In this document: piece after piece, positions 1 through 64,000 of the stretch | How the letters are laid out: each line of letters starts with the position of its first letter | Position numbering within the stretch: position 1 is the first letter of the stretch | From: Deltaproteobacteria bacterium | Lineage (GTDB): Bacteria > Desulfobacterota > Desulfarculia > JACQYL01 | DNA length: 64,000 bases | Assembly: GCA_016208165.1 (NCBI GenBank) | Contig: JACQYL010000062.1 | Span: forward strand, 1 to 64,000 | Direction of reading: 5' to 3' | The notes under the pieces: generated by a model | Database searches by the model: none | What the model was told of the DNA's origin: nothing | Seen by the model: only the letters and a program-made list of their open reading frames with translations | Translations under genes and position numbers: made by a program

Positions 1-144
1 TTTTACGGCGGAACCAGACACAGCTTCACCAATGCCGGGGCCGACGCGTTCGGAATGGAAGCATTGAAATACGACCCTAAGGCGGATCGCCGATCATGGG
101 GGCACATGAAGCAGTTTTTCGAAGAGATTTTCGAAACGCCGTGA
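1..144 (+). CDS. dienelactone hydrolase-like protein, C-terminal end only
   Basis: The first 47 codons of the window are open from base 1 and end at TGA 142-144; the 5' part lies outside. The translated tail contains GGTRHSFTNAGAD, which matches the region of the alpha/beta-hydrolase dienelactone hydrolase family that carries the catalytic His (usually H-x-F/H-x-N). It is followed by a residue pattern ending in a W..M..FFEEIF helix, the usual last helix of that fold. Such enzymes hydrolyse cyclic esters or related carboxylic esters in the cytoplasm, but substrate cannot be judged from a C-terminal fragment. The nucleophile (Cys or Ser) is off the window. Assignment rests on the HSFTN motif only. 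Confidence 0.6.
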   Translation, partial: FYGGTRHSFTNAGADAFGMEALKYDPKADRRSWGHMKQFFEEIFETP

Positions 145-326
145 AACGGGGTGATTGAATTCCGGGAGCATCGTTCCTCTTACCCTCGTGCTTTGACTTT
201 TCGTGCAGGCGGTTACCTGAAAAAATAGGGTATTCGCCTGATTCCTTTAACGGAAGATCCATGAGAACATTCGTATACTGCCCATGATCGAAAGTTCCCT
301 TTCCGGTAAAGGAGGAGTGATTACCG

Positions 327-1382
327 ATGATATGCGGCACGATGAGGCACGGGATCGGAAAAGCGGACATCTGTGAAAGCGTCGGCGTCGGCTCTGCGCA
401 TGCGTCTTTCAGCGATGGTTCGGATACGGGAAAAAGGATGTTCGAAGTGGGAGCGGCCCTTCTGGCCGCCCTCTCGCCTTACCAACGATCGAAAACCCTT
501 TTGCCCGCCGCCAGCGAAGAGCGAACGCACTGGGACTACCGGCCGGGTCAAAGGATCGGTCTTCCACTCAAAGAAATGGAGAGCAGCCAGCAGAAGCGGG
601 CGCTCTCGCTGCTCGCAAGCGGCATGAGCCGCGACGGCTACCGGAAAGCGCTCGCCATCATGAGTCACGAGAAGCTGCTGGGTGAAGTGGAAGGCGCAAC
701 TGGTTATCATGTCCGTGACCCCGATCTGTACTTCGTAGTTTTCTTCGGAGAGCCTTCCCTTGAATCCCCCTGGGCATGGAGGATGGAAGGCCACCATGTC
801 TCGGTGAACTTTTTCGTCATGAACACCGGAGAGATCGCTCCCACACCGAATTTCCTGGGAGCGAATCCGGCACGGGTCTTCAATGGTCCGCTCGCGGGCC
901 TGCGAATACTCGCGGCTGAAGAAGACCTGGCCCGCGGACTGGTCAATTCCTTTGAGGGGAATCTTCGTGCACGGGCCCTGGTGGATACCGAAGCTCCGGC
1001 GGACATCATCACGGAATGGAAACCCCGAGTGAAACCGGATCTGCCCATAGGATTACCCCTGGCAGAGATGACCGCAGATCAACGGGAATCACTCATGAAC
1101 CTGGTGTGGCTGTACGTCACCCGATTGCCGGAGGATGTCGCGGATGTTCAGATGAACCGCATCGAAAAGGAAGGGCGCGGCCTCATTCATTTTGCATGGG
1201 CCGGATCCACCGCCCCCGGTGAGCCACACTATTACAGAATGCATGGCCCCCGTTTCCTTGTGGAATATGACAATACGCAAAATCACGCCAACCACATTCA
1301 CACGGTGTGGCGGGATCTCACCAACGATTGGGGCGACGATCTGCTGGAAACTCATTACGCTCGTTCTCACGTTACGAACTGA
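327..1382 (+). CDS. DUF3500 family protein
   Basis: A 351-residue protein preceded by a strong ribosome site (AAAGGAGGAG, about 10 bases before the ATG). It shows the features of the DUF3500 family: an early W-x-Y-x-P-G-x-R-x-G-L-P-L motif around residue 70, a repeat of the same GLPLxEM...Q motif near residue 241, and the central segment with WAWRMEGHHVSVNF (about residues 149-163) and the late HYYRMHGPRFLVEYDNTQN and HIHTVWRDL segments. The clustered His residues (GHH, NHANHIH) could bind a metal, which is an inference; the family has no established reaction. No signal peptide is evident. It stands alone between a hydrolase and a decayed toxin-antitoxin-like pair. Confidence 0.8.
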   Translation: MICGTMRHGIGKADICESVGVGSAHASFSDGSDTGKRMFEVGAALLAALSPYQRSKTLLPAASEERTHWDYRPGQRIGLPLKEMESSQQKRALSLLASGMSRDGYRKALAIMSHEKLLGEVEGATGYHVRDPDLYFVVFFGEPSLESPWAWRMEGHHVSVNFFVMNTGEIAPTPNFLGANPARVFNGPLAGLRILAAEEDLARGLVNSFEGNLRARALVDTEAPADIITEWKPRVKPDLPIGLPLAEMTADQRESLMNLVWLYVTRLPEDVADVQMNRIEKEGRGLIHFAWAGSTAPGEPHYYRMHGPRFLVEYDNTQNHANHIHTVWRDLTNDWGDDLLETHYARSHVTN

Positions 1383-1502
1383 CTATATGTATCCGTCTAC
1401 GGGATGCTTGGAGAATCCCAGTCGAGAGGAGTTCTTCAAGCATCTCATCCGAATTTTCAGGATGGCGGCCGGACAGGGAGATCAGATCCGAGGAGTTCAT
1501 CT

Positions 1503-1786
1503 ATGTCGGAATTCACGATAAAGCGTCTTACTGAGGATTCGGTGGAACTCCGATTGGTCGGTCCGGTGAAAGAGGCGCGGGCGGTGCGCGACTTCGCGGA
1601 GAAGAACGGATTCGTCTCCGGGGTGCGCGTCATAGACAAGGATTGACTCAGATCCAACTTGCCGCGTTGACCGGGATTCCGCAAAGGCACATTTCGGAGA
1701 TGGAGAACGGCAAGCGCTCCATCGGCAAAGCGCGCGCCAGAACCCTGGGGAAGGCATTGAACCTGAGTTATCGGGTGTTGTTGTAG
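1503..1786 (+). pseudogene. XRE-family antitoxin-like gene, internally deleted and frameshifted
   Basis: Two halves of one gene lie in different frames. The first (1503-1646) begins MSEFTIKRLTEDSVELRL and ends in TGA after VIDKD. The second, in another frame from about 1644 to TAG 1784-1786, encodes LTQIQLAALTGIPQRHISEM and continues with ENGKRSIGK, which is an unmistakable helix-turn-helix of the Cro/CI type with its C-terminal helix. In intact relatives roughly 20-40 residues link these halves, so the join near 1644 looks like a deletion that also changed frame. The product would be a DNA-binding antitoxin or regulator. The next gene on the other strand is a MNT-type nucleotidyltransferase. 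Confidence 0.6.
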
Positions 1787-1787
1787 C

Positions 1788-2093
1788 TCACTCCCCCGCA
1801 TACTGCACCACCGCGTCCTCCAGTACACGCCGGCGAAAATACCGGCTCAGGTCCTCCGGCGTGCGAAGATCGACTTTTCTCCCACCAAGCAAGACTGAAA
1901 GTTCGCGTTCCATGCGAGCTATTCCGAAAAGGCCGGGTGTGTGATCCGGTTCGAACTCGACCAGCAGATCGATGTCGCTGTCGTTTCGGAAATCGGATCG
2001 AAGCGCCGAGCCGAAGACGGCCAGCCGCCGAATATGATGCTCTCGGCAAAACGAGGCGATCGGTTCTTTGGGGATGTAAAAATCAGTCTTCAT
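1788..2093 (-). CDS. MNT-type minimal nucleotidyltransferase
   Basis: A protein of 101 residues if translation starts at the ATG at 2093 ([15 protein letters not shown]); the reading frame is open further upstream but that part has no family resemblance. It carries the nucleotidyltransferase active-site signature [20 protein letters not shown]: a GS-x(2)-R motif followed by the two metal-binding aspartates D-I-D, with a third acidic position expected at [10 protein letters not shown]. Proteins of this size are single-domain transferases, often paired with HEPN proteins as MntA antitoxins that AMPylate the partner. No HEPN gene is adjacent here, so the pairing is not supported. No convincing ribosome site precedes 2093. 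Confidence 0.75.
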
Positions 2094-2478
2094 TGATTGT
2101 GCCGGCTGATCAACTTCTTTCCTATTCCGTTGTGATGAAACGGCGCTCTGCTTCAGGAGCATCAATAATTTCCAGAATAGCATAAATAGTATTTCGTCGC
2201 AAAATCGCTAAAATATCTGTTAACGCACGGTGCGCTATCCCATCATTAAAGAGAGGAGGGCAGCCTCTTGTCTTTCATGCTCGGACAGCCGGTCAACCGA
2301 GCCGTCCGTTCACCGACTCGCCGTCGTGCGGGCCTTCTCCCCCCCTGTAAACTCGGGGTCCACGGCAGCGGTCGAGGGAGAAGAACCCTCATCCCGGCCG
2401 TCTCTCAGAGGGAGAAGGAGTCCGATCCCGGACTCTCGGGCGGACGGATTCGGTTGTTCGACACGGGCGCCCCCTCGT
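2094..2478. other. intergenic region without a recognised gene
   Basis: About 385 bases between the nucleotidyltransferase start and the rsmA stop. The first 150 bases are AT-rich (with TAAATAGTATTTCG and similar) and probably hold the promoter of the minus-strand nucleotidyltransferase. The rest is GC-rich. Reading frames through it have no family resemblance, and I see no tRNA, CRISPR or convincing terminator. Confidence 0.4.
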
Positions 2479-3330
2479 TTAATAGTTCAGCTGGTCGAAG
2501 GATGCGGTGAGGGCGACGAACGCGTCGATATCGAGGGATTCGGCCCGGACGCGTCCGTCGATGCCGGCCTGATCGAGGGCTCTCGCGATCCTGTCGGGGT
2601 GGGGTGATAGATACGGGCTGTTCATCAGGGCGTTCTTGATCATTTTTCTGCGGCTGCTGAAGGCGCCTTTTACTACGTGTTTGAACAGGGGCTCGTTGCC
2701 GCTTCTGCTCGGGTGGGGCCGGCGGAAATCCAGCTGAATCACGGTCGAGTAGACCTTGGGTTTAGGGTAAAAGGCCTCCGGTGGAATGGTCAACAGGCGT
2801 TTCGGCGTGGCATGGTATTGCATGAGCACGCTCAGTACGCCATAGGACTTGGTATTGGGATCGGCCAGCACGCGATCCGCCACCTCCTGCTGCACCATTA
2901 ATGTGGCGTTACGGATCAGAGGTGCGGATTCGATCAGTTTGTACAGAATGGGAGCGGACAGATTATAGGGTATGTTCCCCATCAGGATCAGCCCCTCGGA
3001 ATCCGACGCAAGAAGGTCCTGCAGATTCAGTTTCAGGAAATCCTTTTGAACCAGGGACAGATTGGACACCCGGGACAGGCGATCTTCGAGGTATTGAATC
3101 AGGTCCCGGTCGATCTCGACGGCGGTAACGAAGCGGACCCGCTCACAGAGGCAGGCGGTGAGGGCGCCCTTTCCGGGTCCGATCTCGATGACATGGTCTT
3201 CCGGTCCGACGCCACTGCGATCGACAATGGAGCGTATGATACTTCCATCCCTGAGGAAGTGCTGGCCCCACCGTTTCCGTGGCCTGTGCAGCATGGCGGG
3301 CGCCGGTTTGCATGGGTCTGTCGACGTCAT
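2479..3330 (-). CDS. rsmA: 16S rRNA (adenine1518-N6/adenine1519-N6)-dimethyltransferase RsmA
   Basis: A 283-residue protein when started at the ATG at 3330; an in-frame TTG 15 bases upstream is the alternative. It dimethylates two adjacent adenines in the 3' hairpin of 16S rRNA during small-subunit maturation. The N-terminal KRWGQHFLRDGS segment is diagnostic for the KsgA/Dim1 family. The SAM-binding motif I is seen as VIEIGPGKGALT, and the catalytic motif IV as NIPYNLSAPIL. The C-terminal FSSRRKMIKNAL segment also fits. Length matches the family. It is the last gene of the minus-strand group fbp-tsaD-rsmA, about 115 bases after the tsaD stop, a common pairing with tsaD. Confidence 0.96.
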   Translation of the reverse strand: MTSTDPCKPAPAMLHRPRKRWGQHFLRDGSIIRSIVDRSGVGPEDHVIEIGPGKGALTACLCERVRFVTAVEIDRDLIQYLEDRLSRVSNLSLVQKDFLKLNLQDLLASDSEGLILMGNIPYNLSAPILYKLIESAPLIRNATLMVQQEVADRVLADPNTKSYGVLSVLMQYHATPKRLLTIPPEAFYPKPKVYSTVIQLDFRRPHPSRSGNEPLFKHVVKGAFSSRRKMIKNALMNSPYLSPHPDRIARALDQAGIDGRVRAESLDIDAFVALTASFDQLNY

Positions 3331-3447
3331 TTCAGTCCCGTTCAAGGAGTTTCCAGAGAGCCGGAGTCGAAACCGGAATCCTGCGCCTCCCGCGGGATGA
3401 CGGAGGCTGAAAAGGTTTTGGAAGGGGGGACCCGTGAATGATCCGCA

Positions 3448-4399
3448 TCAAAGGCGCCCCACGGCGCCCCGCGAAGGCATACGCGAATAGGCGTCCATGT
3501 CCAGGTCGGAACGTACGCCCCGGCTCAGGAGATGAAATCCCATGGCCGCAACGCCCGCGGCGTTGTCCGTGCACAGTTTCATCTCGGGGATGAACAACCG
3601 GATTCCGGCTTCCCGCGTGGCGGTTTGGATCTTCTGTCGAAGACGGCTGTTTGCGGCTACGCCGCCGGCCAGGACCAGGGACCCGGTTCGGTTCATCTCA
3701 GCCGCGCGGAGGGATTTGCCCACCAGAACATCCACCACCGCTTCCTGAAACGAGGCCACGAGGTCCGCGGTGCGGCGATCCGCATCCGGACCGTCCAGGG
3801 GATGTTTGTTGAGATGAGTGATGACCGCCGTCTTGAGCCCGCTGAAACTGAAGTCCAGGCTGTCCGCGTCCATCATGGCCCTGGGAAAGGCGATGGCCTC
3901 CGGGTCGCCCCCCCGGGCCATATGATCGATAATGATGCCGCCCGGGTAGCCCAGACCGAGCAATTTAGCCGTCTTATCAAAAGCTTCGCCCGCGGCGTCG
4001 TCCCGGGTCTGGCGCAACAGCATAAAATCGAGGTAGTCCTTGACCAGATACAGGTTGGTGTGCCCGCCGGATACGACCAGGGCCGTAAAAGGGAATGACG
4101 GCGGTTCGTTCGAAAGAAAGTTCACGATGACATGCGCTTCTAGTTGTTACTCCGGGCCCCTGGGTGACGGCGATGCCGTGCAGGTCTCTCAGTTCGACTC
4201 CCGCCCGTTCCAGAGCCCGATCCAACACGGGCACGATGGCCTTTATGTGGGCCCGGGACGCCAGTTCAGGAACCACGCCGCCGTAAGCGGAGTGGATCTC
4301 GTCCTGGCTTGAAACCACGCCGGACAGGACGCGTCCGCCGTCTTCCACCACGGCCGCCGCCGTTTCGTCACATGACGTTTCTATACCCAGTATCAACAT
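3448..4399 (-). pseudogene. tsaD: tRNA N6-adenosine threonylcarbamoyltransferase TsaD, broken by an internal deletion
   Basis: TsaD transfers threonylcarbamoyl to A37 of ANN-decoding tRNAs. The N-terminal half starts at 4399 with [20 protein letters not shown] and runs to VTQGPGV near 4147, then continues in a wrong frame. The C-terminal half resumes in another frame at EAHVIVNFL near 4143, followed by [14 protein letters not shown] and ending at 3448 with the conserved CTDNAAGVAAMG. Between GPGV and EAHV, intact TsaD has about 28-30 residues (a GSLLVG..FAK helix and the first His of the H-x-E-x-H metal motif), and these are missing. So the gene has lost roughly 85-90 bases and is out of frame. 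TsaD is normally essential, so a second copy or an assembly error must be considered. Confidence 0.85.
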
Positions 4400-4427
4400 A
4401 GGCTTTCAGGTCCGAGGAGCGGGAAGG

Positions 4428-5444
4428 TCAGCGTTTCCCTTGAACGAATTCTTCCGCTTCCAGTACGTCTAATTTGCTTCCGATGTAGATCGGCACCCGC
4501 TGGTGAATGCTTTGGGGCTCGAAGTCCAACAATCGGCCTTCCCCGGTGCTGGCGTAACCACCGGCCTGTTCCACTACAAAGGCCAATGGAGCGCATTCGT
4601 ACAGATATCTCAGCTTTCCGAAGGCCTTTTTGGGGTCTTTCGTGTCCGAAGGGTACATGAAAATACCGCCCTTGAGGAGATTCCGGTGAAAATCGGCCAC
4701 CAAAGAGCCAACGTACCGGGAAGAGTAGGCTTTTCCTATAGCGTTCTTGGTTCCCTTGAGATAATCGATGTACCCGCGAACGCCTTCGCTCCAATAATTC
4801 CAATTCCCTTCATTCACGCTGTATACCTTTGCCCGTTCGGGTGTCTGGATGTTCGGATGCGAGAGGAAGAATTCGCCCACACTGGGGTCCAACGTGAATC
4901 CGTTCGCTCCGTTGCCCGTGGTATAGACCAGCATGGTGCTGGAACCGTAAAGAAAGTAGCCGGCGGCCACCTGTTCGTTTCCCCTCTGGAGAAAGTCACT
5001 GGTCAGCGGAGCGTTACCATCAGAGCACTTCCGGATCACGGAGAAGATGGTCCCGATGCTGATGTTCACATCGATGTTGGACGAGCCGTCCAACGGATCG
5101 AACAAAAGGAGATAATCGCCCGTATCGAAGCGTTCTGGAATCTCCATGATGTCCGCCACTTCCTCGGAGGCCATGCCGCATAGGACGCCGCACCGTTCCA
5201 AACGCCTGCAAATCAGGTTGTTGGCGAATTGATCGAGTTTTTGAACTTCTTCACCCTGTATGTTTACGTCGCCCGTGTAACCCATGGATTCGGCGAGTCC
5301 GGCCTGATTGACTTCGCGGGAGATGATCTTGGCGGCTACGACAAGTTCATTGATCAGTTTGGTGAAAGCGCCTCTGGCTTCCGGTTTGAGTTTTTCCTGC
5401 TCGTGAATGTGTTGCGTTAGTGTCATTCCCCTCTGTGCGGGCAT
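4428..5444 (-). CDS. fbp: class I fructose-1,6-bisphosphatase
   Basis: A 338-residue protein from the ATG at 5444, which has AAAGGAGG ten bases upstream. It hydrolyses fructose 1,6-bisphosphate to fructose 6-phosphate in gluconeogenesis. Visible family features are the metal-site sequence LLFDPLDGSSNIDVN (about residues 114-128), MASEEVADI with the acidic metal ligand, the YVGSLVADFHRNLLKGGIF substrate-binding stretch, and the C-terminal APLAFVVEQAGG motif. Length matches the family. It is the first gene of the minus-strand run fbp-tsaD-rsmA; only 28 bases separate its stop from the tsaD start, which suggests cotranscription. A transketolase gene occurs at the other end of the window. Confidence 0.96.
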   Translation of the reverse strand: MPAQRGMTLTQHIHEQEKLKPEARGAFTKLINELVVAAKIISREVNQAGLAESMGYTGDVNIQGEEVQKLDQFANNLICRRLERCGVLCGMASEEVADIMEIPERFDTGDYLLLFDPLDGSSNIDVNISIGTIFSVIRKCSDGNAPLTSDFLQRGNEQVAAGYFLYGSSTMLVYTTGNGANGFTLDPSVGEFFLSHPNIQTPERAKVYSVNEGNWNYWSEGVRGYIDYLKGTKNAIGKAYSSRYVGSLVADFHRNLLKGGIFMYPSDTKDPKKAFGKLRYLYECAPLAFVVEQAGGYASTGEGRLLDFEPQSIHQRVPIYIGSKLDVLEAEEFVQGKR

Positions 5445-5755
5445 GGCCTGTCCTCCTTTCGTCCTCAAGGTTCCCACGAGAAATTTCGCGGGTGGGATTA
5501 TTCCAATAATAATCATCCTATCACAACAGGCGCACTTAAAAAAGAGGTCCTTCAGGGGAGGCGGAGCCGTGTTTTGCAGACGGATTCGAACCGTTTCTCA
5601 TCCGGGGCCGCTGGAACGCACCCGAAACCCGAGGGCCGCCCGGACTCGCTTCGGGTGTTTTTGCTTGACTCAACCTCACAACTTCTAGTAATTAAAAGAA
5701 AAATAAAAAATCGAGCCGGAGTTCGGCTCGAAATATTGGGAGTGTCTCGAAGCTC

Positions 5756-6076
5756 ATGGGTAGCATTGCCGCTAATTTTCTATTTGCCCTCGCCAAAGTG
5801 CTCGATACCGTGCTCTTTCTCTATATGATCATCGTCATAGCGCGTGCGGTTATTTCCTGGGTGAATCCGGACCCGTACAACCCCATTGTGCGCTTTCTCC
5901 ATGCGGCCACGGAACCGGTGTTGTATCGCATACGAAGATGGCTGCCGTTCAATTTGGGAGTGATCGATATTTCTCCCATCATTGTGTTTTTGATCATCAT
6001 ATTCCTTCAACATTTTGTAGTTTCCTCGCTTATGGCTCTGGCCGTTCAGATGGGGCAAGGGCCGGTGATTCAGTGA
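5756..6076 (+). CDS. YggT family integral membrane protein
   Basis: A 106-residue protein made of two long hydrophobic segments (about residues 8-30 and 68-98) joined by a loop with the typical YggT sequence ISWVNPDPYNPIVRFLHAATEPVLYRIRR, written here in part: ISWVNPDPYNP and ATEPVLYRIRR. YggT proteins sit in the inner membrane and have been linked to cell division and osmotic tolerance; their molecular activity is not settled. The ribosome site is weak (GGGAGTG about 12 bases upstream). It is followed 19 bases later by a DivIVA gene, the usual order of the yggT-divIVA pair near division and yggS/DUF167 genes. Confidence 0.88.
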   Translation: MGSIAANFLFALAKVLDTVLFLYMIIVIARAVISWVNPDPYNPIVRFLHAATEPVLYRIRRWLPFNLGVIDISPIIVFLIIIFLQHFVVSSLMALAVQMGQGPVIQ

Positions 6077-6095
6077 GCAGAGTGGGGAGGACACG

Positions 6096-6599
6096 ATGAG
6101 AGACATCACTCCTGAAGTGGTCCGAAGTCATAGATTCAGGACGCGATTCCGCGGCTTCGACGTGAAAGAAGTGCGGACCCTCGTTGAAGAGGTCTGTGAC
6201 GAAATGGACCGATTGTTCGTGGAGAACAGGGACCTGCACACCCAATGGGCGGAGAAGAATAAGAAACTGGAAGAGATTTCGGAGCACAATCGGAAGCTGA
6301 ATGCGACTCTGTCCGAAATGAGGGAGACCGCCAAGTCCGTGGAGGAACGAGCCCAAAACCACGCGGACCTCATCATTTCCAAAGCCGAGCTTACCGCAGA
6401 AAAAATACTGAACAATGCGCACATGCGAGTGGCCCAGCTCCACGACGATCTGGCGGAACTCAAGAGGCAGAGAACCCATTTCGAGGTGAAGTTGAGATCG
6501 TTTATAGAGGCGCACCTCAAATTTCTGGATATGGAGAAAGAGAGTCATCGCCAGGCCGACGAACTGGACGGCAAGCTCCGGTTCTTGAATAAAGGATAG
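6096..6599 (+). CDS. DivIVA domain protein
   Basis: A 167-residue protein with GGGGAGGAC just upstream of the ATG. The N-terminus, ITPEVVRSHRFRTRFRGFDV with KEVRTLVEEV, is the membrane-curvature-binding DivIVA lipid-binding domain. After it the protein is almost wholly coiled coil (about residues 30-165), rich in E, K, L and R with a single long heptad run. In Gram-negative relatives such proteins are cytoplasmic scaffolds at poles or septa and their partners are unknown. It is probably cotranscribed with the preceding yggT-like gene and the following 55-residue protein. Confidence 0.9.
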   Translation: MRDITPEVVRSHRFRTRFRGFDVKEVRTLVEEVCDEMDRLFVENRDLHTQWAEKNKKLEEISEHNRKLNATLSEMRETAKSVEERAQNHADLIISKAELTAEKILNNAHMRVAQLHDDLAELKRQRTHFEVKLRSFIEAHLKFLDMEKESHRQADELDGKLRFLNKG

Positions 6600-6653
6600 T
6601 GGGGCGCCGGGTGTGGAAAACGACAGAGCCGTTTCGCGAGAGGAGATGGGCGA

Positions 6654-6821
6654 ATGTCCGATAAGCAGCTGGATGCCAGGTTGAAGTCGCTCGACGACGT
6701 CGTTGTTTCGCAGGTATATCTGGTGGAGGCGATGTTGTTGTTGCTGGAGGAAAAAGGGATCCTGACCACCAAAGAAGTAACGGAAAAGGTAGAAGAAATA
6801 AAGAAGAAGCGCTCGGCGTGA
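6654..6821 (+). CDS. small conserved-looking protein, 55 residues
   Basis: A short gene starting MSDKQLDARLKSLDDVVVSQ, preceded by AGAGGAGATGG eight bases before the ATG, and lying 54 bases after divIVA. It is acidic and amphipathic, with a central leucine-rich helix (VYLVEAMLLLLEEKGIL) and a basic C-terminus (EEIKKKRSA). It has no Cys, no signal peptide and no known motif. The LEEKGILTTKEV turn resembles the start of small helical regulatory or scaffold proteins, but I do not recognise a family. Its position between divIVA and a DUF167 gene suggests it belongs to the same transcription unit. Confidence 0.6.
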   Translation: MSDKQLDARLKSLDDVVVSQVYLVEAMLLLLEEKGILTTKEVTEKVEEIKKKRSA

Positions 6822-7012
6822 ATCCGGTGCGCGACCGGATGCCTGCCGTTTGTCCGCCTAGCCGATTCCCCGGAGGGCGTTCGGAGATGGAAAGAGAAGG
6901 AACATTTTTTCCAAGGGCCCTGTCCGCACGATCCCGCGGTGGGTGAGCGCCTCCAATAGAAGGACGGACCGAGAACCGGGATCCCCGGAATGTCGGCCCG
7001 CCTGCAGCCGGT

Positions 7013-7342
7013 ATGAAGCAAGACCCATCCTCATGTCTGTCCCCATCTCCGGAAGGAACTTCGGTCAAGCTAGTGGTCCATCCGAAGAGTTCGCGAAACT
7101 CGATCGACTCCATTCAAGGGAACGCACTGAAGATACATATTACGGCTCCGCCGGTCGAGGGTGCGGCCAATGAAGCCGTCGTTTCATTTCTTGCCAAGAC
7201 CTGGCGTATTCCCAAGAAGGACGTGAGCCTCGTCCAGGGACTCAAATCCAGGCACAAAGTGATCTTTCTACCCTATGATTTGGACCGGGTCGTGGAACTG
7301 ATCGAAAAGGCCCTGGACACCCCGCATCGCGGCAAGAGATGA
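7013..7342 (+). CDS. DUF167 (YggU) family protein
   Basis: A 109-residue protein containing the complete DUF167 fold from about residue 17: VKLVVHPKSSRNSI, then LKIHITAPPVEGAANEAVVSFLAK, then IPKKDVSLVQGLKSRHKVI. The APPVEGAANEA sequence is the family signature. The function is unknown; members are commonly encoded next to yggT and yggS. The first 15 residues are poorly conserved and rich in Ser and Pro, so translation could begin slightly later, but no better ATG exists before the domain. About 190 bases of non-coding sequence precede it. Confidence 0.9.
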   Translation: MKQDPSSCLSPSPEGTSVKLVVHPKSSRNSIDSIQGNALKIHITAPPVEGAANEAVVSFLAKTWRIPKKDVSLVQGLKSRHKVIFLPYDLDRVVELIEKALDTPHRGKR

Positions 7343-7487
7343 TGGCATCCGACACACTCGGCCGTGCGTGTCGGGATAGGCTCTCTCCGTTCGCCAATGC
7401 AACCTTCGCGCCGGTGACGCACCATCTCCTCCCGGAGGAGCGCCGGGACGAGGGCATGTCATGCTGCCATTCGGTATCGTATAAGGT

Positions 7488-8501
7488 ATGCCGATGATCG
7501 AGGCCTTCCTCGCCGGCGCTCTACTCCTCAAGCCGCGCCCTCATACTGTGCGTCTCATGGCTCCCCGCTTTCGACGCGGCTTACGCGCCACCAATAGGCT
7601 CTTCGGCGCGGCGACGCTCGTCATCCTGCTGCTTGCGACCGCCTTTGCGGATTCCGGTCCGTACGTCTCCCTGGAGACACCTCATTTCAAGATCAGATAC
7701 ACTCTCCCTGACCGTAAGACCGCTTTGTACCTGCAAAAGAGGGTCGAACGGGTCGCCACCGAGGTGACTGAAAAAACGGGACTTACGCCGCCCGAGATGA
7801 CGACCGTGTTGCTGGCTCCGGATTTGGGCGGTTTTCGCGATGCGGTTCCAGGTGAGAGCGCTGTTCCGTATTGGGCCGACGGACTTGCGGTCCCATCCTT
7901 GGATCTCATCGTGCTCAAGTCTCCAAAAATACTGCCCAACTCGGACCCTCTCGAGATCTTCATCCATGAATACGTTCATATCCTACTATCATATCATTCC
8001 GGAGGAGACGAGATACCAACCTGGCTCAACGAAGGTCTGGCCATGTACCTGTCCGGCGAGTGGGGCTGGTCGCGTTCGATCTATATGACACGAGCGGTGT
8101 TGTCGGGCAAAGTGATGCCCCTCCAGGAACTGGAGAGGGGCTTTCCGTCGGACGTCGAGAGAGCTCGAACCGCCTACGCGGAGAGCTACTATGTCATCGC
8201 GTTCTTGAGAGAAAACTTCGGAGTGAAAGGGCTGCACGTGTTCATCCGTTTCTATCAGAAGGGTTTCGGTTTTGGAAACGCACTTCACCGGGCCACTGGC
8301 CTGCGTTTCGAAGAACTGGAAAACAGGTGGGAACGCTTCCTCAAGTTGAGATTTTCCGTTCTTCCGCTTCTGACCAGTGGCGGCACCCTCTGGTTCGTCA
8401 TGGCCCTGCTTTTTCTGCTGGCGTATCGAAGAAAACGAAGACGCGCCCGCGCCCTTCTCGATGAGTGGGATAGGGAGGAGATGATGGAGAGGAGGGAATA
8501 G
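7488..8501 (+). CDS. membrane-anchored peptidase MA-like zinc metalloprotease
   Basis: A 337-residue protein. A hydrophobic segment (FGAATLVILLLATAFA, about residues 38-53) serves as signal peptide or anchor. The central domain carries FIHEYVHILLSYHSGG with the zinc motif H-E-x-x-H (about residues 160-164) and, 17 residues after the second His, WLNEGLAMYLSG with the third ligand Glu; this layout is that of the peptidase MA-like (gluzincin) family. A second hydrophobic segment (LWFVMALLFLLAY) near residue 305 is followed by a basic tail, so the C-terminus is likely cytoplasmic and the enzyme faces the periplasm. Start could also be the ATG at 7557. Substrate unknown. Confidence 0.82.
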   Translation: MPMIEAFLAGALLLKPRPHTVRLMAPRFRRGLRATNRLFGAATLVILLLATAFADSGPYVSLETPHFKIRYTLPDRKTALYLQKRVERVATEVTEKTGLTPPEMTTVLLAPDLGGFRDAVPGESAVPYWADGLAVPSLDLIVLKSPKILPNSDPLEIFIHEYVHILLSYHSGGDEIPTWLNEGLAMYLSGEWGWSRSIYMTRAVLSGKVMPLQELERGFPSDVERARTAYAESYYVIAFLRENFGVKGLHVFIRFYQKGFGFGNALHRATGLRFEELENRWERFLKLRFSVLPLLTSGGTLWFVMALLFLLAYRRKRRRARALLDEWDREEMMERRE

Positions 8502-8576
8502 CGTTTTCCTGAATCCTGCCCGTCCGCCGAACGTTTCTTCCCCCGGAATTAGGCTGATGAGAGCGCTGTTCAGGCC

Positions 8577-8768
8577 TTATTCATACAGCAGGCGGTAAGA
8601 TGGGTAGAACTCTTCTTCTGAGAACGGGACGTTGGTGTACCTGCTCTTGGCGATGGCGCAGTTGATGTTCAGAGCGCACCTGTTGATGCAAACGGCGTCT
8701 TGCTGGTCGAAATCTCCGAAACAGTTCAGCCTTCCTTCCATTTCATCTTCCGTAAGAAGCGGCAACAT
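8577..8768 (-). CDS. small cysteine-containing protein, 63 residues
   Basis: The ATG at 8768 has AAGGAGAA six bases upstream, and the gene overlaps the last 26 bases of the inositol monophosphatase gene, indicating translational coupling. The protein contains RLNCFGDFDQQDAVCINRCA followed by LNINCAIAK, a four-Cys pattern C-x(11)-C-x(3)-C-x(5)-C that could hold zinc or an iron-sulfur cluster. I recognise the general look (CFGDF...D.VC...C.L...CAI) from short proteins of sulfate-reducing bacteria, but no function is known. The ends on both sides (acidic MLPLLTEDEMEG and a Tyr-rich tail) are not informative. Confidence 0.65.
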   Translation of the reverse strand: MLPLLTEDEMEGRLNCFGDFDQQDAVCINRCALNINCAIAKSRYTNVPFSEEEFYPSYRLLYE

Positions 8769-9555
8769 CTTTCTCCTTTTCTCTTTCTAATGACAACTTT
8801 TCCGACATCTGTGCATGAATGCGGCCATTGCTGGCCATCGTCCGTCCACCCAAGAGGTCCACGGGATTGCCGTGGAAATCGCTGACCCTTCCGCCGGCCT
8901 CTTCCACCAGAAGAATCCCGGCGGCAATATCCCACGGTTTCAACAACTGTTCCCAGAACCCATCGAGCGCACCTGACGCCACGTAGGCGAGATCAAGCGC
9001 CGCCGATCCGGCTCTCCGTATGCCTTGACTCGACGAGAGCATGTTCTCGAAACGCCGGATGACCTCGGAGCGGACCGATTCCAGGTCGTAAGGAAAACCG
9101 GTGGCAATCAAGGACTTGCGAAGATCGGATGCTTCACTCACGCGGATGCGCCTGTTGTTGAGATAGGCTCCGCAGCCCCTCTCGGCCCAAAAGAACTCAT
9201 TCAGCATGGGATTATATATCACACCTATATCAATTACATCTTCTTTGAGATGCGCGATGGACACGCATACAAAGGGAAACCGGTGGGCGAAATTGGTGGT
9301 CCCGTCCAACGGGTCTATCATCCAAAGATCGTCGCCCCTCTCCTCGGAGAGACCTTCCTCTTCGGCGAGAATCGAATGATCGGGGAATGCGCCACGGATC
9401 TCCGCCACGATGATGCGCTGGGATTCCAGATCCGTTTCCGTGACCAGATCCACAGCGCCCTTGAATTGCACGTCATGAACCCGACCCCAGCTCTTCCGTA
9501 TGCAATCACCGCCTTTTTGAGCGGCCCGACGGGCTACGTCGAGAGCAGAGTTCAT
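8743..9555 (-). CDS. inositol monophosphatase family protein
   Basis: A 270-residue cytoplasmic phosphatase of the Li+-sensitive Mg2+-dependent family. It has the metal-site motifs in order: VTETDLESQ, ILAEEEG (Glu ligand), WMIDPLDGTTNFAHRFPF (D-P-L-D-G-T-T-N, about residues 80-90) and LKPWDIAAGILLVEEAGG (W-D-x-A-A-G, about residues 210-215). Length is normal. The likely substrate is inositol 1-phosphate, but members also act on fructose 1,6-bisphosphate or PAP, and the motifs do not separate these. The extra C-terminal tail (LSLEREKEKDVAASYGR) is charged. The following small Cys protein overlaps its 3' end. Confidence 0.93.
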   Translation of the reverse strand: MNSALDVARRAAQKGGDCIRKSWGRVHDVQFKGAVDLVTETDLESQRIIVAEIRGAFPDHSILAEEEGLSEERGDDLWMIDPLDGTTNFAHRFPFVCVSIAHLKEDVIDIGVIYNPMLNEFFWAERGCGAYLNNRRIRVSEASDLRKSLIATGFPYDLESVRSEVIRRFENMLSSSQGIRRAGSAALDLAYVASGALDGFWEQLLKPWDIAAGILLVEEAGGRVSDFHGNPVDLLGGRTMASNGRIHAQMSEKLSLEREKEKDVAASYGR

Positions 9556-9697
9556 AGTGTGCGGGCGCCTCTGTTTTGAAATCTCCGTCGCTTGTTCCCG
9601 TGCAAGTGGAACCGCGATCCGGTAGTGACACGTGAAGCCCTCAATGGGAGGGTGTTATTCGTCTTTCCGTTTTGCATCGGTTATTCCATGGAACCAC

Positions 9698-9916
9698 TTA
9701 ACCATACGTTTTGATGAATTTTCGGAAAGATCGGTCGTATGTACGCTCCACCTCGGGTGGAAACGCGCAAGCGGGAAGCTCTTGATGGGAGAGATGATAC
9801 TCCAGACATTGGCAGCAGAGACCATGCCGGGGGCAACCGGAATACGTGCAATTGCATTTCGTCAGGTTGGAAGTTCTGCTGGGACATTGTTCGCTGATCT
9901 TTTTAAGATCGGCCAT
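9698..9916 (-). CDS. DUF6485 family cysteine-rich protein
   Basis: A 72-residue protein with AAGGAG upstream of the ATG at 9916. The sequence NLTKCNCTYSGCPRHGLCCQ, then CLEYHLSHQELPACAFP and ERTYDRSFRKFI, matches the DUF6485 family: a C-x-C-x(4)-C-x(5)-C-C-x(2)-C arrangement, then a late Cys in ELPACAFP. The seven Cys and adjacent His residues suggest a metal site, which is inference. These short proteins occur in strict anaerobes, and no activity is assigned. It is transcribed away from the following thymidylate synthase-like gene. Confidence 0.8.
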   Translation of the reverse strand: MADLKKISEQCPSRTSNLTKCNCTYSGCPRHGLCCQCLEYHLSHQELPACAFPPEVERTYDRSFRKFIKTYG

Positions 9917-10152
9917 GCTTCACTCCTTGCTGGTTTGGTCGGATTGATAGCCCATTTGAGGGGGGCTGTCAACCTCACTAGGCGCTTCGCCGGGAGCCCC
10001 GCTCACCATGTCGCCGGCGCGACCTCGCGCCGGAAAGAAGAAGCCCGTCTTGACAGGGTTACGCTTTTGAAGTAGGTTTGAAGTCGTTCATAGAAATACC
10101 AACTGTTTCAATCAGTTGCCCGTGATCCCACTGCACGACTGGAGAAACGTTC

Positions 10153-10935
10153 ATGTTGAAACCCGTGTTTGCGAAAGCCAGGGACATCCCGGACGTATGG
10201 TTTCGACTGGTGCGCGCCGCCGTTCTCGAGGGCCGCGAGTATCAGGTGACCAAAGGCAGCACCCCCACCAAGCGGTGGGAGTTGGACTTCGTGTCGGCCC
10301 ACATTCTCTATCCCGGAACACGGCCGTTAGAGCCCGAGATTCCGGTGGGAATCTGCATTCCAAACCCGGTCGAGCCGGGCTATATTGAACAGTACCTGCC
10401 CTATTACATGACGGATGTGGCTCAGCCGGGAGAGCATTACACTTATGGAGAAGATCTGAGCTGGCAGATAGAATGGGTGATCAATTACTACCGGGAGCAC
10501 GGGCCGGGAACCAAGCATTGTTACATGACCGTGGGGCGTCCCGAGAGCCTGTATTTCTATGATACGACCGTAGACGCCGTGGAAACCATAGACGTTCAGG
10601 GCCGCGCCGACGGAAAGCGCATCCGGCGTCGCGAGATCGGAAACGCATTCAACAAGAAACAGCCGGGGACCACCCAGTGTCTGAGAGGGGTGGATACGGC
10701 CATCAAATACGGCAAGCTTCACTTCAGCATACATTTCAGAAGCTGGAATCTATGGAACGGACTTCCGGCCAACTTGGGCTGTCTTCAGATGGTGAAAGAA
10801 TACATGGCGTCGCAGATCGGAGTTGAAGACGGCGAGATGTTCATCACCTGTCTGAAATTGGGGCTGGCGGAATCCTACTTCGATATTGCAAAGCTGCGGC
10901 TGTATCTCGAGTCAAGGGAGGGTGAACGCGACTGA
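10153..10935 (+). CDS. archaeal-type thymidylate synthase / dCMP hydroxymethylase family protein
   Basis: A 260-residue protein with GGAGAAAC just upstream of the ATG. Thymidylate synthases methylate dUMP with methylenetetrahydrofolate. The segment TQCLRGVDTAIKYGKLHFSI followed by FRSWNLWNGLPANLGCLQMV and KEYMASQIGVEDGEM fits the branch typical of methanogens, where the catalytic Cys lies in a PCLR-like motif and R-S-W-D/N-L-W-x-G-L-P-A-N-L is the substrate-binding helix. The usual RQPCH motif of ThyA is replaced by QPGTTQCLRG. The next gene, overlapping by one base (TGATG), is a dCMP deaminase that makes dUMP, which strongly supports a pyrimidine role. Confidence 0.78.
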   Translation: MLKPVFAKARDIPDVWFRLVRAAVLEGREYQVTKGSTPTKRWELDFVSAHILYPGTRPLEPEIPVGICIPNPVEPGYIEQYLPYYMTDVAQPGEHYTYGEDLSWQIEWVINYYREHGPGTKHCYMTVGRPESLYFYDTTVDAVETIDVQGRADGKRIRRREIGNAFNKKQPGTTQCLRGVDTAIKYGKLHFSIHFRSWNLWNGLPANLGCLQMVKEYMASQIGVEDGEMFITCLKLGLAESYFDIAKLRLYLESREGERD

Positions 10936-11531
10936 TGACTTCCATCGGCATGCGCCCTGAATGGGACGAATATTTTATGGTCATTGCGAAGATCGTAAGC
11001 ACGCGATCGACGTGCAACTCCCGTCCCACAGGGGCCGTGGTGGTCCGGGACAAGCATATCCTGACTACGGGGTACAACGGTTCGATGCCCGGAGCGCCCC
11101 ATTGCAGCGACGAACCTCCGGTCAATGGGAGACCTTTCTGTTATCGGCGGCACATGAACATAGGAGAATACGACAAATACAATTACTGCCGATCCTCGCA
11201 CGCCGAGGCCAATGCCATTGCCCAGGCGGCCCGCTTCGGCATTTCCCTCGAAGGGGCCACCCTCTATACCACTCTGGCGCCGTGTTATGTCTGCCTGAAA
11301 CTGGTCGCCGGAGCCCGAATCAGGGCCGTATTTTTTGAATATGCCTACGAATCCTCGGATCCCGAAAGGGACGAGTTCTGGAAGACGGCCGCAAGAGAAG
11401 CCAAATTGGAGACGTTCAAACAGCTACAGGTCAGCGACGAGGCGATTGCACGGGTCATCTCGAGCCTCGTATTCCCGACGTCCCGCCGCATGTTGGCTTC
11501 CACACTTCCCGACCTGCCTTGCTCCCCCTAA
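10935..11531 (+). CDS. deoxycytidylate (dCMP) deaminase
   Basis: A 198-residue cytidine deaminase-fold enzyme converting dCMP to dUMP. Zinc ligands are seen in SSHAEANAIAQAA (H-A-E, with the catalytic Glu) and TLAPCYVCLKLV (P-C-x-x-C). The N-terminal CNSRPTGAVVVRDKHILTTG and GYNGSMPGAPHC segments are characteristic of the dCMP deaminase subgroup. Between the two zinc motifs an insertion with C-SDEPPVNGRPFC and H-MNIGEYDKYNYC adds extra Cys/His, which in relatives hold a second, structural zinc. The start codon overlaps the stop of the thymidylate synthase-like gene, so the two form an operon for dTMP synthesis. Confidence 0.93.
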   Translation: MTSIGMRPEWDEYFMVIAKIVSTRSTCNSRPTGAVVVRDKHILTTGYNGSMPGAPHCSDEPPVNGRPFCYRRHMNIGEYDKYNYCRSSHAEANAIAQAARFGISLEGATLYTTLAPCYVCLKLVAGARIRAVFFEYAYESSDPERDEFWKTAAREAKLETFKQLQVSDEAIARVISSLVFPTSRRMLASTLPDLPCSP

Positions 11532-11535
11532 CCCC

Positions 11536-14500
11536 CTAATTGGATGAATGCGGGGCTGCGCCGCCGGTCGCTTGGACGGCGCCCGGAGACGCAAACCATC
11601 GGTAAAATCCGACCGTCTGAGGGGTTCCTCCGCCAACGGACAGGACGCCGGACCCCTGCTCGGGATCGGGAAACGTGCATTCCAGCCGGCTGTCGCCACT
11701 GATGGAATCCACATTGACGCCGTCCGTTTTATCCGTATCGAAGAACACCTCGAAGGCGCGCGCATCCGATGAAAGGATGGCAACGACGGCCGTATCGTAA
11801 GTCTGGGTGTACAGGCTCATGCCGGCGGCCGCATCTCCGGGCGGCGCATTCTTGAAAATGCCCTGATAAACGTCCGCCGGCGCGTAGGCGAACCAGCGAT
11901 ACAGATTGAAATTCCGTACGGATTGTCCCGCGAGGGAGAGCGCCGCCGTACCTTGGCTCTCGTCGATGAAGGTGACGGTGAGGTGGTGACCCTGACTGCC
12001 GATATCGTCGACGTCCACTCCGTTGGAGAGGTCCGGATCCAGAAATGCATAGGCGGTTATGCCGTCCGGAGAGACGATGACCAGTATCGAGCCGGCTAGG
12101 TAGGTCTGAACGTAGAAATTCATCAACTCCGAAGATCCCGGCATGGGACCGTCTTTCCATATGCCGTCGGGAATTCCGGCGGGAGGGTTCGGGCCCGTGC
12201 TTGCCTGCCAGGCGTTCAGGAACACGTTCCCGTACACGATGCTGTTGATGGTCTGTTTGGTTTCGGTATAGAGGAGTGCGTCGTCCTCGAAGAACGGATC
12301 CCGGATTCCGGTACGGAACAGTTGCGCCGCCCAATCGAGGTAATGTGGCGTTTCGGTAAGCAGATAGGCATAAGCCAAGGCGTCGGCGCCCAGAAGGAGC
12401 CAGTTGTTGATGGAAGGTTCGCTGTTGTCGGCCCGGCCGTCGAACCACCACATATACGGGTAGGCGGCGCGTTCGCCACTACTGATGGAGGTGAGGGGCA
12501 GCCACGGGTACTGGTGCAGCCAATCGGCGAATTCCCGAAAGCTGTTTCCGGCGCTGTAGGTATCCGGCAGCCCGAACTCGGATCGCATGTCCAGGTAGGT
12601 CGCCAAGGCGCGAAGGTACATGTTGAGCAACCATGGACGCATCTCTTCAGCCTCGCCTGTAATCCCATTGATATAGGGTTGCGAGGCCGACCGGGCCCAA
12701 TCGACCAGAGCGTCCGCAACGGCCAGATACCTCGAATCGGCTGTTGCCCGATAAGCGGCAACGGCAATGACCAGGCTGTTGGCCGCCAGCCGTTCGCCCG
12801 CGGCGTACAAACCTCCCATTAGAGCGTAGCCTTCGCCGCTGCAGTCGGGAAATGCGGAACAGAGTTCACTGTCGTTTCGAAGACGGTACTCCACGCAATC
12901 GCTCAATTCCAGGGCGGATTCCAGCGCCTTTTCATAGCCGGTCAGATAGTAGGCGGTCAGCATACCCGGAACACCATAGGCCGTGTCCGTGGATCCGCTG
13001 TTCCTGTTCCGGTGGGGGTTGAGGAAACCGGGTTCGTCGTGCTCGCTATGACCGAAAGCAATGCCGTCTCCCCAGTGGCGCGGGGAATGGAGGTTGTGGA
13101 GGATGTCGATGTCGGCGAAATGCCGGTCCGCGGCTTCAGCCAGACGGAACCATCTTGCGTCGCCGGAACGGGCCCACTGAATCCACATGCCCAAGTCGTA
13201 GTCGTATTTGCAGTTCAGCGGGGCGACTTCGTAACCTTCGTAGTCTATGGGCCAGTCGCCGTAATCGAAGATGCCGTAAAAGTCCGATTGTTCGATGGCG
13301 TCGGTTAAGTTCCGGAAATAATGGGACCAATTATCGTCGTGGTCGGGAGAAGTATCCAACTGGTAATCGATGTATTGCTCATGGTCGGGCCAGTCGGCGC
13401 CGTTGGGCAGGGCGGTGCGACCGAATCCGCCGCTGTCCACGTACCATTTGGCGGGTGCAAGAGCAAAAAGGGGCTCCAACGCGGCGGGCGCTCCCGACGA
13501 TCCGAAGGCCAGCCAGAGTTCGTGCGTCTTATGCTCTCCGGCCCGCAAATTGAACGAGTACCCCGAGCCTCCGAACTCGTCAGGGAAAAGACCCAATTCC
13601 AGGGTTCCATCCGGGGCGGCGCGCAGGGCTTTGGGAAAGTTGCGCCAGAAATCCCGGACGCCGATGGCGCAGGAACCGCCGCTCCCGGTGACGCTCAACC
13701 ATCCTGCGGCCTGATCGCCGTTGTTCACCAGAGAACCGCCGGACGTTATACGGTAACCTTTGAAGCTGACATAGGACTGCATTCGAGGTCGTGTGTCCAG
13801 AGGGTTCGCGTCCCAATCCGTCATCGTGGGATAACGATTCCAGGAATCCGTGCCGCTGGAGTCCTGATACAGCAGGACGTTCCCAACGAGGTTTCCGGAG
13901 ACCGGATCTCCCTGTCCGCCCGCCTGATAAGTCAGGCCGGTACCCAGGCTTGCAGGGAAAACGAGTGAGAGATCCTCCAGATCTATGCTTCCGCCGGATC
14001 CAATATCAAAACAGGTGAGTTGCTCGTATTCTCCCAGAGGACAGAGGTTGTTGTTTTCCACCGTGTGAAACAGGCGGACCTTGGATTGCCCGGCGTAAAA
14101 CCAGTAGCGGTTCGTGTATTCCATCAGGGCCTGGCCGGTCGAATCCCGGTACGCGCCCCGGACGTGAACGGACGCGCGCATAGGCCCTTGCAGCACCACC
14201 GAAACAGTGACGGGTCCGGTTAACGTATCACTCAGGTCGCTGCCGGCCTTGAGACGCCCGTACATAGGCGACGCCAGTCCGGGCGCGCTTAACCCGCCGT
14301 GAGACTTGCTGATACGGAACTCAGCGGCTCCGGTGTTTACCGTGACGGTGTCCGCACCATCGGTAACCGTCAGCGAGGCGGATGGGGAAGGGCCGGGACC
14401 GCCCTGTTGCAGCGAATACACGGTTGTACCGGAAGCGGGGATGGATGCCTGGAAATCCAGAAGGACCCATCGGATCGGCTGTGAGGTTTGGGTTGGGGCG

Positions 14501-14760
14501 CCCCCCCATCGGGCCAGGGGCGTAAATTGCGCAGGTATCGGAACGCCGGTCGAATCCAGCAACCGAAGACCCGATGAGTCCACAACGTTCAGGCGCCGCG
14601 GGAGGGGTATGCCCGAGGTGATCGGCTCCATGGTGAGGCTATAAGTGTGAGGGTTCCGTATCTGGAGGGAAACGTTCAGCGCGGCTTGCGACTCGCTTGG
14701 CGGCATGCCGGCAAAGAGCAGGTTGAGTCCAACAAAGACCGTTAAGCACGTTTTTACCAT
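11536..14760 (-). CDS. large secreted PcRGLX/YetA-like protein with two C-terminal GIWKD modules
   Basis: A 1074-residue protein; the ATG at 14760 has CCGGAGGTG five bases upstream and begins a signal peptide (hydrophobic core LTVFVGLNLLFAG, cleavage near ESQA). The N-terminal domain (SGIPLPRRLNVVDSSGLRLL, then PAQFTPLARWGG and IRWVLLDFQA) matches the exo-rhamnogalacturonan lyase (PcRGLX/YetA) family. The middle, about residues 430-850, looks like an (alpha/alpha) barrel with W-, Y- and H-rich motifs such as DYGDWPIDYEGYE. The last 200 residues hold two copies of a module starting GIWKDGPMP and GIFKNAPPG, each ending in YRWFA. The same module occurs in the secreted protein at 59671-61626. Polysaccharide cleavage is likely but the substrate is not shown. 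Confidence 0.72.
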   Translation of the reverse strand: MVKTCLTVFVGLNLLFAGMPPSESQAALNVSLQIRNPHTYSLTMEPITSGIPLPRRLNVVDSSGLRLLDSTGVPIPAQFTPLARWGGAPTQTSQPIRWVLLDFQASIPASGTTVYSLQQGGPGPSPSASLTVTDGADTVTVNTGAAEFRISKSHGGLSAPGLASPMYGRLKAGSDLSDTLTGPVTVSVVLQGPMRASVHVRGAYRDSTGQALMEYTNRYWFYAGQSKVRLFHTVENNNLCPLGEYEQLTCFDIGSGGSIDLEDLSLVFPASLGTGLTYQAGGQGDPVSGNLVGNVLLYQDSSGTDSWNRYPTMTDWDANPLDTRPRMQSYVSFKGYRITSGGSLVNNGDQAAGWLSVTGSGGSCAIGVRDFWRNFPKALRAAPDGTLELGLFPDEFGGSGYSFNLRAGEHKTHELWLAFGSSGAPAALEPLFALAPAKWYVDSGGFGRTALPNGADWPDHEQYIDYQLDTSPDHDDNWSHYFRNLTDAIEQSDFYGIFDYGDWPIDYEGYEVAPLNCKYDYDLGMWIQWARSGDARWFRLAEAADRHFADIDILHNLHSPRHWGDGIAFGHSEHDEPGFLNPHRNRNSGSTDTAYGVPGMLTAYYLTGYEKALESALELSDCVEYRLRNDSELCSAFPDCSGEGYALMGGLYAAGERLAANSLVIAVAAYRATADSRYLAVADALVDWARSASQPYINGITGEAEEMRPWLLNMYLRALATYLDMRSEFGLPDTYSAGNSFREFADWLHQYPWLPLTSISSGERAAYPYMWWFDGRADNSEPSINNWLLLGADALAYAYLLTETPHYLDWAAQLFRTGIRDPFFEDDALLYTETKQTINSIVYGNVFLNAWQASTGPNPPAGIPDGIWKDGPMPGSSELMNFYVQTYLAGSILVIVSPDGITAYAFLDPDLSNGVDVDDIGSQGHHLTVTFIDESQGTAALSLAGQSVRNFNLYRWFAYAPADVYQGIFKNAPPGDAAAGMSLYTQTYDTAVVAILSSDARAFEVFFDTDKTDGVNVDSISGDSRLECTFPDPEQGSGVLSVGGGTPQTVGFYRWFASPGAVQATGGAAPHSSN

Positions 14761-15119
14761 GTTGCACCTCCGGCGGAAGTTGGAAACCGGTTGTTTCCTA
14801 TCCTTGCTTTTATCCGTAAGTTGCTTTGGCGGTCGAATCATCTGATCACGCCCTGGATGAGAAAAGTGGGTAACGGGAATTGGAACATGTGGAACGGCGA
14901 GGCGGTTACGTTTTGTCTCTCTTATAACTATGGGCTCAATCCGTGTGACGGGTCAACAAAAAGATCTGTAATCAGTCCGATCCAAATGCGGGGAAGATCC
15001 TGGGAAGGGGTCTGGGACGGTTCGTAGCGGTGTGAGGATGAGAAGCTATGATCGAAGCGGAGATTTCAGGGTGCAAGTAACGCCCGGCGCTGACCTATTC
15101 CGGGTTCGTGAGGGAGGAG

Positions 15120-15145
15120 GCGAGGGGCCCGCTTCAGCCCCTCGC
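15120..15145 (-). terminator. GC-rich hairpin downstream of the chemoreceptor gene
   Basis: A nine-base-pair perfect stem (GCGAGGGGC / GCCCCTCGC) with an eight-base loop lies 20 bases past the chemoreceptor stop, in the position of a terminator. It is not followed by a run of T on the minus strand, so intrinsic termination is uncertain. Confidence 0.45.
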
Positions 15146-15164
15146 GTCGGAAAATGATGCTCGC

Positions 15165-17204
15165 TCAGAACTCGTTGAAATCCTCTTCCAAGGGGATGAC
15201 CTCTTCAGGCTTGACTTCTCGAGCCTGAGTCGCAGCTACGGCTTTGCTCTTGCCCTTTTGGGGTGGCACGTGAGCCTCTTTACTTGTTCGTGACCGAGCG
15301 GAACGCGGTCCTGATGAACGAGTCGCCGCTGTATGCTTGGCCGAGCCTCCAATGATGGCGACCAGGTCCGCAACAAATCGCTTCATTCGCTCGGCTTGTC
15401 CCTTCATCTCCTCGGAGGTGGACGAAGACTCTTCAGCGTTGGCGGCGTTTTGCTGAGTGACTTTATCCATTTCCGCCACGGCTTTGCTGAGCTGGTCGAT
15501 CCCCATGGCCTGCTCGCGGGAAGCAGCGGATATCTCGCTGACCAGATCGCCTACTTTCGAGGCGCTTCCAGCCACTTGTGCGAAAGCATTGCTGGTCTTG
15601 GCTACAAGGTCCGAACCTTCTTTTACTTTCTTAACCGTTCCCTCGATGAGGTCGGCGGTGTTTCTTGCCGCCTCGGCAGCCCGCATGGCCAGGTTTCGGA
15701 CTTCGTCAGCCACGACCGCGAAGCCGGCTCCGGCCTCTCCGGCCCGGGCCGCCTCGACCGCGGCGTTCAGAGCCAGGAGATTGGTCTGAAAAGCGATCTC
15801 GTCAATAGTTTTAATGATTTTCGAGGTTTGTTCACTGGCCTTTCTAATCTCAGCCATGGAAGAGGTCAACTCCGTCATGGACTCGTTGGCCTGTACTACG
15901 ACCTGGTTGGCCTCTTTCATAAGACTGTCCGCCTGACTTGCGTTCTCCGCGTTCTGTTTGGTCATGGAGGACATCTCTTCGAGGGAGGAAGACGTTTCTT
16001 CGATGGATGCCGCTTGCTCGGAGGACCCTTCAGCCAACGATTGGCTCGAAGAAGCGACCTGATTGGAGGCCGAGGCTACCTGTTCCGCGCTATCATTGAG
16101 TCCTTGCGCGACACGGTGGAGGGGTCGTGCGATGCCTCGAGCCAACAGCCACAGGAGAATCGTTGCCGCCACGGCGCATGCAACTCCTATCAGAATCATG
16201 CTCCACATGTCGCGTATGGCGACCGTCATCTGATTATCCGCTTCCGCAGTGATTCTGGTGGTAGGAATGCTGATACTGACGCTCCAAGGAGTGGTTGTCG
16301 CACCTATCCGCACGGGTACGAACGTATCGATCCAGTCATCCCCTTTCTCGGTGACGATCTTCCCTTCTCGAATACCGGGCAAATGCTGTTCCCGGTCTTT
16401 GAATGCTTCCTTCATGTGTTTTCCGGCCAGGCCGGGTTTTCTGGTATAGGCGCCCAGGGTCCCATTGTTGCTTATAATTGCGATTTCCGCCGTACCGCCG
16501 TATAATTCCTTGGTGTTGTCCACGATTTGCTGGAGAAATTCCAGCTTGAGGTCGATGCCGGCAATTCCATAAAAGACGTCCTTGACCACCACAGGAACCA
16601 CCAGCGAAGTGATCAGAGTATCCTTTCCTTGTACGGGATAGATGTAAGGGTCGATGATGGCTTCCTTCTTGGTCTTTTTGGGAACCTGATAATAGTCTCC
16701 AGGACCCTCTTTTTCGTAGTCCACGAGAGGCTCCACCGCAATCTTGCCCTCCTGGTTTCTGCACCAATAAGGAATGAACCTGCCTGTCGCATCGTGGCCT
16801 TTCGCATTGACGTTTCCACTATCCAACCCGTCAAAGGCGTTTGGCTCCCAGAGCGTGTACGTACCCACAAATTGAGGATTTCGGTCCAAAACGATTTTAA
16901 GAATGCTGTTTACCTCTTCGCGATCCAGCTCCACAGGGCTCTCTTTGTCCTTAATGCCGGACAGGGCCTGCGCCAATGTGCGCGCACTGTCCAAAGCAAT
17001 CTCGACTTTCGCTTTGATCTCACCGGCGATGTTTTCGGCGATTTCCGTGGCGCGTGTTTCAGCGGATTGAATGGCCCTCTCGCGGGCCGAACGAGCCACG
17101 TCCATCAACGTGTATGTTGAATATATAACGATGATCGCCGCCGTGGCGATCAGACAAGCACCGGACCAGACCGCGATTTTCTGCTGAACAGTCTTCAGCC
17201 GCAT
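15165..17204 (-). CDS. methyl-accepting chemotaxis protein with periplasmic Cache sensor
   Basis: A 679-residue transmembrane chemoreceptor; AAGGAGAG precedes the ATG at 17204. Two membrane segments (about residues 12-34 and 328-352) enclose a 290-residue periplasmic region of the double Cache type, with [20 protein letters not shown] and [20 protein letters not shown] in the ligand-binding part. After the second membrane helix the HAMP region is short. The cytoplasmic coiled coil carries the highly conserved hairpin tip [20 protein letters not shown] and [13 protein letters not shown], which binds CheA and CheW. The tail ([13 protein letters not shown] to EEDFNEF) has no clear CheR pentapeptide. 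The ligand is unknown; Cache domains often bind amino or organic acids. Confidence 0.93.
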
Positions 17205-18144
17205 GCTGCTCTCCTTCCCTGACTTGAAGTTTGGATGACGGGACGCGCCATCGTTTGATGGCCGACATCCTTCAAAACATCATTTGTGCGCCTTCAGAGA
17301 GCGGCTCTCTCGTCTCTTCCGTCGAAGGACGCTGAATTTCCCACACGTTCACTGTTTGATTCTCATCGGCCGGAGCAGCAACGCTGTTTTCTCCGGTTTC
17401 TCCGTTATGACCTCATCTAACGGCATGAAGAAGCTCATCGAGTCCTTCTCCCGCAGGAAAGAGGTCTTTTGTCGATTTTTTTTTCGCAGGGTGGTCCGAA
17501 AGGACCATCTTGAAACGGGGATACTTCCTCGGAGAACTATCCGACCGCTTTGTTTCCTGTTCGCTCCGGTTCCCCATGGAGGCTCGTTTCATCGTGTTTC
17601 TAGCCTGATACGGCGCTGTCCGTTCGATATTCCTCGAAATTCACGTCGCTGCGGGATGGCTTATCAGAGTATGGCCGATTGAAAAAGGACCCGCCCCGCA
17701 AGCGGCGACTTCTCCGGGTTCAGGGATCTTACGCTTTTTAACTAATCGGCCGGCAATCCCATTTTCTTTAGATCCGTTTCCAATGAATCCGTCTCAGGTT
17801 CCATAAGACATGACCACCCGCCGAAAAGCCCTTGCGAACCAGTTATCATACGCCCGCGATCAGCGTTTCGAAGTATTTATTTATCCAACCGATAGGATCT
17901 CAGGTGCGTAGCGAACGCGATAGAAGAACCGGATGAAGCAGGGGAAAGAGCCTGGGAAGAGAAACAGAGGTCGTTGGTTTCGCAACATCGCTGCTGTGGC
18001 ATGAAATAGAGAAACGTCCGGAGTGGTTGCTTAGAGCAGCGTGTCGCAACGGACGCCGGTCATGAGGTGACCATCGGCGGCCCGTGGAGTGGGCCACTGG
18101 ACCAAATGACCTATCGCCCAACCTGGAGAAAGGAATGATTTCCG
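17205..18144. other. long intergenic region without a recognised gene
   Basis: About 940 bases between the chemoreceptor start and the stop of the small minus-strand protein. Frames through it are short, rich in Arg, Ser and Pro, and have no family resemblance. I see no RNA gene or tandem repeat. The first 100 bases probably carry the chemoreceptor promoter. The length is unusual for this compact window and could be decayed coding sequence. Confidence 0.4.
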
Positions 18145-18378
18145 CTACTCCGACTTCATACCTTTTTTGAATTCTCGGGCCGCGCTCTTGAATTCCTCGA
18201 GGATATTCTTGCCACGCCGTTTGATGATTTCGTTGGCTTCTTCCACAACCGTCCCCGACACCCGGGAAATGGTTTCCTCGTCAGGCGCCGGTTTCCCCTC
18301 TTTCTGCATTTTCCACCGCAGAAGGGATTTTGCGAGATCCTTTTCCTTGTCCAAAAACAGCTTTCTGAAATTGCGCAT
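18145..18378 (-). CDS. small charged protein, 77 residues
   Basis: The ATG at 18378 has a perfect AAGGAGG ten bases upstream, which decides the start. The protein begins MRNFRKLFLDKEKDLAKSLL and is mostly helical and highly charged (net basic), with SGTVVEEANEIIKRRGKNIL and a KKGMKSE tail. It has no Cys, membrane segment or recognisable motif. I do not recognise a family. It is isolated: the nearest genes are 370 bases upstream on the other strand and the chemoreceptor far downstream. Confidence 0.6.
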   Translation of the reverse strand: MRNFRKLFLDKEKDLAKSLLRWKMQKEGKPAPDEETISRVSGTVVEEANEIIKRRGKNILEEFKSAAREFKKGMKSE

Positions 18379-18749
18379 GGTAGGAAGCCTCCTTGTGATC
18401 CTCATTGTACTAGTCCATGACGACAGCGTAAAGCATTTGCGATCAGGAGCCAAGCGTTTGAGGAAAACGATCCCTGTGAACGAGGGTAAACCCACGGCAA
18501 CCAGGCGGCACGGTATACGTTCCGCCCGCCAGGGTTGACTCCGGAGGCCTTTTCCACTACTAAATTTTCAACTCGGCCGATTCCGGACGCGTATTTCGAA
18601 CAGTTCTCGATGTGGATCCTATCCGGCTGGTTCAGTCGGGAAGCCGGCGTCCGACTCGTCCGTCGGGAAAGAACGAACCGGTTAGGCGAATGACCGGTTC
18701 TTGAACAATGCGGCGCACGGTACGCCGCGGATTGCAGGAGACCTCCCTG

Positions 18750-19523
18750 ATGCTCATCGACACTCACGCCCATCTGGACATGGACGATTTTCTGGATGAC
18801 TTGAGGGATGTACTCGATCGCGCAGAGCGCGGGGGCGTCGGATGGGTGGTGACCGTGGGCTCCGAGATCGCCAAATGGAGCCGTTCCATCCGCATCGCCC
18901 ATGAAAACGACCGGGTATTCGCCGCGGTGGGGCTGCATCCCCACGAAGCTTCGAGTATGGATCGCGCCCTGGGGCAAATGGAGCCGCTGTTAAACGATGA
19001 CAGGCTATTGGCCCTCGGCGAAATCGGGCTTGACTATCACTATGAGCACTCACCACGAGAAGAACAGGAACGGGCGTTTCAAATTCAAATCGAGATGGCG
19101 CGAGCCGTTCGCAAGCCGATCATCGTCCACGTCAGGGAGGCCCACGACCAGGCCATTCGCATCCTGCGGGAAGGCCGGGCTCACGAGGTGGGCGGCGTGA
19201 TCCACTGCTTCACGGGAAGTGCGAAAGACGTGAATCCGTATTTGGACTTGGGCTTCCTCATCTCCTTCACGGGCATCCTGACCTTCAAAAAGGCGGACGA
19301 TGTGCGGTCGGCGGCAGCGAAGGTCCCCTTGGACCGGGTGATGGTCGAAACGGATGCTCCTTATCTGGCGCCGATACCCCATCGAGGAAAGCGAAACGAG
19401 CCGGCGTTCGTGGTGCACGTAGCCCGGGCTCTGGCCGAACTCCTCGGGATGTCTCCCGAGCGCGTCTTCGAACAGACTACCCGAAATGCCGTGGCTTTCT
19501 TCGGCCTCCCGGAGTTTCCGTGA
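18750..19523 (+). CDS. tatD: TatD family metal-dependent hydrolase (nuclease)
   Basis: A 257-residue TIM-barrel hydrolase. The ATG at 18750 follows AGGAGACC and starts the conserved MLIDTHAHLDMDDF, where H-x-H binds the first metal. Other ligands are seen in ALGEIGLDYHYE (Glu), KPIIVHVREAHD (His), GVIHCFTGS (His) and VETDAPYLAP (Asp). Members are 3'-5' DNA/RNA exonucleases of the cytoplasm with roles in DNA repair. Length is typical. Its stop overlaps the GTG start of maf (GTGA), so tatD-maf-yggS were one operon before the deletion that joins the last two. Confidence 0.94.
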   Translation: MLIDTHAHLDMDDFLDDLRDVLDRAERGGVGWVVTVGSEIAKWSRSIRIAHENDRVFAAVGLHPHEASSMDRALGQMEPLLNDDRLLALGEIGLDYHYEHSPREEQERAFQIQIEMARAVRKPIIVHVREAHDQAIRILREGRAHEVGGVIHCFTGSAKDVNPYLDLGFLISFTGILTFKKADDVRSAAAKVPLDRVMVETDAPYLAPIPHRGKRNEPAFVVHVARALAELLGMSPERVFEQTTRNAVAFFGLPEFP

Positions 19524-20062
19524 CCGAACACGCGCTTTTCATACTCGCTTCCGAATCTCCGCGCCGACCAGAACTCCTCCGGAGAATGAGATTGACCTTC
19601 GACGTGCGTCCCGCGCGCTGTGACGAACGTTTGCACCAGGGCGAGACTCCCGAGGCCTACACCCGCCGCATGGCGCTGGAGAAGGCCGAGGCCGTGGGCG
19701 CGGGCGCTCCCGATACGTGGGTGTTGGCAGCGGACACGGTGGTGTTTTCCGACGGACGGATTCTGGGCAAGCCGGGGGACCGGGACGAGGCCCGTCTCAT
19801 GCTGTCCGCGCTGAGCGGCCGAGTGCATGAGGTAGTGACTTCCTTTTGCTGGTACCACGGCGGCCGGAATATACGGTATGTTCGATCCATTGAAAGTCGA
19901 GTGGAATTCAAAGACCTCACCGAGGACGAGATCGAGCGGTACGTCGGATCGGGCGAGCCGATGGACAAAGCAGGCGCATATGCCGTCCAGGGACTGGGTT
20001 CATTCATGGTGCGGGCCGTCCACGGTTCTTACACGCGACCGAAGCTGTGCAAGCCGGGGTGA
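19520..20062 (+). pseudogene. maf: Maf family nucleotide pyrophosphatase, C-terminus lost
   Basis: Maf enzymes hydrolyse modified or canonical nucleoside triphosphates (dTTP/UTP or m7GTP subfamilies). The GTG at 19520 overlaps the tatD stop. The sequence is normal from ILASESPRRPELLRRMRLTF through ADTVVFSDGRILGKPGDRDE to YAVQGLGSFMVRAVHGSYT. There the family would continue with N-V-V-G-L-P and a final helix; instead eight unrelated residues follow and the frame stops. The break coincides with the point at which yggS starts without its N-terminus, so one deletion of about 150-200 bases explains both. The active-site residues upstream remain, so partial activity is possible. Confidence 0.75.
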
Positions 20063-20601
20063 GCATCCTGGGAGAAAACTATCTTCAAGAGGCTCAGGGG
20101 AAAATCGACCAATTCGAGCTTCCGGTTTCCTGGCATTTTATTGGACACCTTCAGTCCAAAAAAGCAAAACCGGTAGTGCGCCTGTTCGATCTGGTCCATT
20201 CTGTGGACAGTTTCAACCTTGCGCACGAGATTTCCAAACGTGCGGCGATTCTCGACAAAACCGCGGACGTCCTGATTCAGGTAAACGTGAGCGGAGAAGC
20301 GTCCAAGTTCGGTATCGTTCCCGAGCAGCTGGAACCGCTGCTGGATCGAATCCAGACCTTGGAGAACGTGCGCGTACGCGGTCTCATGACCATGCCTCCC
20401 TACTTCGATCAGCCCGAGCGGGTACGGCCTTTCTTTGCCCGGCTGCGTGAACGTATGGCAAGGGTCAAGAATCGGAGATGGTCTCCGAACATTCGTCTCG
20501 AGGAATTATCCATGGGCATGAGCGGCGATTTCGAAACGGCGATCGAAGAGGGCGCCACCCTGGTTCGAGTGGGCACTGCCATTTTTGGCTCCAGGCAATA
20601 A
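20035..20601 (+). pseudogene. yggS: YggS-like PLP homeostasis protein, N-terminus lost
   Basis: The remaining frame reads from about 20035 as ATEAVQAGVSILGENYLQEA, then WHFIGHLQSKKAK, QVNVSGEASKFGI, VRGLMTMPPYFD, LSMGMSGDFETAIEEGATLV and RVGTAIFGSRQ, all family signatures of the single-domain PLP-binding protein that buffers pyridoxal phosphate. The first 40 or so residues, including the PLP-lysine segment (V-A-V-S-K), are absent; the upstream DNA is maf in another frame. A GTG at 20047 could start a short product, but it would lack the Schiff-base lysine. It is called a remnant of the deletion that also removed the end of maf. Confidence 0.8.
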
Positions 20602-20857
20602 AAACGTCCCTTCCAAGATGCCCTTGAGGGGAAGCCCCGATCCGCCGGATGCGCCTTTCACGACGCTCCAATATTCTTTCGAGAATCAAACCCACCAAAA
20701 GCACTTCGATGGGCAGGAAAGCAACATCGTGCAGGAGAAAGATGAATATATGGTGGGTGTCCTTGAATATCAGGTAGTGTAGGACCTATATGGATAGGGA
20801 GCTAATCAGGAGTGCGACGGCCAGAGCTATGAGCCACCAGCTGCGCTTAACGTTCAA
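20602..20857 (-). pseudogene. membrane protein remnant with in-frame TAG and lost C-terminus
   Basis: On the minus strand a TTG at 20857 with AGGAGGAG nine bases upstream begins LNVKRSWWLIALAVALLISS-LSI, one hydrophobic helix, then TAG (20786-20788). The same frame continues with VLHYLIFKDTHHIFIFLLHD and VAFLPIEVLLVGLILERILE-RRERR, a second helix and charged linker. This fits a family of small membrane proteins of related anaerobes that have a long cytoplasmic helical domain after the ERR linker; that domain is absent here because the frame runs into the 3' end of yggS on the other strand. The stop plus truncation mark a pseudogene. Confidence 0.55.
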
Positions 20858-20945
20858 ACCTACTCCTCCTTCCGATCGTGAGAAACAGCGTCACGAAGCA
20901 ACGCAGAATGTTCGCGAGTGAGCTTGGACTTTGCACTTTTTTGTA

Positions 20946-21770
20946 TCATAAGCATGCGTGCCCTTTCACGCCACATGTCTTCAGAAAGGCGTTCAGATCC
21001 GTGTCGGTTCGAATGCCGAGCCGGGTCAGGGCAAAGTCGTACCGAACGGGGTCATTGGGGGCGATGGTCCGGAATCCCGCAGTGACTTCGAGAGCCGCCC
21101 GGATGTTGGCTTGCTTGCATCCGGTCAATCCTAAGGCCAGGCCGATTCGATACATATGTGTGTCCAAAGGCACGACCAGTTTGGACGGGTCCACCGATTT
21201 CCACCCCCCCGGATCCACGGCGTCCCGCCTCACCATCCACCGTAAATACAGGTGCAGCCGTTTGCAGGCGCTTCCCTTGGTGGGCGAAGGCAAAAGAAAG
21301 CTCAACGAACGATTCGCCAGTGTGGACAATTCGTCGACAAAGGCGGCCAGCGCTTCGAGCACCGTGTCGTCCTCGTCGTGCAAACCCAGACGAAAGCACG
21401 AACTCAGAGAACCGTGACGCTCGACTGCGCGTTTGACCCCAAATAACAGAGCGGCCAGTTCTTCGCCGGTGGTGAACCGGTGTTTGAAGCCCTGAAATGT
21501 CTTTTCCAGCGAACGCAAACTTGCCTGCCGAAGAAAGGCATGTGGCGAGGGCATGCGTTCGAGAACGAGACCCACGCTTTTCATAATCTGGTTTACTCTG
21601 CCGTAAGCCAAAGCGGACGCGATGAGTCCCACGATTTCGCGGTCACGCACGTCCTCGTAGGGATAGAGGAAGGCCAACGGATCCGGATGCACGAATTCAC
21701 GACGGTTGTACCGCAGATACAGATCGTCCAGGTGTCTGTCTAGGGACGTTTTCAGGGCGGTTTTTTGCAT
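20946..21770 (-). CDS. TIGR02757 family (DUF2400) protein
   Basis: A 274-residue protein of the DUF2400/TIGR02757 family. Recognisable stretches are HPDPLAFLYPYEDVRDREIV (residues about 28-47), GLIASALAYGRVNQIMKSV, the central PSPTKGSACKRLHLYLRWMV and RRDAVDPGGWKSVDPSKLVV-PLDTHMYRIG. The LRWMVR..D.VD.G.W......LV.PLDTH sequence is the family hallmark and resembles helix-hairpin-helix DNA glycosylase folds, which suggests nucleic-acid binding. The reaction is not established. The ribosome site is weak (AGGAA, 11 bases upstream). It is transcribed with, or just downstream of, nothing obvious; the CRP/FNR gene lies upstream on the same strand in the opposite half of a 65-base gap. Confidence 0.88.
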   Translation of the reverse strand: MQKTALKTSLDRHLDDLYLRYNRREFVHPDPLAFLYPYEDVRDREIVGLIASALAYGRVNQIMKSVGLVLERMPSPHAFLRQASLRSLEKTFQGFKHRFTTGEELAALLFGVKRAVERHGSLSSCFRLGLHDEDDTVLEALAAFVDELSTLANRSLSFLLPSPTKGSACKRLHLYLRWMVRRDAVDPGGWKSVDPSKLVVPLDTHMYRIGLALGLTGCKQANIRAALEVTAGFRTIAPNDPVRYDFALTRLGIRTDTDLNAFLKTCGVKGHACL

Positions 21771-21837
21771 GTTGGATGTTATTCCTGCGTGATATTCTAT
21801 GGTACCATTGAGCCGGAGGGTTGAAGAAGGCTACTGC

Positions 21838-22524
21838 TCAAACAAGTCCTTTGCCTGTTTCGGCCACGGTTTCCAGCCCTTCCCGGTCCAGGATTCGAAC
21901 GTTTGGACCGTCGATGTCGATCAACCCGTTGCGAACCATTTTGGCCAGAATACGAGACAGAGTTTCGGGTATGGTGCCCAAACGACTGGCCAGCTGCCCC
22001 TTGGATATATCCAACTGAAGATCCAGGCCGCCGTCGCGACGGTCGCTCAACCGAAGAAAGTAGGAGGCCAGGCGGCTGGGGACTTCCTTAAGGGAGAGAT
22101 CATCTATGAGACGAGTGAACGATCGAAGCCGTCTGGCAAGTATGGCCAACATGTTCAAGGCGAGTGAAGGGTTCTTTTCTATCAGCCGGATGAACCCTTT
22201 CCGGGGGAAATAATAGGTTTTCGAGTTTTCGAGGGCCTGGGCGTGGGCTGGAAACCGTCCTCCCTCGAATACCGGCACTTCCCCGAAAGGCTCGCCCGGT
22301 TCGATGATGTGGAGGATCTGTTCTTTGCCTTCGGAAGAGAGCTTATACACCTTGATGCGTCCCTCGATCACCACGTGGAATCCCGTTCCTTCAGCGCCTT
22401 CCGAGAAAACCGTCTGCCCTTTGCGATAGCTCTTCTCCACTACAATGGTCGACAGGTCCTGAAGCTGATTCAAAGGAAGTCCCTGAAACAGCGGGACGGC
22501 TGAAATGAGCTGAATTGTGTCCAT
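21838..22524 (-). CDS. CRP/FNR family regulator, HcpR-like
   Basis: A 228-residue regulator: N-terminal cyclic-nucleotide-binding fold (residues about 8-120, with EGTGFHVVIEGRIKVYKLSS and PGEPFGEVPVFEGG), a dimer helix (LNMLAILARRLRSFTRLIDD) and a C-terminal winged helix (QLASRLGTIPETLSRILAKM). There is no N-terminal Cys cluster as in FNR, so oxygen sensing through 4Fe-4S is unlikely; HcpR proteins sense NO through heme. It is divergent from the siroheme protein and two genes from hcp, and a perfect operator lies 25 bases before its start. No ribosome site precedes the ATG, and a TTGACT-N17-TATGTT promoter would place the transcript start near the start codon. Confidence 0.85.
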   Translation of the reverse strand: MDTIQLISAVPLFQGLPLNQLQDLSTIVVEKSYRKGQTVFSEGAEGTGFHVVIEGRIKVYKLSSEGKEQILHIIEPGEPFGEVPVFEGGRFPAHAQALENSKTYYFPRKGFIRLIEKNPSLALNMLAILARRLRSFTRLIDDLSLKEVPSRLASYFLRLSDRRDGGLDLQLDISKGQLASRLGTIPETLSRILAKMVRNGLIDIDGPNVRILDREGLETVAETGKGLV

Positions 22525-22548
22525 GGGGGAAAAAACATACCTGCCGTT

Positions 22549-22562
22549 TTGACTTAAGTCAA
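22549..22562. promoter_or_regulatory. perfect HcpR-type operator in the divergent promoter
   Basis: TTGACTTAAGTCAA is a perfect palindrome (extended by one pair to 16 bases, 22548-22563) of the TTGAC-N4-GTCAA type used by HcpR/DNR-like regulators. On the plus strand TATAAA at 22583-22588 would be a -10 box, putting the operator centre about 40 bases before transcription start, the class II activation position of CRP/FNR proteins. On the minus strand the operator overlaps a -35 box (TTGACT, 17 bases, TATGTT), which would fit autoregulation. Confidence 0.75.
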
Positions 22563-22633
22563 AGTATATCCTCTCGTCCTGCTATAAAATGGGTTTGTAG
22601 ATTCCAAAACCAGACCATGAAGGAGCTTTCAGT

Positions 22634-23461
22634 ATGAAGTGGACCGGACCAGCGGAGGAAGCCGTGTCGAGGGCGCCGTTTTTTGTGCGGAAACGGGTAA
22701 GAAGAAAGGTGGAGGAGGAGGCTGTCCGGCAAGGGGCCACGGAGGTTCGTATCGAGCACGTGGAAGCAAGCCGGAAGCGATTTCTGGAAAACATGGAAGA
22801 CGAGGTCAAGGGCTACCAGGTGGAAAGTTGCTTCGGGAACGGAGAGTGTCCCAACAGGATACGGAACGATGCGGAATTGGTCGGACGGATAGACGAACTG
22901 TTAGCTTCCAAGGAGTTGAAATCGTTTCTCAAAGATCGTGTCCAAGGACCGTTGAAACTGCATCACGAGTTTAGAGTCTCCGTTTCCGGATGTCCAAACG
23001 CCTGCTCGCGTCCGCAAATCGTGGATGTGGGAATCCTGGGTGCCCGCCGTCCCGCCATCGTTACGGAAGATTGCGACCGGTGTTCCGAATGCGTCGAGAC
23101 GTGCCGCGAGGGGGCTCTGCTTCTGCCCGAAGACGCACGTGCGCCAATCCTGGATGAGGACGCATGCCTGGCTTGCGGTCGATGTATAGAAGCCTGCCCT
23201 GCCGGTGCCCTGGTCGGAAGAGATATCGGATACCGTGTGCTGGTGGGCGGAAAACTGGGACGACATCCCCAATTGGGTATCGAACTCGAGGGCGTTCACC
23301 CGGTATCGGAGGTCCTGGAAATTCTTGACGGCTGCTTGGAGGTGTACACGTCTCACTGTCGTGAAGGAGAACGCTTCGGGGAAGTGCTCAACAGGGAAGG
23401 GATGGAAGTGTTGGTCGAGAAATTGAGAAAGAAATCAGAAAAAATGACGCTCTTGACTTAG
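22634..23461 (+). CDS. PCP_red - siroheme/4Fe-4S reductase - ferredoxin fusion protein
   Basis: A 275-residue cytoplasmic redox protein. Residues 1-46 (MKWTGPAEEAVSRAPFFVRK and on) are a PCP_red helical domain, as in light-independent protochlorophyllide reductase and some iron-sulfur proteins. Residues about 66-130 carry the full siroheme-[4Fe-4S] set: C-x(5)-C in SCFGNGECPN and C-x(3)-C in SGCPNACSRP. Two ferredoxin clusters follow (CDRCSECVETC and CLACGRCIEACP), then a short C-terminal sulfite-reductase-like half. It resembles the small assimilatory-type low-spin sulfite reductases of sulfate reducers; reduction of nitrite or sulfite is possible. An HcpR-type operator precedes it, which favours a nitrogen-oxide role. 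Confidence 0.82.
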   Translation: MKWTGPAEEAVSRAPFFVRKRVRRKVEEEAVRQGATEVRIEHVEASRKRFLENMEDEVKGYQVESCFGNGECPNRIRNDAELVGRIDELLASKELKSFLKDRVQGPLKLHHEFRVSVSGCPNACSRPQIVDVGILGARRPAIVTEDCDRCSECVETCREGALLLPEDARAPILDEDACLACGRCIEACPAGALVGRDIGYRVLVGGKLGRHPQLGIELEGVHPVSEVLEILDGCLEVYTSHCREGERFGEVLNREGMEVLVEKLRKKSEKMTLLT

Positions 23462-23466
23462 GTCAA
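23453..23466 (+). promoter_or_regulatory. HcpR-type operator upstream of hcp
   Basis: TTGACTTAGGTCAA differs by one base from the operator at 22549-22562 and overlaps the stop codon of the siroheme gene. A -10-like TAGATT lies at 23489-23494, so the operator centre would sit about 41 bases before the transcript start, again the class II activation spacing. It lies 111 bases before the hcp start codon. Confidence 0.75.
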
Positions 23467-23576
23467 GGACGATTCGTTCTTTAGTGGTTAGATTGATGCT
23501 CAAGATACGAAATTGAGGCCCGTTCTTCGGGCGATACGACTCCCGAAACATCCATCCATTAACAAGGAGGAACGAC

Positions 23577-25205
23577 ATGTTTTGTTATCAATGTGAACAG
23601 ACGGCCAAGGGCGAAGGATGCGTGAAAGTCGGCGTTTGCGGAAAGCAACCGGAGGTTGCGGCTCTGCAGGATCTCCTGGTTTACGCCTTGACAGGATTGT
23701 CCCAGGTGGCGGTTGAAGGCCGCAAGGTGGGTGTCAACGACCACAAGGCCAACGTATTCACGCTAAAAGGGATGTTTTCCACGCTGACCAACGTGAATTT
23801 CGACCCTCAGGATATCGCAGGATTCGTCCGCCGCTGTGTGGAAATCCGAGACGCGCTGAAGGTGAAGGTCAGGGCCGCCGGCGGCGCCACGGACTTTGGG
23901 GATGGACCCGCCCGTTTCGAACCGGCTTCGACCCTGGAAGGCCTCATCAAGCAGGGAGACTCCGTAGGAGTCAAATCCGATCCTTCGGTGGACCCGGATA
24001 TTCATTCATTGAAGCAGGTCACGGTGTATGGAATCAAAGGAGTCTGCGCCTACGCCGATCACGCTAGGATCTTAGGGCAAGAAGACGACGGAGTGTATGC
24101 CTTTATTCATGAAGCATTGGCGGCCACATTGAACAAGGATCTGGGCTTGAATGACTGGGTCGGTCTGGCGCTCAAGACCGGCGAAGTGAATCTGAAAGCG
24201 ATGGAATTGCTGGACAAAGCCAATACGGGCACCTATGGCAATCCCGAGCCGACGCAAGTCTCTTTAGGCCACAGGAAAGGCAAAGCCATCCTGGTGTCGG
24301 GCCACGATCTCAAGGACCTCGAGGAGTTGCTCAAACAGACGGAAGGCAAGGGCGTCAGTGTTTACACTCATGGTGAAATGCTGCCCACACACGCCTATCC
24401 CGAATTGAAGAAGTATGGTCATCTTGCCGGGCATTTCGGTACGGCCTGGCAAAACCAGATTCGCGAGTTCAGCGACTTCCCGGGGGCCATCCTCATGACG
24501 ACCAACTGCATTCAGAAGCCTCAGGAGTCCTATAAGGACAACATCTTCACCTCGGGGGTGGTCGGCTGGCCCGGCGTCAAGCACATCAGCGATCTCAACT
24601 TCGCGGCCGTAATCGAGAAGGCCTTGGCAATGCCCGGTTTTGCCGACAGCACGGACGGCAAGAAGGTGATGTGCGGTTTCGGTCACAATGCGGTAATGAG
24701 CGTGGCGGGCAAAGTGATTGAAGCCGTGAAGAGCGGCGCCATCAAGCACTTTTTCCTGGTAGCCGGATGCGACGGAGCCAAACCGGGACGAAACTATTAC
24801 ACCGAGTTTGTCGAGAAGGTACCGAAGGACAGCGTGGTGTTGACCCTGGCTTGTGGCAAGTTCCGCTTTTTCGACAAGGACCTGGGGAACATTGGGGGCA
24901 TTCCGAGACTACTCGACATCGGGCAGTGTAACGATGCCTACTCGGCGATTCAGATCGCGGTGGCTCTGGCCGGCGCCTTCAACTGCGGCGTAAACGATTT
25001 GCCGCTGTCCATGATCCTGTCATGGTACGAACAGAAGGCCGTGGCCATTCTTCTGACTCTGCTGCACTTAGGGATCAAAGACATTCGCCTGGGGCCGTCT
25101 TTGCCCGCGTTCGTGACCCCCAACGTGCTCGATGTGCTGGTGAAAAACTTCAATATCATGCCTATCACCACCCCGGAGGGTGACTTGAAGGCCATTCTTG
25201 GTTAA
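23577..25205 (+). CDS. hcp: hybrid-cluster protein (hydroxylamine reductase), class I
   Basis: A 542-residue protein with AAGGAGGAA before the ATG. The N-terminal Cys pattern, Cys3, Cys6, Cys15 and Cys21 (MFCYQCEQTAKGEGC and VGVCGK), is that of class I Hcp with a [4Fe-4S] cluster. Ligands of the hybrid Fe-S-O cluster are visible later in YTHGEMLPTHAYPEL, MTTNCIQKP, FLVAGCDGAKPGRNYYTEF, LACGKFRF and DIGQCNDAYSAIQIA. The enzyme reduces hydroxylamine to ammonia in vitro and NO to N2O in vivo. Position next to an HcpR-like gene and its own operator indicates induction by nitrosative stress. It heads a series of redox genes ending with an octaheme cytochrome. Confidence 0.97.
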   Translation: MFCYQCEQTAKGEGCVKVGVCGKQPEVAALQDLLVYALTGLSQVAVEGRKVGVNDHKANVFTLKGMFSTLTNVNFDPQDIAGFVRRCVEIRDALKVKVRAAGGATDFGDGPARFEPASTLEGLIKQGDSVGVKSDPSVDPDIHSLKQVTVYGIKGVCAYADHARILGQEDDGVYAFIHEALAATLNKDLGLNDWVGLALKTGEVNLKAMELLDKANTGTYGNPEPTQVSLGHRKGKAILVSGHDLKDLEELLKQTEGKGVSVYTHGEMLPTHAYPELKKYGHLAGHFGTAWQNQIREFSDFPGAILMTTNCIQKPQESYKDNIFTSGVVGWPGVKHISDLNFAAVIEKALAMPGFADSTDGKKVMCGFGHNAVMSVAGKVIEAVKSGAIKHFFLVAGCDGAKPGRNYYTEFVEKVPKDSVVLTLACGKFRFFDKDLGNIGGIPRLLDIGQCNDAYSAIQIAVALAGAFNCGVNDLPLSMILSWYEQKAVAILLTLLHLGIKDIRLGPSLPAFVTPNVLDVLVKNFNIMPITTPEGDLKAILG

Positions 25206-25214
25206 GTTCTATGA

Positions 25215-25235
25215 GCAGGGGGGATTCCCCCCTGC
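25215..25235 (+). terminator. strong hairpin after hcp
   Basis: A nine-base-pair stem (GCAGGGGGG / CCCCCCTGC) with a three-base loop begins 10 bases after the hcp stop and ends 30 bases before the next start. There is no T run, so it may be a processing or mRNA-stabilising structure, allowing partial read-through to the following genes, rather than a full terminator. Confidence 0.5.
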
Positions 25236-25264
25236 AATCCAACGCCAAGGGCAGGAGAGGTGTT

Positions 25265-26002
25265 ATGAAGTGTCCCGGACAGGAGACCCAATACTGGAAA
25301 CCCGGAGCCATATTCGAGACCAGGTGTCCCGGATGCGGGAAAGAGATTGAGTTTTTCAAAGACGAGCCGGCGCGTAACTGCAAGGGATGCGGCCGACGCG
25401 TGGTGAATCCGAGGATGGATTTCGGATGTGCTTCCTACTGCAAGTATGCGGAACAGTGCCTGGGAAACTTGCCTCCGGAGCTTCTGGCGGAACGGGACGA
25501 TCTTCTGAAGGACCGGGTCGCCATCGAAATGAAGCGGTATTTCGGAAGGGATTTCAAGAGAATAGGCCATGCGACCAGGGTGGCCAGATACGCGGAGACC
25601 ATCGGCAAGGAGGAAGGCGGTAATCTGGCGGTGATCCTGTGTGCGGCCTATCTGCATGACATCGGCATTCACGAAGCGGAACGGAAATACCAGAGCACGG
25701 CCGCGCGATATCAGCACGAGGAAGGGCCGCCCATTGCCAGGACCATTCTGACCAAGCTGGGCGCCAACGAGCATCTGATCGACGAGGTCTGCGACATCGT
25801 AAGCCATCATCATTCGCCGCGGGGTGATGACTCCGTGAATTTCAAAGTGGTATACGACGCGGATCTGATTACCAATCTCGAGGAACAGGCGAAAGATCAA
25901 TCTCCGGAATCGGAAAAGATGAAAGAACGCATCAATCGGTCGTTCCTCACTGAAAACGGGCGGGAGACCGCGAGGAAAGCGCTTCTAAACCATGGAGCAT
26001 AG
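25265..26002 (+). CDS. HD-domain phosphohydrolase with N-terminal zinc ribbon
   Basis: A 245-residue protein starting at ATG 25265 (AGGAGAGG upstream). Residues 1-70 are a Cys-rich metal-binding region: CPGCGKE, CKGCGRR and CASYCKYAEQC. Residues about 85-240 are an HD domain: GHATRVARYAE, then AAYLHDIGIHEAE with the H-D metal pair, ISHHHSPRGDD-like (SHHHSPRGDD) histidines and YDADLITNLEEQ. HD enzymes cleave phosphate esters, often of nucleotides. The gene regularly follows hcp-like genes in sulfate reducers. Its role in the pathway is unknown; a regulatory nucleotide or metal-linked function is possible. Confidence 0.82.
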   Translation: MKCPGQETQYWKPGAIFETRCPGCGKEIEFFKDEPARNCKGCGRRVVNPRMDFGCASYCKYAEQCLGNLPPELLAERDDLLKDRVAIEMKRYFGRDFKRIGHATRVARYAETIGKEEGGNLAVILCAAYLHDIGIHEAERKYQSTAARYQHEEGPPIARTILTKLGANEHLIDEVCDIVSHHHSPRGDDSVNFKVVYDADLITNLEEQAKDQSPESEKMKERINRSFLTENGRETARKALLNHGA

Positions 26003-26058
26003 CATAATCCGCTGGATATATTGAAGCCTTGGCCGCGTGAGCATTGTGGGAGGAAGTC

Positions 26059-26814
26059 ATGAAAATAAAAAGAAAAATTGTCGAGATCGACGAATCGTTG
26101 TGCGACGGATGCGGGAGTTGCGTTCCGTCTTGCGCTGAAGGCGCTATCGAAGTCCGGGACGGCAAGGCCCGTTTAGTTGCGGAAAAGTTTTGCGACGGAC
26201 TCGGCGCCTGTTTGGGTGACTGTCCCACCGGAGCCCTTCGGATCATGGAGCGGGAGGCCGAGGATTTTGACGAGCAGGCGGTCGAGCACTACCTGAATGA
26301 AAAAGAAACGCGACAACCGCAAGAGGCGCCGCCGGTTGTTTCCAAATGCCCGTCGGCGGGCGTCATGACCTTTCCGTCCGCGAGCGAGTGCAGCCGGGCC
26401 AATGCGCCGCGGACAAACGTTTCTTCCGAGTCTCAACTGACCCACTGGCCGGTGCAGATTCGGCTGGTCCCTCCCACGGCTCCGTTTCTCAAAGGAGCGG
26501 ATCTGCTGGTGGCGGCGGACTGCACCCCGATTGCCTATCCCGCCTTTCACCAGGATCTGTTGAAGGGCAAAGTGGTGTTGATGGGATGTCCCAAATTCGA
26601 TGACGTGGAGGAATATGTTCAGCGATTTGCGGACATCTTCAAAGCCGCCGATATCAGAAGCGTCACGGTTGTGGACATGGAAGTTCCGTGTTGCTCGGCC
26701 CTGCCCATGATCGTCAGAAAGGGAGCCGCAGCCGCCGGCAAACAGATACCCGTGGGAGAGATCGTCATCGGACGTCAAGGCGGGATCGTCCACAGAGATC
26801 AATGCGCAGCATGA
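26059..26814 (+). CDS. 4Fe-4S ferredoxin-domain protein with C-terminal Cys domain
   Basis: A 251-residue cytoplasmic protein; the ATG at 26059 follows GGGAGGAAG. The N-terminus carries one complete 4Fe-4S motif (CDGCGSCVPSCAEGAI) and a second, imperfect one (CDGLGACLGDCPTGAL), in which one Cys of C-x2-C-x2-C is replaced, so this may be a 3Fe or incomplete cluster. The region after about residue 130 contains TAPFLKGADLLVAADCTPIA, VVLMGCPKFDD and VVDMEVPCCSALPMIV, with a CC pair and further Cys, resembling a domain seen in other iron-sulfur proteins of anaerobes. Its partner is probably Hcp, given its place in the same plus-strand series. The specific redox role is unknown. Confidence 0.8.
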   Translation: MKIKRKIVEIDESLCDGCGSCVPSCAEGAIEVRDGKARLVAEKFCDGLGACLGDCPTGALRIMEREAEDFDEQAVEHYLNEKETRQPQEAPPVVSKCPSAGVMTFPSASECSRANAPRTNVSSESQLTHWPVQIRLVPPTAPFLKGADLLVAADCTPIAYPAFHQDLLKGKVVLMGCPKFDDVEEYVQRFADIFKAADIRSVTVVDMEVPCCSALPMIVRKGAAAAGKQIPVGEIVIGRQGGIVHRDQCAA

Positions 26815-26836
26815 ACGGCCAAGGGAGGAGGAGATC

Positions 26837-27154
26837 ATGAAAAAGGTGGAAGTGTATAAAAACAACGGTTTTTCCGAGAAGGCGTTTACGAGGTTGCTGG
26901 TGCATGATTCCCCATATTTTAAGATACTGAATTTCAACTTCAACCCGGGTCAGGAGCTGCCGGTACATTCCCACGACATCGAGGGGCAGGTGAGTATCGC
27001 CGTCCTCGAGGGAGAAGGGGAGTTCCTTGGCGAGGACAATGCCGTTCTGCCCGCGGTCGCCGGCGATGTCCTGATTTCCGATATTGCCGAGCCTCACGGC
27101 GTCAGAGCGAAAACCGCCCTGCGCATACTGGTGACCATAGCGCCGCCCATTTGA
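26837..27154 (+). CDS. cupin-domain protein
   Basis: A 105-residue single-domain cupin with GGGAGGAGG before the ATG. The two cupin motifs are visible: PGQELPVHSHDIEGQVSIAV (H-x-H plus Glu/Gln region, about residues 37-56) and the later VAGDVLISDIAEPHGVRAKT with a second His. This suggests a metal-dependent small beta barrel that binds or turns over a small molecule, or stores a metal. It lies 22 bases after the iron-sulfur protein and probably shares its transcript. Cupins are frequent partners of hcp in anaerobes, but the activity is not established. Confidence 0.82.
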   Translation: MKKVEVYKNNGFSEKAFTRLLVHDSPYFKILNFNFNPGQELPVHSHDIEGQVSIAVLEGEGEFLGEDNAVLPAVAGDVLISDIAEPHGVRAKTALRILVTIAPPI

Positions 27155-27663
27155 GAAACCCGGCGTTTCCGCCTGCACAAACGCCCTGAATCGATGCCGG
27201 GCCGTTTCCCTTGCCGTGAAATAGTCCTTCCGATCCGATTGGAAGCACAGGGGCAGGGGGCGCCCCGGACGTCCCTTCAGGTGTTTACTTCCTCAATACA
27301 TTTGAATCTTCCATCCCAAGTCTGGTAAAGTCCCCAGGAGCAGGTCAGGGGACTCCCGGTCGAACTTCTCCATCGTCTTCAGCCCTCAGGCGTTTGTCTC
27401 ACCGGTCATCGGCGGGATGCACAGGTTCGGGTGATCTTGCCGGAGTGATTCGTACTCGGGATGACGGAGGCGACAACACGCCGGGCACCGGAAGCCGACG
27501 TAGGTTTTTATCGGCCGCCCCTGGTCCGAAAACTGTTCTGAATGGGTACCCGTTGTGGAACGGGGAATCGGTAGTCCTCTTAATACCGGCGCCGCCTGGA
27601 ATGTGGACAAAGGGAAGAAGGCGGTTTCCCTGAGTTTCCAAGGTGTCGGCAGGGGAGGTATGC
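27155..27663. other. intergenic region upstream of the octaheme cytochrome
   Basis: About 509 bases with no gene I can support. No TTGAC-N4-GTCAA palindrome is present, so the octaheme gene is not visibly under the same operator as hcp. A minus-strand frame at 27386-27535 encodes a Cys-rich tail (YVGFRCPACCRLRHPEYESL) without a start codon and could be a gene remnant. Confidence 0.4.
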
Positions 27664-28899
27664 ATGCTGAAAGCCAGGTCGATTCTGATCGCTCTCGTGA
27701 GTCTATGCCTGGGTACGTGGTGGTCCGCAAGCTTCAGCTGGGCCAAACCGTCCCCGTGCGAAACCTGTCACGAAAAAATCGCGCCCAAGCAGGCCAAGGA
27801 TTTCAATCGGTCCAAAATGGCTGAAAAACTGGATTGCTCGGATTGTCACGGTCTTGAACACCTGGATTCCGACGACGTGGATAAAGCCAAGCTCCCCACT
27901 TTCGAAACGTGTCGCACCTGCCACAAGGCCAGAGTGGAGCAATATTTGGATGGAAAGCACGCGCTGGGGCTTGCGGCCATGCAGGCCATGCCCTATACGC
28001 ACGCCCAGCCCAAGGTGTTCATAGAAGGGCAGAAGGGTTGCGGGGGATGCCATGCGCTGGGGGTGAAAAGCGACGAGAGTCGGAGGTATTATCCTTACGG
28101 TATGGACTGCCAGAGCTGCCATACGCGTCACGCCTTCTCCAAGAAAGAAGCTTTACAGCCCGAAGCCTGCCTGCCCTGCCATATGGGATTTGATCACGCC
28201 CAATGGGAAATGTGGTCCGGATCGAAGCACGGTGTCACTTACCTGACCAACCGCGCGATGGGTTCGGAGAACCTTGAAAGGGCCCCCACGTGTCAGACCT
28301 GCCACATGCCCGAAGGCAATCACCGAGTGTTCTCCGCCTGGGGTTTTCTGGGTGTGCGCCTTCCTGAGGAGGATGAGGGATGGCTGGCGGATCGCATTAC
28401 GATCCTCAAAGGTCTGGGAGTATTGGATCCCTCCGGCAACCCGACGCCGCGGCTGGATCTGGTGAAACGCATCAAACTGGCTCGTCTGACGAAAGAGGAA
28501 TTTGAAGCAGAGCGAAATCGCTACGCCCGGGTCTGCGCCGAGTGCCACTCGGCCGGCTTCTACCAGGAAAACATCCAGAACGGGGATGTCATGCTGCGGG
28601 AAGCGGATCGTCTCTTTGCCGAAGCGATTCACATTGTGGGAAGTCTTTATCAAGACGGTATCATCCCGATGCGGGAGGGGTATTTTGCGTATCCCGATTT
28701 GCTCTCGTTTTATGAAGTGAACACGAAAATCGAGTTGATCTTGTACGAAATGTTCATGGATCACCGGATGAAAACGTTTCAATCTTCGTTTCACATGAAT
28801 CCGGATTTCGCCACATGGTACGGCTTTGCCAAGATGAAAAAGGATCTTAAAGAGATTCGTGAGCTGGCTCCGAAGATGAGAATGGAGGCTCAGCGGTAG
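27664..28899 (+). CDS. octaheme cytochrome c, hydroxylamine oxidoreductase-like
   Basis: A 411-residue periplasmic protein with GGGGAGG upstream of ATG 27664 and a signal peptide (LIALVSLCLGTWWSASFSWA). Eight C-x-x-C-H heme motifs are present: CETCH, CSDCH, CRTCH, CGGCH, CQSCH, CLPCH, CQTCH and CAECH. After the last heme, FYEVNTKIELILYEMFMDHR and MKTFQSSFHMNPDFATWYGF match the conserved C-terminal region of the HAO family. HAO of nitrifiers oxidises hydroxylamine; relatives lacking the crosslinking tyrosine (epsilon-type Hao) reduce nitrite to hydroxylamine or ammonia. The two cannot be separated by eye. Downstream of an hcp unit, a reductive role is the more likely reading. Confidence 0.87.
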   Translation: MLKARSILIALVSLCLGTWWSASFSWAKPSPCETCHEKIAPKQAKDFNRSKMAEKLDCSDCHGLEHLDSDDVDKAKLPTFETCRTCHKARVEQYLDGKHALGLAAMQAMPYTHAQPKVFIEGQKGCGGCHALGVKSDESRRYYPYGMDCQSCHTRHAFSKKEALQPEACLPCHMGFDHAQWEMWSGSKHGVTYLTNRAMGSENLERAPTCQTCHMPEGNHRVFSAWGFLGVRLPEEDEGWLADRITILKGLGVLDPSGNPTPRLDLVKRIKLARLTKEEFEAERNRYARVCAECHSAGFYQENIQNGDVMLREADRLFAEAIHIVGSLYQDGIIPMREGYFAYPDLLSFYEVNTKIELILYEMFMDHRMKTFQSSFHMNPDFATWYGFAKMKKDLKEIRELAPKMRMEAQR

Positions 28900-29014
28900 T
28901 AGATGCCGGCGGCGGATTGCATTTAAGACACGCCGCTGAAGCAAACCCTGAATCGGGGGTGTGGTCCGGACTCTTTTCCGCTTAGCCATCTCCGACTCAT
29001 AAGGAATGATCGCG

Positions 29015-29929
29015 ATGACGCGCGAGCCTCGGGCCGCAACCAACCAATTGACCAAATCCATGCCCGCACCCGGCGATGCGGAAGCCGACCGTGTGCCCGC
29101 TTCCGTAACCCGAGTTATGGACTGTCACGTCCATGTGTTTCCCGACAGAATCTTCGAAGCCATACGTAAATGGTTCGACACGCACGCCTGGCCCATAAGG
29201 TACAAACTGACGGCTCAAGAGGCGCTCGATTATCTATTCTCGAGGGGGGTCGACCGGATCGCCGCCCTTCAATACGCACACAAGCCGGGAATCGCTCGGG
29301 AACTGAACTCTTTTATGGCCCGGTTGTGCCAACGAAACGAAAAGGCGATCGGCATGGCCACCGTGTTTCCCGGCGAGAGGGACGCGCGGAAGATCCTAGA
29401 GGAAGCGTTCGGACTCGGCCTGCATGGAGTGAAACTGCATTCCCACGTCCAGTGCTTCGATATGGGAAGCGGGGCTATGAACGAGATCTACGAAGTCTGC
29501 GCCGAGCAAGGAAAGCCGCTGATCATGCATGTCGGGCGGGAACCCAAGAGCGAAGCCTATGCGTGTGATCCCTATGACTTGTGCGCTGCAGGGAAGGTGG
29601 AAACGGTCCTGCAGAATCATCCCGATCTGAAACTGTGTGTGCCGCATCTGGGTGCGGACGAGTTTTCAGCCTACCGCGGATTGCTCGAATGCTTCGATCA
29701 TATCTGGGTCGACACCACCATGATGCTGGCGGAATATTTTCCGTATACCATCACGTCCGAATTTGAAGGCATGCGTACCGATCGTATTATGTACGGCACG
29801 GATTTTCCGAACATTCCTTACGCCTGGGATCGGGAGATCAAGCGGGTGATGGCTTTCGATCTTTCCGCGGACACGCAAGACCGCATCCTGTTCAGAAACG
29901 CCGTCGAATTTTTTTCCGTTCCAGTCTGA
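29015..29929 (+). CDS. amidohydrolase 2 family protein
   Basis: A 304-residue TIM-barrel metal hydrolase; ATG 29015 has AAGGAA nine bases upstream, with an in-frame ATG three codons earlier as alternative. The first 35 residues are an unconserved extension; the fold begins at VMDCHVHVFPDRIF (H-x-H metal ligands). Later ligands are HGVKLHSHVQCFD, KPLIMHVGRE (His), VCVPHLGADE (His; written CVPHLG) and MYGTDFPNIPY (Asp). The family includes decarboxylases and hydrolases of aromatic or cyclic acids; the substrate is not predictable. It follows the octaheme gene by 115 bases and may or may not be cotranscribed. Confidence 0.87.
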   Translation: MTREPRAATNQLTKSMPAPGDAEADRVPASVTRVMDCHVHVFPDRIFEAIRKWFDTHAWPIRYKLTAQEALDYLFSRGVDRIAALQYAHKPGIARELNSFMARLCQRNEKAIGMATVFPGERDARKILEEAFGLGLHGVKLHSHVQCFDMGSGAMNEIYEVCAEQGKPLIMHVGREPKSEAYACDPYDLCAAGKVETVLQNHPDLKLCVPHLGADEFSAYRGLLECFDHIWVDTTMMLAEYFPYTITSEFEGMRTDRIMYGTDFPNIPYAWDREIKRVMAFDLSADTQDRILFRNAVEFFSVPV

Positions 29930-30153
29930 AGAACCTCCCGGGCCGCGTCACCCTATTCTTTCCCATTCGGGCGGCCTTTCCCCGCGGCTCAGCCGCCCTT
30001 CTCTTCGCGTCTTCATGTTCCAGCCACGCAAGGCAGAAGAAACCATTTCCAGAGAGAAAAGGATCAAGTTAACAGGAATTGTTCCGATAAGATACTAACA
30101 CACTGGTAAGAGACCGCCTTGGCAAATTGCCATGGCATAGGTTAATTAATTGA

Positions 30154-30159
30154 TATAAT
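30154..30159 (+). promoter_or_regulatory. candidate -10 box for cheW
   Basis: TATAAT matches the sigma-70 consensus and lies 53 bases before the cheW start in an AT-rich stretch. An ATGGCA 16 bases upstream is a poor -35 box, so the assignment rests on the -10 hexamer alone. Confidence 0.35.
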
Positions 30160-30211
30160 AGTACTTTATCGAACAGGATACAGAGTCTTGCTCGGACGGG
30201 GAGGCCAGTAG

Positions 30212-30724
30212 ATGTCAAGAACTACCAAAACAATGGATGCGTCGGTCAATGGGATTGTCGACAAGGAAGGAAAATACCTTACGTTCAGTCTGGATGATGA
30301 GGAATACGGGATCGGCATCCTTAAGATCAAGGAAATCATTGGGATGATAGAAGTGACTTCCGTACCGCGGACACCGGCATTTGTCAAAGGAGTCATCAAT
30401 CTGCGCGGGAAAGTGATTCCCGTGATCGATCTCAGGCTGAGGTTCGGCCTGGAATCGGCGGACTATACGGAACGAACCTGCATCATCGTGGTGGAAATAT
30501 CGGGAACGAGCGGAACGGTCCTTTTCGGAGTCGTGGTGGATTCCGTGTCGGAGGTGTTGAACATCAGGGGTGAAAATATAGAGGAAACGCCTTTGTTCAG
30601 CGGCAATGCAGACATGGACTACATTCTAGGCATGGCTAAGATAGAAGGGGGCGTTAAACTCCTGTTGGATATCGATCGGGTTCTATCTTCGAACGAAATG
30701 GATATGATCGGGACCGTTCACTAA
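30212..30724 (+). CDS. cheW: CheW-like chemotaxis coupling protein
   Basis: A 170-residue protein that links chemoreceptors to the CheA kinase. The CheW fold is complete: KYLTFSLDDEEYGIGILKIK, IIGMIEVTSVPRTPAFVKGV, INLRGKVIPVIDLRLRFGLE, then GVVVDSVSEVLNIRGENIEE and YILGMAKIEGGVKLLLDIDR. The INLRG-x-V-I-P-V-I-D-L core is the family hallmark. It stands as a single gene; no cheA is in the window. The chemoreceptor at 15165-17204 and the CheB-CheR fusion at 56331-59510 are the other chemotaxis-type genes here. A hairpin terminator follows. Confidence 0.95.
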   Translation: MSRTTKTMDASVNGIVDKEGKYLTFSLDDEEYGIGILKIKEIIGMIEVTSVPRTPAFVKGVINLRGKVIPVIDLRLRFGLESADYTERTCIIVVEISGTSGTVLFGVVVDSVSEVLNIRGENIEETPLFSGNADMDYILGMAKIEGGVKLLLDIDRVLSSNEMDMIGTVH

Positions 30725-30735
30725 TATTCAGTAGA

Positions 30736-30767
30736 GAGAGAACCTCCGCTTGCCGGAAGGTTCTCTC
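30736..30767 (+). terminator. terminator-like hairpin after cheW
   Basis: A ten-base-pair stem (GAGAGAACCT / AGGTTCTCTC) with a 12-base loop starts 11 bases after the cheW stop, between convergent genes. The downstream sequence (CATCTGTCTATT) is only moderately T-rich. Confidence 0.55.
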
Positions 30768-30794
30768 CATCTGTCTATTGGGATATGATTCGTG

Positions 30795-30826
30795 GTCGGC
30801 GCGGACAACCGGTTGTCCGCGCCGAC
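30795..30826. repeat. perfect 32-base palindrome between convergent genes
   Basis: The half-site GTCGGCGCGGACAACC is followed at once by its exact reverse complement, with no loop. It lies between the cheW terminator and the stop of the minus-strand coiled-coil gene, 53 bases beyond that stop. It may act as a terminator or cruciform for the minus-strand operon, although no T run follows. Confidence 0.8.
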
Positions 30827-30879
30827 TCGCGTTCAGGGCCTGCGATGGATTTTCTCCGGCTATTTTGCGGAAAACAAAG

Positions 30880-32781
30880 CTATCTCACCTTGTCGGCCGG
30901 CATGTAATAGCTGTCCCCCACCGTGTCGGACACAAAGGGGGGCGCCATTTTGACTCCTTTGCCTTCAGCGGTGCGAAGAGTCAGTACGAACACTCTCGCC
31001 AGATTCTTGTGATTCTCGCGGTCCAGTTGGACGGCGCCAAGCACCGGCAGCCCGTACATGATGGGTTCCCCCAGGAGATTGGTTTGTTGGACCGACCACG
31101 GACCGGTGATCACAACCGCCAGCTGGGTGCGGGGATCTTTATCCTGGGCGTTGACCTGGTTGAAGTAGTCCATGGCAGCTTCGACCAGTTCGTCGGCGTT
31201 GTCCGGAGCGTTCGAGGCGTTCTTGGGCCAGGTTCGATCTGCGATTCTCTGTTTGAAGGACGCCGTGTCATCCGCCAGCTTGGGCTCGATGCCGGCCGTG
31301 AGCTCTTTAACCATTGGATGGTCCGGGGAGAAGCGTTGAGCCATCTGCAGCCACTGCCGGATGACGTCGTGTTGCTGCAACCGGTTGAAGTCATGGAGGC
31401 GGGGAAGGTTTTGCAGCTTGTCCTGGACTCTCTTGGCGAGATCTTCCGCCATAACGGTCCGCGTCAGTCGAACATTCCGTACTCCTTTGACGAGTTCTTC
31501 GTACGGAAAAGCGGCCCGACCCTGCCCGGAATACCCTAGTTCCGAAGTTGTCCTCTCGATCTCCTCGCCGGTTGAGCCGTATTTTTCGGCGAAGGCCTCC
31601 ATCGTCGGCGTGACCTTGGGGAGTTCATTCTTTTCGAAGTCCTCGATGGCCAATATGGTTTCTTCCACCGGCTTGAGGTCATTGTAGTAGATCGGGACGC
31701 CCGGAGCTTTGTCGAACACGATTCTCAGGCGTTCGTATTCCAGTCTAAGGGCCTCGACGTCCTTGTTGACTCCTTGACTCTGTTTTTCGGCGATAGCCCC
31801 GGTCCGCTCATATTCGGCTACCGATTCATCAACCGATGTTTTCATATTAGCAAGGAGGGCTTCCGCCTGATGAATATCCGGGTGTGAAGTGACCCCTTTC
31901 CGGGCGGCAAGTTCCCGGACTTCGGTCAATGTCGTTTCAATATCCGACAAGCTGGAGCGCAAATTCGTGATCACCTGGTCTTTGGAGCCCCTATAATCGG
32001 GATCGTTCAGTTTGGCTATCCCGCTTTCGACGGATCTGAAGGAAGCATTGATCTGATCCATGGGCCGACGGGCCTCGTATGGCAGCTTGGCCGTGCCGGC
32101 GGCCTTCTCTTGAGCCGTGACGGTCGTCTTGGAGGAAGGGGCTGCGGCTTCGCCCTGACCTGAGGAGGGGGACGCGAGGCGTTCTCTTGCCGCGATCACC
32201 TCCGGATGGTTGACATGGTCGGAATATCCTCGTTCGATTTCGCCCATCAAACGCTGCGCCGCTTTCACATCTCCTTTTTTCAGCGCCGCATCCATTTTTT
32301 CCAACCTGCTGCTCACTTCCCCGGGAAGCTTGACTCCTGATGCGACCATAGCCGGCTGCTCAACCGCCGATTTTTCGACGGTTTTGACTTCGGGCTTGGG
32401 AGGAAGGTTTGTTTCCTTGCTTTCGCTTTGGGCCGTCAGCGCGCCTGCGCCGACGTCTTTTCCCGTGCGCCGTTCGAGATCTTTTATGAACTTGACCATC
32501 TTGTTTTCCGTGGTCTTGACGGAGACGTTTCCCGGGTCGGCCGATTTGGCCTGGTCGATGAGGGATTTGATCTTGGGAATGGCGGCGATGGCCTCGTCGG
32601 TTTTCCCTTCAAACATAAGTCGTTCAGCGGTTCTCAATTCACTGTTCGCCTCTTTCAGAAGCGACTTGACATCGTCGGCGTGTGCGGGCTCGATCGAGGT
32701 CGAGAAGAATCCTGACAAGAAGAGGGACACAAACAGGATTCTCATCCAAATGGACACGGGTTCGGTTCGGTGTAATGACAT
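30880..32781 (-). CDS. secreted coiled-coil protein of unknown function
   Basis: A 633-residue protein; AAAGGAGACC precedes the ATG at 32781. An extended signal peptide (basic start, core ILFVSLFLSGFF, cleavage near AHA-DD) sends it to the periplasm. It is almost wholly helical, with repeated short TPR-like or spectrin-like stretches (LKEANSELRTAERLMFEGKT, then DEAIAAIPKIKSLIDQAKSA). A conserved-looking C-terminal domain contains RTQLAVVITGPWSVQQTNLL and GEPIMYGLPVLGAVQLDREN. I do not recognise a family. It begins 13 bases after the hybrid kinase stop, so it is the third gene of the HDOD-kinase operon, which suggests a periplasmic partner for that signalling system. Confidence 0.7.
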   Translation of the reverse strand: MSLHRTEPVSIWMRILFVSLFLSGFFSTSIEPAHADDVKSLLKEANSELRTAERLMFEGKTDEAIAAIPKIKSLIDQAKSADPGNVSVKTTENKMVKFIKDLERRTGKDVGAGALTAQSESKETNLPPKPEVKTVEKSAVEQPAMVASGVKLPGEVSSRLEKMDAALKKGDVKAAQRLMGEIERGYSDHVNHPEVIAARERLASPSSGQGEAAAPSSKTTVTAQEKAAGTAKLPYEARRPMDQINASFRSVESGIAKLNDPDYRGSKDQVITNLRSSLSDIETTLTEVRELAARKGVTSHPDIHQAEALLANMKTSVDESVAEYERTGAIAEKQSQGVNKDVEALRLEYERLRIVFDKAPGVPIYYNDLKPVEETILAIEDFEKNELPKVTPTMEAFAEKYGSTGEEIERTTSELGYSGQGRAAFPYEELVKGVRNVRLTRTVMAEDLAKRVQDKLQNLPRLHDFNRLQQHDVIRQWLQMAQRFSPDHPMVKELTAGIEPKLADDTASFKQRIADRTWPKNASNAPDNADELVEAAMDYFNQVNAQDKDPRTQLAVVITGPWSVQQTNLLGEPIMYGLPVLGAVQLDRENHKNLARVFVLTLRTAEGKGVKMAPPFVSDTVGDSYYMPADKVR

Positions 32782-32794
32782 CGTCCGGTCTCCT

Positions 32795-35644
32795 TTATTT
32801 TTCCTTTAAATTGGGTTCTTCAAAATATCGGGGGGGCGAATCGGAATGTTTGATCGATTTCCTGATAAGGGCGTTCATGTCTCGCAGTTTATAGGGTTTC
32901 TTGATGATGTCCAATGCGCCGAGGTTCATCAATTCTTCTTGCTCGATGTGAGTGAAATATCCGCTGGCCACAACCACCTGCACATGGGGGTCCAGTTCTT
33001 TCAAAGCCTTCAGGCACTTCTTTCCTCCCATGCCGGGCATGTCGAGATCAAGGATCATGAGATCAATTCCGGCTTTTTCCTTCTGATATATTTCGATCGC
33101 CTGTTCCCCTGTTTCGGCCGTGAAGACCGAATAACCCATCTGATGCAGGTAGTCTCGCAGCAGCCTGGCTATGACCGGTTCGTCGTCGACCACCAGGATG
33201 GTTTCCTGTCCCGGGGATTCTTCGTCGTCTTGCGGTTGGCTTTCTGTTTTCGAGACGGCGTCGCCGGATCCGGACAATGCCGGCAGCCATATGTCAAAAC
33301 GGGCTCCTTCGCCGGGGGGGCTAACGGAATCAACGTAGCCTCCATGGGCTTTCACGATGCCGAAAACGGTCGAGAGCCCCAGGCCGGTTCCTTTGCCCAA
33401 CTCTTTTGTGGTGAAAAAGGGTTCGAAGATGTGGGCGAGGATGTTGGGAGGAATTCCCGGTCCGCTGTCCTGAAAGACGATGCGGACGTAGTCTCCGTCG
33501 GGCAAGGGCAGAGGCTGCGGTCTGGTATGCGAATCGATTCGAACGTTCTCACATTCGATGGTGATCCTTCCACCTTCCGGCATGGCGTCGCGTGCGTTGG
33601 TGGCCAAATTCAACAGTATCTGCTCCAGTTGAGCCGGGTCGGCTTTCACCTTTAGCAGTCCGCCCGGAAGACGGGCCTCAAGGGCGATCATCTTTGGAAT
33701 GGTTCGTTCCAACAGCAGCAGGGTTTCCCTGACCACATCATGCAGATCGATGGAAGACAGTTTAGGTTCGATTTTTCTGCTGAAGGTCAGAAGTTGCCGG
33801 ACCAAAGCGTTTGCGCGTTCCGCCGCCAGCGAGATGCTCGTCAACCGTTCCTCGTTGGCTCGGTCCAGTGAGTGAGAATCCAGCATCAGGTGCGAGTGCC
33901 CGCTGATGACCTGCAGGAGATTGTTGAAGTCGTGGGCAATGCCGCCGGCGAGAGTGCCCAACGCCTCCATTTTCTGGGCCTGCTGAAGCTGGTCCTGGAG
34001 CAGCTTCATCTTTCTATCGGCCTCGTAGCGTCCCGTAATATCTCGCCCCACGGCGTTGACGAATACATTTCCATCAGGGTCCGTCACCAAGACGCTCCGG
34101 TACTCGATCAGGTACCTGGCGCCTTCTCTTGACTCGTAACTGACCACTCCGAATGCTTGGCCTTCTTCCTTGATTTTCTCCAAATAGGATTGAAACAACT
34201 CAGGATCGACATCCCGGGCTATGAACTCGGACATATTCCTTCCCGCCACTCCTTCTTCGGCGTAGCCCAGGGCTTCAGCGGCGCTGCGATTTACAGTAAG
34301 GATGTTGCCTTCGATATCATGAGTGGAGATCCAGTCATTGATGCCGTTGAACAGATATCGGAAACGCTGTTCCGATTCTTTGAGCGCTTCCTGGGTCATC
34401 TCGATTTCGATCAAGCGCTGTTGCAGATCCTCCGCCCTCTGATGGAGCTGTTCCAACAGTTGAGCGTTGTGCAGGGCCAGGGCGACTTCGTTGGCCATAG
34501 CCTGCAGGAACGGTTTTTCTTCGTCGAATCGACGATGGGTGAGCGATCCGATGCCGATCAGTCCGATGGCCTGGCCGCGGCTGATCAAAGGTAGAGCAGC
34601 GAAGGACTTGAAATGCGCATGCTTGCACTCTTCGCGTATACAGCGCGGATCCGAATGGATGTCGTAGGAAAAAGCCGGTTCCCCATGTTCGGCCGCCAGT
34701 CCGCAGAGACATTCCCCCATCAAGTGGATGCCGGGGTCTTTCGGGTCCTCCTCTTTCCCCCCGGACATGGATCCTCGGGTCAGCAATCGGTTCCCATCGC
34801 GCAGAAAGAAATACGCCCCGTCCGGGGCCACGGACTCGGCGACCAAGCGTAGGGCAGAGCCGATGACCCCGTCCATGGAAAGATCAAGGCCAACCTGCCG
34901 GGCGAACGTATGCAATATATTCAGCTCTCGGATTCTGCTTTGGAGGGCCCGTTTCGCTCCGGCATTTTCCGGGAATTCCAACTGGTTCCGGTCCTGTATT
35001 CGGATCGGTCGACGGGAGGCGCCTTCAATCTCGTCTTTCAGCAGGAAGGTTCGAAGAATGGTGGCCACCACGTTGCCGAGCAAGATAGTTTCCCGTTGGC
35101 GCGGCCGGTCGAACGGTTTTTCCTCTCCGAAGGAGATGTTCATGACCCCTAGTTTCCGGCCCATGGATTCCAAGGGCAGGGCCGCCAGGGAAATAGGCGT
35201 TGAAAGTCCGCTCTCTTTTTTCAGCAGATCGGCGTGGGGGCTTTGGCTGTCCCAGAAAATGGGACGGTTGTCCTTAAAGGCCCGGCCTGCGATACCTTCC
35301 CCCGGCCGAAAGGAGAGAGCCCGATTGTAGCCGGCATGATCAAGCCCCAGAAGCTCCATCTGTCCGAAAGCGGCCAGCAATTGAAGACTGTCGGTCTCTT
35401 CACGGTATGTCAGCAGTGAGCAGGCAGTCACATCATTCAGTTCCGCAACGATGGTCTCGGTGATGCGTCTGGCGGCAACGTGAAGAGATTCGATTCCGGC
35501 CGGAATCGAGGTCAGTGCGGAAATCGAAGATAGAAGACGCACAGAAGATCCGAGCCTTCCACTCATCTCATTCAGCCTCTCGGACAGATTCAGGATCTGT
35601 TCGGCAAGTTTATGGTTGTCCGATCCGTTAGGCATGTTGTCCAT
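32795..35644 (-). CDS. hybrid sensor histidine kinase: GAF-GAF-PAS-HisKA-HATPase-REC
   Basis: A 949-residue soluble kinase; the ATG at 35644 has GGAAGG ten bases upstream, and the gene overlaps the HDOD stop by 17 bases. Domains in order: a GAF domain (about 50-205), a second GAF domain (about 235-395), coiled coil, a PAS domain with PAC (about 425-545), HisKA with GGIAHDFNNLLQVISGHSHL (phospho-His near residue 570), HATPase_c (NLATNARDAMPEGG and EPFFTTKELGKGTGLGLSTV) and a C-terminal receiver with DLMILDLDMPG (Asp near 870). No membrane segments are seen, so the signal is cytoplasmic. The output is phosphotransfer, target unknown. Confidence 0.94.
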   Translation of the reverse strand: MDNMPNGSDNHKLAEQILNLSERLNEMSGRLGSSVRLLSSISALTSIPAGIESLHVAARRITETIVAELNDVTACSLLTYREETDSLQLLAAFGQMELLGLDHAGYNRALSFRPGEGIAGRAFKDNRPIFWDSQSPHADLLKKESGLSTPISLAALPLESMGRKLGVMNISFGEEKPFDRPRQRETILLGNVVATILRTFLLKDEIEGASRRPIRIQDRNQLEFPENAGAKRALQSRIRELNILHTFARQVGLDLSMDGVIGSALRLVAESVAPDGAYFFLRDGNRLLTRGSMSGGKEEDPKDPGIHLMGECLCGLAAEHGEPAFSYDIHSDPRCIREECKHAHFKSFAALPLISRGQAIGLIGIGSLTHRRFDEEKPFLQAMANEVALALHNAQLLEQLHQRAEDLQQRLIEIEMTQEALKESEQRFRYLFNGINDWISTHDIEGNILTVNRSAAEALGYAEEGVAGRNMSEFIARDVDPELFQSYLEKIKEEGQAFGVVSYESREGARYLIEYRSVLVTDPDGNVFVNAVGRDITGRYEADRKMKLLQDQLQQAQKMEALGTLAGGIAHDFNNLLQVISGHSHLMLDSHSLDRANEERLTSISLAAERANALVRQLLTFSRKIEPKLSSIDLHDVVRETLLLLERTIPKMIALEARLPGGLLKVKADPAQLEQILLNLATNARDAMPEGGRITIECENVRIDSHTRPQPLPLPDGDYVRIVFQDSGPGIPPNILAHIFEPFFTTKELGKGTGLGLSTVFGIVKAHGGYVDSVSPPGEGARFDIWLPALSGSGDAVSKTESQPQDDEESPGQETILVVDDEPVIARLLRDYLHQMGYSVFTAETGEQAIEIYQKEKAGIDLMILDLDMPGMGGKKCLKALKELDPHVQVVVASGYFTHIEQEELMNLGALDIIKKPYKLRDMNALIRKSIKHSDSPPRYFEEPNLKEK

Positions 35645-36515
35645 CAAACAGTCCTTCCTGCCATCCGCCGATCAATTTGGGAAGCGCTTCCTTCGCGTTT
35701 CTCGCTACCTCCTCGACCATGTCTTCTTCCAGTCGAGTCTGCTTCAGTATGTAGTCGTTATCAATGGGGCGTGACTTGTGTATTAAGCCGAAGCCTAAAC
35801 GTTTCACTTCTCTGTCCGCCAGTGCGATCAAAGAGGTCGAAAAAGGGCAATAGTTGTCCGCGAAAGGATTATGGTGGTACCGGATGGCGAGCAGATGAAT
35901 ACTGGGCAAGCCCCACTTCGTGGCCAGCATATAGCCCAACAGCGTATGGGGAACGCCCAATTCTTCCTCGGCCTGGTAGTAGGGTTCCCCGTTGTCCAAT
36001 TTCTCGATGATCCGGGACAGATCCTCGTGCAAGTGCGTGCTGAGTATCAGCTTGCCGATGTCATGCATCAGCCCGGCCACCAGAATTTCGCCCGGAGAAT
36101 CGTAGCGCGCTTTTTCCGACAGTTCCCTTGCGAACCAGGAAACGGAGAGGCTGTGAGTCCACAAGCCTTTCGCGTCAAACTGCGGGGGGGTCATGCCGGG
36201 ATCGAAGACTTTTGTTAGGCAGGTACCCAGGGCCAGGAGTTGCAGTTCTTTGTATCCTAGTGCGACGACGGCCCGTCTTATGGTGGTGATCCGTTGAGAG
36301 AAGCCGTAGAAGGGGGAGTTAGCGAGGCTCAACACCTTGGAGGCCAACCCCTGATCGCTCTCGATGATCCTCTCCAGCTTGGCCGCGTCCGTCCTATTGT
36401 CACCCACGGCTTCCACCAGTTGATGGAGCACGTGGGGAATGGACGGTAACCGCTCTATTCGGAAAAGACTCTTGGCGATTTCGGAGAGACGGTTTTTGTG
36501 TTTCTGATCAACCAT
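35628..36515 (-). CDS. HDOD domain signalling protein
   Basis: A 295-residue protein if started at ATG 36515; upstream frame remains open to 36686 and no ribosome site decides the start. The HDOD core has KLERIIESDQGLASKVLSLA, NSPFYGFSQRITTIRRAVVA and LGYKELQLLALG, then GLMHDIGKLILSTHLHEDL and YHHNPF. The H-D pair (MHDIGK) is intact here, unlike in many HDOD proteins. Such proteins bind partners or nucleotides and tie metabolism to c-di-GMP or stress signalling. The stop overlaps the start of the hybrid kinase gene, and a secreted protein follows the kinase, forming a three-gene operon. Confidence 0.85.
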   Translation of the reverse strand: MVDQKHKNRLSEIAKSLFRIERLPSIPHVLHQLVEAVGDNRTDAAKLERIIESDQGLASKVLSLANSPFYGFSQRITTIRRAVVALGYKELQLLALGTCLTKVFDPGMTPPQFDAKGLWTHSLSVSWFARELSEKARYDSPGEILVAGLMHDIGKLILSTHLHEDLSRIIEKLDNGEPYYQAEEELGVPHTLLGYMLATKWGLPSIHLLAIRYHHNPFADNYCPFSTSLIALADREVKRLGFGLIHKSRPIDNDYILKQTRLEEDMVEEVARNAKEALPKLIGGWQEGLFDGQHA

Positions 36516-36929
36516 AAAGAGAGGACATACATCCGCTTCAAGGGCTTCTACGAGCGTGCACAGAACCCGCCGAAAGCGGAAATGGAACCACGGAGGTGGT
36601 GAATCATGAGCGGAGATGGTACGCGCCCGTTTTCGATCGCCTACCGGATCCTTCTCCAGACGTTCCGGAAGGACCGGACTCACCAACGGATCCGACTCGT
36701 TGTCCGCTTCATTCGGCGGTGGCGGCCGTCATTGCCCTGGCCATAGCAGCTTCTTCGAGCCAAACCAAAATTTTACCCTATGCTTCGCATCGGCACAACG
36801 CCATTCTCTGAAGATGTACATCTTTGACAAGCCGATGCCGACGGCAACGCCTCGCAAAGAATGCATTATATCGGAAAACATCCCCTACGTAAATTCCTTG
36901 ACGCCTCCGTGTTACCGGACATAGTCTGG
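36516..36929. other. divergent intergenic region
   Basis: About 400 bases between the HDOD gene and the candidate small RNA. It should contain the HDOD operon promoter on the minus strand. No gene or repeat is recognised. Frames through it are short and rich in Arg, Ser and Pro. Confidence 0.35.
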
Positions 36930-37048
36930 GAGTTAATAGGAACCGTGTCTTTTTCCCCGGTGGAACTACGAATGAAAAAAGACGTTGAGCATGCGCCGAT
37001 TCAAGACCTCCCAACGGGCGATTTCGCCCGGAAGAGGTCTGTTTTTTT
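36930..37048 (+). ncRNA. candidate small RNA ending in an intrinsic terminator
   Basis: A possible promoter (TTGACG at 36898-36903 with CATAGT at 36920-36925, 16-base spacer) is followed by a stem with GTCTTTTT at about 36947 pairing with AAAAAAGAC at about 36975, then a strong terminator hairpin with seven Ts ending at 37048. The terminator lies 105 bases before the next gene, so the segment is either an independent RNA of about 120 nt or a leader whose terminator controls that gene. No known riboswitch fold is recognised. Confidence 0.4.
37004..37048 (+). terminator. intrinsic terminator in the leader of the M6-like gene
   Basis: An outer stem AGACCTC / GAGGTCT and an inner stem CGGGCG / CGCCCG with a four-base loop are followed by a run of seven Ts at 37042-37048. 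It ends about 105 bases before the start codon at 37154. Confidence 0.75.
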
Positions 37049-37153
37049 GACCGGCCGCAAACGGCCGGCGTGTCGGCGTGGGCTTCGAGGGACGCCCTGC
37101 GCCGTGTCGGCCGGTCGTTGGAAAGCTTCCACGTCAGAGGGGAGGGGCGAAAT

Positions 37154-38338
37154 ATGAAATCCTGTTTAGCGGTTCTGGCAATCGTTGCCTTGGTGATGTC
37201 ACAAACAGCCGGGGTCTCTTTCGCGTTCGCGGTTTCTCAAAAAGCCGTCGGCGACCAGAAGGTGCTGGTCATCATGGCCAAATTTCCGGACATTGACCCG
37301 TCGTTTTCCATCGAAACGCAAAAACAGAAGTATTTCGATAAACTGAACCGTTACCTGCAAAGCGTATCCTATGAGCAGGCCCGGATCACCGGGAAGGTAA
37401 CGAACTGGTACACGCTTCCTCATGAGGTGAAAAGCTATCGACTTTCAAAGCATAACCTCGAAGTGGATAACTCGAGAGTCTTACGGTTGATCCAGGACAG
37501 CCTGGACCTCGCGGACGAGGACGAAAACCTCTCGGACTACTCGATGGTGTTCATTTCTCTTGGGGCCAAAACCCAAGATTACGGCATGATGGGTTTGTGC
37601 GGGTATCCGGGCATGCTGGGTTGGCAAACCGAACTGCCCATAAAAACGAAGAAAAGAGGTCAGGAGATTCCCGGAGGGGTAGCCATATACTGCGAAAACG
37701 CCCACGCTGGAGTCGTCTTCCATGACATGGCCCACATTATGGGCGGAGTGCAAGAGGGCAAGCGAATTCTGCCTTGCCTGTATGACCATGACCTTCAGGC
37801 TCAGTCCGGACCTTTCCGGGGTTATTACCAGTTCTATTTGATCCATGTGGGCTATTACGATCCCATGTCCTGTCACTTCTACGACCTGAGACAAGGACCC
37901 CCGGGCGTATGCGCCTGGACCAAGATGAGACTGAATTGGATCCCTTCCCGAAAGATGACCGATGTGCCGAGAGGTGAGGATAGGACCGTCATCCTGGGGC
38001 CGTTGAGCGAGGGACGATCCGGCGTGTTGACGATTCGGGCGCCTATCGATTCGACCGCGTACTACCTGATCGAGAATCGGCAGCCCGTGGGGCCCGATAG
38101 AAACCTTCCTTCCCACGGCGTCCTGATCTACTATTGCGACGATAAGGTCTCCGAGTGCCGCCACGGAAGATCTCCCATAAAGGTGATCGACGCCGATCCG
38201 GCCGTTCCGGAGTTGAAAGGAGCGCCGTTTACGATAAAAGGAAAATCCACGTTCGAAGATGAGGCTCGGAAGGTTACCGTTAAAATCATCAGCCAGGAGG
38301 GATCCGGCCTTAAGGTGTACGTTTCGAACGGCAAATAG
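37154..38338 (+). CDS. secreted M6-like metalloprotease family protein with altered active site
   Basis: A 394-residue protein with GGGAGGGG upstream of ATG 37154. The N-terminus is a signal peptide (LAVLAIVALVMSQTAGVSFAF). Then VLVIMAKFPDIDPSF and YLQSVSYEQARITGKVTNWY are features of M6 (immune inhibitor A-like) peptidases, and the region with GPPGVCAWTKMRLNWIPSRK and LIENRQPVGPDRNLPSHGVL with IYYCDD also matches. The zinc motif H-E-x-x-H is seen as HDMAH (FHDMAHIMGG), where Asp replaces the catalytic Glu, so activity may be altered or lost. A short C-terminal beta domain follows. No pro-peptide boundary is obvious. Function in the organism unknown. Confidence 0.75.
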   Translation: MKSCLAVLAIVALVMSQTAGVSFAFAVSQKAVGDQKVLVIMAKFPDIDPSFSIETQKQKYFDKLNRYLQSVSYEQARITGKVTNWYTLPHEVKSYRLSKHNLEVDNSRVLRLIQDSLDLADEDENLSDYSMVFISLGAKTQDYGMMGLCGYPGMLGWQTELPIKTKKRGQEIPGGVAIYCENAHAGVVFHDMAHIMGGVQEGKRILPCLYDHDLQAQSGPFRGYYQFYLIHVGYYDPMSCHFYDLRQGPPGVCAWTKMRLNWIPSRKMTDVPRGEDRTVILGPLSEGRSGVLTIRAPIDSTAYYLIENRQPVGPDRNLPSHGVLIYYCDDKVSECRHGRSPIKVIDADPAVPELKGAPFTIKGKSTFEDEARKVTVKIISQEGSGLKVYVSNGK

Positions 38339-38628
38339 GCGTCTGCCTTGCTTATGTTACAGTATTTTGTGTTGATTGCTCCTGTCGATGAATAGAATAC
38401 GCCTTATATGAATTGTTCGCTTTACTACATGATGTGGCCAATGTAAGCTATGTCAGTATCGATGATGAATAAACTGCATCTAATTTGTATATAAACAACA
38501 CCCGGATAGACTGTGATTAATATTGTTGTTTTGATATGATCGATCACAAAGATCGTATATTAGTCCTACAACTAATGTTGCCGTGAATTACCTGCCTTGG
38601 CATGAATAACGGTACATGAACGTATGGA
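38339..38628. other. AT-rich intergenic region
   Basis: About 290 bases of clearly higher AT content than the surroundings, with TAATATTGTTGTTTTGATAT and similar stretches. No gene, repeat or RNA is recognised. It may hold promoters or be foreign DNA next to the AF1514-like gene. Confidence 0.45.
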
Positions 38629-38886
38629 TTGGGCGAGACGGAAAGCGACTTCTCACACGCCAAAAGGGCGGCGGAAGATTTGGCTAAATCCTATTACAGC
38701 GATCCCATGCTCCTCAGTTGGTTCAGCAGGGCGTGCGGGTGTTATTCCCCTCACGAAACCGAGTGTTGCGTGGAAGGAAGACCCAGCTGGGTCAGCTATG
38801 CCGAATCGCGAGGAGGTAACCTGACGATTGATGTGAATAAGGAAGACTACGTTTTCATTTTTCGCGGTAAACAAGAACTCTCGTGA
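38629..38886 (+). CDS. AF1514-like (DUF5619) small cysteine protein
   Basis: An 85-residue protein read from a TTG at 38629. It contains AKRAAEDLAKSYYSDPMLLS, then WFSRACGCYSPHETECC and YAESRGGNLTIDVNKEDYVF, which I recognise as the AF1514 family pattern (DP.LLSW...C.SP...C.....W..YA.SRGG.L...N...YVF). Four Cys (CGC, ECC) could bind metal. Relatives have a longer N-terminus; an ATG at 38616 in a different frame begins MNVWI, so a one- or two-base deletion near 38627 may have shifted the real start. Function unknown, found in strict anaerobes. Confidence 0.6.
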   Translation: MGETESDFSHAKRAAEDLAKSYYSDPMLLSWFSRACGCYSPHETECCVEGRPSWVSYAESRGGNLTIDVNKEDYVFIFRGKQELS

Positions 38887-38978
38887 TGGTTTCAGCTCGG
38901 AGGGTCGAGATTTCCTCCCTGCCGAGCTGAATGATTTTCCGGTATCGTGGTTACCACGAATTCCCACCCCTCTGAAAT

Positions 38979-39527
38979 TCAGCTTTTTTCGTACACTTTG
39001 CTCTTCAACAGATCGATGCTGTCGGCCATGCCCGAGTATATGCGCGCAAGTTCGATGCGCATTCCTGCGAGTTGCGCCAACGCCTGGACAAAGTTCACGT
39101 CGTCCATGGTGAACTCCCAGGGATCGGACGTATACACGCGGAGGGCGCCAATAGGATGGTCGCGCACCAGGATCGGTACGGAGAGAATCGAAGCGATGCC
39201 TTCGTTTTTCGCCGCCTCCGGGTACTGAATCCGTGGATCATCCGAAACGTCGAAGATGGCGATCGGACCATCCTCCAGGGATTGGGCAATGGAACGTAGA
39301 GCACTGATCGGGCCCTTATTCAGATATTCGTCACTCAATCCGGATGATGCGGCGATCTCGAGTTCCTTGGTCTTCCGGTTAAGGAGAAATAATGCGCATC
39401 CCTTCGTCTTCAGACTCTTATGAATATTCTCGACGACCAGTTTGACCACCACATCGGGATCTTTTGACATGGAGATTTCTTTGGTGACGGCAAGCATCGT
39501 CTCATAATTCCTTATTTTTTCTTCCAT
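38979..39527 (-). CDS. GAF domain protein
   Basis: A 182-residue protein; AAGGAG precedes the ATG at 39527. After a helical start (MEEKIRNYETMLAVTKEISM), a single GAF domain fills residues about 20-160: GCALFLLNRKTKELEIAASS, LSDEYLNKGP, then GIASILSVPILVRDHPIGAL and RVYTSDPWEFTMDDVNFVQA. It has no output domain, so it probably acts as a stand-alone ligand sensor binding a small molecule or as a partner of a kinase. Its fold is related to the GAF domains of the hybrid kinase at 32795-35644. The last residues (SKVYEKS) are charged. Confidence 0.88.
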   Translation of the reverse strand: MEEKIRNYETMLAVTKEISMSKDPDVVVKLVVENIHKSLKTKGCALFLLNRKTKELEIAASSGLSDEYLNKGPISALRSIAQSLEDGPIAIFDVSDDPRIQYPEAAKNEGIASILSVPILVRDHPIGALRVYTSDPWEFTMDDVNFVQALAQLAGMRIELARIYSGMADSIDLLKSKVYEKS

Positions 39528-39979
39528 TTTTAACTCCTTGTTGTTGGTGTTTGATTGAACACTTCCACTGTCAGAAACGGGGAACAGCGCCATGAGACAC
39601 CCATGATCACAAAGGCCTGATGCGTGGGCTTCGAGATCGAATCCGCGCGGGAATTGTCGCCGGTGAACCGGATTTCATCACAGCAGTCGAGGAGGATTCG
39701 GATGAAGGAAGTGAAGCGGATCTTGGCAGCGTCCGTGCGCTCAGAAAGAGAACAATATTTTATATTATACCATAGATGGTTCCCGAATGGAACCGTTTTC
39801 CCCTCGTGGGTCTAGTACGCACTGCCTGTGGGGGGAGCATTTCCTGAAGATTCAAGTCGTGACTTGGGAAACGCGGTTGCCGTAAGGATCCGGTTCTGAT
39901 ACTCCTTACCGAAGGCGTGGAATAGTGGTGCGATGGGAGCAGCCGGACGACTGTCCGGGAAACGGAACCCGGAGCATAA
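39528..39979. other. intergenic region without a recognised gene
   Basis: About 450 bases between the GAF gene start and the first MITE-like repeat. Short frames have no family resemblance. The TTTTATATTATACC stretch near 39760 could be a promoter -10 region. Nothing further is seen. Confidence 0.4.
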
Positions 39980-40127
39980 CAGGCTGCTGAAAAACGCGAT
40001 CTGCGGCGTTGCGCTTCATCCCTCGTCACTGCGACGTACTCTATGTACGCCTTTCCTCGGGATTTGTGCGCCTTGCATCTCATCGTTTTCCAACGGCCTG
40101 TAATAACCCGGCTTTTTCAACGGGCTG
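39980..40127 (+). repeat. MITE-like dispersed repeat, copy 1
   Basis: A 148-base element nearly identical to the one at 54429-54578. It starts CAGGCTGCTGAAAAA and ends TTTTTCAACGGGCTG, which are imperfect inverted terminal repeats. The interior contains AACGCGATCTGCGGCGTTGC and CACTGCGACGTACTCTATGT. It has no coding capacity. It lies directly before the broken CoA-transferase gene. Elements of this kind are spread widely in Desulfobacterota genomes. Confidence 0.85.
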
Positions 40128-40204
40128 ATAAGGATAGCGCCGTCGCTTGACCGGTGTATCGTGATGAGGAAATTCACATGATCAAAGCAAAGGAGGAGCC
40201 TCGA

Positions 40205-41310
40205 ATGGGACCGCTCGTCGGAGTGAAGATCATCGAAATGGGCGGCATAGGACCGGGCCCGTTCTGCGCCATGATGCTTGCGGATATGGGCGCGGAAGTC
40301 ATACGAGTGGATAGAAAGGGTCAGAAGGGCGTCATGTCCGACGCTAAATATGAGATCCTTCATCGGAGTCGCAGGTCCATCGCCATGGATCTGAAGAAAC
40401 CGGAAGCGGTGCGGGCGCTGCTGAAGCTCATCGAACGTGCGGATGTCCTTCTGGAAGGCTTCAGACCGGGTGTCATGGAACGGCTGGGGCTCGGTCCGGA
40501 AGAGTGCCTGAAGCGAAATCCGAAGCTGGTATACGGACGCATGACCGGGTGGGGACAGGAAGGCCCCTTAGCGCAGGCGGCGGGGCATGATATCAATTAC
40601 ATAGCCCTGTCCGGCGCGCTTCATGCCATCGGGAGGCCCGGCGAGAAACCGGTACCGCCTCTAAATCTGGTGGGGGACTTCGGAGGCGGTGGGATGCTGC
40701 TCGCCTTCGGCATCGTATGCGCGCTGTACGAATCTGTTAAGTCCGGAAAGGGGCAGGTGATCGACGCGGCCATGGTCGATGGAGCGGCCGTCCTAATGGC
40801 GGCTTTTTACGGCCTCAGGGCCGACGGGAAGTGGAAAGACCAACGCGGCGTCAACATGCTCGACGGCGGAGCCCATTTTGGATTTCCGTCGGATCGATCG
40901 AACCTCAGTTCTACGAACTGTTGTTGAGACATGCCGGGATCGAGGATGCCGATTTCAAGGACCAGATGGCGCCGCGCAATTGGCCCCGACTTAAGGAGAA
41001 AATAGCCGCCATCTTCAAAACAAAGACCCGAGACGAGTGGTGCGGCATCATGGAAGACTCGGACGTCTGTTTTGCCCCTGTGCTGACCTTCGAGGAGGCC
41101 GTGAGCCATCCCCATAACGTGGCGAGGAAAACCTTCGTCGAAATCGAGGGCGTTGCGCAGCCCTCTCCGGCGCCCCGCTTCAGCAGAACACGGGCAAAGA
41201 TCCAGGGGCCGCCTCCGAGGCCCGGCGAGCACACGGACGCTGTGCTTGAAGACTGGGGGCTTTCCCCTCGTGACATCGAGACGCTCAAAACCGCCGGAGC
41301 CATCGAATAG
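40205..41310 (+). pseudogene. CaiB/BaiF CoA-transferase (alpha-methylacyl-CoA racemase-like), frameshifted by a deletion
   Basis: The first part starts at ATG 40205 (AAGGAGGAGC upstream) and reads normally from [20 protein letters not shown] to [12 protein letters not shown], near 40877. The second part continues in another frame with [20 protein letters not shown] and ends at 41310. Intact relatives have about 10-12 residues (Y.VYETKDGK) between GGAHF and W/F-I-S-V-G, and these are missing, so a deletion of about 30 bases that is not a multiple of three broke the gene. The enzyme would isomerise or transfer CoA on branched acyl-CoAs. The MITE copy lies 78 bases upstream. Confidence 0.82.
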
Positions 41311-41583
41311 CGGAGAGTGGAGAGACATGGGCAATGAGAGCGTCGGGGTGCGAACGATGTATCCTTGATCGTCCCCAGGGTTTGGCGAAGGGGAGGCCGG
41401 AACCCCCCTTCGCTGAAGCGCTTAAGGATGCATAAAGATGGCGACGAGAAAGTGTTTGGGATTGGTATTAAAGCTCTGATCGACAAACCCGTTGTCTTTT
41501 CCGATCCGGCGAAGACGGTTCGGACGGCGCCGGATGACGCGGCAAAAGCACGCTAGAGGCTTCGCACCTGCTCCCTGACGGCT

Positions 41584-42063
41584 TCAAACGACAATGTGCT
41601 CGCCCTCGATGGTCTCGTCCAGGGTGAGCAGCCCCACCGTTCGCTTGCCAATCCCGTAGAATCGTCCGGCGAAGGCTCCGGGATTGAAGAACAGGATGCC
41701 GTCCTCGACGCGGTTGCACGGTTGGTGAGTATGTCCGAATACGATGATGTCCACGTGGTCAAACAGAGTTTTGACCCTTGACTCCATTCCGCCGGGAGCG
41801 CCCCATCCGTGAGTGAGTCCTATACGGCGTCCTTCCAGTTCGATCACCCGGATTTTAGGAAGCGTATGTTTGGCTTCGATGGAATCCATGTTCCCATGAA
41901 CCGCCACCACTTCTTGGCCTGTGAACGCTTCAAGTACGTCCACCTCGACCAGATCTCCGGCGTGAAGGATGAGGTCCGCTCCGGAGAACACGGTCCGGTT
42001 CAACTCCTCGAGTTCGGATGTCGGCCTTGTCAAATGCGTATCCGATATGACTCCGATGATCAT
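41584..42063 (-). CDS. YfcE/MJ0936-type metallophosphoesterase
   Basis: A 159-residue phosphodiesterase starting at ATG 42063 with MIIGVISDTHLTRPTSELEE. Metal-binding motifs are D-x-H in ISDTH, GD in LHAGDLVEVDV, GN(H/M)D in VHGNMDSIE, GLTHGWG and GHTHQPCN (G-H-T-H). This is the set of the MJ0936/YfcE family, a single-domain enzyme that cleaves phosphodiesters (artificial substrates in vitro; the natural one is uncertain). Length is typical. It is transcribed opposite to its neighbours and no operon partner is evident. Confidence 0.92.
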   Translation of the reverse strand: MIIGVISDTHLTRPTSELEELNRTVFSGADLILHAGDLVEVDVLEAFTGQEVVAVHGNMDSIEAKHTLPKIRVIELEGRRIGLTHGWGAPGGMESRVKTLFDHVDIIVFGHTHQPCNRVEDGILFFNPGAFAGRFYGIGKRTVGLLTLDETIEGEHIVV

Positions 42064-42309
42064 TGTATGATTCCGTCCGATGTTCCGTTCGATATCCAAA
42101 GCGACGGGAGCGCGTTCGAATCCCGCACCACGTCCGTTCGTTCCCAATATACCGGAGGATTTCCGTGTCGGCCACTATTTTCTTCCGGACGAGTCCGTTT
42201 AGGACTCCACGGGTGTATTGACTTTCCGAGGCGGTACCGCTAGAGGATCTTCATAGGAATGGAAGGATCCGCTGCGCATACGATTTCCTCTCGCCTGGAG
42301 GCGATGGCC

Positions 42310-42531
42310 ATGGACGCTCATACCGTTGTTTTCTTCGCTCCCTACGAGTTCGAGGTCGGACAAAGGATTCATATTCAGGGCGGGCCAAGACGCGGAGATT
42401 GGGAAGTGATCGGCCTCACCCAGCGGAGGGTGAAGCTGAGGTGTCCCGTCACGAAAAAAGAAGTTGAATGGGACCGATTCTGCTATTTTGTCGAGGAGCG
42501 CCAAGGGGTCGAATGGCCTGAAAAAGACTGA
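42310..42531 (+). CDS. small conserved-looking protein, 73 residues
   Basis: The ATG at 42310 has GGAGG eight bases upstream and gives MDAHTVVFFAPYEFEVGQRI. The protein then has HIQGGPRRGDWEVIGLTQRR, VKLRCPVTKKEVEWDRFCYF and VEERQGVEWP. It is a compact beta-rich sequence with two Cys, and the GGPRRGDWEVIGL segment looks like an SH3-like or ribosomal-protein-like barrel. An identical-looking sequence type occurs in related sulfate reducers, but no function is known. It precedes a cupin gene by 43 bases on the same strand, so the two may be cotranscribed. Confidence 0.6.
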   Translation: MDAHTVVFFAPYEFEVGQRIHIQGGPRRGDWEVIGLTQRRVKLRCPVTKKEVEWDRFCYFVEERQGVEWPEKD

Positions 42532-42574
42532 GTTCTTGACCTCATTCACAGTAGCCAAACAAGCGAGGAAAATC

Positions 42575-43111
42575 ATGGAGTTCGTTTCTGGAGCTGAAGC
42601 TCGGTACACGGTTCAAACATACGGCGGAACGCTGAAGATCGAAGGGGTGGAATTCATTGACCTGACCCGGCATTCGGACGACGGCGGCGCACTGACGGAA
42701 TTGGCGCGAATGGTTTCAGGCGGAATTGAAAACCTTCCGGGATTCAGGCCTGCGCAAATCAACTACAGCGAGATGGATCCCGGGGTCATTAAAGCGTTCC
42801 ATCTGCACCCCGCCCAGACGGACGTATGGTTCGCACCGCCCGACAGCAAGCTCCTGCTGGTGCTGGTGGATGTACGCAAGGAGTCGGCCAGCAGTGGAAT
42901 CCGGATGCGGGTCGTCATGGGCGACGGCCGTTCCCGGCTGGTTCGGATTCCGCCCGGTGTGGCCCATGGCGTGCGTAACCTGTCCGGAGGGAGGGGGAGG
43001 ATCATCTACTTCGTGGACCATGTGTTCGATACGAATCCTCAAACCACTCAGGAGGGGAGGCTGCCCTGGGATTTTTGGGGAAGCGAAATCTGGGAGGTCG
43101 AACGGAAATAG
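42575..43111 (+). CDS. RmlC-like cupin (dTDP-4-dehydrorhamnose 3,5-epimerase-related)
   Basis: A 178-residue protein with GCGAGG before the ATG at 42575. Its central region, INYSEMDPGVIKAFHLHPAQ, then TDVWFAPPDSKLLLVLVDVR, matches the RmlC family, in which His from the F-H-x-H-x-x-Q segment is the catalytic base. Later, RLVRIPPGVAHGVRNLSGGR and DHVFDTNPQTTQEGRLPWDF also match (family: PPGFAHG and NP..EG.L.WD). It epimerises or is related to enzymes that epimerise nucleotide-sugar intermediates in the cytoplasm. No other rml gene is nearby, so the specific sugar is open. Confidence 0.82.
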   Translation: MEFVSGAEARYTVQTYGGTLKIEGVEFIDLTRHSDDGGALTELARMVSGGIENLPGFRPAQINYSEMDPGVIKAFHLHPAQTDVWFAPPDSKLLLVLVDVRKESASSGIRMRVVMGDGRSRLVRIPPGVAHGVRNLSGGRGRIIYFVDHVFDTNPQTTQEGRLPWDFWGSEIWEVERK

Positions 43112-43118
43112 CCGGATA

Positions 43119-43376
43119 TGTTGGGTTTCGCGGCGCTCAACCCAACCCACGGTCCGCGGCCACAACGGCATCGAGAAGCGGCAAGGGCTCGGAGGCTGGG
43201 TTAGGGAGCGAAGCGAGCGTAACCCAGCGAATGCCTGTAAGGGGTCGTAGTTGTTGGGTTTCGCTGCGCTCAACCCAACCTACGGTCTACGGTCTGCGGC
43301 CACAACGGCATCGAGAAGCGGTAAGGGCTCGTAGGCTGGGTTAGGGAGCGAAGCGAGCGTAACCCAGCGGATGCCC
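43119..43376. repeat. two-copy tandem repeat, period 133 bases
   Basis: Two copies begin at 43119 and 43252. Each has two palindromic parts: TGTTGGGTTTCGC with GCGCTCAACCCAAC, and GCTGGGTTAGGGAGCGAAGC with GAGCGTAACCCAGC. The unit is non-coding and lies between the stop of the RmlC-like gene and the stop of a minus-strand gene, where it could form hairpins in both transcripts. Confidence 0.85.
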
Positions 43377-43398
43377 CCGCGAAATCCGACAACCCCGG

Positions 43399-44232
43399 TC
43401 ACGAAAACCATTTCAACATGTCGGAATCGATGAGATCCCTCAGCTCGAGGGCGCGTTGTTGGGTTATTCGCCTGTAATTCAATTCGAGTCGCACGAAATC
43501 CGAGAACGAGACGTCCAAACCCAATCTATGCGTGAAAGGCGCGTCCGGCGGGACCGTTGCCGGGTCGGCGTGGAAACGGGCGAGCGTTTTTCGGTAGTCT
43601 TCGAATCGTTCCACGAAGCGGGGGGAAGAGATCGTTTCCAGACCAAATTTTCGTTCGATCCGCTCGACGAGATACCGTCGAGCCCCGGGCCGGGGTAACC
43701 TGAGAAACGGATACCGTTCAAAAATGAGAGGATCTCGTGCGATTTCGGGTAATTCCTTTTCCGCTATGAACGTCAGCAATTGAGGCCCCCACAGCAGAAC
43801 GTGGAACAGCGGGTTGCTCCGGGGACTCGAGTACTCGAACGAATCCAGGTCGAGGCACAGCCCGTGCCAAAACGATTGGCGCCTGCCGGCCAATGCCTCG
43901 AAATGAACCGCTTCCCTGCACGTCGCCGTCCGGCATTTGCTTCCGTAATCGATCAGGTGGCGCAGATCCGTACCGTTGTTTCGCGCCGGATGCAGAAGAC
44001 ATCCCACCAGTCTGTAATCCGGGTCCAGATAGCCTAGACCCCAACAACTGTACCCTGTTATGGGTTTGACACCAGGGGGGCGTTCCTTCAAGGCGGAGGT
44101 GTGCTCCCTCAACTCCCGTTCAACAAAGGACCGATACAATAGATGGTCGTAATCCACGGGGCGAATGGGCGGACAACACCGGAAGCAGGTCTTCAAGCCA
44201 TCGGGAAAACACAATGTTCTATGGATATCCAT
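43399..44232 (-). CDS. protein of unknown function with Cys-rich N-terminus
   Basis: A 277-residue protein starting at 44232. The N-terminus has a Cys cluster (LCFPDGLKTCFRCCPPIRP), and further Cys occur in GYSCWGLGYLD, GCLLHPARNNGTDLRHL and YGSKCRTATCREAVHFEAL. The spacing (C-x(7)-C-x(2)-CC, then CRTATC) suggests iron-sulfur or zinc binding, as in the C-x-x-C-C-PP motif seen in YkgJ-like proteins, but the arrangement differs. There is no signal peptide. I do not recognise the family. It is transcribed alone, between the tandem repeat and trkA. Confidence 0.65.
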   Translation of the reverse strand: MDIHRTLCFPDGLKTCFRCCPPIRPVDYDHLLYRSFVERELREHTSALKERPPGVKPITGYSCWGLGYLDPDYRLVGCLLHPARNNGTDLRHLIDYGSKCRTATCREAVHFEALAGRRQSFWHGLCLDLDSFEYSSPRSNPLFHVLLWGPQLLTFIAEKELPEIARDPLIFERYPFLRLPRPGARRYLVERIERKFGLETISSPRFVERFEDYRKTLARFHADPATVPPDAPFTHRLGLDVSFSDFVRLELNYRRITQQRALELRDLIDSDMLKWFS

Positions 44233-44416
44233 GGGTTCCAGGCTTTCGGCGGTTGCGCGTGCTCGGAGTTCGGCGTTTCAAAATAGCCCCGGACGAAGCA
44301 GATCCGAGGAAGCTCATGGTGTCCCGCTTTACCACGTAGGCCCCTTGACTTCAAGCGCCTGAAGCGGTAGTGTCTGCCGCCATGTGAAAGGCTTTAATCC
44401 CGGTCGGGGGGGTGCA

Positions 44417-45766
44417 TTGCGCGCGATTATTGTCGGCGCCGGTGAGGTTGGTTACCGTATCGCCGAGCGACTATGCAGAGAGAACAAGGACGTGGTGGTC
44501 ATCGACCAAAACCCGCTGATGATCCGTCGCGTCAAAGACACGCTGGATGTCGAAGCCCTCGAGGGTAAGGGGAGCAGTCCTTCGTTACTGGCCAAGGCCG
44601 GAATTCAGCACGCGGACATCGTTGTGGCCGTCACGGACAGCGACGAAGTCAATATCATGGCCTGTCTCTTCGCCAACATGGTGTCTCCGGATACCGTAAA
44701 AATCGCACGAATACGCAACTCCGAATACCTCGAGCACCAGCATCTGTTCAAACAGCCCGCCTTTAATATTCACCAGATTATCAACCCTGAATCCGAAGTC
44801 GTTAAAAAGGTACTGGCGCTGTTCGAAGCACCGGGCGCCTCCGACGTCCTGCAATTTTGCGAGGGAAAAGTTCATCTGGTAGGGGTCGAGATCAGGGAAG
44901 ACTCCGCGTTGTCGCACAGGAGGCTGTCCGCGTTCCGTGAAATGGAGCCCAGCGCCAACTTCCTGGTGGCCGCCATCATTCGCGATCAGAAGATGATCGT
45001 GCCGGGCGGCGAAGACTACATCCTGCCCGGCGATCTGATCTATGTGGTCAGCGATCGGAAAAGCAAGGAGAGCATGCTCAGGGACCTGGGTCTGGGGATC
45101 GAACCGGTAAAGAACATCGTTATCATAGGCGGAGGGCAACTCGGCCGTACCCTGGCTCTGCATCTCGACAAAACGTCTTACCATACTCGAATCATCGACG
45201 TGGATGAGTCCCGTTGCCAGGAGATGGCGCGATTGTTGGAACGGGTGGTCGTGCTCCGGGGAGATGCCACGGATCAGGAACTGCTTAGGGACGAGCGTGT
45301 TCACGAGGCGGATATCATGGTAGTGGCAACGGGCGACGAGGAACGGAACGTATTGATCTCACTCCTGGCGAAACGGCTGGGCGTGAAACGAACCATCACC
45401 CGCGTCCGAACCTTCGGCTACATACCCGTCATTTCCGCCCTGGGAATCGACATGGTGGTGAGCACGCATCTGGCCGCTATCGACGCTACGCTTCAATTCA
45501 TCCGCAAAGGAAAAGTCCTCTCCGTCGCGGCGCTCAAAGGCGACCATGCGGAAGTGGTTGAGTTCGTGGCTCAGGATTCCTCCCGAATATTGGGAAAGCC
45601 CTTGAAGTCGTTGAAATTTCCCAGGGGTGCGCTCATCGGAGCCATTGTGCGCGGCGACCAGGTCATCATACCCAGCGGTTTGACCAGGATCGAGCCGGGG
45701 GACCGCATTTTGATTTTCGTTGTACCTGAATCCATATTGGATGTTGAGAAGTTTTTGATGGCGTGA
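44417..45766 (+). CDS. trkA: Trk potassium uptake regulator TrkA
   Basis: A 449-residue protein, read here from a TTG at 44417 that has GGTCGGGGGGG upstream and gives MRAIIVGAGEVGYRIAERL; a GTG at 44384 is the alternative. It has two RCK units: N-terminal Rossmann domain (GAGEVG, then VVAVTDSDEVNIMACLFANM) with TrkA-C domain, then a second Rossmann (IIGGGQLGRTLALHLDKTSY, GDATD-Q and VVATGDEERNVLISLLAKRL) with its own C domain. It binds NAD(H)/ATP and gates TrkH. Length is standard. It is followed 117 bases later by trkH on the same strand. Confidence 0.95.
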   Translation: MRAIIVGAGEVGYRIAERLCRENKDVVVIDQNPLMIRRVKDTLDVEALEGKGSSPSLLAKAGIQHADIVVAVTDSDEVNIMACLFANMVSPDTVKIARIRNSEYLEHQHLFKQPAFNIHQIINPESEVVKKVLALFEAPGASDVLQFCEGKVHLVGVEIREDSALSHRRLSAFREMEPSANFLVAAIIRDQKMIVPGGEDYILPGDLIYVVSDRKSKESMLRDLGLGIEPVKNIVIIGGGQLGRTLALHLDKTSYHTRIIDVDESRCQEMARLLERVVVLRGDATDQELLRDERVHEADIMVVATGDEERNVLISLLAKRLGVKRTITRVRTFGYIPVISALGIDMVVSTHLAAIDATLQFIRKGKVLSVAALKGDHAEVVEFVAQDSSRILGKPLKSLKFPRGALIGAIVRGDQVIIPSGLTRIEPGDRILIFVVPESILDVEKFLMA

Positions 45767-45883
45767 AAGGAACGGCGACGAGTCTGAATGAATGATCTCC
45801 GGGCGCGTCCCGCCAGAGCGTCCGAACTGTCCGGCGGAACCCACTTCGGTGGGGCCTGAGTTTCCCGTCCAGCTTCGAATCCT

Positions 45884-47332
45884 ATGAAAATACGACCGGT
45901 ATTGTATCTTATTTCATACGCATTGCTCTTCATTGCTCTGGCCATGTGTGCCGGCGCGCTTTGGGCCATTTACTTTCACGAAGATCTCATTCCCTTTGTG
46001 TATGCCATCGTGATCACACTTATAACGGGCCTTTTCGGCATCATCGTTCTCAGGGAGGAGCATCTGGATCAACAGATCGGGGCCCGGGAAGGATACGGCA
46101 TCGCTTCTCTGGGCTGGACCGTGATCACCTTGTTCTCGGCGCTGCCGCTGGTGTTCAGCGGTTTTTTCACGCCAACGGACGCGTTTTTCGAGATCATGAG
46201 CGGGTATACCACGACCGGGGCCAGTATTCTGACGGACGTCGAAAAGCTCCCCAAAGGCATCTTGTTCTGGCGCAGCTTGACGCATTGGTTCGGAGGTATG
46301 GGAATTGTTGTCCTGATGGTGGCGGTGCTTCCGAATCTGGCCGTGGGCGGCCTCCAGATGTTGAAAGGCGAGGTGCCGGGTCCGTCGGTGGACAAGCTGG
46401 GGCCGAGAATACGCCGCACGGCCCAATGGCTGTGGGTGGTCTACCTCGCCGTCTCGCTTCTGGAAATCGTACTGCTGCTACTGGGCGGCATGGGTCTGTT
46501 TGACGCTTGCACTCATACGTTCGGAACCATGGCTACCGGAGGCTTCTCCACCAAGAACGCCAGCGTGGGCTATTTCAACAGCGTGTACATCGACGGCGTA
46601 ATCACCTTCTTCATGTTTGTGGCGGGCGTCAACTTTACCTTGCACTATCAGCTCATATTCGGAAAGCGGTTCAACTACTTCAAGAGCAGCGAGTTCGTTT
46701 TCTATTCCGCCGTGATACTGGTTTCCTGGATTGCGCTGACCTGGGACACCATGGCCGCGGGTTTGTACACAAGGATCGTCGACGCCGTTCGGTTCGCAGG
46801 TTTTCAGACCGTATCCATCGTCACCACAACCGGGTTTTGTACGGCCGACACCAATACCTGGCCGGCATTTTCAAAAATCGTGCTGACCATACTCATGTTT
46901 TTGGGTGGGTGCGCCGGATCGACAGGTGGAGGGATAAAGCACGTCCGCATCTTGATTCTCATCAAAACAGCCTACAGAGAATTGTTCAGGGCCGTTCACC
47001 CTCGCGTGGTGAGAACGATTCGAGTGGGTAAGCAGGTGATTGATGAGAGCATGGTGAGCTCGATCGTGGGTTTTTTTGTCATCTATCTGGGGGTTTTCAC
47101 ATTGGGAGCCGCGGTGATCGGCATATTCGGATTCGATTTTGTGACCAGCGTGGAAGCGGTGGCCGCCACGTTGAACAACATCGGTCCCGGATTCGGCCTG
47201 GTGGGCGCAACGGGTAATTATTCGGCGTTCCCCGATGCGGCCAAGTGGATCTTCAGCTTTCTCATGCTCGCCGGCAGACTCGAAATCTACTCGGTATTGC
47301 TGCTGCTCGTGCCTGCCTTCTGGAAACGGTAA
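45884..47332 (+). CDS. trkH: Trk potassium transporter membrane subunit TrkH
   Basis: A 482-residue inner-membrane protein with about ten hydrophobic segments and the four pore-loop repeats of the SKT family: TTTGASILTDVEKLP, GTMATGGFSTKNAS, TTTGFCTADTNTWP and NNIGPGFGLVGATGNY. The glycine of the selectivity filter is present in each. It begins MKIRPVLYLISYALLFIALA. It forms the K+ permeation path, and the upstream trkA encodes its cytoplasmic gate. Length and topology match the family. The C-terminal LMLAGRLEIYSVLLLLVPAF helix is typical. Confidence 0.96.
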   Translation: MKIRPVLYLISYALLFIALAMCAGALWAIYFHEDLIPFVYAIVITLITGLFGIIVLREEHLDQQIGAREGYGIASLGWTVITLFSALPLVFSGFFTPTDAFFEIMSGYTTTGASILTDVEKLPKGILFWRSLTHWFGGMGIVVLMVAVLPNLAVGGLQMLKGEVPGPSVDKLGPRIRRTAQWLWVVYLAVSLLEIVLLLLGGMGLFDACTHTFGTMATGGFSTKNASVGYFNSVYIDGVITFFMFVAGVNFTLHYQLIFGKRFNYFKSSEFVFYSAVILVSWIALTWDTMAAGLYTRIVDAVRFAGFQTVSIVTTTGFCTADTNTWPAFSKIVLTILMFLGGCAGSTGGGIKHVRILILIKTAYRELFRAVHPRVVRTIRVGKQVIDESMVSSIVGFFVIYLGVFTLGAAVIGIFGFDFVTSVEAVAATLNNIGPGFGLVGATGNYSAFPDAAKWIFSFLMLAGRLEIYSVLLLLVPAFWKR

Positions 47333-47438
47333 ACGCCCGGCCCCCCACATACGGCCGAGGAACACCCTCGGAGGGATCGGAAGAAGCTTTCTCTCGAAAG
47401 AGGGCGTCACCGATCCCGTCCTCGAGTGGATCGTTGAG

Positions 47439-48555
47439 TTAAAATTTGGCTACGAAATCGAGCTGCAGCAACTGCTGATCCTGGTCCGAGTCCTCGATCT
47501 CTTCCACATGGTAGTAATCGATATCGAGGGTGAAGTGCCTGGTCAAACCAAAGGAAATGATCCCTTCGTGTCCCTGGACCCCTGTGGCTCCGCCGAAGAA
47601 GTCCGAATCGGGAAAGGTATCCAGCCAGGCGTCTTTTTCAAGGCGCCGGTAACTGTATTTGGCCTCCCATTTGCCGAATTCGTCCACCTTCTTGGAGCCG
47701 AACTTGAGTCCGCCCAGCCAGCCGTATTCGTCTTCATCCGGATCCGGGTTGTAGATGCCTTCGCCGAACAGGGCTACACGTTCCACGAACCCTTCGAGGT
47801 TAACGCCGACCTCAGCGCCGACGGATACCGAGTTGTACTCGTATAGCAGGGTGTCGGAGCCGTCGTCTTTTCGCGTGTTGGTATCAGCCGAAAACTCGAG
47901 CGGGGATTTGGTGATGTCCGAGAACCAGTACCCGGTTGCGGCCAGTTTGAAATCCACCATACCGACGTCGAATTTGGCTCCCGGCTGGAAGGTGACCATG
48001 AAAGGATCGTTGGAGTCACCGCTATGCTCGTCCAGGACAAAGAAACCCATATTGGCGAAGAAGGGTCCAAAGGCTAGTTTGGCCGCGGCTCCCTCGGGGG
48101 TAATGTCGCTGTCCCAGAGCAGATCCGAGGGCGTCCACAGCGGATTGTCGAACTTGCCGCCAACCAGGGACATGGAGTCCAGCGGCTTCCATTTGAGGTA
48201 AGCCTGATCCAGGCGGAAGTCCTTGGTGTCGAAGAAGTTATCAAGGGTCTGATTGGTGGATCGGGGGTCCGAACCGCCGCTGGCCATGCGGAGGCCCGCC
48301 TCGACGCCGCCGGCCACTTCCACTTTGGAGCCGACCCGCTGGCGGTTTCGTCTTGGCCTGATCGAGAGCTTCTTCCAGTGCCTTGATTCTGTTTTCGAGC
48401 TGCTGCTGATGGGCAAGGGCCGACTCCAGCGAGCGAATCTTGTCCTCGAGTTCGGCCTGGGTTGCCGCCTCGACCTGCTTCGAGCAGCTCAGAAAACTGA
48501 ACGCCAAAGCCAGGGAAAGCAGTACAATAGTTGCCGGTTTAAACTCTTTTCTCAT
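47439..48555 (-). pseudogene. putative outer-membrane porin, internally deleted and frameshifted
   Basis: Two frames belong to one gene. The N-terminal part starts at ATG 48555 (GGGAGG upstream) with a signal peptide (IVLLSLALAFSFLSC) and a coiled coil (AELEDKIRSLESALAHQQQL), and continues to DQAKTKPP near 48339. The C-terminal part, in another frame from about 48340 down to 47439, holds GGVEAGLRMASGGSDPRSTN and many beta-strand pairs, ending in the porin-like LLQLDFVAKF. Relatives of this putative porin family have a further stretch between the coiled coil and the barrel, so a deletion with frame change is likely. Intact, it would sit in the outer membrane as a trimeric channel. Confidence 0.72.
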
Positions 48556-49290
48556 AAATGAAACCTCCCTCTTTTTTCTCCTTGTTGTTTTCTGTTTTCG
48601 TACTCGCCGCCCTCATCCATGCGGTCCTATTCCTTGGATAGGCTCGTGCTTGACAATCTGCAGGGAAGACGGCGGCGGGTTCCCAAGGGCCGAAAAGATC
48701 CGGTCCGACTCGGCCGGTTATCTTTACATGCGTCTGAATAGACCTTTGGTGTTGAGAAAGTGAGGCGAATTGACGAAGAAAGGGGTTCAATTTCCGGGCT
48801 CAGGGCTCTTCGGTCACTTGAATCCGCCTCAGAGTCACCCCCGGATGCGGCCCGTCTGTCCGTCGGCGAAGGCCGTAACGACTCCATTCGCGCGGTTTCC
48901 GGAAGTGGGCCGATTCAAAGGTGGGAAGCGGGATAGGCGGAGGTTCGGAGCAGGACGGAGGACTCCCGCGCCGCCGGACGTCAGTCTTCCCGGATGGGCG
49001 GTCAGCGGCGAATTTCGAGCTCACCGGCAGGAATAGGAATAGTAGAGCCGGTCCCTTTTGTAATTATTTTGTCAAAATTTTCTCAAAAGTGCCGATATAG
49101 GATTAGACGGGTCAACATGCGGCGGTTCCAGGCCGGCTATCTTGGAAACCCCGAGCCTCGGTTGAAAACCCTTCTGTTGTATAACCGTCGTTTCTGAACC
49201 TGTGGGAAATCCGACGTAAACATGTATCTTGAAAAAAATCACAAGTTCGAAAGTATCGGGAAGGCATGATCAAGGCCGAAAGGGAGATGC
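48556..49290. other. long intergenic region without a recognised gene
   Basis: About 735 bases between the porin start and the PAS kinase start. Reading frames are short and without resemblance. An AT-rich block near 49060-49100 (TAATTATTTTGTCAAAATTT) probably holds the kinase promoter. I see no RNA gene, hairpin terminator or repeat that I can support. Confidence 0.4.
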
Positions 49291-51753
49291 ATGGCTGACA
49301 TACTAGTGGTTGACGACGAAGCTAGCGTCTGTCGTTTGCTCGGACGGATCCTTGGAAGCAACGGACACGCGTGTACATTTGCATACAGTGCGGCAGAGGC
49401 GCGGGATTCCTTGAAGGTGCTGGACTTCGAGCTGGTCCTTTGCGATATCCGGATGCCCGGCGAGTCCGGCCTGGATTTCATTGAGTATGCGTTGAGCGTG
49501 CATCCGGACATGGCCGCCGTCATCGTATCCGGCGTGGACGAACGCGATGTGGCGGACAGCGCTCTGAAAATGGGTGTGTACGGATATCTCATCAAACCCT
49601 TTAAACCAAGTGAAGTCATGGTCAGCGTGACCAACGCCTTGCTCCGCCGCCGGCTGGAAATGGAAAACCGGGCTCATCGCGACAAACTCGAACATCTGGT
49701 GGAGGAACGCACGGCGGAACTCAGTGCGGTGATAAGCAGGCTCCAAAGAGCGGAAAGGGGGCTTCGCCGTGGCGAAGAGAAATACCGCCGCCTGGTGGAC
49801 AATCTTCCCGGCGTCGTGTACACGAGCTACAAGGACCGCTCGCTTCTGTTCGCGGACGAAAAGATCGAAAACCTGACCTATTACAATTCCTCCGATCTCA
49901 GGACCAGGAAAGTGAAATGGTCGGACGTCATCCACGAGGACGACGTCGAAACCACCAGGCGGCAGTTCGAGAAAGCCTTCGCCACCACACGGTCTTTCGT
50001 CATGGAGTATCGAATAAAGAGGCCCATCGGGGACACCATTTGGGTTCAGGACAGGGGGGCCATCATCTGTAACGCCGGGGGAGAACTCGAATACGTCAGC
50101 GGCGTCCTGTTTGACATAACGCATCAAAAACGGGCTGAGGAAGCCCTCGAGACCGAACGGGAGCGATTCAGAAAGCTGGTGGAGAACGCTCCGATCGGAG
50201 TTTCCCTGATCACCCGCGACGGAGTGTTAAAGTATGTCAATCCCGAGTTCGTTCGACTTCTCGGCTACACCCTCGACGATATCTCGGATGGAACAAGATG
50301 GTTCAAGAGCGCGTTTCCGGAGCATAAGTACCGGACGGTGGTCATGGACATATTGAAAAACGATCTAAAAAACGCGGAGCCGACGAAACGCACGTTATCC
50401 ATGCTGGATGTTGTGTGCAAGGATGGATCGGAAAAGGTGATTCTAGTAAACACGGTTCCAATAGACAGCGAGAATCGAGTGGTCATTTTCAGCGACATTA
50501 CGGAACAAAAGAAGGCGGAGTGTGAATTGAAGGAGTCCCATACCGAGATGGAGCAGTTATTCGATTCCATCTCATCCATCCTGATCGGCATAGACGGCGA
50601 GAATCGAGTAATACGGTGGAACCGGGTGGCTGAGGACATCTTTGGATGTACGGAACAAGAAACCATAGGGAAGTTGTTTCTCGAAGTCCCCATTTCCTGG
50701 GACTGGGATCAGGTGTTAAAGGGGATGTTCGTTTGCCAGAGAAAAAACAGGCCGATTCGTATGGACGATATTCGATTTACGCAGCGTAACGGGAAGGACG
50801 GGTTTCTGGGTATTTCCTTCAATCCCATCCTTTCCCGGGGCGTGGAATCCGAGGGCGTTCTGATACTCGCCGCGGACATCACGGAGCGCAGACTCCTGGA
50901 AAGCCAACTGACCCAGGCCCAGAAGCTCGAATCCATCGGACAACTGGCCGCGGGCATCGCCCATGAAATCAATACGCCCACTCAGTACGTGGGTGACAAT
51001 CTGCGCTTCCTGAACGAGGGATTCGACGACCTGTTGCGACTCATCGAGGCCTATCGAGGGCTCGTTCAAGATCACGGCCAAGGAATCCCCATCGATGGAC
51101 GCGTGCAGGAAATTGCAGACCTCGCAGAAGAAATCGATCTCGAGTACCTGATGGAAGAACTGCCCAAATCCGTGGCGGAAAGCCTCGAAGGAGTGGGGCG
51201 GGTCGCAAAGATCGTTCTGTCCATGAAGGAGTTTTCTCATCCGGGTTCGGAAGACAAGTCCCTCACGGACATCAACAGGGCCATAGAAAGCACCATCACG
51301 GTCGCCAGAAACGAGTGGAAATACGTATCCGACATGGTGATGGACCTCGATCCGTCCTTGCCCCTTGTTTCGTGCATTCCAGGAGAACTCAACCAGGTGA
51401 TCCTGAATATCATCATCAACGCCGCTCACGCCATTAAAGACAAGCTGGGGGAGCACTCCGACACCAAGGGCGCCATCACCGTCGCCACCCGGAGGAAAGA
51501 CGAAACCTGCGAAATCCGCATCTCGGACACGGGTCCGGGAATCCCGGAAAAGATACGGGACCGGATATTCGATCCGTTCTTCACGACCAAAGAGGTCGGG
51601 AGAGGAACCGGCCAGGGATTGGCCATCTCTCATACCGCCATCGTGGAAAAACACGGCGGAAGCATTTCATTTGAAACCGAGATGGGAAAGGGCACGACTT
51701 TCATCATCCGTTTGCCCATGGTAGAAAACCTCCACCAGGAAGCACACGAATGA
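49291..51753 (+). CDS. sensor histidine kinase with N-terminal receiver: REC-PAS-PAS-PAS-HATPase
   Basis: An 820-residue soluble protein (GGGAGA before the ATG). The order is a receiver ([16 protein letters not shown]; phospho-Asp at residue 52 in [10 protein letters not shown]), a coiled coil (about 125-155), three PAS domains (about 160-280, 288-405 and 415-530), then a HisKA-like helix with [20 protein letters not shown] (His near residue 558) and HATPase_c ([40 protein letters not shown]). The kinase probably answers another kinase through its receiver and senses through PAS ligands. Its stop overlaps the start of the REC-HDOD gene (ATGA), so the two form one unit. Confidence 0.94.
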
Positions 51754-52940
51754 AAAGAAAGGTAATGTTCGTGGACGATGAGGCCAAGGTTCTGAAGGGT
51801 CTCGAGCGAATGCTGAGAAACATGCGCCGCGAATGGGATATGGTGTTCGTCGCCGGCGGCCCGGAAGCGCTCGAGATCCTGGATGACGAACCCTTCGACG
51901 TGGTCGTCACGGATATGCGTATGCCCATTATGGATGGGGCCCAGCTCCTGCAGAAAGTGAGACACCGTCATCCTCAAACCGTCCGGATCGTGCTTTCCGG
52001 TCAGGCGGAACGAGGTTTGACCATGAAAACCGTCAAGTTGGCGCATCAATACCTGGCCAAACCCTGCGAAGCGACTACGTTGATTTCCACCATCGAGCGG
52101 ACCTGCTTGCTCCAGGGCATGTTGACGGACAGTTCGTTGCGGCGGGTGGTGTCCAAGCTCGAGACCCTGCCCTGCATGCCGGCCCTGTACAACGAGATTG
52201 TCCAAGAACTGGAATCAGCGGAAGCATCCGTTCAGAAGGTGGGCCGCATCGTCTCAAGAGACCTCGGGATGACGGCCAAGATCCTCCAACTGGTGAACTC
52301 CGCCTTCTTCGGCCTGAGCCGCCCCATGGTCGACGCGGCGCAAGCGGTTACGTTCCTGGGGCTCGAGACGGTGAAGTCGCTGGTTTTAGGACTGCAGATC
52401 TTTTCGCAGTTCGAAGACCCGAATGTGCCTGGATTTTCACTGGACGCCCTTTGGAGCCACAGTTTTTCCGTCGCGGCCTTTGCCAAGGCCATCGCGGAGG
52501 AGGAGAAACTGGATCCTGCGGCCGTGGATCAGGCGTTCATGGCGGGTTTGCTTCATGATCTCGGAAAACTGATATTCGTGGTTAATTTCGGCAGGTACGC
52601 CGAACTCATCTCCCTGTCGGCGGAGAGCGGCCTGATATGGAAACTGGAGGAACGGGTTTTTCAAACCACGCATTCCGAGGTCGGCGCCTACTTGCTGGGT
52701 ATCTGGGGCTTACCGGAAGCCATCATCGAGGGTGTGGCTTTTCACCACTACCCGCAACAGCATTTGGAAAAGCGTCTTGGCGTCGTCGGTGTGGTTCATG
52801 CGGCGGATGCGTTGGCGCACGAGGTATTGGAACGGCGGAACGGCCGCTTGGAGGTGTCCTATTTCAAGGAGTTGGGCCTGGATGTTAGGATCGACGTGTG
52901 GCGGCGGATTTGTACTCAGCGGTCGGGCGAGACCGGCTAA
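51750..52940 (+). CDS. response regulator with HDOD output
   Basis: A 396-residue protein with a receiver (MFVDDEAKVLKGLERMLRNM; phospho-Asp at residue 55 in VVVTDMRMPI) followed by an HDOD domain (VGRIVSRDLGMTAKILQLVN and SAFFGLSRPMVDAAQAVTFL, LGLETVKSLVLGLQI, GLLHDLGKLIFVVNF, HTEVGAYLLGIWGLP-like HSEVGAYLLGIWGLPE). The H-D pair is intact in LLHDLGK. The start overlaps the kinase stop by four bases. HDOD output domains bind protein partners in cell-cycle or stress signalling; the target here is unknown. Confidence 0.92.
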   Translation: MKRKVMFVDDEAKVLKGLERMLRNMRREWDMVFVAGGPEALEILDDEPFDVVVTDMRMPIMDGAQLLQKVRHRHPQTVRIVLSGQAERGLTMKTVKLAHQYLAKPCEATTLISTIERTCLLQGMLTDSSLRRVVSKLETLPCMPALYNEIVQELESAEASVQKVGRIVSRDLGMTAKILQLVNSAFFGLSRPMVDAAQAVTFLGLETVKSLVLGLQIFSQFEDPNVPGFSLDALWSHSFSVAAFAKAIAEEEKLDPAAVDQAFMAGLLHDLGKLIFVVNFGRYAELISLSAESGLIWKLEERVFQTTHSEVGAYLLGIWGLPEAIIEGVAFHHYPQQHLEKRLGVVGVVHAADALAHEVLERRNGRLEVSYFKELGLDVRIDVWRRICTQRSGETG

Positions 52941-53099
52941 ACCATTATGGCGGGGACCCGCCGGTTGCACAGCGGATGGCCTTGTCCGACGAAAGTGTTT
53001 AGTCGCGGGGTCGGCTTTAAAACCCTTAAGTTTTCCGTCGTGCCGGCGAAAGAGGCGTCGCGGCCTATTTCAGGACGTCATTCCGGACGAACGCAGTGA

Positions 53100-53145
53100 G
53101 ATCCGGAATCCGGAAGGATCGAATGAATGCAAAGGATTCCGGATC
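53100..53145. repeat. inverted repeat of the dispersed CGTCATTCCGG type
   Basis: GATCCGGAATCC (53100-53111) and its exact reverse complement GGATTCCGGATC (53134-53145) flank a 22-base loop. The left flank GACGTCATTCCGGACGAACG is similar to dispersed repeats found in many proteobacterial genomes. It lies in the 336-base gap between the HDOD and HD-GYP-like response regulators, which otherwise holds nothing recognisable. Confidence 0.6.
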
Positions 53146-53276
53146 CCCCGCTGGGTGTTGGAGGGAAGGATCCATAATGACATACTCTCGGAAGCCCGGA
53201 ATCCGGGCCATTAAGGCAGCGCGGATCTTTCCCGGTCGGTCGGCCTTTCCACCGGCTGTGTAGCGGAGGTCAAACA

Positions 53277-54428
53277 ATGAAATATAGAATGCTGCTCGTG
53301 GACGACGACAAGAACCTACTGGCCGCCTACCAGCGCGGGCTCAGAAAGACGTTCGAAACGGACGTGGCGATCACCGGAGCGAACGCCCTGGAACTAATCG
53401 CGGAGCGCGGTCCCTATTGTATCGTTGTTTCGGACTATCGGATGCCCGGAATGGACGGTATCCAGTTTCTTTCACGCGTGCGGGAGGTTACTCCCGATAC
53501 GGTTCGGATTCTTCTCACCGGATATGCGGATCTGGAAACCTCCACGAGGGCCGTTAACGAGACCAATGTGTTTCGGCTGCTCACCAAACCCTGCCCGCCG
53601 GACGTGATGTCCCAGGCGTTGGTGTCCGGTCTCCGGCAGTACCAGCTGGTGACCGGCGAGCGCGAACTCCTGGAAAAGACCCTGAACGGCTCCATACGGG
53701 TCATGACCGAACTGCTGGCGTTGGCCAAGCCGCAAGCGTTCGACCGGGCATCCCGCATATCGCGGTATGTGTCCCTCTTATGCAGAACCGTGAACGATCC
53801 GGAGCCGTGGCAGGCTGAAACCGCGGCCCGGCTGTCTCAGATCGGTCTCATTCTACTTCCGGACGAAACCCTCGATAAGGTCAACCGGGGTCGCACTCTG
53901 TCCACGAGCGAGAAAGAATCCATTGACGAACATCCCGCCATGGCGGCCAAACTGCTGGCCAATATCCCGAGGATGGAAGCCATAGCCGACATCGTGGCGT
54001 GCCAGAAGAAGCACTTCGACGGCACGGGTATTCCCTCGGACGACCGGCAGGGCGAGGAACTCCCCCTCGGAGCGCGCATACTCCATGTGGCCGTTGATTT
54101 CGACGCGTTGACGTCCGCCGGCAAATCCAAGGGCGAGTCGTACGCGGAAATGAGGCGTCACCCGAAGTGGTATGATCCGAAAGTGCTCAACGCCCTGTCG
54201 CTGGTGCTGGGAGACGAAGCCAAATTCAGCATCAAGAGCGTGGAGGTCGTCGGCCTCCGGGAGGGAATGATCCTGGCCGAGGATGTGTTCTCGCTCAACA
54301 ACTCGAAACTGCTCCTGGCCAAAGGTCACGAGCTTACCGAACCGATCGTCGAGCAGTTTCGCAGGTATAAGGCCATATTCAACATCAAGGAACCCATCAA
54401 GATCATACAGCCGCTCAATCTACTCTGA
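53277..54428 (+). CDS. response regulator with a degenerate HD-GYP domain
   Basis: A 383-residue protein with GCGGAGGTC before the ATG. The receiver (LLVDDDKNLLAAYQR; phospho-Asp at residue 53 in VVSDYRMPG) is followed by an HD-GYP-like domain. The family's H-D metal pair is replaced by Leu-Ser (AARLSQIGLILLPDETLDKV), and HHExxDGxGYP reads QKKHFDGTGIP. The later part (PLGARILHVAVDFDALTSAG) is well kept. Loss of the H-D metal ligands implies no c-di-GMP phosphodiesterase activity and a binding or regulatory role. A C-terminal extension (VEVVGLREGMILAEDVFSLN) follows. It ends at a MITE copy. Confidence 0.88.
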   Translation: MKYRMLLVDDDKNLLAAYQRGLRKTFETDVAITGANALELIAERGPYCIVVSDYRMPGMDGIQFLSRVREVTPDTVRILLTGYADLETSTRAVNETNVFRLLTKPCPPDVMSQALVSGLRQYQLVTGERELLEKTLNGSIRVMTELLALAKPQAFDRASRISRYVSLLCRTVNDPEPWQAETAARLSQIGLILLPDETLDKVNRGRTLSTSEKESIDEHPAMAAKLLANIPRMEAIADIVACQKKHFDGTGIPSDDRQGEELPLGARILHVAVDFDALTSAGKSKGESYAEMRRHPKWYDPKVLNALSLVLGDEAKFSIKSVEVVGLREGMILAEDVFSLNNSKLLLAKGHELTEPIVEQFRRYKAIFNIKEPIKIIQPLNLL

Positions 54429-54578
54429 CAGGCTGTTGAAAAACGCGATCTGCGGCGTTGCGCTTCATCCCTCGTCACTGCGACGTACTCTATGTACGCC
54501 TCATTCCTAGGGATTTGCGCGCCTTGCATCTCATCGTTTCTCATCGGCCTGTAACAACCCGGCTTTTTCAACGGGCTG
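54429..54578 (+). repeat. MITE-like dispersed repeat, copy 2
   Basis: A 150-base element nearly identical to the copy at 39980-40127, starting directly after the stop codon of the degenerate HD-GYP gene. Ends are CAGGCTGTTGAAAAA and TTTTTCAACGGGCTG (imperfect inverted repeats). It separates that gene from the convergent HisKA_3 kinase gene and may act as a bidirectional hairpin terminator. Confidence 0.85.
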
Positions 54579-54597
54579 CTGATGGTAAAGGTCAGGT

Positions 54598-56334
54598 TTA
54601 ACCCTCGCCCCGTATCGCGGCGAGCAGTCGTTCCTTGGTATCCGTCTTGGACCGGAAGGCGGACGCCCCGGCCTCGATCATGGCGTCGGCCAGTTCGCTC
54701 TCGTCATACGCGGACAAGCCGACGATGCGGATGTGGGGAAATTCCGAATGAATGATCCGGGTGGCTTCCAGACCGTTCATCTTCGGCATGTTGATGTCCA
54801 TGAGAATGACGTCCGGAACCAGTTCCCGGACCAACCGGACGGCTTCTTCTCCGTCCAACGCCCGGCCCACGAGCTCGATGTCGGGTTGCGGGCCGAGCAT
54901 CCTGGACAGTCCGTCCAGTATGACCGGATGATCGTCCACCAGCATTACGCGGAGCTTTTTCCCAGGTCCCTGCGCGACGGGCTGCGCCATGGACGGCTCT
55001 TCGGTCGCGGCGCTGACCGAGCCCTGCGGCTCTTCAGCGGATGCTTTCTCATCCAAAGGGATTGTCAGGGAAATGGTCGATCCCGCATTCGACGCGCTTT
55101 GGATCTCGAAGCGGCCGCCAAGGTGAGCGAAGCGCTCTCGGATACCGATCAGCCCGAATTTTTGATCGTGGCCTGTATCCTCTAGTATGGCATCCGCATC
55201 GAATCCCGCTCCACAATCGCTGACCACAATGCGCAACTGACCGTTTGCTCTCTCCATTTTCAGAGTCGCCGCTTTCACTCCCGAGTGCTTGACCGCGTTA
55301 AACAGCAACTCCCGTATGGACTGGAACACCAGCACGTTGACATCTTGCCGATCCAGAGTGATTTCGGCCGCGACGTCCAAGGTAATCTCGAACCCGTAAT
55401 TTTCGCGCATCCATCGGGCCAGCCACTGCAGGGATGCTGATAGATCTCCGGACTGGAGGACCGGCGGCGACAGTTCGGCGTTGAGGGAACGCATGGCCCG
55501 GATCGACCGGTTGATCAAATCCAGGACGTGCGCGGCGTCCGGTTTCAGGCCGTCGTGAATGTCCGGCATCAGCAGTTCCTGGCCCATCTTGGCGCCCACC
55601 ATGAGCTGCTGGATATGGTCGTGCAGAATCTCGGCGATTCGCCGGCGTTCGCGCTGCTCAGTCAATGTCAGTTGGGACGATAACCGGGCGAGTTGTTCGG
55701 TTTTGCGGTTGAGTTCCTCCGTTCGATCCCGGACGCGCTGTTCCAACTCGCGGGTCAATGCCTCGAGTTTTCGTTCCGCCTGGGTGCGCCTGGTGATATC
55801 CACCAGGGCCAGGCGCCAATGCTTCGTACCCTCTTTCTCGTCGATTTTTGCCGTGGTTTCCATGTGCACGTGGACAGGTCCGCTTTTTCCGCCCTTGAGC
55901 CGCAACTCGGCGGGCCCCGATGATCGGGCTAAAGCGAGCCTCCTCAACAGGGAATAAAAGATGTGAATATCGTCCGGATACACCCATAACATGAACGAAG
56001 ATCCGTGTAGGATTTCTCGAGTCCCTTTGAGCATTCGCGCGGCGGCCTCGTTGACCTTTTCGATCATGCCCTTTTCGTTCAACGTCACATAGGCTACGGG
56101 CGCGGAGTTGTACAGATCGAAAAACTCGTTTCGAGAGGCCTCGAGTTCCTCCTTGGCAAACCGCAGCTCCTCGTTTTGAAGCTCGAGTTCGATCTGATAG
56201 ACCTCGAGTTCATGGGCCAAACGCAAAAGGTCCTCTTCTTGGATATCCGGTTTTACGACTCCATTGTTTTCCAGGAGCCGTTCCGCTTCTTTTCGCAACT
56301 TGAAAAAGGCTTGATTTGACGAGGCACGGTTCAC
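54598..56334 (-). CDS. PAS - HisKA_3 histidine kinase - receiver protein
   Basis: A 578-residue soluble kinase. A GTG at 56334 with CCGGAGGTGG upstream decides the start and overlaps the stop of the CheB-CheR gene (GTGA). The order is a helical N-terminus and coiled coil (about 1-65), a PAS domain (about 68-185), a coiled coil, HisKA_3 (RRRIAEILHDHIQQLMVGAK, His in L-H-D), HATPase_c (IRELLFNAVKHSGVKAATLK, GLIGIRERFAHLGGRFEIQS) and a C-terminal receiver (MLVDDHPVILDGLSRMLGPQ, VILMDINMPK). Kinases of this NarX/DegS class usually pair with LuxR-type regulators; here the receiver is fused and no HTH follows, so the output is phosphorelay. Confidence 0.92.
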   Translation of the reverse strand: MNRASSNQAFFKLRKEAERLLENNGVVKPDIQEEDLLRLAHELEVYQIELELQNEELRFAKEELEASRNEFFDLYNSAPVAYVTLNEKGMIEKVNEAAARMLKGTREILHGSSFMLWVYPDDIHIFYSLLRRLALARSSGPAELRLKGGKSGPVHVHMETTAKIDEKEGTKHWRLALVDITRRTQAERKLEALTRELEQRVRDRTEELNRKTEQLARLSSQLTLTEQRERRRIAEILHDHIQQLMVGAKMGQELLMPDIHDGLKPDAAHVLDLINRSIRAMRSLNAELSPPVLQSGDLSASLQWLARWMRENYGFEITLDVAAEITLDRQDVNVLVFQSIRELLFNAVKHSGVKAATLKMERANGQLRIVVSDCGAGFDADAILEDTGHDQKFGLIGIRERFAHLGGRFEIQSASNAGSTISLTIPLDEKASAEEPQGSVSAATEEPSMAQPVAQGPGKKLRVMLVDDHPVILDGLSRMLGPQPDIELVGRALDGEEAVRLVRELVPDVILMDINMPKMNGLEATRIIHSEFPHIRIVGLSAYDESELADAMIEAGASAFRSKTDTKERLLAAIRGEG

Positions 56335-59300
56335 TTTTCCACCTCCGGGGAAGGAGCGGGAATTCCGGTGACATCCTCTATGGCAAGCAGTATTCGGTCT
56401 TGATCTCTTTCTCGCTCCCGAAGCATCCGGGCGTTCAGCAGCATCCGCTTGAATCCGATTTCCGGAAACCGGTGCTCGACCAGGTAATCCTGAAAGCATT
56501 GGTTGTGCTCGATGACTTCTTGCAGGAGTTTGTTCAGTTCGGGGATGTCCCACTGACGGTTGCCCAGCTCGAAGAGCCTTTTTCCCTCCGTCTCATCCGC
56601 AGTCGTCCGGAAGGTATCGTAAAAGCTGCGGTTGCTCGAGACCACCCGCATTTGGCTGTCCAGCACCAGCAGGGATTCCCGCACCGTATCCACGATGAGT
56701 TCCGCGTACTGTTTCGCCGACGAGAGGGCCTTGGCGCTCATCTCTTCCAGTTCCTTCTGAACCTTCTTTTGAGCGTCGATATTGATAAAGGTCAGCACCA
56801 CGCCGTCGATGATATGTTCCTCCTCGCGGTGCACCATGATGCGCATGCGATACCAGTGTCCTTCCTTGGTGCGGACGTCCTCATCGACGTTCGAGAGGGT
56901 TTTCAGAACCTGACGGACCCTTCCAGGCATATTGTCGTATTCCAGGTTGTGAGCGAAGTGCTCGACAGGACGTCCGAGGTCGGAATCCATCAAGTTGAGG
57001 AGCTGGGTGGCCTCGGGAGTAAAACGCTTCACCTTGAGCTCGTTGTCCAGAAACACGATGGCGACGTGGGTGCTGTTAAGCACGGAACTGATGGCGTTGT
57101 ACGCGTCTGTCAGCTCCCCCATCTTGCTGTTCAGTTCATTGTTGACCGTGTTGAGTTCTTCGTTGAGGGACTGAAGCTCTTCTCTGGAGGATTCCAACTC
57201 CTCGTTGGTGCTCTGCAACTCCTCGTTGGACGAGTGCAGCTCCTCGTTGGTCGACCGGAGCTCCTCGTTGGACGTCTGAAGCTCCTCCATGGCGCTTCGG
57301 TAATCCTGTCGCACCCGCATCAATTCCTGTTCGAGGTCCGCTTCCCGCCGGCTCGCATCCTCATCCGCCCGGCGGTCTTCCTTCTGTTGCCGGGGATGGG
57401 CCGGTTCCGGCGTTTCCTCGAAAATCACCATGCGGCAATCTCGTAAGCGAGGCTCGCTGAAACGCTTTACCACCAGATCGATGCGCTGGTACTCGTGGTT
57501 GGTCTTGACCCGAACGTCCGTTTCCCGGATTTCGCCCTCGGCTTTATCCACCCGGCGCAGGGCGGAGAGCAGGGGAAAACGCAGGCCTTCCCGGGCCATG
57601 TCCCCGATCTGCATGGAGGGTTCGCCCGGAGCGGGCTCGAGGTATTTGCCCGTACGCCCGTGAAAAAAGAGGATTTCTCCTGCCGGATTTACGACCACGC
57701 AGGCGGGCGTGTGTTCCTGCATCAGGATCTTCTCCGCCTCACGCCGGACGTCCACTTCCGGCTTTTCGGGTTGCTCCTCGTGCTTGGTCTGTTCAATCGA
57801 ACCTATTAGTCTTCTGGACGCCGTGGGGAACTGGACTTGCGGGCGGATCAGGTGGTTCTTCTTTCGATAGATACTGTGCTGCTTGCTCAGCGGCTCGAAA
57901 AGATCATGATGGCGGCCGAGGCCTTCCGAAGCGCCCAGAAACAGGGCGCCCCCCTCTCGGAGGGAATAGTGGAAAAGGGGGATCACTTTGTTTTGGGCCT
58001 CGGGCTTGAGATAGATGAGGAGATTGCGGCAGACCAGCAGATCCAGCTTGGAAAACGGGGGGTCGGACAGGATGTTCTGCTCGGCGAACACCACCAGTTC
58101 CCGGATGTCGGACTTGACTCGATACCGATTGTCCTCTTTGCTGAAAAAACGGTCGAGGCGCTCGGGGCTTACATCGGACGCGATGTTTTGAACATAGGTC
58201 CCCTGTCGGGCTCTTTCGATGGCCCGGACGTCGATATCCGTACCGAAAATCTGCAGTTTGCGGGCGTCCCCCCTTTCTTCCAGACACTCCCGCAGCAGGA
58301 TGGCAATGGAGTAGGCCTCCTCTCCGGTGGCGCAACCCGGAATCCAAACCCGTAATTCGCCGTCTTCCGCCTTGGAAACCAGGTCCGGGAGCACCTGTTG
58401 TCTCAAAAAGGCGAAAGCCTCCGGATCCCGAAAGAAACTGGTGACCCCGATCAAAAGGTCCTGAAACAGGATGCGGATCTCTTCGGGTTCCCGGTGCAGA
58501 AGGTCCAGGTAAGCCGCTGCGTTCCGGCACCGGGTGATGGTCATGCGCCGCTCGACGCGCCGGATCAGGGTGTTTTCCTTGTACAGGGAAAAATCGTGTT
58601 TGGTGCGGGTGGCCAGAAAGGCCAATATTCGGCCCAGGGGGTCGATGTCTTCTGTTTTCTTATTGCTTTCGGATATGTTTCGAATGGATACGGGATATTT
58701 GAAATACTCGATCAGGCGCTCGGGCATATCCGATGGATGGTCCACGTAATCCACCAGGCCCGTCTCGATAGCGCTCCTGGGCATGCCTGCGTGGCGGGCC
58801 GAATCCGGGTTTTGAGCCACCGCCAGGCCGGACTTTTCCTTGATCAGCCGAAGCCCCTGGGTGCCGTCGGTGCCGGTTCCGGATAAAATGACGCATGCCG
58901 CCGATTCGCCGCGCTCCTGGGCCAGATGTTTAAAAAAGAGATCCACCGGCATGTGGAGCTCGGGCCGGTCCGGCCTCTTCTTGAGATGGAACGTCTCCCC
59001 GTCCAGAACGGGGTCGCTGTCCGACGGCGGCATGTAGACGGTGTTGGGCTCCACCGGCATGTCTTCTTCGATGACTTTGACGGGGATTTTGGCTCTTTTC
59101 TTGATGAGATCCGGGAGCAGACTGTGATGCTGCGGGTCGGTATGTGTGATCACCACGAAGGCGAGCCCGCTGTCGGCCGGAACCGCCTCGAAGAAAGCCT
59201 CGAGAGGTTGCAGCCCACCGGCGGAGGCCCCCATCGCCACGATGGGAAACCGCTCCCCTTCCGTATCCTCGGTGGAGGAGCTTTCCGCTTCGGGTTCCTT

Positions 59301-59510
59301 TTCCTTTTCGGCTTCCAGGCCGGGGTTATCCCGGGCCTCGCCTTCGAGCGCTTCCGTCTCCTCGGAAGCGTTTTCCTCCAGGGTGAGTTCTTCTTCCCGC
59401 TCCGCTCGTTTCTGGTCCGGATGCTTACCGTCGCCGGCTTTCGATCGGCGCTTCGGCCGAGCTGCTTTTTCCGGTTCACGGGTTTTTTGGTCTTTGTCCT
59501 GGTTCGCCAT
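56331..59510 (-). CDS. CheB-CheR-PAS fusion protein
   Basis: A 1059-residue protein; ATG 59510 has GGAGG six bases upstream. An acidic, Lys/Glu-rich linker (residues 1-85) precedes a CheB-type methylesterase domain (IVAMGASAGGLQPLEAFF, THTDPQHHSLLPDL, VILSGTGTDGTQGLRLI), then a CheR methyltransferase (NTLIRRVERRM, GVTSFFRDPEAFAFL, PGCATGEEAYSIAILL, DLLVCRNLLIYL). A long coiled coil of repeated S-N-E-E-L heptads (about residues 735-805) leads to two PAS domains (with SVLNSTHVAIVFLDNELKVK and VRESLLVLDSQMRVVSSNRS). Such fusions adjust signalling of atypical chemoreceptor or kinase systems. It is upstream of, and overlaps, the HisKA_3 kinase. Confidence 0.94.
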   Translation of the reverse strand: MANQDKDQKTREPEKAARPKRRSKAGDGKHPDQKRAEREEELTLEENASEETEALEGEARDNPGLEAEKEKEPEAESSSTEDTEGERFPIVAMGASAGGLQPLEAFFEAVPADSGLAFVVITHTDPQHHSLLPDLIKKRAKIPVKVIEEDMPVEPNTVYMPPSDSDPVLDGETFHLKKRPDRPELHMPVDLFFKHLAQERGESAACVILSGTGTDGTQGLRLIKEKSGLAVAQNPDSARHAGMPRSAIETGLVDYVDHPSDMPERLIEYFKYPVSIRNISESNKKTEDIDPLGRILAFLATRTKHDFSLYKENTLIRRVERRMTITRCRNAAAYLDLLHREPEEIRILFQDLLIGVTSFFRDPEAFAFLRQQVLPDLVSKAEDGELRVWIPGCATGEEAYSIAILLRECLEERGDARKLQIFGTDIDVRAIERARQGTYVQNIASDVSPERLDRFFSKEDNRYRVKSDIRELVVFAEQNILSDPPFSKLDLLVCRNLLIYLKPEAQNKVIPLFHYSLREGGALFLGASEGLGRHHDLFEPLSKQHSIYRKKNHLIRPQVQFPTASRRLIGSIEQTKHEEQPEKPEVDVRREAEKILMQEHTPACVVVNPAGEILFFHGRTGKYLEPAPGEPSMQIGDMAREGLRFPLLSALRRVDKAEGEIRETDVRVKTNHEYQRIDLVVKRFSEPRLRDCRMVIFEETPEPAHPRQQKEDRRADEDASRREADLEQELMRVRQDYRSAMEELQTSNEELRSTNEELHSSNEELQSTNEELESSREELQSLNEELNTVNNELNSKMGELTDAYNAISSVLNSTHVAIVFLDNELKVKRFTPEATQLLNLMDSDLGRPVEHFAHNLEYDNMPGRVRQVLKTLSNVDEDVRTKEGHWYRMRIMVHREEEHIIDGVVLTFINIDAQKKVQKELEEMSAKALSSAKQYAELIVDTVRESLLVLDSQMRVVSSNRSFYDTFRTTADETEGKRLFELGNRQWDIPELNKLLQEVIEHNQCFQDYLVEHRFPEIGFKRMLLNARMLRERERDQDRILLAIEDVTGIPAPSPEVEK

Positions 59511-59670
59511 GACGGCCTCCATTGCCGCGGATCTATGCGCTGCTATTCAACATGCTTGGTATAAGCCATATTCGGTACGAGTCCAATTTTTTTCAATGGG
59601 ATACGGGCTGCATCTGTCCGGACCGAGGGGCCTTCGAGCATGAGCGTCGCGCCTCCGGTCCCGATGCACC

Positions 59671-61626
59671 CTAATATCCCACGAAATCCGCGTCCGACAC
59701 GCTTTCCGTCAAACCGGAGAAGGTTCTGAAGCCCGGGTCGAAACTCCAGCCCGTCAGGGTCGGCGTCACCGTTCCGCTCCATCCATAGGGTACGGTCGAG
59801 GAATAGTCGCCGGAACCGTCGGTCTCCACGGACCATGGGCCCTCGTCGCTCGTGAACACCACATCCACCTCCGCCAGATAGGCCCCTCCTAAGGATTGGT
59901 CGGCGACAATGTTCCCCGCGATGACGAGGTCCGCAAACCCGGTGTAATCCTTCACGGAATCCGCGGTCATGTTCGAGTAGCCGATGGAAGGAGGCTGAAA
60001 CGTCCAGCCGGTCTTGGCGGCCAGCGCGTATCCGGACCAGCCGGACGGGACGGTGAAGGTATAGGCCCCCCCTTCGTCGGTGGTCGTGCTTCCGCCTGCG
60101 CTGTCACCCGCGTACGAGATCGTGACGCCGGCGATGCCCCGGCCGCCGTCCTCCGGCCGGGCCGTGACCGTGCCCGAGAGGGTGATCGATGTCTGGAGGG
60201 GAGCGCCCGTGAAATCGACGGCCGTGGCCGGCGAAGTCACGCCGTCAAGAATGATTTCCGCGGGCAAAAAGATGTAAGCGGCCAGACTTGCGGACACGGC
60301 TCCGGCCCAGCCGTAGGGAACCTGCGTGCTCCACGCGCCCCGGGCGTCGGTCCAGGTGGATCCGTATCCCTGAAGGGTGACTTCCACCCACTGGAGCGCG
60401 AGACCTGTTTCTCCGTCGGTGACGGTTCCCGAAACAGGTACATATTGCAGGGAAGCCGTGAAGTTCAGGGTCCGGTTTGTCGTGACATCGGAAAACGACG
60501 GGGAGCCGGGGCTGAAGGTGTATCCGACGAGGGACGGGGTCAAAAGGCCGCTCCATCCATGCGGAACCGTAAGCGAGTATTCGCCCGAACCGTCCGTGAC
60601 GGTCGAGCCCCCGCCGTTGTCCGCCGTAATGGCGACCCCCGCCAGGGGGGCGCCGGAGGGCGAGAGGGTGACAACGCCGCCGATGGTCGGATTCCACCCC
60701 ATCTCGCGCACCTTGACGGTTTCCGAAGCCATGCAGGCATACGAAAGCCCGGAGGCGCTCATGGTGACCGTCACCTCGTATTCGCCGGGCAGGCTATACG
60801 TATGCTTGGGGTTTTGTTCCGCGCTGGCGCCGCCGTCTCCGAAATCCCAGCTCCAACTGTCGAAGCCGATGGTCGAAATATCGACAAACGCAACCTCGAA
60901 AGGGGCCGCTCCCGTTGTGGGCGTGAACTGGAAGCCGACGTCCAGCGTTCCGGGAGAGAACGCTTTGACAACGTCATAGGTGAAGTTGGCGGCGGGGGCA
61001 TAGGTCGGCGCCGCGGCAGGCCCCACCGTGACAATCCCCTTGTCGAATCCGGTGAAGACCAGGTCAAGCCGTTCACTCTGATCCGCCAGGTTGGCGGCCG
61101 AGAAGAGGAACATCGATAGGTCGCCCGCGAAGGCCTGAAACGTGACGCCGTCGAAGGTGTAAACCACGACGCTGGATCCGGCGGCGTAATCCTGCACGTA
61201 CAAGCTGAACGCGGAAGTCGCGTCTTTCCAGATGCCGGAGTGCATGGTTCGGACGGCCGGGTGCTTCTTCTCGATGTCCGTAATCGTCGTCGTATGGCTG
61301 ATGTTGTTCGTTATGGCCGCCACGGCATGATTATGGGAAATAAACGTGATCGACAGAGTCTTGCTCCCGTCCGGAACGTCCATGGACACGGCTTGGAATT
61401 GACCGTCGGATAGGTCCGATAAGAAGGCGTAAAAACGGACCGCGTCCGCGGTATAAACGGCCAAGGTGGATCCGGTGGAATAGTGCTGGATGTAGAAATT
61501 ATGCTTCGCGGGATCGGCGCCGTCCTTCCAGATTCCCTGATATTGGGCCAACGCGTTTGCCGCCGGGAGGCAGACGAAGGCGGCGAGAAGGAGAATTACG
61601 AGCCCCACTCTTGTTTCGATTTTCAT
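59671..61626 (-). CDS. secreted protein with GIWKD modules, PKD domain and Cna/CarboxypepD-like repeats
   Basis: A 651-residue protein; AGAGGA precedes the ATG at 61626 and a signal peptide follows (VILLLAAFVCLPAANALA). Residues about 28-115 and 131-205 are two copies of a module starting YQGIWKDGAD and HSGIWKDATS, each with an F/L-Y-x-Q-x-Y-x-x-G-S-x-x-x-V-Y core. Residues about 230-315 are a PKD domain (FDSWSWDFGDGGASAEQNPK and HTYSLPGEYEVTVTM). Four repeats of about 80 residues follow, each with a VPYGWSG-type signature (VPHGWSGLLTP, VPYGWAGAVSA, VPSGWSGYALA, VPYGWSGTVTP). It looks like an extracellular binding or adhesion protein. The first module pair is shared with the protein at 11536-14760. 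Confidence 0.8.
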   Translation of the reverse strand: MKIETRVGLVILLLAAFVCLPAANALAQYQGIWKDGADPAKHNFYIQHYSTGSTLAVYTADAVRFYAFLSDLSDGQFQAVSMDVPDGSKTLSITFISHNHAVAAITNNISHTTTITDIEKKHPAVRTMHSGIWKDATSAFSLYVQDYAAGSSVVVYTFDGVTFQAFAGDLSMFLFSAANLADQSERLDLVFTGFDKGIVTVGPAAAPTYAPAANFTYDVVKAFSPGTLDVGFQFTPTTGAAPFEVAFVDISTIGFDSWSWDFGDGGASAEQNPKHTYSLPGEYEVTVTMSASGLSYACMASETVKVREMGWNPTIGGVVTLSPSGAPLAGVAITADNGGGSTVTDGSGEYSLTVPHGWSGLLTPSLVGYTFSPGSPSFSDVTTNRTLNFTASLQYVPVSGTVTDGETGLALQWVEVTLQGYGSTWTDARGAWSTQVPYGWAGAVSASLAAYIFLPAEIILDGVTSPATAVDFTGAPLQTSITLSGTVTARPEDGGRGIAGVTISYAGDSAGGSTTTDEGGAYTFTVPSGWSGYALAAKTGWTFQPPSIGYSNMTADSVKDYTGFADLVIAGNIVADQSLGGAYLAEVDVVFTSDEGPWSVETDGSGDYSSTVPYGWSGTVTPTLTGWSFDPGFRTFSGLTESVSDADFVGY

Positions 61627-62346
61627 TGCGTATTCCTCTTATCCTTGGGGATCCGCTGTTCCGCGGAACTTCACGCCTATTCTTGTAGAACACAATCTCA
61701 GGAAGATACCAAGCCTTGGATGGATAACAGCAATATACAGGGTCGGGTTGAGGAACAAAACCGGGAAATAAGACGCGTAAGTCGAGTCTGACTCACAAAT
61801 TCGCGAAGCGACAGGAGGCTCCCCACGCCGAAGAAAGTATAGCACTTATGGTGTGAAAGGTACAGCGGGATCGCGTTGTTCACAGGTTTCCGTTCTTCGG
61901 ACCCGGCGCGTCACCTCCTTGTAACAAGTTCAAATCATAATCAAAATCGTTTCAAGGCTGACGGTAATTCAGATCTGTGCCAGGAAAAATGCAAAATGTG
62001 AGAGATCAGGTATGCGTTCGAACCCATAGCCGCCACCAGTGGGCAGTGTCGTTGAATTCGAGGAGAATCCCGATCAGCCTTCGGCGATGTCAAGGCAATT
62101 CATTCTTAACGCTCAAGTCATCACAACTTCCTTGACTCGTCAAGGAAGACGTGCTTAATGAAAGGTCCACTGACAGGGGAAGGCCTTCGGGCTCCATCGG
62201 TATCTTGCCGGAGCACGGGTGCAACAGAGGTCCGGGCCGTACGGTATCGCCCTCGAACCCAAAGCCGAACGATGCTCATGGTCGTGCCGGCCCTCTCCGG
62301 AAGCCTGAAATGCATTCCCACAAATCATATGAATGGAGGCTCGCGA
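61627..62346. other. divergent intergenic region
   Basis: About 720 bases between the divergent secreted-protein and transketolase genes. It should carry promoters for both. Apart from the inverted repeat at 62127-62148, I see no gene, RNA or repeat. Short frames have no resemblance. Confidence 0.4.
62127..62148. repeat. ten-base-pair inverted repeat upstream of transketolase
   Basis: CTTCCTTGAC, two bases, then GTCAAGGAAG. It contains TTGAC and GTCAA separated by two bases rather than the four of the HcpR-type operators, so it is not the same site. It lies 199 bases before the transketolase start and could be an operator or a hairpin. Confidence 0.6.
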
Positions 62347-64000
62347 ATGAACGATTCCCGAAACGACCTGGATCGGCTTTGCATCAACACCATACGGACA
62401 CTGTCCATGGACGCCGTCCAGAAAGCGAATTCCGGACATCCCGGAACGCCCATGGGTCTGGCGTCCGTGGCGTACGTACTCTGGACGCGTTTCCTGCGCT
62501 TCAATCCGGCCGACTCGAACTGGTTCGATCGTGACCGGTTCGTGCTCTCCTGCGGCCACGCTTCCATGTTGCTGTATTCCATGCTGCACCTGACGGGCTT
62601 CGACCTGTCCCTCGAGGACATCAAGAACTTCCGCCAATGGGGAAGCAAGACCCCGGGACATCCCGAGTATGGCGTGACGCCGGGGGTCGAAACGACCACG
62701 GGCCCCTTGGGACAGGGGATCATGAACGCCGTGGGCATGGCTCTTGCTGAAGCGCATCTTGCCGGCAGGTTTAATCGCGAATCGCATAACATCGTAAATC
62801 ATTACACCTATGTTTTCTGCAGCGACGGGGACTTCATGGAGGGGGCCTCCCACGAAGCGGGATCTCTGGCCGGCCATCTGGGCCTCGGCAAACTGATCGT
62901 TGTATACGACGACAATCGGATCACCATCGAGGGCGATTCGTCACTGACGTATTCGGACGATGTGGGCAAACGGTTCGAGGCCTATAACTGGCACGTTCAG
63001 GATATAGGGGACAGGGCCGACGACATCGAGGCCCTTTCACAGGCCTTTGCCGCGGCAAGGGAGCATACCGCTCGGCCTTCCCTCATTATCGTGCGTTCGC
63101 ACATCGGTTGCGGATCCCCCAACAAGCAGGATACCAAGGAAGCCCATGGCGAACCTTTGGGGATGGAGGAGATCGCGGCCTGCAAAATAGCGTACGGTTG
63201 GCCCGAGGATGAGCATTTTCTCGTTCCCGATGCGGTCAAGGAGCACATGGGGAGGGCCGGGGAAAACGGCGCCAGGCTCGAGCGGCAATGGAACGAGAAG
63301 TTCTCCGCCTATGAACAGGCGTATCCCGAGGCGGCCGTGGAATTCAAGCGCGCCCTTTCGGGTGACTTGCCTGAAGGCTGGGATGCGGGTATTCCGGTGT
63401 TCGTTCCCAAGGACGGTCCCATGGCCACCCGAGCCGCCTCGGGCAAGGTGCTCAACTCCTTCGCTCAGAAAACGAAGTCGCTGATGGGGGGCAGTGCGGA
63501 TCTGGCGCCGTCCACCAAGACATTGATCGCGAAAGAGGAGTATCTTTCCGGCCGCCAACCGGGTTACCGGAACGTGGCCTGGGGAATTCGCGAACTGGCC
63601 ATGTGCGCTTGCTGTTCAGGGATGGCGCTGCACGGAGGCATCCGGCCCTACGCAGCCACGTTTTTCATCTTTACCGACTATGCCCGCCCCGCCATCCGTC
63701 TGGCCGCGTTGATGGAGTTGCCCGTAATCTATGTAATGACCCACGACTCCATTGGAGTTGGAGAAGATGGGCCCACCCATCAACCCATCGAGCATCTTGC
63801 GTCGCTTCGCGCCATGCCGAACCTGACGTTGATTCGTCCGGCGGACGCAAACGAAACGGCGTATGCGTGGCGCGCCGCCATGGAGAACAAGAGCGGTCCC
63901 ACCATGCTGGCGCTTTCACGGCAGGGACTTCCGATTTTCGATCGCGCGGTCGGAGGCGGAGCTGAAGGCGTATACATGGGCGCCTATATACTGTTCAAAG
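62347..64000 (+). CDS. tkt: transketolase, 3' end beyond the window
   Basis: The frame opens at ATG 62347 (TGGAGGC upstream) and stays open to the end of the window (551 codons). Transketolase moves two-carbon units between sugar phosphates with thiamine diphosphate. N-terminal motifs are [61 protein letters not shown] and the ThDP/Mg site [20 protein letters not shown] with [14 protein letters not shown]. The pyrimidine domain has [22 protein letters not shown]-like [20 protein letters not shown] and [20 protein letters not shown]. The C-terminal domain is cut off. With fbp in the same window it supports gluconeogenesis and the pentose pathway. Confidence 0.95.

Follow-up and report, generated by a model that had tools for sequence, protein, structure and literature searches.

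A predicted calycin-like beta-barrel module used as a tandem pair on exported proteins of a deltaproteobacterium

The large protein P0001 of the window (the whole stretch of DNA that was analysed, 64,000 nucleotides of contig JACQYL010000062.1 in the Deltaproteobacteria bacterium assembly GCA_016208165.1) ends in two consecutive, similar units of about 95 residues, and the locus raises the question of what these units are and what a pair of them does at the end of a lyase-type protein. Both units, first noticed by eye in the letters of the DNA, are real by pairwise alignment and profile HMM; the pair (dyad) spans 11575-12171 of the minus strand and forms the last 210 residues of P0001, where GIWKDGPMP begins at residue 893 and GIFKNAPPG at 994, and no coding frame was found in the plus-strand frame of 11590-12175. 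A search for solved relatives of P0001 at E<=0.01 found none. Of the motifs that the original prediction ascribed to both units, the aromatic core (FYVQTY and LYTQTY), the following acidic segment (AYAFLDPD and AFEVFFDTD) and the terminal Y-R-W-F-A are present in each, but D-G-V occurs only in unit 2 and reads N-G-V (SNGVDVDD) in unit 1. Related units had also been noted at the start of the exported protein P0002; two are found there, starting at residues 31 and 131 and without Y-R-W-F-A. The genes and units of the window are:

11536..14841, minus strand: P0001 gene (1101 aa), PcRGLX-like (lyase-type) body and two C-terminal units (Pfam PcRGLX_2nd 6e-12, PcRGLX_3rd 6.4e-6)
11872..12171, minus strand: P0001 unit 1, PDGIWKDGPMP...FNLYRWFAYAPAD, predicted eight-stranded barrel (alignment, profile HMM, structure prediction)
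11575..11868, minus strand: P0001 unit 2, YQGIFKNAPPG...VGFYRWFASPGAV (alignment and profile HMM)
59671..61626, minus strand: gene of the exported protein P0002 (651 aa), with signal peptide, adjoining dyad, PKD domain and CarboxypepD_reg-like repeats (translation and Pfam)
61246..61542, minus strand: P0002 dyad unit 1 (alignment and profile HMM)
60958..61242, minus strand: P0002 dyad unit 2 (alignment and profile HMM)
60742..60909, minus strand: P0002 PKD domain, residues 240-295 (PKD_4, 2e-15)
59671..60687, minus strand: P0002 CarboxypepD_reg-like repeats, residue 314 to the end (PF13620, four stretches, 1.4e-14)

Five of the six possible pairs among these four units align with local scores that exceed every one of 2000 shuffles: 146 (highest shuffle 51), 130 (49), 88 (61), 73 (58) and 123 (60). 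The sixth, unit 2 of P0001 against unit 2 of P0002, scores 50, which is not significant pairwise (reached by 12 of 2000 shuffles). In a first pass over the fetched stretches at i-E<1e-4, the HMM built from the four window units matched 46 ORFs with 79 domains between them, a count that includes the second window pair twice (locus L021 overlaps the window). Chance repeats are rejected on this result.

The same contig carries a third dyad gene just to the right of the window (C62:65923-66519, ORF L021:5912-7459, minus strand), encoding 516 residues with a signal-peptide-like start and no Pfam match. Large sensory proteins are encoded on the minus strand of the window at 32795-35647 and 54598-59522; by eye, their translations look like a hybrid histidine kinase of GAF/PAS type and a fusion resembling CheB/CheR, the latter adjoining a kinase-regulator gene.

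Family size, pairing and spread

Searches of Pfam-A 2025, NCBIfam 20.0 and PHROGs 4 placed the units in no known domain family. Among 66 units, matches called at E<=1 in Pfam were scattered over 21 families with at most two members each (best E 0.0024), none of them a lipocalin, avidin or related family, and those in NCBIfam over 16 families with one member each; 20 units had no consistent match in PHROGs. Among PDB sequences nothing fell below E 0.89 with the profile of 66 units or below 0.061 with that of 50 units, and the module was not found in the literature searched. Its description as new was thus apt for the family and for the limit of two units; the fold and the kind of module (accessory) are already known.

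The prediction of two copies and a related pair was correct as far as its view of the DNA extended, but the family is genome-wide, with about 80 units, and the pair is the recurring unit. A single unit as query had 71 matches in the genome (E<=1e-3), a profile of 66 units 80, and a mixed profile of 50 units 79. With units called by profile HMM in 37 fetched stretches and then three more, 48 ORFs contain units: 35 have two, 13 have one and none has three or more (45 ORFs, with 32 dyads and 13 singles, plus three added later, each a dyad). Spacing within the 32 dyads is 96-112 residues. Pairing is not obligatory, since 13 of the 48 ORFs have one unit, and an ordinary variable-copy repeat is rejected by the absence of three or more units from all 79 ORFs (48 here and 31 of other genomes). 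Rows dropped from these counts are L090 (the same gene as L117), L118-L127 (genomes already covered by L088-L117), the window gene as it recurs in L021 and the other-frame fragment of L041. The dyad ORF of L041 (contig C24, 7283-7946) is broken inside unit 2, with the remainder in another frame, apparently by a frameshift or sequencing error. Single-unit genes can be clustered: three lie in a row at L043 (C26), and two are adjacent at L046 (C65), both of which look FGE-sulfatase-like (the Pfam scan covered the first).

In a sample of the phylum, 5 of 395 genomes have units: the genome of the window, three metagenome-assembled genomes (MAGs) of one genus (G067, G103 and G138, with 19, 37 and 30 matches) and one further MAG (G084, with 19), so that the hosts in the sample are this bacterium and two other lineages. 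All three genomes examined of the family to which G067, G103 and G138 belong have units. Of 63 genomes of the window's class, its own is the one with a match; the 50-unit profile found no units in the other 62. Among 31 sampled ORFs of the four other genomes (30 loci read, against 105 matches in total), 28 have two units and three have one, two of these three being truncated; the 3 kb loci can cut ORFs, which raises the number of units placed as whole proteins. Scans of named genomes with a first pattern (A2) gave 13 stretches, none confirmed; a second (A4) gave 25, of which 10 were confirmed, all in four MAGs titled Deltaproteobacteria bacterium nDJH13bin5, nDJH8bin5, nDJH6bin12 and Meg22_1214_Bin_77, which are the same four genomes by identical sequence. 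PMC7602337 mentions nDJH bins and also cites work on Dajiuhu; DJH may stand for Dajiuhu. Beyond the phylum, the search consisted of pattern scans, plasmids, phages and viral contigs, and other phyla may hold units. Plasmids and phages gave no match to the pair at E<=0.1 and none of 17 pattern-fitting stretches of viral contigs was confirmed, and a plasmid or phage module is rejected.

The pair travels as a unit, because the matrices of identity among unit-1 sequences and among unit-2 sequences correlate across dyads (r 0.71 over 31 dyads and r 0.82 over another 23, in each case with none of 2000 permutations as high; r 0.88 for only five dyads of G084, with 63 of 2000 permutations as high). 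The family and its pairing are well supported, and the pair spreads as one cassette. Trees of the units were built from 98 columns for 134 rows and 99 columns for 140 rows, with many forks unresolved and L041 left out. In the first tree (134 units) two changes suffice to separate the three lineages, and the 23 unit-1 sequences of the DJH genus all fall into a single clade (SH-aLRT 97); in the second, with three further dyads added, four changes are needed. The mixed dyad seen in this second tree belongs to a protein of the window's genome:

Contig C119, ORF 3286-5439: L139, arylsulfotransferase-like protein with a dyad of the other genus's type (Pfam and tree)

Its unit 1 falls within the DJH unit-1 set (99) and its unit 2 within the DJH unit-2 set (97). 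Two other dyads on contig C119 (133.6 kb) are of the home type (L029) and of a third type (L140), and contamination is rejected as an explanation for the foreign-type dyad because the home-type one lies on the same contig. Whole-dyad transfer and deep retention both fit the placement of L139, and separate origin of the dyad in each lineage cannot be told apart from gene conversion on these alignments. The single N-terminal units of three collagen-like proteins (L028, L030, L033) group with unit 2 of the L025:7238-8653 dyad (98), and thus some singles may derive from dyads.

Predicted fold and conserved residues

For a single unit, structure prediction from 20 aligned rows (units of the window and of the named MAGs) gave a model of good confidence, an antiparallel all-beta meander of eight strands without helix (mean pLDDT 85.7, five models 83.1-85.7; pTM 0.78), the topology expected of a calycin, and the small beta fold that had been suggested for the unit is borne out by this model. 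The model of the dyad (pLDDT 66.9) is too weak for a reading of the pair interface. A Foldseek search of the PDB listed lipocalins, nitrophorins and streptavidin, with a best E of 0.034 and none at or below 0.001, and BFVD gave no match below E 0.05. VIA-align gave Z scores of 8.7 for Tp0751, 8.7 for a D-aminopeptidase domain, 8.5 for streptavidin and 8.3 for Cap15; 11 of 1000 chains reach at least 8 (whole-model count), and scores below 8 are common by the tool's own warning. The chains matched at Z 8 to 8.7 are barrels of the lipocalin/avidin type. Pfam families missing from these fold lists are not thereby ruled out.

The most conserved residues of 50 aligned units are G3, Y24, Q22, Y20, I4, G27, W5 and D36. 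The sites of most interest in unit 1 of P0001 are:

12157..12165, minus strand: G3-I4-W5, strand A, where calycins have G-x-W (of 50 aligned units, all 50 have G3; residue 5 is W in 82% and Y in 14%)
12100..12114, minus strand: Y20-V-Q22-T-Y24, strand B, the best-conserved stretch (in 50 units, Y20 92%, Q22 98% and Y24 98%)
11896..11898, minus strand: R92, strand H, aligned with Tp0751 Arg226 (K/R/H in 84% of 50 units)

The glycine of G-x-W on strand A corresponds to the first structurally conserved region of calycins (SCR1) and is invariant, and the basic residue 92 of the last strand would, by the end points of the alignment, take the SCR3 position, at which calycins have a basic residue that packs on the tryptophan of SCR1; this agreement at strands A and H is independent of how the searches were set up. 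Between 82 and 98% of the 50 units, which come from three lineages, keep Y20-Q22-Y24 and D36. Strand B has variable hydrophobic residues at 19 and 21 and conserved aromatic or polar ones at 20, 22 and 24; both faces of strand C are hydrophobic, and strands F and G by contrast alternate cleanly. This pattern is read here as a putative conserved binding face and a possible pair interface. The fold type is therefore supported as calycin-like, by prediction, and homology to calycins is only possible, since the units lack a lipocalin or avidin match in Pfam and the Foldseek E values are weak.

Carriers, export and the role of the pair

The Pfam scan of the carriers in this genome covered 39 proteins, then four more, plus the two window proteins, and excluded three of the 48 ORFs (L041, L046:6890-8071 and L050:6913-7764). 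Beyond the units, the carriers belong to unrelated kinds of protein. Peptidase carriers are of the subtilase/S8 (L026), clostripain C11 (L036) and papain C1 (L045) types; other carriers include FGE-sulfatase (L025, L046), a BD-FAE-like hydrolase (L048), the arylsulfotransferase of L139 and a multihaem cytochrome (L057); structural carriers have beta-helix (L047, where the match is below the cut-off, L053 and L055), collagen (L028, L030, L033), RCC1 (L044) and, in many cases, PKD domains. No Pfam match at E<=0.001 was obtained for 13 of the 39. A HEIGHSLG motif in L022 was read by eye and is not a Pfam call. Fifteen carriers of the other genomes include subtilase, reprolysin M12 (M12B), C10 with Spi inhibitor, papain with a lectin-like domain, beta-helix, BACON and PPC (the last just under the cut-off), and seven of the 15 had no Pfam match.

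Such a list would suit a digestive module that binds carbohydrate or protein, with the dyad binding an environmental polymer or substrate rather than the cell itself, since many carriers are secreted hydrolases or lyase-like proteins (P0001, S8, M12B, C10, C1, C11, BD-FAE-like) and these are the usual hosts of such modules; the collagen-like, multihaem cytochrome, RCC1/PKD and FGE-sulfatase-like carriers share no substrate, and this explanation is judged unlikely.

The carriers are associated with export: by a crude rule, 43 of 45 unit ORFs have a signal-peptide-like N-terminus, compared with 113 of 307 other ORFs of at least 200 aa at the same loci. Among 43 judged ORFs (without L041 and L055), the units are N-terminal in 22, C-terminal in 15, internal in five and the whole protein in one. 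The type II ATPase GspE scores over the cut-off in all five dyad genomes, so that ordinary type II export is available. It is quite improbable, given these two results, that the dyad is itself an export signal, a barrel recognised by an outer-membrane machine as in Slam/DUF560 (T11SS) systems or as the C-terminal domain of T9SS cargo is recognised: the placement of the units differs from that of C-terminal signals, and a general route out of the cell exists. The idea draws on the many unrelated cargos that share one terminal barrel module, on the common C-terminal eight-stranded barrel of T11SS cargo of known structure (as described in PMC8406197) and on the presence of the NHBA barrel among the matched folds (NHBA-C3, 5o1r, Z 7.5). 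SlipAM (PF04575) and the T9SS translocon SprA (TIGR04189) matched none of the five dyad genomes, with control genomes equally silent for both. Very doubtful is a ligand-free intramolecular chaperone, spacer or protease-shielding domain (linker or pro-domain), which would account for terminal placement, several peptidase carriers and a fold search that also returns small barrels of many functions, but would need neither the polar Y20-Q22-Y24 and D36 kept in so many units nor a copy number that stops at two, when that of linkers usually varies.

The most economical reading of export, terminal placement, unrelated carriers and a conserved face is an attachment tag. The two units of P0001 would together make up one instance of a new module, a calycin-like beta barrel of eight strands and about 95 residues that is deployed in tandem pairs. 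The pair would be a mobile, non-catalytic accessory cassette, in most cases attached to one end (N- or C-terminal) of an exported protein. Its ligand would be the same for all carriers and would lie on the cell surface or in the extracellular matrix; by binding it, enzymes, cytochromes and fibres with no relation to one another would be kept in place for the cell, and the linkage of two barrels would add avidity. This is argued from architecture alone and is given a probability of about 0.55; the original suggestion that the module binds sugars or surfaces would agree with it, and the attachment function, a ligand common to all carriers and avidity as the purpose of pairing are inferred rather than observed. 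A more tentative extension, on which we would not bet, makes the dyad a general address tag for exoproteins, whose two calycin barrels would read one self ligand (a putative surface or matrix receptor) and display any protein that gains them; movement of the dyad as a whole between lineages is included in this extension because both units of L139 fall in clades of another genus.

One unlisted domain family is the common element of 48 ORFs of one genome, mostly exported proteins that would otherwise be annotated piecemeal, and it yields a testable rule, that the dyad marks an exported and probably displayed protein. With a profile of the family, carriers could be annotated in related bacteria, most of them uncultured, and there would be a handle for finding the receptor.

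Comparison with known systems

The top structural match of the unit model is Tp0751 (pallilysin, an adhesin of Treponema pallidum with an outlier lipocalin barrel, PDB 5jk2; Z 8.7, 2.7 A over 86 residues), in which G125 and W127 belong to SCR1 and R226 to SCR3 (PMC5040251). Residues 1 to 94 of the model align with 123 to 228 of the chain, placing G3, W5 and R92 on Gly125, Trp127 and Arg226 if the ends are ungapped; identity is 13%, and the two have no sequence match. Tp0751 is a single barrel with an N-terminal helix, neither a dyad nor an accessory cassette on other proteins. Streptavidin and avidin are eight-stranded calycin barrels (3wzo, Z 8.5, 3.1 A over 89 residues, 11% identity); residue 1 of the model is matched to residue 17 of streptavidin and residue 95 to residue 135, and the G-x-W would presumably fall on G19-T20-W21. 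The T11SS (Slam/DUF560) cargo barrels, as in NHBA and TbpB, resemble the unit as eight-stranded terminal barrels on exported proteins, but are C-terminal, whereas the dyad is N- and C-terminal alike.

A dockerin has a pair of calcium-binding F-hand repeats, each some 22 residues long; the unit, with about 95 residues, is predicted to be all beta and has no dockerin match in Pfam. PPC, PKD and dockerin-type modules are small, non-catalytic and recur at the ends of many unrelated exoenzymes. The dyad is like them in recurring terminally on unrelated exoproteins and is not similar to them in sequence, and it is a separate module from PKD and PPC, since these domains co-occur with it in the same proteins. 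A calycin-type barrel would thus join the short list of folds that recur as accessory tags (CBM, dockerin, PKD, PPC), among which a limit of two units is unusual.
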